From IMG/VR virus record IMGVR_UViG_3300027852_000164, positions 1 through 24,389 of that record: 24,389 nt of DNA; one strand, 5' to 3'. Under the pieces are notes generated by a model, which was given only the letters and a program-made list of their open reading frames with translations, was not told the DNA's origin and did no database searches. Position numbers and translations under genes: made by a program. The stretch is from a virus. This document shows positions 1-24,389 of the stretch, piece after piece. The stretch's first letter is position 1. Each line of letters opens with the position of its first letter.

Positions 1-423
1 CTCTCCTGCCCGAGATACGTTAATAACTACCCCGCCCATATCACGTATAAAGTTTGCTTCATTGTTAAAGCGTACATCGGAGAATACTACACAATCCGGC
101 TTCTGCAACATAGTTGTCTGCAGCCACTGGTTTGCATGTAACACCCATATATCCGGATGGATTAAATCCCTACCCCATTCAGTGCCAAGGGTTTGTAGCA
201 TATGGCGTAGCGTTTTTCCGTACGGTATGACGACAGCATCCTTATCTATCTCATAAGAATCTCTCTTACGCGGTAGTACCCCTAGCATGGTCTCCAACAT
301 ATCATATACAGGTTTAGCGAACGCCCGAGAGGTTATGCTAAGAGAGTTTTGACTTTTTAAATGTAACAGGAAAGTATCTTTACCTACCTGCTTGTTACCA
401 TTCAATCCTATAATCTGGGTCAT
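1..423 (-). CDS. deoxynucleoside monophosphate kinase (3' end outside window)
   Basis: My own translation gives 141 residues open to the window edge, so the C-terminus is missing. The N-terminus MTQIIGLNGNKQVGKDTF carries a P-loop of the form GxxxxGKDT, typical of phage dNMP kinases such as T4 gp1 and T5 dnk. Further in, the segment VVFSDVRFNNEANFI matches the conserved S-D-x-R-F-x-N-E region of that family. These enzymes phosphorylate dNMPs to dNDPs in the cytoplasm, feeding the dNTP pool for phage DNA synthesis. The start ATG overlaps the stop of the recA-like gene (TAATG at 421-425), which suggests translational coupling. Another P-loop nucleotide kinase is possible, but the combination of the two motifs favours dNMP kinase. 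Confidence 0.75.
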   Translation of the reverse strand, partial: MTQIIGLNGNKQVGKDTFLLHLKSQNSLSITSRAFAKPVYDMLETMLGVLPRKRDSYEIDKDAVVIPYGKTLRHMLQTLGTEWGRDLIHPDIWVLHANQWLQTTMLQKPDCVVFSDVRFNNEANFIRDMGGVVINVSRAGE

Positions 424-1532
424 TATGCTATCCTCTCTATGAACTCTGATGGCATACCCAGTTTATGTGCCTGAGTCTGTATTAGATAAGTACGTAGTGC
501 CCAATACAGCTCTGGGTCCTCCCTTAACGCCTCTATCGCCTGTGCCGCCTTACCAAAAATAAGCCTAGTGTCCAGGAAATCTAAAGTCCATTTAGTGCCG
601 CCTCCTCCATATATGCCAAACTTTTTGGCAAAAGATAACACAGTAGCTGCGTCATCCACTTCTCCTGCGTACAGGGAACTATCCTCATCCTCCTCCCTTA
701 CGACCATAAACTCCCCAGTCCTGGGTCCCGCATTCAATTTATTCTTGGTTATCGTAAATGAATGCTCATTAGCTAGCATTGTCTCGATACCTTCTTTGCT
801 TTTGCCACGACCCTCTTTGTTCTTAATGATAGCCTGTACTGAGGTAGCAAACTCCAGCGCTTTACCGCCCGGTAGCGTACGTGGGTCTCCGAAGGATACA
901 CCAATCTTAGTGCGGAACTGATTAAGAAACAACACGGTAACTAAATGGTCCCGTCTACGTTCCCGGATCAATGCGGAGGTCATGCGGCGTATAAAAGTAC
1001 CAACTAGTCTGGCCTGTAGCCCTACATGAGCGTCCTCTGCAGAAGACTCTACCTCCTTCATAGGTACCAATGCCGCAATGGAGTCAACAACCAATAGAGA
1101 GGTCTCTTCCGAGCTTAACACTGCGTCCCCCACATCTACTGCCATCTCTCCTGTTTCGCAAGGTACAATAGGTAAGCCTTCCAACTCCACTCCTAGCTTG
1201 TTTGCCCACGTACTTTCAAAGGTACCCTCTACATCCAGAAATACTGGGGTCTGGTCTGGGAACTGTTGCTGAGCAGATGCTATGACCTTACTAGCCATAA
1301 GACTCTTACCTGCCTGCTTCTCCCCCACAAACATAGATAACCTACTCTGGGGTAAGCCTCCTAGTAGTGCGAAGTCCAGGGTAAATACTCCTGTGCTTAT
1401 CCTATCCGGCTGGTATACCTCATTAGCCATCCGTACAGTACCTTTACCGTAGCGCTTCTTTACTGCGCCTAATGTCTCCCCCAGTTCTCCGCTCGGAGCA
1501 GATCTTGTGGTTCTTTTGTGTCTTTCCGGCAT
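423..1532 (-). CDS. recA-like: RecA/UvsX-like recombinase
   Basis: A 369-residue RecA-family strand-exchange ATPase. Walker A is GEKQAGKS (residues 70-77), the catalytic-glutamate region is FLDVEGTFE (98-106), and Walker B is LLVVDS (146-151). The loop-2 DNA-binding segment begins LNQFRTKIGVSFGDPRTLPG (203-222) and follows the bacterial RecA pattern (NQIRMKIGV...GG.AL.F) closely. It should polymerise on ssDNA and promote homologous pairing for repair and recombination-dependent replication. The ATG at 1532 is preceded by AAGGAG, which overlaps the TAG stop of the upstream 106-residue gene. It has the length of bacterial RecA, but the C-terminal domain differs. Neighbours are a helicase and an SSB candidate, consistent with a recombination module. 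Confidence 0.93.
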   Translation of the reverse strand: MPERHKRTTRSAPSGELGETLGAVKKRYGKGTVRMANEVYQPDRISTGVFTLDFALLGGLPQSRLSMFVGEKQAGKSLMASKVIASAQQQFPDQTPVFLDVEGTFESTWANKLGVELEGLPIVPCETGEMAVDVGDAVLSSEETSLLVVDSIAALVPMKEVESSAEDAHVGLQARLVGTFIRRMTSALIRERRRDHLVTVLFLNQFRTKIGVSFGDPRTLPGGKALEFATSVQAIIKNKEGRGKSKEGIETMLANEHSFTITKNKLNAGPRTGEFMVVREEDEDSSLYAGEVDDAATVLSFAKKFGIYGGGGTKWTLDFLDTRLIFGKAAQAIEALREDPELYWALRTYLIQTQAHKLGMPSEFIERIA

Positions 1533-1538
1533 TACAAA

Positions 1539-1859
1539 CTACTCCTTATTATCTAACAGGTACTGATCTACTTCATCATTCAGATGAATGCTTACCCGTT
1601 CAGCTACGTCATCGAATGTATCTTCTACATCCTCCGGCTCACATGGCATGGTAATGGCTACATCTACCCTTAGACTCTCGAAGTTACCTAGATTACGCGT
1701 CACCCCGGCCCCTACCCGAACATACGCAGGCTCCGATTCAAAATCATACGTATCTCGTGAGTCTACTGAAGTGTGTTCCATCACCCCTTCTTTACGCGTA
1801 ACCCTGATGGAAGACTGCGCTGACTGCTTTTCCGGTTTTCTCTTTCTACGTACAGGCAT
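1539..1859 (-). CDS. conserved phage-type protein of unknown function
   Basis: A 106-residue soluble protein with no signal peptide or membrane segment. The N-terminus is strongly basic (MPVRRKRKPEKQ). The central stretch VRVGAGVTRNLGNFESLRVD (about residues 47-66) resembles a recurring 'NLGN(Y/F)ES' phage protein theme that I cannot tie to a named domain. The C-terminal third is acidic and helical. It sits between the HTH protein and the RecA homologue and its stop overlaps the recA ribosome-binding site, so it is co-translated with the recombination genes. The ATG at 1859 has GGGAG about nine bases upstream. A role linked to RecA or ssDNA is inference from position only. Confidence 0.7.
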   Translation of the reverse strand: MPVRRKRKPEKQSAQSSIRVTRKEGVMEHTSVDSRDTYDFESEPAYVRVGAGVTRNLGNFESLRVDVAITMPCEPEDVEDTFDDVAERVSIHLNDEVDQYLLDNKE

Positions 1860-1874
1860 AGTATGTACTCCCTC

Positions 1875-2420
1875 TTATATGTTGCTCTTGCGATGCGCCT
1901 CGATAGCTTGCCATAACTGGTTGATAGTAGTGTTATGTGTGTGATGCAGATACTCAAACTCTTTTTCATGCTGTTTGATTATCTTTGCAATTAACTGCAA
2001 CTCCCGAACGCTGTAATGCATGTACCCATGGGATGTGCATTGCAGAATAGGTGGTGGTAGTAGCTTATCCGATATCCAACGCTTAAAAGTAATAACACCC
2101 TTACCTAGATACTTCGCTGCTTCCGGGATAGTAAACACTTCCGCGTATACTGGGTGCTCCATGCCATCAGTTACTACTTCCTTATTTACCGGATTGTTGG
2201 TAGCGGCTACCTTTGTCTTGCGCTTCTTCTTTGGGTTCCTTTTCCTGTAACTGGCGCGGCTGCGCTTCTTTGCTGCCTCCCGGTAGTTGGGATCATCACG
2301 GTATTGTTGCCGTCGAGCCCGGTTATTATTTTCAGGCTTTTTAGCTTCTTGTGGCGCTTTGTTACCGATGCTTTCAGAGTCTGTAGATCTACTCTTCTGG
2401 TGCCTTTTACTAGATCCCAT
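1875..2420 (-). CDS. basic protein with MerR/excisionase-type helix-turn-helix
   Basis: A 181-residue protein. Residues 1-72 are highly basic and include a Y-R-D-D-P-N-Y-R-E-A-A-K-K-R-S-R motif (40-55), a pattern I recognise from other phage DNA-associated proteins. Residues 95-122 (VFTIPEAAKYLGKGVITFKR and following) fit a winged helix-turn-helix of the MerR/excisionase type, with a tryptophan after the recognition helix. The C-terminus is helical and histidine-rich. The first 71 residues are encoded in a different frame over the 3' end of the SF2 helicase gene (214-base overlap, 2207-2420). The start is supported by CGGAG spaced about 8 bases from the ATG. It could be a DNA-binding regulator or an accessory replication protein; its specific role is unknown. 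Confidence 0.72.
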   Translation of the reverse strand: MGSSKRHQKSRSTDSESIGNKAPQEAKKPENNNRARRQQYRDDPNYREAAKKRSRASYRKRNPKKKRKTKVAATNNPVNKEVVTDGMEHPVYAEVFTIPEAAKYLGKGVITFKRWISDKLLPPPILQCTSHGYMHYSVRELQLIAKIIKQHEKEFEYLHHTHNTTINQLWQAIEAHRKSNI

Positions 2421-3853
2421 TGTTCTATCTCCGCGTTGCTTGCTTTATACTCACTTAATCGTTTTAAGAACTGGTACTCAGCCTTATACGACATAATATC
2501 TCTAAGGGTTACCCATACAGGTACCTTCTTACCTTTATACTCTCGCAGAATACGTCCATGTACCTGTACTGCTTTGGATCTTGGGCTGCAATCAACTCCT
2601 GCGCTAAGCCTGGGAACATCTACCCCCTTAGTAAACATACCCCCGGTAGCGAACACTATCCTAGAGTCATCCTTCGCCTTCTTCAATACAGCTTTGGGTA
2701 TACGCTTCCTTACTACCTGTATCTTTACTGGTGTGTACTCCGCATCTTTATGTAGGTGTTCTGGTTTGCGCGGTGGGGTTGCATCCTTGGCGTACTTCCA
2801 CACACTACGGTAACCAGATACTAGCCCCATATCCTCTGCCGGTATCTCGAATATACTTTTACACATAACCATTAAAGTCTCTAACTGCTCTATGCGATCA
2901 CTAACTACTAATACGTGCCTGTCTGTCTCATATAGCTCATGGATAATATTAGCCAGCAAATAGTTGCGTCTGGTATCGCGTGCCAATTCGGTTAAGAACC
3001 TCCCGCCTTTAGGTGATACGTTAGCGTACCAGCTGACTACCCCATCGTACTCCACGTACCTGACTGTTGATTTTCTATGTTTATTCTTAAGTGTTACAGC
3101 TACCGGGCCCAACTGCTGCTCTAACACCTTTTGTAGATCATCCGTCCTATCTGGCGTTGCTGATACACCAAGCCTAAAGGTAGCATTAAATTTTGATAAT
3201 ACTGCAGAGAACTGTTCGGCCCCTACAGTATGTGCTTCATCAAAAATGATCGTACCAAAATACTGATACAACTCTTCATCATAATCTTTGCGGTAGAGAG
3301 ATTGCACCATCCCTACTACTAGATCCTTACCCTCAAAATCACACGTACTCCCTTGCACTATTCCGATCTGCGAATCATCCAACCCCCAAAACTCTTTAGC
3401 CCGAGCAATCCATTGGTCTCTTAGAAACTCCTGGTCAACCAACACTACCGTAGTGGACCCTAGTCTCCTGGCTATCTCTAGGCTCATAACCGTTTTACCC
3501 TTGCCTGTCCCGGCCTGGGCCATAACATCGTACCTATCCTCATCCAGGAACATAGACATGATACTTTCTACCCATGGCTCCTGATACTCATGCAGCTGTA
3601 TACGGGGTATACCTTCTGACAGCTCGAAGCCTATGCTGGTATCGTCAACCACATCCATTCGGTGTGACTTTATAAGAGAAAGCCCGTAATGCCTTGGTAC
3701 GCACAAGTAATCCCCATCCGTGTAGAACGGTTCTACCGTAGAGCTGGTCTGTGTCTGGTGGTCAAACACTTTAACTGTCAGCTCTTTGCGAACGGAAGCT
3801 ACATTGACCCCACGTTTGGGGATATGTACGACTTCAGCTATACGGGCCTCCAT
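2207..3853 (-). CDS. SF2 DEAH-box DNA helicase (UvsW/T5 D10-like)
   Basis: A 548-residue superfamily 2 helicase. Walker A is AGTGKGKT (residues 114-121), motif II is DEAH (205-208), motif III is SAT (231-233), motif V is around MFTKGVDVP (406-414), and motif VI is QVHGRILR (430-437). A ~90-residue N-terminal domain precedes a Q-motif-like 'LHEYQEPWVESI'. The architecture matches phage recombination helicases such as T4 UvsW and T5 D10, which remodel branched DNA and R-loops; the specific assignment is inference from general layout and neighbours (RecA, SSB). The C-terminal ~70 residues, basic and low in complexity, lie in the region that also encodes the HTH protein in another frame. ATG at 3853, two codons after the SSB stop. 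Confidence 0.88.
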   Translation of the reverse strand: MEARIAEVVHIPKRGVNVASVRKELTVKVFDHQTQTSSTVEPFYTDGDYLCVPRHYGLSLIKSHRMDVVDDTSIGFELSEGIPRIQLHEYQEPWVESIMSMFLDEDRYDVMAQAGTGKGKTVMSLEIARRLGSTTVVLVDQEFLRDQWIARAKEFWGLDDSQIGIVQGSTCDFEGKDLVVGMVQSLYRKDYDEELYQYFGTIIFDEAHTVGAEQFSAVLSKFNATFRLGVSATPDRTDDLQKVLEQQLGPVAVTLKNKHRKSTVRYVEYDGVVSWYANVSPKGGRFLTELARDTRRNYLLANIIHELYETDRHVLVVSDRIEQLETLMVMCKSIFEIPAEDMGLVSGYRSVWKYAKDATPPRKPEHLHKDAEYTPVKIQVVRKRIPKAVLKKAKDDSRIVFATGGMFTKGVDVPRLSAGVDCSPRSKAVQVHGRILREYKGKKVPVWVTLRDIMSYKAEYQFLKRLSEYKASNAEIEQWDLVKGTRRVDLQTLKASVTKRHKKLKSLKIITGLDGNNTVMIPTTGRQQRSAAAPVTGKGTQRRSARQR

Positions 3854-3859
3854 TTACTA

Positions 3860-4858
3860 CTACCTTCTACTTCTGCGAGAAGACCGACTAGGCCTTTCTT
3901 CTTTTGTCGCCCGAGAACGACGAGAGGACCTGGACCTGCGTGCAGGCTTCTCATCTGACTCCTCTTCTTCCTCTCTACCCTTGCGTGCCGTAGACCGTCT
4001 AGAACGACGAGAACCACGCTGGGGTTTCTCCTCCTCTTCGTCCCACGCTCCTTCGTCCTTGTCACCTTCTTCATCCCAATCGTCTTCGTTACCGCCTTCG
4101 TCAAGATCACGATCTGTCTGAGCCTTACTACCTGGGGTGGGCTCTGTACCCATTAGGGCGCACAACTCCTCCATAGTAGGTTCCTCAAACAGCTCTTCAT
4201 ACTCGATAGGCTCTCCACAATTCTCCGTATGCGACTTACCCTCGCGGTCCTCCCACTCCCGCACATAATCTTCTGCTAGCTCCGCCTCATCCATGAACTC
4301 GACGAACTCTATATCATTACCGATTGCTGCATCCTTCTGCCCATCACGAGAAGCCTCAAAGATAGCACCTCTAAGAGTACCCTCACGGGCATGTGCTCGA
4401 ATAAACTTCTTCTGCTGGGAAGGTTTAACAGCCATAAGCTTACGACTGAACTCATGCCTAACATCTTTGCGATCCGTAAACGGGGTAAGATCCAGTACTG
4501 ATAGGAACATGATATAGGTAGAATCTCCTATCTCTTCGCATACCGGGCAGTTATCCCACTCCTTAATGCAAGGGGTATTAAAACCCCACTTCCCTGTATT
4601 AGGATCTTTCATGTTATGTTCGTACATGAAGAAGTCTGGTTTATCGTCCAGTATTACGTATTCTTTAGTTTCCCCCACGGGAACAAAGAAGCGCAGAGGT
4701 TGTCCTGCTTTCTTCTGAGCTGCTTCACGTTTCTCTTTCTGCCGTGCTAGCTCATCGTCTACTCTATCACGCCCCTCATCCCCCCGGTGGAACATACGGG
4801 ATTTGCGACCGCCCTTGTTAGAGGTTTTACCCTTACGTCTTTTGTTACGTTGTGCCAT
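3860..4858 (-). CDS. probable zinc-containing ssDNA-binding protein with RS-like tail
   Basis: A 332-residue protein built in blocks. There is a basic N-terminus (1-50). A core around RFFVPVGETKEYVILDDKPD (56-75) is followed by a probable zinc site using H81, C97, C104 and C107 (H-x15-C-x6-C-x2-C), reminiscent of the T4 gp32 H-C-C-C site. An acidic stretch (251-277) resembles SSB tails that recruit partners. The last ~50 residues (281-332) are arginine/serine-rich, with repeated RRSRRS and RSSRRS units separated by a glutamate run. Position upstream of the SF2 helicase and RecA supports the SSB role, but this is inferred from motif layout rather than clear similarity. A transcription or DNA-packaging cofactor is an alternative. 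ATG at 4858 with GGAG upstream. Confidence 0.65.
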   Translation of the reverse strand: MAQRNKRRKGKTSNKGGRKSRMFHRGDEGRDRVDDELARQKEKREAAQKKAGQPLRFFVPVGETKEYVILDDKPDFFMYEHNMKDPNTGKWGFNTPCIKEWDNCPVCEEIGDSTYIMFLSVLDLTPFTDRKDVRHEFSRKLMAVKPSQQKKFIRAHAREGTLRGAIFEASRDGQKDAAIGNDIEFVEFMDEAELAEDYVREWEDREGKSHTENCGEPIEYEELFEEPTMEELCALMGTEPTPGSKAQTDRDLDEGGNEDDWDEEGDKDEGAWDEEEEKPQRGSRRSRRSTARKGREEEEESDEKPARRSRSSRRSRATKEERPSRSSRRSRR

Positions 4859-4890
4859 AGTATATGTCTCCGTTATTTCTCAATATGTTG

Positions 4891-5214
4891 TTACTTGAAC
4901 AACTCAATTAGCGCATCAGCAAGAACCTTTGCAGTTTTCATCGTGAGCCCTATCCTGTACAGATGTAAAGCTTTAACCTTATTAGGTTCAATTAACTCCG
5001 AGCCATAGCCAGGAATACTTAACATTATACGTTTGTCGTCATCCCACCCATAAACTGTTACAGGTGTGATAAACAGGATTGGTGTATTTGCACGCCTTTT
5101 TACTCTCATCTTGGGATCTTGTATTGAAAACACTACAGGTTTTCCTTCCAAGAGTGGAGCAAGTAATAACTGCGATTCTTTCTTGATTGGTACCTCGACC
5201 AATCTACGTAACAT
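4891..5214 (-). CDS. hypothetical protein
   Basis: A 107-residue protein that I do not recognise. It is mixed alpha/beta, with a hydrophobic strand-like stretch (ANTPILFITPVTVYGWDD) and a helical C-terminus ending in LIELFK. No membrane segment or signal peptide. I chose the ATG at 5214, preceded by GGGATGG about 6 bases upstream, the same weak ribosome-binding pattern found before the DNA polymerase gene. An in-frame TTG at 5241 would add nine residues and place the start 10 bases after the primase stop. It lies between primase and the SSB candidate and is probably in the same operon. Function unknown. Confidence 0.65.
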   Translation of the reverse strand: MLRRLVEVPIKKESQLLLAPLLEGKPVVFSIQDPKMRVKRRANTPILFITPVTVYGWDDDKRIMLSIPGYGSELIEPNKVKALHLYRIGLTMKTAKVLADALIELFK

Positions 5215-5251
5215 AGTACACCATCCCGTGCTCGTTTGCAATTGACTTCAA

Positions 5252-6250
5252 CTATAACAAACGTGCATCTGCTATCATATGTTGAAACTGATATTCCTCT
5301 AATTCTCCTGGGTCCGAAGGGGGACGCATAGCATCTAACTCCTTGTCGTACACCGTCTTCTCCTTCGGGTATCGTACCTTCATTAACGGTACATGATCAC
5401 CTAACTCTTTCTTGATTACTTTTCGTCCTTTGTGTCCTGCTTCGTCGTCATCGTAGAACACGTAGACCGGTAACGAGAGGTCTTTAAATATCCGCGCTTG
5501 CTGGGGTGTGAGTCCCGAGTGCATAGAAGCGACGGTAGGAAAACCAAACATAAAACCACGACTAAAGTCAAACAAACCTTCAGTAAGTACAATATAGCTA
5601 TCCACGGTTGTATCGATAAATTCAGCCCCGAGAAGTACAAGCCGCTTAGGCAAACCAAAGTAATCACGAATACGAGGCTCAACCCCTGATAAAGTCGCTC
5701 TACCGGTGTACCCATAAAAAGCTCCAGACGGAGAATACACAGGAAATAGAATTCGTTCATCTCCTCTGTTGTCGGGATCGATTCGCAAATCCAGCCGTGC
5801 AATTGTCTCATCATCTAATCCTCTGCTGTGTAAGTAAGGGTGGCCTACCGCGCTGTCGTATACATCCAGATAGTCATCTGATACAGGTTCGCCCAACTGC
5901 TGGTTCTTTGTATCATAAGACTGTCTATGATCCCAATCGGGCAAACTGCCTCCAAGAAACTCATCTGCCTCCACCGCTTTGATGAGGGTCTTATAAGTGT
6001 CTCCTGTATACCTCTCCATCCTTTCCAAAAACTGAGGCAATGTTCCTTTACATTTACAGGTAAAACAATTGAACACTGACTCTTCGTACAAATTCTCTTT
6101 AACACCAAAGCTCATGTTAGCGTCGGTGCCTCTTTCATGAGTCCATGGGGCCAGTGGACAATGAGTACTAACCCACTCCCCTTGGTCTCGCATCTTTACA
6201 TTCGGACCTACCACTTCTCGCAAGAACTGTCTTATATCATGCCTGTTCAT
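5252..6250 (-). CDS. DnaG-type DNA primase (zinc finger + TOPRIM)
   Basis: A 332-residue primase that lays RNA primers at the fork. The N-terminal zinc-binding domain uses a histidine/cysteine pair around H30-C31 and C62/C65/C67 within VFNCFTCKCKGTL. The linker HPYLHSRGL (137-145) is typical of the DnaG family. The TOPRIM core has the catalytic glutamate in VLTEGLFDF (E224) and the metal-binding aspartates in VFYDDDEAG (D267-D269). It is shorter than bacterial DnaG (about 580 residues) and lacks the helicase-binding C-terminal domain, as is usual in phages. Its ATG overlaps the TGA of the upstream coiled-coil gene (ATGA), indicating coupling. Partner: the DnaB-like helicase at 9792-11135. Confidence 0.9.
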   Translation of the reverse strand: MNRHDIRQFLREVVGPNVKMRDQGEWVSTHCPLAPWTHERGTDANMSFGVKENLYEESVFNCFTCKCKGTLPQFLERMERYTGDTYKTLIKAVEADEFLGGSLPDWDHRQSYDTKNQQLGEPVSDDYLDVYDSAVGHPYLHSRGLDDETIARLDLRIDPDNRGDERILFPVYSPSGAFYGYTGRATLSGVEPRIRDYFGLPKRLVLLGAEFIDTTVDSYIVLTEGLFDFSRGFMFGFPTVASMHSGLTPQQARIFKDLSLPVYVFYDDDEAGHKGRKVIKKELGDHVPLMKVRYPKEKTVYDKELDAMRPPSDPGELEEYQFQHMIADARLL

Positions 6251-6678
6251 TTGCTCGATGCTGGAGTTACTACCAATACCGGCTTTTTAGGTTTGGCTGC
6301 TGTCTCATCTACAACACTAGCTAATTCCCTCTCAGATAGCATCTTTTTGGCCGCGCCTATAGCTATAGTCGCTGACTCCATAAACTCTTCATCGGTGACC
6401 AGATCTCTAAACAATAGGGGATTCACTTTACGACTGGCTTTGCCTTGCGGGGTTATAAAATCTGCATCCCCTGTTGGTGCATGGAAATTCTTTAGTGCAA
6501 GATGCTTCATGATACTCTCCAACTCTTCCATACCGTTGGTGTTCTCCTGCTGCAGTCTTTTAACCTCTTCCATGTTATCTACAATCTCTTGTATCTTATC
6601 TTCCATCTCCTGCCTATCAGTCTTGGTTATCAACTGCGTCTTGCGACGAATGCGTACCCGTCTCTTGCGTTGTGGCAT
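6247..6678 (-). CDS. coiled-coil hypothetical protein upstream of primase
   Basis: A 143-residue soluble protein with a basic N-terminus (MPQRKRRVRIRRK). A predicted coiled coil spans roughly residues 20-60 (KTDRQEMEDKIQEIVDNMEE and following), and a conserved-looking segment FHAPTGDADFITPQGKASRK occupies about 65-84. I do not recognise a named domain. It is the first gene behind the sigma70-like promoter at 6721-6748, has a strong AGGAGG site and is coupled to primase by an ATGA overlap. The position suggests an accessory of the primase or replisome, but that is inference. Confidence 0.75.
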   Translation of the reverse strand: MPQRKRRVRIRRKTQLITKTDRQEMEDKIQEIVDNMEEVKRLQQENTNGMEELESIMKHLALKNFHAPTGDADFITPQGKASRKVNPLLFRDLVTDEEFMESATIAIGAAKKMLSERELASVVDETAAKPKKPVLVVTPASSK

Positions 6679-6720
6679 GTCTATGTACCTCCTAAAATTA
6701 TACGTACAACCCTATAGATA

Positions 6721-6748
6721 AGTATATACAATTCTTCGCTGATGTCAA
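6721..6748 (-). promoter_or_regulatory. sigma70-like promoter for the primase operon
   Basis: On the minus strand the -35 TTGACA (6748-6743) and -10 TATACT (6726-6721) are separated by 16 bases. The -35 overlaps the stop codon of the DNA polymerase gene. The transcript would lead into the 143-residue coiled-coil gene and primase. A further TATAAT on the same strand (about 6703-6698) lies downstream but has no matching -35. Confidence 0.7.
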
Positions 6749-9387
6749 GCCTCGATCACCATGTACTCCGGTATAGGGAGTCTACCGTTGTCTGGTGGTA
6801 TCACTTGTTCTGGTAAATCAAACATATACTCCTCTTCTTCCTCATCCCAAGCTAGTTCGTCAAAGTCATACTCATCGTCCAGAGTTAAGCCTGCCATCTC
6901 ATAGGTCTCTCCTCCATTCCAACCAAAACCCACATCAGCTACGATAGGTACTTTCATCTTCCTGCCAAACCATTCCTCTAATGGGTTTGTTTCCATATAA
7001 TGTTTCAAGGTCTTGGCTCCCCACTCCAAACAATCTTCCGGAACATATGCATAGATAGCATCATGAACAAACCCCATGACTTGCATATATTCAGGGTTAA
7101 CTTCTGCAACCAGTCTGGCGATAGACATCACACCAAGATCAGATCCGAAATTCTGTACAGGACTATTAATCGCTTGCCTTACTGCTTCTGCCTGGATACC
7201 AGTATCCTCTGAGTGAACCATAGGAAGGTGGCGTATACGCCCCGAGTAGGACCTTACATAGCCGTAGTCCATGGCAAAATCCCGAGTAGCGTCATGCCAT
7301 AGGGGTAAGCTGCAATACTTACTAAAGAAACCGCTACGTATGCGTCGTGCTTCTTGTTCAGTAAACTCTACTCCATACTGTGTCTTCGCATAAATAATAA
7401 ACTTGCGCCAACCCATACCATAAAGGAAACCAAAATTCACAGCCTTAGCTTTAAACCTAGCTAGACTCTGCTCCTCTTTAGGCAGAGCATCGAACTCCTT
7501 CATCGTTACACCCATTACGATGGTTGCTGTTGCCTTATGGATGTCTCCCCCGCTCCCATAAATACTAAGCATGGTTCTATCATTAGACATGTCAGCTGAT
7601 ATACGTAGCTCTGCCTGGGATAGATCCGCCTCTAATACTACAAAACCGGGTGGTGGTATAAAGATCTTACGATACGCTTTAGCCTGCTTACCACGCTTAG
7701 GAAAGTTCTGACCATTGGGATCTCGTGAAGCTGTTCTGCCTGTTACTGCGGTCCACAAAGAATAAATAGGATGTATCTTACCATTGACAATATAATTCTC
7801 TCTGAACCTTCGCACGTTAGTACCGAGCAACCGATCCATCTTCATCCACTCTGCTAGATCTGTACAAAACTCTCCAGCGTGAGCGTGATCGAAAAAGAAA
7901 GGTAAATGATCTTTAGAACTGGTAGACGGTATCTGAAATTCTGGATCTAGATTTTGAGTGGCTTTGGTGTATGTTCTGGGCGTCAGTCGATATCCATCTG
8001 CATGGTTGAACAGTATGTCAAGGAGAAATGCCTTACGGCTAAACTTTAGACCAGCCTCTGCGTGTATCTGCTTAATACTTCTAGGCACCTGAGCCATAAG
8101 TCGTACACGGATATCCTCTACATACTCCGCAAGCACATCTTCAAACTCATCTAGTGCTAACTCATCAACATTCATGCCAGTATGTTCGATAGGCACAAAA
8201 GCATTAATTCCTGGAATCGCTACCCTGCGATAGTACGCCCATAGCTTCTCATCCTGGTAGACCTCGTGTCCCAGTTCTTCAAATACCCTAAAACAGGCAT
8301 CAACATCCCCACAACCATAGCCTAGTATTTCTGTTAGCGGCACAAGATCCATACGGGATTTATCATACTTGCTGTTGAACGTATCAGCATAGCCTGCCAT
8401 CTCCGGAGCATAGATCTTGGTAAGCGTATCCAGATCTTTGGTCATAGAATTCTCATCCACTATCGCTGCTAACATAAGCGTGTCATGGTCTATCCGGAAT
8501 CTAAACCCGAGACGATCTAATATCCATAATGCATCGTATTTCAGATTCTGCCCAAACACACTAGTCTTTGGGTTCTGTAGTAGTTGTTTAAGCTGTCGAA
8601 TGATCTTAGCTTTCTGCCGCATCGAAGCTGGTGCATCTGGGTGATCCCACGATAACAGATAAGCCCGTCCTGGTTCTGTGCAAAACTGCATAGTCAATAA
8701 CTTACAACTGGACTCCTGCCATCGCATACCTTTGGTTTCAGTATCGAACGCTAGAAGCTCCGGCTCTTCATCGATAAGAAACTGTAAATCAGTGATCAGC
8801 TCATATTTACCAAGTACATCCTGCTCTGCTGCTTCTAAGTCATAGTCGTGGTCCACAAATCTGCCAAGTGATTTGCAATCGCTTGCAAATATAGGTTCGT
8901 GCTGTGGGTTTAGATGTACATGTGTTGGGTCCATGATCGGTAAAACCCAGGTCTCATGTTCTCTGTTGTACTCTGGTACGCCTCGCACCTTAGATATCTT
9001 TACCGACCTACCAGCAACTGCCTTTGCTGCCTCCGCCCCCAATGGAATGATTACATCTGGTTTCATCTTCTCGATTAGACGTAGTAGATGCTCACGGCAA
9101 TGGTGCTCTATGATATGCCGATCCTTTGATCTCCACCTAGTTGCGTCATACCCACACTTAATGGCATTGGTGAATACAAAATCACCTTTACCAAACCCAG
9201 CATCTTTCATATGTTTACCCAACAAACGCATCGCAGCTGGTGTTAGGTTATTCTTGTTCCGTACCATAGCATCTGTGGTGGGTTTACCTACTACCAGGAA
9301 TCTGGCTTGTATGCCGCCTTTATTCTTTATCTTCCTACAGGTAAGTAGGCATTCATCGCAAGGTTCATCAAAGCGTACTGTTCTCAT
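6745..9387 (-). CDS. polA-like: family A DNA polymerase with N-terminal UDG-like domain
   Basis: An 880-residue replicative polymerase. Residues 1-180 resemble a family 4 uracil-DNA glycosylase and keep the four cysteines expected for an Fe-S cluster (C10, C13, C78, C97), but the catalytic motifs are altered (GKPTTDAM, DPTH). The 3'-5' exonuclease follows: Exo I D215/E217, Exo II N281-D285, Exo III Y357-D361. Polymerase motif A is D588-L-S-Q-A-E-L-R. The motif B O-helix has R644, K648, F652 and Y656. Motif C is H775-D776-A777, where the usual glutamate is replaced by alanine. F652 matches the E. coli F762 position. An acidic C-terminal extension (about 826-880) is not part of the standard fold. 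ATG at 9387, three bases after the previous stop. Confidence 0.93.
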   Translation of the reverse strand: MRTVRFDEPCDECLLTCRKIKNKGGIQARFLVVGKPTTDAMVRNKNNLTPAAMRLLGKHMKDAGFGKGDFVFTNAIKCGYDATRWRSKDRHIIEHHCREHLLRLIEKMKPDVIIPLGAEAAKAVAGRSVKISKVRGVPEYNREHETWVLPIMDPTHVHLNPQHEPIFASDCKSLGRFVDHDYDLEAAEQDVLGKYELITDLQFLIDEEPELLAFDTETKGMRWQESSCKLLTMQFCTEPGRAYLLSWDHPDAPASMRQKAKIIRQLKQLLQNPKTSVFGQNLKYDALWILDRLGFRFRIDHDTLMLAAIVDENSMTKDLDTLTKIYAPEMAGYADTFNSKYDKSRMDLVPLTEILGYGCGDVDACFRVFEELGHEVYQDEKLWAYYRRVAIPGINAFVPIEHTGMNVDELALDEFEDVLAEYVEDIRVRLMAQVPRSIKQIHAEAGLKFSRKAFLLDILFNHADGYRLTPRTYTKATQNLDPEFQIPSTSSKDHLPFFFDHAHAGEFCTDLAEWMKMDRLLGTNVRRFRENYIVNGKIHPIYSLWTAVTGRTASRDPNGQNFPKRGKQAKAYRKIFIPPPGFVVLEADLSQAELRISADMSNDRTMLSIYGSGGDIHKATATIVMGVTMKEFDALPKEEQSLARFKAKAVNFGFLYGMGWRKFIIYAKTQYGVEFTEQEARRIRSGFFSKYCSLPLWHDATRDFAMDYGYVRSYSGRIRHLPMVHSEDTGIQAEAVRQAINSPVQNFGSDLGVMSIARLVAEVNPEYMQVMGFVHDAIYAYVPEDCLEWGAKTLKHYMETNPLEEWFGRKMKVPIVADVGFGWNGGETYEMAGLTLDDEYDFDELAWDEEEEEYMFDLPEQVIPPDNGRLPIPEYMVIEA

Positions 9388-9390
9388 CTG

Positions 9391-9795
9391 TCACGCCATC
9401 CCATCATTAAGTAAGTGCACCGCTACTGGTACCCCAGGTTCTATCATACCCTCGAAAGCGCTTGTATGCTCCGATCTAATGCGTAATGTACTATCTATCG
9501 TGTTCACCCCTACCCTAAACGGAAACACTGGAAATCCGGATATACAATACCATTCCGGTGCGCTAGAGTTGCACTTACCTACCAACAAAGGTTTCGTCAT
9601 ATAGTCCCCTTCTATACGTACCACGCCTGTCATATCCTTGAGGCAAAACACAAGTAGATAAAAAGTATTATGGTACCTCACACGTAGATTGTAAACATCA
9701 TCGCCTTCTGGTAGTACTGAGGCTTTAGGTACCTTGGCTGTTTGAGGTCGGGGTGCCCTATACTGGCTGCTATGTTTCCAGAGTCTACTTATCAT
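9391..9795 (-). CDS. hypothetical protein between helicase and polymerase
   Basis: A 134-residue protein of unknown function. Beta-rich composition with alternating hydrophobics (YNLRVRYHNTFYLLVFCLKD) and a second strand-rich block (WYCISGFPVFPFRVGV). No membrane segment is convincing and no signal peptide is present. Its ATG overlaps the TGA of the DnaB-like gene (ATGA at 9795-9792) and its stop is four bases from the polymerase start, so it is embedded in the replication operon. A small OB-fold or polymerase-associated factor is possible but unsupported by any motif I can name. Confidence 0.7.
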   Translation of the reverse strand: MISRLWKHSSQYRAPRPQTAKVPKASVLPEGDDVYNLRVRYHNTFYLLVFCLKDMTGVVRIEGDYMTKPLLVGKCNSSAPEWYCISGFPVFPFRVGVNTIDSTLRIRSEHTSAFEGMIEPGVPVAVHLLNDGMA

Positions 9796-11135
9796 GACAT
9801 ATAGTCCATATCCGGTCTCTGGGCCTGCTCATCTTCTGGGGATGTAACCTCGGATATGGGTAACTCTCCGAAGTTGGTTGGGCCAAAAGCAAAGCTACAA
9901 CCAAACGCACCTGACTCCCCCTCTCTTCCTTTCAACACTTCATTGTATCTGCTGGGTGTATACTCCTCAGTACCTATAGTAGTCAACTGATAATCTTCAT
10001 GCTCCTCATCATACTCGTAACCGATTATATCCCTCTGCTGCTTAACAGCTATCTTGGTAGCTACGATAATACTGGCATGGGTAGGTATAGCATCCGTGTA
10101 GCCTATGTTCTCTAGGTTGCCTGCCTTGCCGTCTTTACCTGCGCCTTTGCCAAACTGGGTGGTGGCAATGATAGGTCTATGCCGTGTTAGGGTCATACGT
10201 TTTAGGTCATCCGTAAGGTACGCCGCTTTCTCGTACCTACCCATCCTTGAGTTTCCTGTGCTGGGAGTCATCAGGTACATGCCATCGATATAGATCGCAT
10301 CCGGTTCCAGCTCCTGTATGAGTATGTCTACATCATCTGCAGTCTTATTGAAATTACCTGCAAACAAATGAAAATTATGAGCATCCCCCATGGATACCAA
10401 AGAATCATCAAACCTACGCTTAGCCCAATTAGACAGTTTACCCTTTCGTACCATTTCCGGATCTACATTACCATGGTGTGCAGAAAAGCGCATAGCTATC
10501 TGCGGTAGGGTCATCTCCATCGATACAAACAGTACTGACTTCTGCGCCATCCATGCTGTGCGGGACGCATGTATCAGCATGTGTGTTTTACCTATGCTGG
10601 GTCTGGCCACCCATACAACCAAGTCACCATTCTGGTACCCTCCTGTCTCTTCATCCAGATAATCCCAACCTGTCGGTATCCCTGAAAAACCTGGAGCCGC
10701 ATGCTGGTGTGCATATTCTGCTCTCACCTCATCGGTAAGCTCTGCTAGCGTCTGTAATTCCTGCTGTTGCCCCGAAAAGGGGGTGCATATTCTTCTAATG
10801 CTGTTCGCAGACGATAACATGCCTGGGATGTCTCTATCAGTGATAGCGGTGCGTAAAGGGCCGAACTCATCCCTTACGTTGGTGTAGACGTGTCGATCAT
10901 GAACCTCTTGCAGATAGTAGTCTACATGTTCCGGCGTCTCTGGTAGTCTGGTATCGGTCTCCGCTTCGATGGTTTCTACTAAAGGCAACTCACCATACCT
11001 GCGATAATGGTTGCGCATAAAAGCTAAAACACCAACCTCTTCGTCGTCCACTAACAAATCGTTATCTATTAATCTGAAAGTAGTAGTGCTTCCATTCTCT
11101 GCCACGGAAGCTAATAGGCGTAATCCTGCAGACAT
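9792..11135 (-). CDS. dnaB-like: DnaB-like replicative helicase
   Basis: A 447-residue RecA-fold hexameric helicase. The ATPase domain begins at GIPTGWDYLDEETGGYQNGD (152-171), the typical DnaB entry. Walker A is ARPSIGKT (177-184), the catalytic glutamate lies in FVSMEM (E207), and Walker B is IYID (281-284). The N-terminal ~130 residues would be the primase/loader-interacting domain. It unwinds DNA 5'-3' ahead of the polymerase and stimulates primase. The gene is coupled to the upstream 217-residue gene by a TAATG overlap and to the following gene by ATGA. The C-terminal tail is acidic and disordered. Order initiator, unknown, DnaB resembles the initiator/loader/helicase logic of other phages. 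Confidence 0.92.
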   Translation of the reverse strand: MSAGLRLLASVAENGSTTTFRLIDNDLLVDDEEVGVLAFMRNHYRRYGELPLVETIEAETDTRLPETPEHVDYYLQEVHDRHVYTNVRDEFGPLRTAITDRDIPGMLSSANSIRRICTPFSGQQQELQTLAELTDEVRAEYAHQHAAPGFSGIPTGWDYLDEETGGYQNGDLVVWVARPSIGKTHMLIHASRTAWMAQKSVLFVSMEMTLPQIAMRFSAHHGNVDPEMVRKGKLSNWAKRRFDDSLVSMGDAHNFHLFAGNFNKTADDVDILIQELEPDAIYIDGMYLMTPSTGNSRMGRYEKAAYLTDDLKRMTLTRHRPIIATTQFGKGAGKDGKAGNLENIGYTDAIPTHASIIVATKIAVKQQRDIIGYEYDEEHEDYQLTTIGTEEYTPSRYNEVLKGREGESGAFGCSFAFGPTNFGELPISEVTSPEDEQAQRPDMDYMS

Positions 11136-11788
11136 TAAGTACTCTCCGGACCTTGCACTTCGTATTGGATGGCTCTCTTATTCAGGTAAGCAATGAGCCT
11201 ATCTGACCAGGGTTTCATACCTCTATGCAGTGGTGTTATGGACTGCAGTACAAACGATAAGTTGTAGTGGTACATACAATCCCACAATAAGCTTTCTATC
11301 AACTCCGCATTATCGTTCATATAGAAGCGCGGTTCTTCTGTTAATTGTAGGTGGAAGTCAGGAACGAAATGGTAACAATCTACTGTTCCCTCTTTTACCT
11401 CATCCACACTGGACTCATACCCATCTACACCCACAAGTGTACTCAAGGGCAAAGCGCGTACCTGATTACCTGCTAACCACATCTCCTTCAAGAACAGATG
11501 AAATACTAGATCGCATTGATACACGTTGGATAGATACTGTTTTTCATTCTTCGCCTGTTTAGGGTAGAAGACTACAGGCCGGGGCTCTGCATGTTCATCA
11601 TCAAGATACAACTCATCTGATATTACCTGTCTGAGATCCGATCTACCCTCTATCTCCAGGGTGGTATGCAAAGCATCCCTACTCACGCCTATGTTGAGTA
11701 GATCCATAGACACTCTGTCCATAGGCTTAGTGCGATTAGATCTATCTGCTGCGCTACGTGGGGTTATACGTTTTCTACCAGCGCTCAT
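11135..11788 (-). CDS. hypothetical protein, possible helicase loader
   Basis: A 217-residue protein encoded between the replication initiator and the DnaB-like helicase, coupled to both by ATGA and TAATG overlaps. I see no Walker A. The C-terminal half (WDCMYHYNLSFVLQSITPLH then WSDRLIAYL) is loosely reminiscent of the sensor-1 and trailing helix of DnaC/DnaA-type AAA+ proteins, so it could be a degenerate ATPase, but this is weak. The N-terminus is basic and probably disordered (MSAGRKRITPRSAADRSNR). The helicase-loader role is inferred from position, by analogy with lambda P next to O. Confidence 0.6.
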   Translation of the reverse strand: MSAGRKRITPRSAADRSNRTKPMDRVSMDLLNIGVSRDALHTTLEIEGRSDLRQVISDELYLDDEHAEPRPVVFYPKQAKNEKQYLSNVYQCDLVFHLFLKEMWLAGNQVRALPLSTLVGVDGYESSVDEVKEGTVDCYHFVPDFHLQLTEEPRFYMNDNAELIESLLWDCMYHYNLSFVLQSITPLHRGMKPWSDRLIAYLNKRAIQYEVQGPEST

Positions 11789-13029
11789 GATCTTCTTCCT
11801 CTACGGGATTTATCGGGTTCTTCCTCATATTCTGGCAGATCTTCAAGCGCATTGCGATACTCAATATCTTTATCCACGTTCTCTGCTTTACTATCCCGGT
11901 ACTTTGTAAGTTCTGCTTTGGCTACAGCCAACTGCCTGCGGGTATGATCCAACTCACGTCTACCAGGGGGGCCTGTGCCTTTCAACCTATCAAGAGCTGT
12001 CTCTAGTTGTACCACTTTGGCATTGGCTTTCTCTAACTGCTGAGTGCGTGCGGCCAATCGATTGTCTTGCTGTCTTTGCAGCTTGTCTACTTCCCCTGTC
12101 TGCCGCGCATGATAGTAAGGTGCGAAGTACTTGGTATTCATTTTCAGGAAGAAGGCAACGCTGGGTAATGCTGGTACCTTTTGGTAAGAACGGAATATAC
12201 GCATAAGGTGTGTAGCATAGTCATCCCAATAAACCACGACATCCTGTACATACTCGACCCATCTATCCCCTTTGAAGAACGCCACGTTAGTTACTGACTT
12301 AGCGATCATACCTGCGTCCTTTGCAGTCATACCGGTTATGGGGGTAGAGTCATGTTCTTCTGCGTAATCCGCTACCGCATCATTCCACACTCGGCGCAAC
12401 GCTGTTTTAGTAAAGAGGATTCTGTTGTTTGCTGCTCTGCGTTTACGTCTCTTCCGCGATTCAGTTTGCTGCTCTTCAATTATATCAGTTACAGGTCTCG
12501 TATCGTCTGCGCCGGAGGCGTTGACCATATCACTCTGTTTATCTTCTATCTGTTTACTATTCTCTTTGTTTATACGCTGGTGCTCTTCTGCACCCCCCGC
12601 TGGTGCTAATCTGCACCCCCGCTGGTGCTCTTCTGCACCTACTGAATTCTTATACTTCTTACTTACTTTGAGTGCGCACATGGTTAAGAATGCCTCGATA
12701 CGATCTACCGCCACCTTAATGAAGTTGGATTTAGCAAAATCCTTACCTATGTATATCTGTATCAAACCCATGGCTGACAGCCTACGTAGTATGACTACAA
12801 GGGTTCTTTTTGATACGGGAACCGGTGCCTGGATAACTACCCCATCAGCCGTTACAACGCCTTCTAGAAAGTGTCTGTAGGGTATTCGTTCCTCTTCCTT
12901 CTGGTATCTTAATGTCCGTTCTATTATAAAATCAAGTACAACTCGTTCTGCTGCGTTCAATTCTTTACCAGTATTTCTACGTAGTGCTTGACTGACTCTC
13001 ACGTATACGCTACTATTAAGACTGTTCAT
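11785..13029 (-). CDS. lambda O-like replication initiator (winged helix)
   Basis: A 414-residue protein. Residues 1-115 form a probable winged helix-turn-helix: helix-rich ELNAAERVVLDFIIERTLRY, then VSKRTLVVILRRLSAMGLIQ (72-91) as recognition helix and wing. Residues 116-200 are a low-complexity linker containing two GAEEHQR repeats (131-137, 146-152), encoded by DNA iterons. Residues 200-310 form a second alpha-helical domain. A coiled coil spans about 315-385, and the tail is acidic then basic. The layout, with an N-terminal DNA-binding domain, repeats in mid-gene and replisome genes downstream, matches lambdoid O proteins, which bind the origin inside their own gene. ATG at 13029 with GGAAG upstream; it ends ATGA-coupled to the next gene. 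Confidence 0.8.
   Translation of the reverse strand: MNSLNSSVYVRVSQALRRNTGKELNAAERVVLDFIIERTLRYQKEEERIPYRHFLEGVVTADGVVIQAPVPVSKRTLVVILRRLSAMGLIQIYIGKDFAKSNFIKVAVDRIEAFLTMCALKVSKKYKNSVGAEEHQRGCRLAPAGGAEEHQRINKENSKQIEDKQSDMVNASGADDTRPVTDIIEEQQTESRKRRKRRAANNRILFTKTALRRVWNDAVADYAEEHDSTPITGMTAKDAGMIAKSVTNVAFFKGDRWVEYVQDVVVYWDDYATHLMRIFRSYQKVPALPSVAFFLKMNTKYFAPYYHARQTGEVDKLQRQQDNRLAARTQQLEKANAKVVQLETALDRLKGTGPPGRRELDHTRRQLAVAKAELTKYRDSKAENVDKDIEYRNALEDLPEYEEEPDKSRRGRRS
12533..12639. other. candidate origin of replication inside initiator gene
   Basis: Three iterons (12576-12639) abut a tract at 12533-12575 that is about 72% A+T by hand count and about 79% pyrimidine on the plus strand. In the initiator reading direction the iterons come first and the A+T-rich tract follows, as in the lambda origin inside gene O. 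The assignment is by architecture only. Confidence 0.6.
12576..12639. repeat. three iterons, 19 bp each, 22-23 bp period
   Basis: Copies of GCTGGTGCTCTTCTGCACC start at 12576, 12599 and 12621. The first and third are identical; the second differs at two central bases (TAATC in place of TCTTC). Each contains the inverted repeat GGTGC/GCACC, so each is an imperfect palindrome. Spacing near two DNA turns would put bound dimers on the same face. Confidence 0.9.
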
Positions 13030-13053
13030 ATGGCTTCCAGTTATGTGGACTTA

Positions 13054-13072
13054 GGTTCCCGGCATAGGAACC
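13054..13072. other. small hairpin before initiator gene
   Basis: GGTTCC (13054-13059) pairs with GGAACC (13067-13072) over a 7-base loop, 25 bases upstream of the initiator start. It could shape the leader of the initiator mRNA. No promoter is convincing in the 132-base gap around it (13030-13161). Confidence 0.4.
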
Positions 13073-13106
13073 AGATGTATGCTTCCGTTAATACGTTGAC
13101 CCTTGG

Positions 13107-13139
13107 AAACCCCAGTTACCCTGCTGGGGTTTTCTTTTT
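13107..13139 (+). terminator. rho-independent terminator facing the plus strand
   Basis: AAACCCCAG (13107-13115) and CTGGGGTTT (13124-13132) form a 9-bp stem with an 8-base loop, and the plus strand continues into TTTTCTTTTT. Read on the minus strand, the direction of all genes, only a three-T tail follows the stem, so it would be weaker there. It lies between the 88-residue gene and the initiator gene. Confidence 0.7.
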
Positions 13140-13161
13140 GCAATCAACTTCAAACCGTATA

Positions 13162-13428
13162 CTACGCTTCAGCCTTTATGAAATCTACGTAGTATTCCTC
13201 ACCCACTTTGAATTTACCCAACAAAGTAGGATTCGTAATTACCATTTTTAATTCGGCAGTTGGTGTCCATCTTGAGTACGTATTATTTTCGCTCTCACCG
13301 TTTTCGCCAAAGGCTTCATCACTAACCACAGCATTCATAGTTAGTGTCTCTTGTACTACTCCTTCTTCAGCCACAGGAGTAAGAGGTTCGACACTACTAA
13401 TACTCATTTTTGCTCTCATTTCGGACAT
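13162..13428 (-). CDS. small conserved phage-type protein
   Basis: An 88-residue soluble protein. The second half, SRWTPTAELKMVITNPTLLG and then KVGEEYYVDFIKAEA, has a pattern that I believe recurs in small phage proteins ('TPxAxLxMxIxNPxxxGxFxxGxxYYVDF'), but I cannot give it a named family. No membrane segment. The transcript upstream of its ATG (13428) carries palindromes and a possible ten-residue leader ORF. The ribosome-binding site AAGG is spaced about nine bases from the start. An alternative start at the second methionine (residue 8) would shorten it slightly. Confidence 0.7.
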   Translation of the reverse strand: MSEMRAKMSISSVEPLTPVAEEGVVQETLTMNAVVSDEAFGENGESENNTYSRWTPTAELKMVITNPTLLGKFKVGEEYYVDFIKAEA

Positions 13429-13438
13429 AATAATTACC

Positions 13439-13471
13439 TTAATAGTATGCAGCGGTTAATAGGCGAATCAT
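13439..13471 (-). CDS. possible leader peptide MIRLLTAAYY
   Basis: A ten-codon ORF beginning at an ATG whose only purine-rich site, GGGG, is inside the palindrome GGGGTATCCCC directly upstream. Its TAA stop abuts the ribosome-binding site of the 88-residue gene, eight bases before that start region. Arrangement is that of an attenuation leader, but short ORFs arise by chance. Confidence 0.25.
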   Translation of the reverse strand: MIRLLTAAYY

Positions 13472-13499
13472 GGGGATACCCCGCTGCGTTACGCACCCC
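13449..13499. repeat. overlapping palindromes in a 5' leader
   Basis: GGGGATACCCC (13472-13482) and TGCGTTACGCA (13485-13495) are adjacent 11-bp palindromes. GCAGCGG (13449-13455) can instead pair with CCGCTGC (13481-13487), which overlaps both. The structures are mutually exclusive, so an RNA switch or an operator is possible. Confidence 0.5.
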
Positions 13500-13512
13500 A
13501 AAATTCAATCGT

Positions 13513-13728
13513 TCAATATGGTATATCGTCGTCTTCTTCTTCTCGTGGTTTATCATACCCCACTACCACGACCTGATAGAATGTTAAAACATATACCCCA
13601 TCTTCTGCGGGTACCATAGCAGTGTGCATCCCCCTGTACGGGCGGTACCCCATCTCTATAGCCTCATTCACGTTTTCTGCTAAATCTTTACTACTGTACC
13701 CCTCCATTACCTCATACTCTGATATCAT
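13513..13728 (-). CDS. DUF1737-like small protein
   Basis: A 71-residue protein. The pattern YEVMEGYSSKDLAENVNEAI followed by EMGYRPYRGMHTA and a strand YVLTFYQVVVV fits the DUF1737 layout: a strand, a helix with regular leucine/valine spacing, a G-(Y/W)-x-P-x-G turn and a closing strand. Function of that family is not established to my knowledge. The C-terminus is acidic (REEEDDDIPY). ATG at 13728 has AGGAGG well placed and overlaps the TGA of the preceding cysteine-rich gene (ATGA), so the two are coupled. Confidence 0.7.
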   Translation of the reverse strand: MISEYEVMEGYSSKDLAENVNEAIEMGYRPYRGMHTAMVPAEDGVYVLTFYQVVVVGYDKPREEEDDDIPY

Positions 13729-14000
13729 AATACCCTCCTAGGTGGTGCCCTAGCTCGATGTGGTTGCCAAGGCATGGGTGTTGGTTTATCTATACACCTC
13801 TCTGGTACTGGTTCTATTTGTTCTGGCTCATCCCACTCTTCCGGGATAAAGAATACTACAGGTAACTCTTCTTTCCTATGTGTAGGGTACACTACATAAT
13901 GGTTACAACTGCATTGCTCATAGTAACTTTCCGTAGCGGTCCCCGGCTCATCATAATGAACGCTAGTAGTACAACATCCGCAACAATCGGTAACGATCAT
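13725..14000 (-). CDS. cysteine-rich small protein
   Basis: A 91-residue protein with a dense cysteine cluster: C6, C7, C9, C10 in TDCCGCC, then C30 and C32 in EQCSCNHY and a later cysteine near residue 69. The set could bind zinc or an Fe-S cluster. The C-terminus is proline-rich and probably disordered. I do not recognise the family. GAGG precedes the ATG, the stop overlaps the start of the DUF1737-like gene, and the gene begins 6 bases after the upstream stop. Confidence 0.65.
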   Translation of the reverse strand: MIVTDCCGCCTTSVHYDEPGTATESYYEQCSCNHYVVYPTHRKEELPVVFFIPEEWDEPEQIEPVPERCIDKPTPMPWQPHRARAPPRRVL

Positions 14001-14006
14001 AAAACC

Positions 14007-14396
14007 TCAACCATAGGCTGGTTTAATTCTCTTCTCAGGTGGTGGCGGGGGTTCTGGCCTAAAATCCTCATCTGCCACCTCTATCATGGTTACCCGAATA
14101 CTAGAAGCGATAGCGCGTCCCTTTCCACTGGTAGGATGGCAATCTGCTTTCATACACGCCTGTAGCCATTCTACCTCAAAACTACGGGCTTCATCGTATC
14201 CATCAAACTTAGTAGCTTCTATTACTGCGGTTTTGTCGCCAGGAAGTATAACCTCCCAGTTCTGTTTGTCTGTGTTGAAGAAGATCTCAGAGGCTCTGCC
14301 GATCTCCATGGCTCCCAGGAACGAGAGTGGAAACTTGTCAAAGTGTAGGCCGCTAACCTGTCCCGTATCACCAATATTGATTACCATTTCTTCCAT
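14007..14396 (-). CDS. hypothetical protein
   Basis: A 129-residue soluble protein with the segment FDKFPLSFLGAMEIGRASEI (19-38) and a central block rich in charged and aromatic residues (FDGYDEARSFEVEWLQACM). The tail is proline-rich (RPEPPPPPEK). The family is unknown to me. It follows a 218-base noncoding stretch with several hairpins and has AAGGGGGTG in front of its ATG, so its translation may depend on that leader. Confidence 0.7.
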   Translation of the reverse strand: MEEMVINIGDTGQVSGLHFDKFPLSFLGAMEIGRASEIFFNTDKQNWEVILPGDKTAVIEATKFDGYDEARSFEVEWLQACMKADCHPTSGKGRAIASSIRVTMIEVADEDFRPEPPPPPEKRIKPAYG

Positions 14397-14614
14397 AGTG
14401 CACCCCCTTATTTGAATGGAACCGGCTGTCCCAAGATACTTGGGACCCGCTCACCTTTAGGCCTAAACGCTTGGGCGAACTTGGCCTAATTAATCCTTAT
14501 GCCCTGGAGTTTGCGGTGCCGGTATAAACTAAAGATAGGGATAACAGACCCGGCCAAAGTACATGGCCAGTTATAGATACTGGCGGCGTTGTCTGCTACC
14601 CCTAACATGTGTAC
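14397..14614 (-). ncRNA. structured noncoding leader or small RNA
   Basis: A 218-base stretch without a convincing gene. It contains GTCCCAAG/CTTGGGAC (14428-14446, 8-bp stem, 3-base loop), TTAGGCC/GGCCTAA (14457-14489) with an inner CGC/GCG, AGTTT/AAACT (14508-14530), and a 55-base element (14543-14597) closed by a 7-bp stem around two mutually exclusive hairpins, GGCCA/TGGCC and GCCAGT/ACTGGC. No U-run follows any stem on the minus strand, so simple terminators are unlikely. I could not identify a riboswitch class. Confidence 0.45.
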
Positions 14615-14815
14615 CTAGAATGTGCGTTTGTTATGGTTGCTGCCACTGACTTCTGGCTGGAAGTATTCAGGTTTCTTGTCTTTCTTTACCTGCCCTCCCC
14701 CCAGATGTAGCTCCAACTCTTCGGAGGCTTTAGCGCAACCACACCCTGTGAAACCAACAGCATCTATGACTACTGTACCTGCCGGAGAAATACTTACATT
14801 AAGTGTTTTCTGCAT
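14615..14815 (-). CDS. DUF2997 family protein
   Basis: A 66-residue protein. An opening strand (KTLNVSISPAGTVVIDAVGF) leads into GFTGCGC-x3-SEELELHLGG, matching the DUF2997 pattern of strand, GFxGxxC, helix and LG turn. The function of DUF2997 is unknown. A paired cysteine (C25, C27) could be a metal or redox site. It directly follows the DUF1257 gene and belongs to the Ycf46-associated set in this window. Good ribosome-binding site (AAGGGGGG) before the ATG at 14815. Confidence 0.8.
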   Translation of the reverse strand: MQKTLNVSISPAGTVVIDAVGFTGCGCAKASEELELHLGGGQVKKDKKPEYFQPEVSGSNHNKRTF

Positions 14816-14824
14816 GATCCCCCC

Positions 14825-15268
14825 TTATACCGCAATCTGAAGCTGGACGGTGCCGTCTTCTTTGTTAACGCGGTTTACTCGATAACCCTTTTGGGTAGCC
14901 TTGCGAGTAGCCGCTTGAACGGCATAGGTCTGAAACAGCTTACCCATAGCCGCCTGTTCTTTGGATTCCTCACCCTGAGCCTGAGCCCCCAACTGTTTGG
15001 CAACATCCCCACCCCATAGATCCGTACGTGCTTCCAGGCCATTGCCATCGGCGCGTTCATACAAACCTACATCATAGCGAGAGTCTTTCAGGCTAACCAC
15101 AAACTTAGCGTTACCCTGCATACCCTCTTGGGTGTTGTAGTATGCACGTGGCTTGGCGTTCTCCAAAAGATCGCAACGTACCCCGTTACTCTTCAGCTCC
15201 TGAATAGCTGCGCGTAGCGCGTGCTCATCCGTGATAACTACCGTGTTGATCGTGCTTGTGTGCGACAT
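14825..15268 (-). CDS. DUF1257 (Ycf35-like) protein
   Basis: A 147-residue protein that opens MSHTSTINTVVITDEHALRA, as DUF1257/Ycf35 proteins do (MSHFTxIKT...). It retains the pattern 'DxxYDVGLYE-x-D-G', a 'WG' and the C-terminal QTYAVQAATRKATQKGYRVN helix followed by DGTVQLQI, all typical of that family. I chose the ATG at 15268 because AGGAGG sits eight bases upstream; a TTG at 15274 is in frame but less likely. The biochemical function is not established. In this window it lies between an AAA+ Ycf46-like gene and a DUF2997 gene, and has its own promoter at 15307-15335. Confidence 0.85.
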   Translation of the reverse strand: MSHTSTINTVVITDEHALRAAIQELKSNGVRCDLLENAKPRAYYNTQEGMQGNAKFVVSLKDSRYDVGLYERADGNGLEARTDLWGGDVAKQLGAQAQGEESKEQAAMGKLFQTYAVQAATRKATQKGYRVNRVNKEDGTVQLQIAV

Positions 15269-15306
15269 ATGCAATACCTCCTCATGTTTACGTTGACTAC
15301 TTGAGC

Positions 15307-15335
15307 ATTATAACCTATATAGGTTTCTTATACAA
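15307..15335 (-). promoter_or_regulatory. sigma70-like promoter for DUF1257/DUF2997
   Basis: Minus-strand -35 TTGTAT (15335-15330) and perfect -10 TATAAT (15312-15307) with 17 bases between them. The spacer contains AAGAAACCTATATAGG, including the palindrome CCTATATAGG, and resembles the spacer of the promoter at 17688-17715. Confidence 0.7.
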
Positions 15336-15344
15336 GCCTATGCT

Positions 15345-15968
15345 TTACCTTCTTTTACGACTACGAATGCGCACTCTTCTGCGACTTGTGGTGTCTCCCG
15401 GTACACGTGTTGTACCACCTTCTGGGGTTTGTACAGTAAGCATATCTGGTTTACTTGTGCCCGGAGCCATACGCTCCACTCTGAACAGCTCCTCTAACTC
15501 CTCTTCATCAAAGAAGTTATCAAGGAAAGACTCACGAAACCGGATACCATACTCATCAAAATCATAAGTTGAGAGGACATCCCCCCGCCCCACAAACGAT
15601 GGGAGGTCAGGGTATAGGGCGTTTTGACTAGGGCTAAGTTCTACTGTCACCTTAATCAAAGGAGCGTCCTCTCGTAAAGCTATAAGAACACACCCTTGAT
15701 TGTAGGGTGCGCCTCTGTGTGATGTTGACGCCTGAACCATTAACACCTTAGCGTCTACCGCTTCATATACATTGGTTTGCCACATGCCGTGCAAATCATA
15801 CCCATCCTTAGCTGCTGGAGTTGTGCGCGACTTTGCAATTGATTTCAATTTAGAATTAGGGAAAGATCTACCAGACGTACCATCCCCATCCATTAGAAAC
15901 ACATTCACCTTGTTAGATGCATGATGGAAAGTCTGGCTACCGTGCATTGTTTGTATTGTTTCAGCCAT
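15345..15968 (-). CDS. unknown protein in the Ycf46 module
   Basis: A 207-residue protein between the AAA+ gene and the DUF1257 promoter. Residues 20-50 include KVNVFLMDGDGTSGRSFPNS, a strand followed by an acidic glycine-rich turn that could bind a metal. The middle is beta-rich (KVLMVQASTSHRG, GCVLIALRE, IKVTVELSPS). An acidic block (FFDEEELEELFRVE) precedes a basic tail ending in RRRVRIRSRKRR. I do not recognise the fold. Its start is 8 bases after the AAA+ stop, so the two genes are probably co-transcribed. A substrate or adaptor of the ATPase is one reading, from position only. Confidence 0.75.
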   Translation of the reverse strand: MAETIQTMHGSQTFHHASNKVNVFLMDGDGTSGRSFPNSKLKSIAKSRTTPAAKDGYDLHGMWQTNVYEAVDAKVLMVQASTSHRGAPYNQGCVLIALREDAPLIKVTVELSPSQNALYPDLPSFVGRGDVLSTYDFDEYGIRFRESFLDNFFDEEELEELFRVERMAPGTSKPDMLTVQTPEGGTTRVPGDTTSRRRVRIRSRKRR

Positions 15969-15976
15969 AATACCCC

Positions 15977-17653
15977 CTATACGTCCTCGTCGCTACCATG
16001 GGGGCGAGTACGGATACGGCGTTTGCGTAACTCATCCACATTCTCCGGCGACTCATCATAACGCTTAGACGCAGGAGTAGCGTTCTGTTCCATCCATACC
16101 GCCATAGCCTGGATCTGCTCATTATACGTAACGGAGAGCGGTACCATGGCTTTAAGCGCCCGTACAACATGACCCATGGTAAACTCTTCCTCATCAGAGA
16201 AAGCATCTACCAAACCATCCTTAACTGCTGCCTCCAATTCCGCAGGTACATAACCTCTACATGCGTTAAGCACACCCTGGATATCCCCGCGTTTGAAATC
16301 TTTAATATCCCATCCGCGCTTACGTAGATGAATCTCTAGCACTGCCCTGCTCTCTTCTTGAGTAGGAAACCCTGTAGAGAATATGGCATCAAAACGTCCA
16401 CGGCGTAACAGCTCGGGTGGAAGCCCGGTAATGTTGTTAGCCGTTACCATGGTAAATACTGGTGCCTGAGTCTCCTGCAGCCAAGTAAGGAATGAACCCA
16501 ATACTCTGCTGCTGGTGCCCGAATCCCCAGAACCTCCGATACCGCCTAACCCCTTGTCTATCTCATCGCAGAATAGTACGCAAGGTGCCATACTTTCTAC
16601 CATACGCAAAGCTACACGCATTCTCTCTTCTGACTTACCTACCAGTGAGTTGAATACACGACCAAAGTCTAGCCTAACAAGAGGCACACCCAACGTATTG
16701 GCTATGGCCTTAGCGGCCAGAGACTTACCCGTACCGGGCAAACCCACAAAGACTATACCCTTGGGTGGTTCTATACCGAACTCTCGTGCCTCATCTGTAT
16801 AGCAATCGGCCCTTTTCCCTACCCACTCTTTTAGGTTATCCATACCGCCAACATCGTCCATGGAGCCTGGAGCATTCAACTCTAGGATGTCATTCTTATT
16901 AACCACTTCGGTTTTGCCTTTATTCAAACCGCCAACAATGTCATCCGCATCTACCAGACTCTCTTCCTCTTCGCCCTCATCCATAGATGCGGACTCCACA
17001 ATAGCTAGCGAAGCATACATCTCAAAAGCTTCTCTGGACATACCAGCTCCGGCGTAACAAATGCGTTCGTAGTCTTCCGGATCTACATCAATAACATTCT
17101 CATCCACTCCATCGAATACCCCTTCAAGATACCCAAGTAGTTCGGAGTGTGATGGCGGCTCAAACCGTAGAGTAACTACTGAATCATTCAGAGCTTCTGG
17201 GAGCGCTATATCGGGAGTGATTAGTATTACCCGGATATTAGTGGACGCTAGTACATGGCAATACTGTTGTAGGTGGTGTAACAGTACCGGGTTGTCTTCC
17301 AACCAATACTGGGGATTGATATATACAAAATAAGTGTAGACCCCTTGCTTCTCCGCTTCAGCTATATGCGACGCCGGGTTTGCCATACAAGCGTGGATAT
17401 CTGTGTTGCCGCTACCTGTTACGTTCATCTTGAACATATTGGTAACATCGTATTCCTTTACCCCAGAAACAATATCCCACTCCCTGCAATGGTTGCCGTC
17501 TGCCAAGACTGCGCGTCTAGTTGCCAGGGTTGCGCGTACCACTTCTCCGGTACGTACATGAATTACGCCTGCTCCTGAGTCTGATAAGATTCGTAGCTGT
17601 TCCGCAAAGTCTGTTTCGGAATGCCTTCCCGACAAAGTACTAGATACTCTCAT
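15977..17653 (-). CDS. Ycf46-like AAA+ ATPase
   Basis: A 558-residue protein with Ycf46 architecture. The N-terminal degenerate ATPase-like domain contains VYTYFVYINPQYWLEDNP (105-122) and RVILITPDIALPEAL (141-155), ending in RFEPPS. A middle helical segment follows, then a canonical AAA+ domain: Walker A GLPGTGKS (304-311), Walker B VLFCDEIDK (359-367), sensor-1 VTANN (403-407), and an arginine-finger region LLRRGRFD (415-422). The segment VRLDFGRVFNSLVGKSEERM (326-345) matches the Ycf46 signature. The family is known from cyanobacteria, chloroplasts and bacteria; a molecular substrate is not established. It has its own promoter and GGGAG before the ATG, and leads the unknown, DUF1257 and DUF2997 genes. 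Confidence 0.87.
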   Translation of the reverse strand: MRVSSTLSGRHSETDFAEQLRILSDSGAGVIHVRTGEVVRATLATRRAVLADGNHCREWDIVSGVKEYDVTNMFKMNVTGSGNTDIHACMANPASHIAEAEKQGVYTYFVYINPQYWLEDNPVLLHHLQQYCHVLASTNIRVILITPDIALPEALNDSVVTLRFEPPSHSELLGYLEGVFDGVDENVIDVDPEDYERICYAGAGMSREAFEMYASLAIVESASMDEGEEEESLVDADDIVGGLNKGKTEVVNKNDILELNAPGSMDDVGGMDNLKEWVGKRADCYTDEAREFGIEPPKGIVFVGLPGTGKSLAAKAIANTLGVPLVRLDFGRVFNSLVGKSEERMRVALRMVESMAPCVLFCDEIDKGLGGIGGSGDSGTSSRVLGSFLTWLQETQAPVFTMVTANNITGLPPELLRRGRFDAIFSTGFPTQEESRAVLEIHLRKRGWDIKDFKRGDIQGVLNACRGYVPAELEAAVKDGLVDAFSDEEEFTMGHVVRALKAMVPLSVTYNEQIQAMAVWMEQNATPASKRYDESPENVDELRKRRIRTRPHGSDEDV

Positions 17654-17687
17654 AGATATTTCTCCCGTTTGTTAACCCTTGGGAGCC

Positions 17688-17715
17688 ATTATACCTATAT
17701 ATAATTCTTTGTCAA
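17688..17715 (-). promoter_or_regulatory. strong sigma70-like promoter for the Ycf46 module
   Basis: Minus-strand -35 TTGACA (17715-17710) and -10 TATAAT (17693-17688), both perfect consensus, 16 bases apart. The -35 overlaps the stop codon of the last lysis-region gene, so this promoter would separate the lysis cassette from the AAA+ module. The spacer AAGAATTATATATAGG resembles that at 15307-15335. Confidence 0.8.
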
Positions 17716-18071
17716 GGCTTATCCAAAACCTGCAGTCTTTTGTGTATGTTCTGCAAACGATGCTCTAGTTCTTCTAAGCGCACTCGGTCTATCGGAGGTA
17801 AAGATCCTTGTTTCTCTCTTCTAAATCTAAGAGCCCTTATAGTGTCGTTCGTCGTCTCTAATCGCAGCATCTGATACGACCTCCTCACTTCCTTTACAAC
17901 CTCCACCCCCTGGTTCCTTACATCCGAGGCATGCGCATACCGGTCGTCTATGAAGACCCAAAACATAATCACACTGAATGTTGCCGAAACGATAGATACT
18001 AATACCTTTGCAACGAAAGGTGCGGAAGTTAACTTCTCCATCACTGTATTGGCTTGTTGGTTGTTTGTCAT
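17712..18071 (-). CDS. single-TM membrane protein after the spanins
   Basis: A 119-residue protein with one clear transmembrane segment (about residues 19-41, FVAKVLVSIVSATFSVIMFW) followed by a long charged, helical, probably coiled-coil region with heptad leucines up to the C-terminus. No signal-peptidase site. It is coupled to the o-spanin gene by an ATGA overlap and is the last gene of the lysis cassette. Possible roles are a pinholin/antiholin partner or a second i-spanin-like protein, but no motif decides this. Confidence 0.7.
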   Translation of the reverse strand: MTNNQQANTVMEKLTSAPFVAKVLVSIVSATFSVIMFWVFIDDRYAHASDVRNQGVEVVKEVRRSYQMLRLETTNDTIRALRFRREKQGSLPPIDRVRLEELEHRLQNIHKRLQVLDKP

Positions 18072-18400
18072 GATTGCGTGTCCCCATTAGTATTATCGCC
18101 CCTGGTCCGCTCAATGCAACCACGGTAGTACGCAACAATTGCGTTCTTCTGTCGTAGATGTTTGAGTAGGCTCTGTAACATCAGTGACATGTTCTCATAG
18201 TCTTTGGGGGTATAAGCCACTAAAGCCTCGCCCTCTATCTCGATCACAGTCGGTTTAGTTTCTCTAGCGACAAAAGGTGCTGCTCTGGGTGGTTTATCGC
18301 AGACTATCGTGGTTTCCGCCCGTACCGTTACTTCTCTTTCAGGTAAAAAGCTGCAAGAGGCTAATACTATCGATACCAATAGGATTGCAATTAATTTCAT
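18068..18400 (-). CDS. o-spanin-like outer-membrane lipoprotein
   Basis: A 110-residue protein. The signal MKLIAILLVSIVLASC ends in a lipobox L-A-S-C with the lipidated cysteine at residue 16. The mature part carries a strand-rich segment (TVIEIEGEALVAYTPKDYEN) and a helix to the C-terminus, LMLQSLLKHLRQKNAIVAYY. It would be anchored in the outer membrane and join the i-spanin to disrupt the envelope at lysis. Its start overlaps the i-spanin stop (ATGA), so it is a separate-gene spanin pair, not nested as in lambda Rz/Rz1. It is larger than many Rz1 proteins. Confidence 0.75.
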   Translation of the reverse strand: MKLIAILLVSIVLASCSFLPEREVTVRAETTIVCDKPPRAAPFVARETKPTVIEIEGEALVAYTPKDYENMSLMLQSLLKHLRQKNAIVAYYRGCIERTRGDNTNGDTQS

Positions 18401-18780
18401 TTTGTAGCCTCTTCTAATTCTCTGATAACTTTGTTGGTTGCTTTACGCATTCTGTTAGTTATAAGTCCTGGCTTCTTTTGCATCAGATTACCTAGATTAT
18501 GATCTGCGTAAAGTTTATGCCACTTGTTAGCTTTGTCTTCTGCCTGCTCATACTTCTGTGTCAGTATGATACGCTCCCTCTCTTGCGCCAGATTCATACG
18601 CTCCATCAAAAGGATCTTGGCGTCTGCAGCTTCCCTAGCTATAGTCTCTTTGGTGGCCTCTACCCGCCAATGCTCTGCTGCTTCCTGCAAATTGGTTACG
18701 TACGTGTACCCGGCCCATACTACTAAACCTACGGCAACTACCGAACCTAAAGCTACGTATCCTTTTATACTACCAAACAT
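18397..18780 (-). CDS. i-spanin-like inner-membrane protein
   Basis: A 127-residue protein with an N-terminal transmembrane segment (about residues 7-28, GYVALGSVVAVGLVVWAGYT) and a long charged coiled coil (about 30-90: EAAEHWRVEATKETIAREAA and following). This is the topology of Rz-type inner-membrane spanins: N-terminus in the cytoplasm, coiled coil in the periplasm. The next gene is a lipoprotein overlapping by four bases, which strongly supports a spanin pair. It is preceded by a two-TM holin candidate and the endolysin. Confidence 0.75.
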   Translation of the reverse strand: MFGSIKGYVALGSVVAVGLVVWAGYTYVTNLQEAAEHWRVEATKETIAREAADAKILLMERMNLAQERERIILTQKYEQAEDKANKWHKLYADHNLGNLMQKKPGLITNRMRKATNKVIRELEEATK

Positions 18781-18818
18781 GGTATTTTACCTCAATCTAT
18801 CAGTAGACTATCCCTGGA

Positions 18819-19103
18819 TTACGCCGCAGGAGGCGGCTTGGCCGCGCCATTAGTGTAGAACTTAAAGATCGCTCCATGTAGACCAGCTAAAGGAGTTAAT
18901 ACGGCACCAATTACTGCAGCTACTTCTATTGCTTCCAATTCGGGTACGGTAGACTTAGACGCATACGCCATAGCCCATAGAAACACCTTAGTGGTTAACC
19001 ACATCATCCATACTAAAGTGATAGTGCGAGTCCATTTGCCTCGCTCCTTAGTAGCCCACAGCCTGGGTAGGAATGGAATAACTTTACCATCCATCATTAT
19101 CAT
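18819..19103 (-). CDS. two-TM holin candidate
   Basis: A 94-residue protein with two predicted transmembrane helices (about 27-47 and 60-82) and short charged ends; the C-terminus is polar and proline-rich. It fits a class II holin, which forms membrane lesions that release endolysin or collapse the membrane potential. It overlaps the endolysin gene by 20 bases. Three methionines occur in the first four codons (MIMM), so dual starts as in lambda S are conceivable; the ribosome-binding site is weak (GTGGG just upstream). No family signature makes this certain. Confidence 0.6.
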   Translation of the reverse strand: MIMMDGKVIPFLPRLWATKERGKWTRTITLVWMMWLTTKVFLWAMAYASKSTVPELEAIEVAAVIGAVLTPLAGLHGAIFKFYTNGAAKPPPAA

Positions 19104-19662
19104 CCCACATACTGTTCTTCGCCTTCTTAGGTTTGGTCTCGGCTTTAGCTTTGGTTTTCTTAACTACACTACGCCCCTCCACATTCTCATATGGGGCCCA
19201 CCATTCAATTGCAGGGAAACAAGGACACTGCTTTAACCACTCGTGTGATTCTACTACTCCATCACCGTCCAAATCTGGAGAGAGGTCCCTATGCCCAACT
19301 ACTTCAGCTTCAGGATACATATTCTTCAAAGAAGTAAGGATGGTATGCAAAGCATCGAACTGCTCTTCCGTGTAGTTGTTCTCTGGTTTGCCCGTTTCTT
19401 CATTAAGACCACCCGCCATACATATCCCAAGACTCACCCTGTTGTACCCCTTAACATGAGCACCGACTTTGGATAGGGATCTACCATACTCTAACGTACC
19501 ATCGCGTTTAATAACTACGTGATACCCTATATCGGACCAGCCTCTACCTTTAGGTTTGGGGGTAGTGTGCCACCTACGTATGACTGCCGCGTCTACATAT
19601 ACGCTAGGTTTAGTTGCCGAAGAATGAACTACTAAGTACTTCACCCTATGTATGGTTGCCAT
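19084..19662 (-). CDS. N-acetylmuramoyl-L-alanine amidase (endolysin)
   Basis: A 192-residue zinc amidase of the T7 lysozyme type (Amidase_2), which cuts the bond between MurNAc and L-alanine in peptidoglycan. Zinc ligands by pattern: H13 in VVHSSAT, H124 in VGHRDLSPD and C146; K144 sits two residues before C146 as K128 does before C130 in T7. Between H124 and C146 lies a 12-residue D-L-D-G-D-G-V-V-E-S-H-E loop (130-141) with EF-hand-like spacing. The C-terminal ~40 residues are lysine-rich and then acidic. There is no signal peptide, so release depends on the holin. Good GAGGTGA upstream of the ATG at 19662. Confidence 0.92.
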   Translation of the reverse strand: MATIHRVKYLVVHSSATKPSVYVDAAVIRRWHTTPKPKGRGWSDIGYHVVIKRDGTLEYGRSLSKVGAHVKGYNRVSLGICMAGGLNEETGKPENNYTEEQFDALHTILTSLKNMYPEAEVVGHRDLSPDLDGDGVVESHEWLKQCPCFPAIEWWAPYENVEGRSVVKKTKAKAETKPKKAKNSMWDDNDGW

Positions 19663-19705
19663 GTTTCACCTCGATTAGAATTAATGAAAGTACCCTACAG
19701 TAAAA

Positions 19706-19972
19706 CTAGGTAGCTCCTAATGATAGGGTAGCTTCGCCAGTGTTGCCGTTAGCGCCACGGATATACATATCTCCAGCGCCTAACTGCCCTCGGCCTATGC
19801 CCTCGTATCTTTGCAGTACGTGCCCTTTATCGCCAACTACAGGAACGGTTGTGCCTATCCATACTTCGATAGCGTTATAGCTTATGCACGAAATAAAGGC
19901 GACTGCATCTGAGGTTGCGTCCACTTGCTTTACCCAGGCACTAGTTGCGTTTACGTTAGTTGTTTCCGTCAT
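19706..19972 (-). CDS. small beta-rich protein, possible virion component
   Basis: An 88-residue soluble beta-rich protein with strands such as AVAFISCISYNAIEVWIGTT and GDMYIRGANGNTGEATLSLG at the C-terminus. The pattern suggests a small tail or decoration protein by composition, but I do not recognise a family. It lies between the tail-region genes and the endolysin. A strong GAGGTGA sits before the ATG. A copy of the 16-base motif described in the findings lies just upstream (19985-20000). Confidence 0.65.
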   Translation of the reverse strand: MTETTNVNATSAWVKQVDATSDAVAFISCISYNAIEVWIGTTVPVVGDKGHVLQRYEGIGRGQLGAGDMYIRGANGNTGEATLSLGAT

Positions 19973-20009
19973 ATCTCACCTCAATTGAAGTTAATTGCAA
20001 AAGCGAAAA

Positions 20010-20333
20010 CTATACATTTCGCATATGGGATTTCACTAAACTATCTACCATCTTTTCGGTGCGCTCCGCTGCTTCTTTGACTGGACGTACTACATCTTCC
20101 AGTACTGCGCGTACCTCTGCTCTAGTAGGGTAGTCTCTATTAATATCCGCTCTTTGATTTAGAATAGCTTTTTCCAATTCCGTAATCCTCACATGTGCCC
20201 GGAGAACTTCATCCTGGCTTCTGTTAATACGGGACCATAACCACCCTAGTATTATTAAAGCTAAAGCCCCCATACCTTGTATAAACACCATGAACGTCTG
20301 CCAAGCTGTTGGTTCCATCGCAGTACCGGCCAT
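20010..20333 (-). CDS. single-TM protein with coiled coil
   Basis: A 107-residue protein (start ATG at 20333, GGGAG eight bases upstream; an in-frame GTG at 20336 is less likely). One transmembrane segment (about residues 12-33, TFMVFIQGMGALALIILGWL) is followed by a charged helix with heptad spacing (VLRAHVRITELEKAILNQRA) and a helical tail. It is located before the endolysin, so a lysis role is possible. Phage tail-associated membrane proteins have the same layout. Confidence 0.7.
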   Translation of the reverse strand: MAGTAMEPTAWQTFMVFIQGMGALALIILGWLWSRINRSQDEVLRAHVRITELEKAILNQRADINRDYPTRAEVRAVLEDVVRPVKEAAERTEKMVDSLVKSHMRNV

Positions 20334-20347
20334 CACACTAACTCCCG

Positions 20348-20665
20348 TTATTCTGGAGTATCCAGGTTAGGATACACTTTAAACGTACCAATATCTGAAG
20401 ACCACTTACCTGTAGGGAACTGTACCCGACCTTGTATCTTCCACTTTTTTAACTCATCTAAATCTGTAGCATCAGTAGTGTACTCCATTAAGCCATCTAA
20501 ACCATCCGTAGTATGTACCGCTGTCTTTATAACAACCGCTCCCGATGGTTTAAAAAATAGAATCTGCATCACATCTGCAGTATCGATAGGGAGTACTACG
20601 CCTTCATCTAGTACCTCTACCTCGAATACGGTCCCTTCGTCATACTGGTGAATCTCTGCAGTCAT
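20348..20665 (-). CDS. BppU-like small structural protein
   Basis: A 105-residue protein that begins MTAEIHQYDEGTVFEVEVLD and continues ADVMQILFFKPSGAVVIKTA, WKIQGRVQFPTGKWSSDI. This strand-turn pattern is that of the BppU-type N-terminal domain used by phages to connect baseplate or receptor-binding parts. No membrane segment. Strong AAGGAG, which lies within the last codons of the 42-residue gene upstream. Placement next to the tail proteins supports a virion role; assignment is by pattern. Confidence 0.68.
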   Translation of the reverse strand: MTAEIHQYDEGTVFEVEVLDEGVVLPIDTADVMQILFFKPSGAVVIKTAVHTTDGLDGLMEYTTDATDLDELKKWKIQGRVQFPTGKWSSDIGTFKVYPNLDTPE

Positions 20666-20667
20666 GA

Positions 20668-20796
20668 TTATAGCTCCTTACTAAAGGATTTACGCCTAAG
20701 TACGTTCAAGGGTATAGCCTTTTTCTTTTGTACATTACAGGAAAAAGCCTGCCGCTTCTTTACATTCAACCTAAATTTGATTCTTTCGTTAGCCAT
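20668..20796 (-). CDS. 42-residue decapeptide-repeat protein
   Basis: A very small basic protein found by reading the gap between larger genes. It starts ATG at 20796 directly after the TAA of the preceding 44-residue ORF, with GGAG eight bases upstream, and ends TAA at 20668. Residues 8-37 are three successive ten-residue units: FRLNVKKRQA, FSCNVQKKKA and IPLNVLRRKS, then FSKEL. The shared theme is (F/I)-x-x-N-V-x-(R/K)-(R/K)-x-(S/A). The preceding ORF holds a fourth and similar unit. Function unknown; the basic charge would allow nucleic-acid or virion-surface contact. Confidence 0.7.
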   Translation of the reverse strand: MANERIKFRLNVKKRQAFSCNVQKKKAIPLNVLRRKSFSKEL

Positions 20797-20931
20797 TTAT
20801 CGCTCCAGAGAGAAAGAAACTCTACGTTTAATATTGAGAGAGAATCTTATCACCTCTCTCCATCCTATCTCAAGACCCAACAACCCCAAACCAAAAGAGT
20901 ATACAGGGCGCTTTAATCCTAAAGTATTCAT
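20797..20931 (-). CDS. 44-residue companion of the decapeptide-repeat protein
   Basis: A small ORF whose ATG (20931) overlaps the TGA of the beta-helix tail gene (ATGA) and whose TAA is followed immediately by the ATG of the 42-residue gene. The first half is hydrophobic (SFGLGLLGLEIGW, about 12-24), too short to be a confident membrane helix. The second half holds FSLNIKRRVSFSLER, the same decapeptide motif as in the next gene. A partial unit may occur near the start (LGLKRPVYSF). Coupled translation is likely, since no good ribosome-binding site is present. Function unknown. Confidence 0.6.
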   Translation of the reverse strand: MNTLGLKRPVYSFGLGLLGLEIGWREVIRFSLNIKRRVSFSLER

Positions 20932-22241
20932 TGTGGTGTGATATCCGATAAGGTAGCGTCTGCATCAAACACTCGCAGAGGAGTTACGTTATCTGCTGCA
21001 TAAATAGTAATGGTGTTGGCATCTTTGTCGTGCTTCCTACGATTATAGTGTGCTTCGTGAACCTGTTGTAGTTGCCTACTATGATCAATAGTACCCGTGC
21101 CTTGATCGTTTAGATCACCTAACACATTATTAAACAAAGACACAGTTCTACCTATAATCAAACCCTCAGATCCTGCAGTTACATTAACCCCATACCCGCC
21201 ATTGCTGTGTATAGTAGTAGACCCCAGAAGGTTAACCTCATGACCTCCTGTAAGATCTACCAGCACTCCGTCTGACCCATTGCTACCGACATGGCAGTCT
21301 ATGATATCGCAATGCTTTGCGGTACCTGAAAACTTCAAACCAATCCCGAGGTTGTGGTGCATCTTGACATTATCAGCAACAGCATACTCCCCATCCTCAA
21401 AGTGTACCCCATTTACGGCATCTGCCACCCAGACATCCTTTATGAGCGGGAATTCATTAGTTGCATGTATAGCCCACTTAGTACTGGTAGGCGAAGTAGT
21501 AACTACTGCTCCGGAAAATGAATTCCCCGCCCCATCTAGCCGTACCGCGTCTAGGTTATCGTCCGCTGCGTTAACTTCAAAATCCCTGCCGGGTCCTCTT
21601 ACAAAGAGATAGTTTTTAGTTACCACTATAGACTCTGTGGTGATTGTCCTACCTAAAGGGTTTTCGGCCATTGCGAGGATGATATCGTGGTTATTACTAG
21701 CCGCCAGACTATGTGCCTGTGCAAAAGTCTTAACTGCAGACTCTGGTGCCTTGCCATCCAAGGTATCACTGCCTGCATAGGGACTCCAATACCAAATGTT
21801 GCCAACACCTGTGTGGTGAGGCCGCAAGTTTTCAATTAGACGCTTGATAGCTTCGGTTGAGTTGTAGATATCAGTCAGAGCCACTAACCCTGCGGAGTTA
21901 GCAGAACGCACCGAGACTTGGTTCACATTGATCCGGTCACCAACATTAGAGTTAGCACCAACAAGATTCACAGCGTACTGACCGTCCTCAAAGGTAACGG
22001 TGTACGGCTCAAGGATTTCCAGCACATCAGCCAAGGTCACGCCGCCGACTGTCACATCGGCATTGTGGTCGTGCGTCCTGGGCCAAGGCCGCATATGAAC
22101 ATCTTCCTCAATGTCCCGAAGAGCAAGGCGGAAGATGTTCAGGTCCAGTTGCCGAATCTCAGTCGGAGACGCCTGAACCAACACGGTATCAACCTTTGGC
22201 ACATAGATTACACCAGTAATCGGGTTGACTGTAATCGTCAT
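20928..22241 (-). CDS. tail/baseplate protein with right-handed beta-helix
   Basis: A 437-residue structural protein. The N-terminal segment begins MTITVNPITGVIYVPKVDTV; a later one reads YTVTFEDGQYAVNLVGANSN and continues to NQVSVRSANSAG. I recognise both as a module shared by many phage tail or baseplate proteins. Residues about 150-390 are repetitive, with N/G/D-rich turns (HCDIIDCHVGSNGSDGVLVD) consistent with a right-handed parallel beta-helix like that of pectate lyases and tailspikes. No catalytic residues can be assigned. The C-terminal part has a helical stretch (RQLQQVHEAHYNRRKHDKDA). It begins two bases downstream of the previous stop and ends ATGA-coupled to the 44-residue ORF. 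Confidence 0.8.
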   Translation of the reverse strand: MTITVNPITGVIYVPKVDTVLVQASPTEIRQLDLNIFRLALRDIEEDVHMRPWPRTHDHNADVTVGGVTLADVLEILEPYTVTFEDGQYAVNLVGANSNVGDRINVNQVSVRSANSAGLVALTDIYNSTEAIKRLIENLRPHHTGVGNIWYWSPYAGSDTLDGKAPESAVKTFAQAHSLAASNNHDIILAMAENPLGRTITTESIVVTKNYLFVRGPGRDFEVNAADDNLDAVRLDGAGNSFSGAVVTTSPTSTKWAIHATNEFPLIKDVWVADAVNGVHFEDGEYAVADNVKMHHNLGIGLKFSGTAKHCDIIDCHVGSNGSDGVLVDLTGGHEVNLLGSTTIHSNGGYGVNVTAGSEGLIIGRTVSLFNNVLGDLNDQGTGTIDHSRQLQQVHEAHYNRRKHDKDANTITIYAADNVTPLRVFDADATLSDITPQ

Positions 22242-22243
22242 CG

Positions 22244-24389
22244 TTATGCGTCACTAATCCGTGAGGCTGGTACAGCGAACCCAGACGCCCCAAAGGTAGC
22301 TGTAGCAAATGCGGGTTTGATTGGCCCGTTCTTACCTGCGCCGTAGCCGTTCTTGATGATGGTTACGCACTGAGTAGTACCCGCGCCTTTGATAGCGGTG
22401 TAAGTAGCATCGCCATCTGCAGTCATCTCCTTATCCACCAAAGCCCTCATAACATTGTTACCGATAGCAGCAGCGCTTGGGGCCGTACCAACCAAAGTGT
22501 AGGTCAGTCCAGTGTAAGAGCTGTACTCTACCAGATCTACGTTGTTATCACTGTCTCGCTCAATCCGCAAGAAGCCAGATGCCGGGGTGTTATCCGGTAT
22601 GGCTGCTACAACAGCGGTAGTGGATGAGGCTGCAACCAGTGCGGTAGTCAGCGTAGTCTCCGCATAAAGGGGCTCCGGATCACCATTAAGGTCATAAGAA
22701 GAACCGTTCCATGGGTATATCATTACGGTATCGTATGCTTTTGCTCCAGTGAGCTTGCCCTGTTGGTTATTAGGTGGCTCCTGGATAGTTGCATCCAATG
22801 CTGGGTACTTATCACCAACTACCGCATCAGAAGTATCGATAGAGATACCGTGATTAGACTGGAAGTTAGTACCAGTGTATACGCCAGCAAACTGGTTGTT
22901 GATAGTACGCTCGGACACGGTTCCGTTCACCGCTACGGTGTTGTCGGAAGTACCGCCGTACAGTACCTGACCGTCTATAGGCAGCAAGCCGGTAAGCCTC
23001 TGGGTGTAGAGGGTACCAGCAGCACCGCTATCGAGTAGAGCAATCAGCAGAGCAGAACCGGCACTAGCGTTCAGGATTACGGAATCAACGTCGCCGTCAC
23101 CTGTTGCACCAGCCATCGTATCAGCAGCAGTAGGATCAATCCCGGCTTCCATGTCGAATACCATAGTACCCGTAGCACCGCCGTCATTCTGGTAGATTAG
23201 TCGGCCCTTGGCCCCGGAAGGGGAGAAGGTAACTACTTCACCGATAGTCATATTTGTAGTCTGACCAGAGAATACAACCGAGGTACCCCAGTACATGATC
23301 TCATCTTCAGACAGGTTGGCTGATTCGGTATCATACGGAATGTCGAGGTTAATACCTACGACTAATTGGGCGTTACGACCAAACCAAGTCTCAGAAGTAC
23401 CGCGCCGTTGTTCATACTTAGACCGCTCGTAGGTCTGACTTGAACTAGCGGAGCCAAAATCAACACTCATACCGAAAGGCCGGTCACCATTACCGTTGCC
23501 GTGATCGAGAAGCTGGTAGCCCTCGGTCCAGACTATCGTATTGTAGGGTGCGCCAGCCAAGGTGCCTACGGTCTCTACATTGTTACCATCAGGAGCTGCG
23601 AACAGCGCCAAAGCGGTAGTAGCGTCACCAAGGGTAGTGCCACCGAAGAAGAAGCTATAGTTATTTTCTAACAGTGCGCCACGAACCCGGCGACCATCGA
23701 TGTCTACGCCATCCTCACGAACCCGCATAACAATACGGATGTTTCCGTCAATGGAATGAGGCATAAAGGCGTTCTTCCAGTAGTCCGTGATAATCGCATC
23801 ATCCTGGATTAGTACCGGTTGAGTGTCCTCATAAGGCGAAGTTACCTGGACGTTCAGGCCCGAAAACTTGTCATCGCCGCCATTCTGGCTAATGGAGGCA
23901 TCGTACATATGCTGTGCAATAGTGTCATTGATCACGATGTTAGACAGCAGGTTGATAATGGTGTCCGTATCCTTACCGGAAGGTACAGGGTCAACGCGGG
24001 ACAGATCATCGTTACCGTAAATGTCAGGGTTATCATTCAAATCAGAGAGCAGTCTGTGAAGATGCAACCCTCTATACGCACGGTCATGAAATGCACCGTT
24101 TACTACGCCGTCGCCGCTGGCCCCGTTGGAGAAAGTATCATTATCTGCAGGCAGACCTTCGTCGATATTAGATATGAAGCGAACACTCAACTCACCTGAC
24201 ACACCTGCGTCTGATTCTACAGTTATAACTTCTGCTTGCTGACCATCTGGAGAGAAGGTAAGAATGTCGGCAGCAGTTACGTTCCCTGTCTGTCCGTCAA
24301 AGAAGAAAGAATGGGTGACGCCTAGCGCGGGTCCAGCCCAAGCGCAGATACCTGTGCTGGGTACGGTCAAATCCTCTCGGAAGTAGGCC
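22244..24389 (-). CDS. large beta-rich structural protein (5' end outside window)
   Basis: At least 714 residues, open to the window edge: the frame continues upstream of the TTG at 24370 as AYFRED, so that TTG is probably not the start. The protein is glycine-, aspartate- and serine-rich and strongly beta-predicted. Two segments about 340 residues apart look like a duplicated domain: one around FFDGQTGNVTAADILTFSPDG and one around FSGQTTNMTIGEVVTFSPSG, both followed by a G-x-x-G strand and an A-x-(N/A)-DT...A-x-GDG-x-V turn. The tail (about 640-708) is alanine/glycine-rich. Position before the beta-helix tail gene supports a virion part such as a tail-tip or fibre protein; I cannot name the family. 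Confidence 0.75.
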   Translation of the reverse strand, partial: AYFREDLTVPSTGICAWAGPALGVTHSFFFDGQTGNVTAADILTFSPDGQQAEVITVESDAGVSGELSVRFISNIDEGLPADNDTFSNGASGDGVVNGAFHDRAYRGLHLHRLLSDLNDNPDIYGNDDLSRVDPVPSGKDTDTIINLLSNIVINDTIAQHMYDASISQNGGDDKFSGLNVQVTSPYEDTQPVLIQDDAIITDYWKNAFMPHSIDGNIRIVMRVREDGVDIDGRRVRGALLENNYSFFFGGTTLGDATTALALFAAPDGNNVETVGTLAGAPYNTIVWTEGYQLLDHGNGNGDRPFGMSVDFGSASSSQTYERSKYEQRRGTSETWFGRNAQLVVGINLDIPYDTESANLSEDEIMYWGTSVVFSGQTTNMTIGEVVTFSPSGAKGRLIYQNDGGATGTMVFDMEAGIDPTAADTMAGATGDGDVDSVILNASAGSALLIALLDSGAAGTLYTQRLTGLLPIDGQVLYGGTSDNTVAVNGTVSERTINNQFAGVYTGTNFQSNHGISIDTSDAVVGDKYPALDATIQEPPNNQQGKLTGAKAYDTVMIYPWNGSSYDLNGDPEPLYAETTLTTALVAASSTTAVVAAIPDNTPASGFLRIERDSDNNVDLVEYSSYTGLTYTLVGTAPSAAAIGNNVMRALVDKEMTADGDATYTAIKGAGTTQCVTIIKNGYGAGKNGPIKPAFATATFGASGFAVPASRISDA

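Follow-up and report, generated by a model that had tools for sequence, protein, structure and literature searches.

A candidate lambda-O-type replication origin within the initiator gene of a phage that encodes its own replication proteins, and a similar layout in distant relatives

The window (the whole stretch of viral DNA analysed here, 24,389 nt) carries a set of replication genes on its minus strand. The gene at 11785-13029 encodes a protein of 414 amino acids that we take to be an O-like initiator, with a winged helix, a disordered linker and a helical C-terminal part in the AF2 model and O-like matches in its family. Next to it lie the gene for a presumed helicase loader (11135-11788, minus strand) and the gene for a DnaB-type replicative helicase (9792-11135, minus strand; PF03796, 1.7e-24; phrog_19, 8e-43). 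These are joined by a family A DNA polymerase with an N-terminal uracil-DNA-glycosylase-like domain (6745-9387, minus strand; PF00476, 2.5e-58; PF01612; PF03167) and a DnaG-type primase (5252-6250, minus strand; phrog_47, 5.5e-28). The gene at 3860-4858 (minus strand) probably encodes a gp32-like SSB. Because it matches an unnamed phage family only (phrog_17226, 8.8e-45), this call rests on synteny: the genes at this position in relatives are annotated as T4 gp32-like SSBs. The replication system looks self-sufficient from its gene content. An earlier note had listed polymerase, primase, helicase and SSB; the first three are borne out by family matches, the SSB by synteny only. The fusion of polymerase and uracil-DNA-glycosylase-like domain is annotated in Pseudomonas phage SM1 too, and a conserved AAA+ ATPase of unknown function (phrog_8638; 15977-17653, minus strand, in the window) precedes the replication cluster of many relatives on the upstream side.

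The AF2 model of the initiator has a mean pLDDT of 78. The predicted winged-helix DNA-binding domain spans codons 6-116 (12682-13014, minus strand), and the 10-residue blocks of residues 11-110 mostly score between 85 and 97. Its fold matches were to MarR-type and DnaD N-terminal domains, with weak E-values. Residues 130-175 (12505-12642, minus strand) have pLDDT values below 50 and form the predicted disordered linker that carries the putative origin. A helical C-terminal region follows (codons 180-311; 12097-12492, minus strand), which presumably contacts the loader or the helicase. The window initiator alone gave no O-family match in family searches that included Phage_rep_O and PHROG. Among 30 members of the initiator family, 8 matched Phage_rep_O (PF04492; best 3.4e-5), and 11 matched the O-like family phrog_678. 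A profile of the family aligned with the O proteins of lambda, phi80, P22 and PSA04 over the winged-helix core (probability score 88, E=2.8e-6), whereas the control alignment with lambda P gave E=0.73. There is good support for the view that the initiator acts as lambda O does; it probably also belongs to the O family, as a remote member.

The presumed loader has a DnaC-type AAA+ fold in its predicted model (pLDDT 83.6). Foldseek matched the model to IstB (2.5e-5) and DnaC (6e-5), with IstB, DnaC and DnaA spanning 2.5e-5 to 1e-4. A profile of the protein gave a weak match to E. coli DnaC (E=0.0028), and the PHROG families gave none for this gene. We rejected the idea that it is a homologue of lambda P (hhalign probability 0.3, E=0.24), its fold being DnaC/IstB-like instead. 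A Walker A motif (GxxxxGK[ST]) was absent from all 24 orthologues inspected (the window and 23 others), and we therefore infer that the loader does not use ATP itself.

Three copies of the dyad GGTGC-N6-GCACC lie within the initiator gene (12624-12639, 12602-12617 and 12579-12594, the first in gene direction named first), with starts 22 and 23 bp apart. In the repeat search they appear as 23-nt copies at 12575, 12598 and 12620, with at least 91% identity and spacings of 23 and 22. The array has a TRF score of 109, and these are the only mismatch-free occurrences of GGTGC-N6-GCACC in the 24.4-kb window. The best periodic-repeat score in the window was 19, compared with a maximum of 12 in 60 dinucleotide shuffles. 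The 40 nt that adjoin the array on the 3' side of the gene are 75% A+T (window, 53%) and purine-rich on the coding strand. This tract (12530-12574), the presumed unwinding element, also holds a weak 16-nt direct repeat (TRF period 16). Both the iterons and the tract are encoded within the disordered residues 130-175. The earlier note had described three imperfect-palindrome iterons of 19 bp at 22-23 bp spacing inside a winged-helix initiator gene, beside an A+T-rich, purine-skewed tract. The gene, the tract, the copy number and the spacing stand, but the symmetric core of each iteron is 16 bp.

The reading frame of the middle copy bears on what kind of repeat this is. The note held that the iterons encode a repeated GAEEHQR peptide, and this is true of the outer two; the middle iteron is frame-shifted and translates to GCRLAPAG. 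Thus, the repetition is kept as DNA and not as peptide, and a protein-level origin of the GAEEHQR repeat is rejected. The broader proposal, that the array is a coincidental minisatellite or a protein-level repeat in a low-constraint linker, appeals to the ease with which tandem repeats arise in linkers, yet it is hardly credible given the out-of-frame middle copy, a repeat at the same place with different sequences in 38 of the 53 loci compared below, and dyads that are conserved in close relatives while the spacer between them, equal in length, is not.

With 33% identity over 160 residues, gp034, a hypothetical protein of Pseudomonas phage SM1 and of phages almost identical to it, is the annotated protein nearest to the initiator. 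The surrounding cluster is broadly syntenic: an AAA+ ATPase, small genes, the initiator, a gene of about 190 codons, DnaB, the uracil-DNA-glycosylase/polymerase, primase, SSB, a helicase and RecA. As SM1 also has repeats at the same place, we tested cultured relatives and IMG/VR contigs systematically. A single-protein search of viral contigs returned no relatives, and the IMG/VR contigs were retrieved with alignments of DnaB, the polymerase and the AAA+ ATPase. The test covered 53 non-redundant loci (the window included) that had DnaB and enough upstream sequence and that share the gene order initiator, loader, DnaB. For each locus we took the best direct repeat with a period of 19-26 within 9.5 kb, and scored whether it fell in a 1.7-kb target 0.9-2.6 kb before DnaB.

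In 38 of the 53 loci the best repeat fell in this target, the orthologous place, against 10.5 expected (binomial p=5e-16), and the same holds for 24 of the 25 loci with a top score of at least 13. Periods of 22 and 23, which are not multiples of three, account for 24 of 33 measured arrays at the orthologous site. The inverted-repeat arms of the repeat units were longer than in shuffled units (combined p=5e-10 with a contiguous-arm metric; an earlier, weaker symmetry metric gave p=8e-6). The repeats are for the most part dyads, and their sequences differ between nearly all loci (for example TCCAAAATTTGG, GGACACTGGTGTCC, GTCCGGAAAACCGGAC, GTCTCAGGCTGAGAC and CCGCCAATCTGGCGG). In the mean of the 38 arrays, the first two 20-nt bins on the 3' side had an A+T excess of +0.21 and +0.23; in all other bins between -200 and +320 the deviation from zero was no more than about 0.09. 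In each of seven complete genomes of cultured phages, at most one other such repeat ranked above the array. In Agrobacterium phage JP1 it lies outside an annotated gene and not in a long initiator ORF. Dozens of distantly related large phages thus appear, by sequence comparison, to have the same layout at the same place with different recognition sequences.

Two further signals were considered. Within the first 90 nt 3' of some arrays there are perfect hairpins whose stems measure 7-9 bp (for example at loci L004, L046, L048, L074, L097 and L037). A hairpin after the A+T tract was present at 12 of 39 loci compared with 42 of 1158 control windows (3.6%; p=3e-8), and the hairpin sequences differ. 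The window has none after its tract, and the hairpin is for this reason left out of our claim about the origin. Cumulative GC skew in nine genomes did not single out the array site; the minimum lies near the array in PA_L9, which we treat as chance, and elsewhere in the other eight.

Close relatives show what is kept at this place. Three of them (L039, L041 and L075) carry GGTGCCAAWTGGCACC twice, 35 bp apart, with the half-sites of the window; one copy in L075 has a changed base. When they are aligned, the two dyads are 88% and 94% identical, the equal-length 19-nt spacer 11%, the A+T tract 75% and the flanks 45%. Conservation of the iterons despite a diverging linker is what the earlier note had suggested looking for, and it is found here. 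In L034 the dyads likewise occur as two copies 35 bp apart, and not at 22-23 bp. Only one clear dyad each was seen in L035, L050 and the closest relative by polymerase (L052, 62% identity). No dyad was recognised in L043 and L064, and no iteron-like direct repeat in L011, L013 and L019. The iteron array is not a universal rule among the relatives.

In Rhodobacter phage RcZahn the initiator array (L012:5745-5807) holds three copies of the dyad GGTGC-N6-GCACC at a spacing of 23 bp. These are the window's half-sites, although the RcZahn initiator is only about 14% identical overall to that of the window. Matches to GGTGCWNNNNNGCACC in the 101.6 kb of RcZahn occur at the initiator array only, and the pattern was not found in the genomes of 30 other relatives. 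The half-sites common to RcZahn and the window are probably the result of convergence. RcZahn also has a second array away from the initiator (L242:2220-2325, at about 82,220 of the record), with five ATGTCCAGATAA-type repeats spaced at about 22 bp, which is possibly a partition or operator site.

Three other explanations for the array deserve discussion. In one, the winged-helix protein controls its own operon by binding the dyads as operators, and replication really starts at another place. The winged helix is of MarR type, and initiators frequently autoregulate via their own iterons. However, the site lies about 400 nt inside the gene and not at a promoter, the one-sided A+T tract joined to it would not be needed for regulation, and the repeats that our detector places at the same position in lambda, P22 and phi80-type phages are O-type iterons. 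We give this explanation a small chance, though a larger one than the two that follow.

The array could also be the partition (centromere) site of a plasmid-like prophage. The relatives DLP5 and DLP3 have genes with ParB domains, and DLP5 replicates in phagemid form (PMC5834331, PMC7326821). We consider this very improbable: the ParB gene of SM1 is located elsewhere, the array is always shortly before DnaB in the replication cluster, and RcZahn has its separate 22-bp array in another part of the genome. Equally doubtful is a role in the mRNA, in which the repeats would form a series of hairpins that serve as attenuators, protein-binding sites or sites of translation control. The transcript does fold better than shuffled sequences (z=-6.4), but the dyads alone explain this folding. 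Moreover, dyads with a centre of 1-2 nt in several relatives (CCAAAATTTGG, GGACACTGGTGTCC, GTCTCAGGCTGAGAC) would make poor RNA hairpins, and the preferred spacing of 22-23 bp is close to two helical turns of DNA.

We consider it highly likely that the element in the window is a lambda-O-type replication origin that lies within the initiator gene of a phage with its own replisome. All the sequence-level predictions that we tested of the earlier note's proposal of a lambda-O-like origin were borne out: a site in the linker after the winged helix, dyads about two helical turns apart, a tract on one side, a place that is kept while the sequence diverges, and iterons that close relatives conserve beside a spacer that they do not. 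The element is real and very probably the phage's replication origin; its kind is known, its setting is new. The best reading of the comparison is that such an in-gene origin is typical of a broad group of phages of about 80-110 kb.

Based on these results, we propose a model for how the origin could work. The anatomy of the array, its conservation at the DNA level, its place in the gene, the synteny and the predicted folds were computed, and to these we add steps modelled on known origins. The winged-helix domain (codons 6-116) would bind the three dyad iterons in the linker stretch of its own gene, probably as a dimer. The resulting nucleoprotein complex may then melt the A+T- and purine-rich tract 3' of the iterons. 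The C-terminal region of the initiator would recruit the DnaC-like, Walker-A-less loader encoded next, and the loader would deliver the DnaB that the phage itself encodes to the melted DNA. The primase, the family A polymerase and the SSB of the phage are expected to act after DnaB has been loaded.

More tentatively, and with rather less than even confidence, we suggest that there is an unrecognised large group of phages of about 80-110 kb with complete replisomes that share one origin module: a winged-helix initiator, in-gene iterons, an A+T tract, often a hairpin, a Walker-A-less DnaC-like loader and DnaB. Fast change of the iterons would give near-private pairs of initiator and origin. If this is true, the shared module would define replication incompatibility groups, and a plasmid-like prophage state such as that of DLP5 might make use of it too. 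The Stenotrophomonas phages DLP5 and DLP3 belong to the same phage group, and in its lysogens DLP5 replicates as a phagemid (PMC5834331, PMC7326821). In a Paracoccus assembly, one relative forms a contig of its own, 96,368 bp long. An iteron origin would suit such a state, of which the window itself gives no sign.

We found no description or annotation of the origins of these phages in the papers and records consulted. The comparison gives a rule for locating them, in the initiator linker and shortly before the DnaB gene, and the rule works in most relatives. It covers cultured phages of Pseudomonas, Aeromonas, Rhodobacter, Stenotrophomonas and Vibrio; in Agrobacterium the array is outside a long initiator ORF. 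The approximately 40 divergent pairs of initiator and iterons are a natural set for the study of how initiators change together with sites that lie within their own genes. The result also suggests that O-type initiation and the host replisome need not go together.

Lambda, P22, phi80 and PSA04 served as positive controls in the same repeat detector, which located their O-type repeats at codons 117-123 and gave them scores of 13.5-25.5. In lambda O and ori-lambda, as in phi80 gene 15 and the O genes of Stx phages, the iterons lie in the initiator gene right behind the DNA-binding domain, and the window has its iterons beyond this domain too (codons 117-145 in lambda, about 130-152 in the window). 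Both have inverted-repeat iterons 20-24 bp apart (16-bp dyads at 22 and 23 bp in the window), an A+T-rich, purine-biased tract 0-40 nt away directly on the 3' side, and the loader gene next; the A+T profile of the lambda origin has the shape of the 38-locus mean. According to published work, the lambda iterons are imperfect inverted repeats of 19 bp to which O binds as a dimer, and two iterons with the A+T region are the minimal unit for unwinding (PMC7466680). The window differs from lambda in that its iterons are unrelated in sequence and number three instead of four, its initiator is only remotely homologous to O, its loader does not match lambda P, and the phage itself encodes DnaB, polymerase, primase and probably SSB. 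By combining an O-like protein with a helicase of its own, P22 offers a partial precedent. The O-like gene 18 has repeats at codons 121-133 and is followed by gene 12 for a DnaB-type helicase, with no separate gene between them, whereas in the window a DnaC-like gene intervenes. Also close are two cultured relatives, the Samunavirus SM1 (gp034) and RcZahn (gene 51), whose syntenic initiator genes are not annotated as origins. SM1 has two perfect 17-bp copies of TCCAAAATTTGGCACAC, 22 bp apart, at the same place and mutually out of frame, and its iterons are unrelated in sequence to those of the window; RcZahn has the half-sites of the window with a very different initiator.
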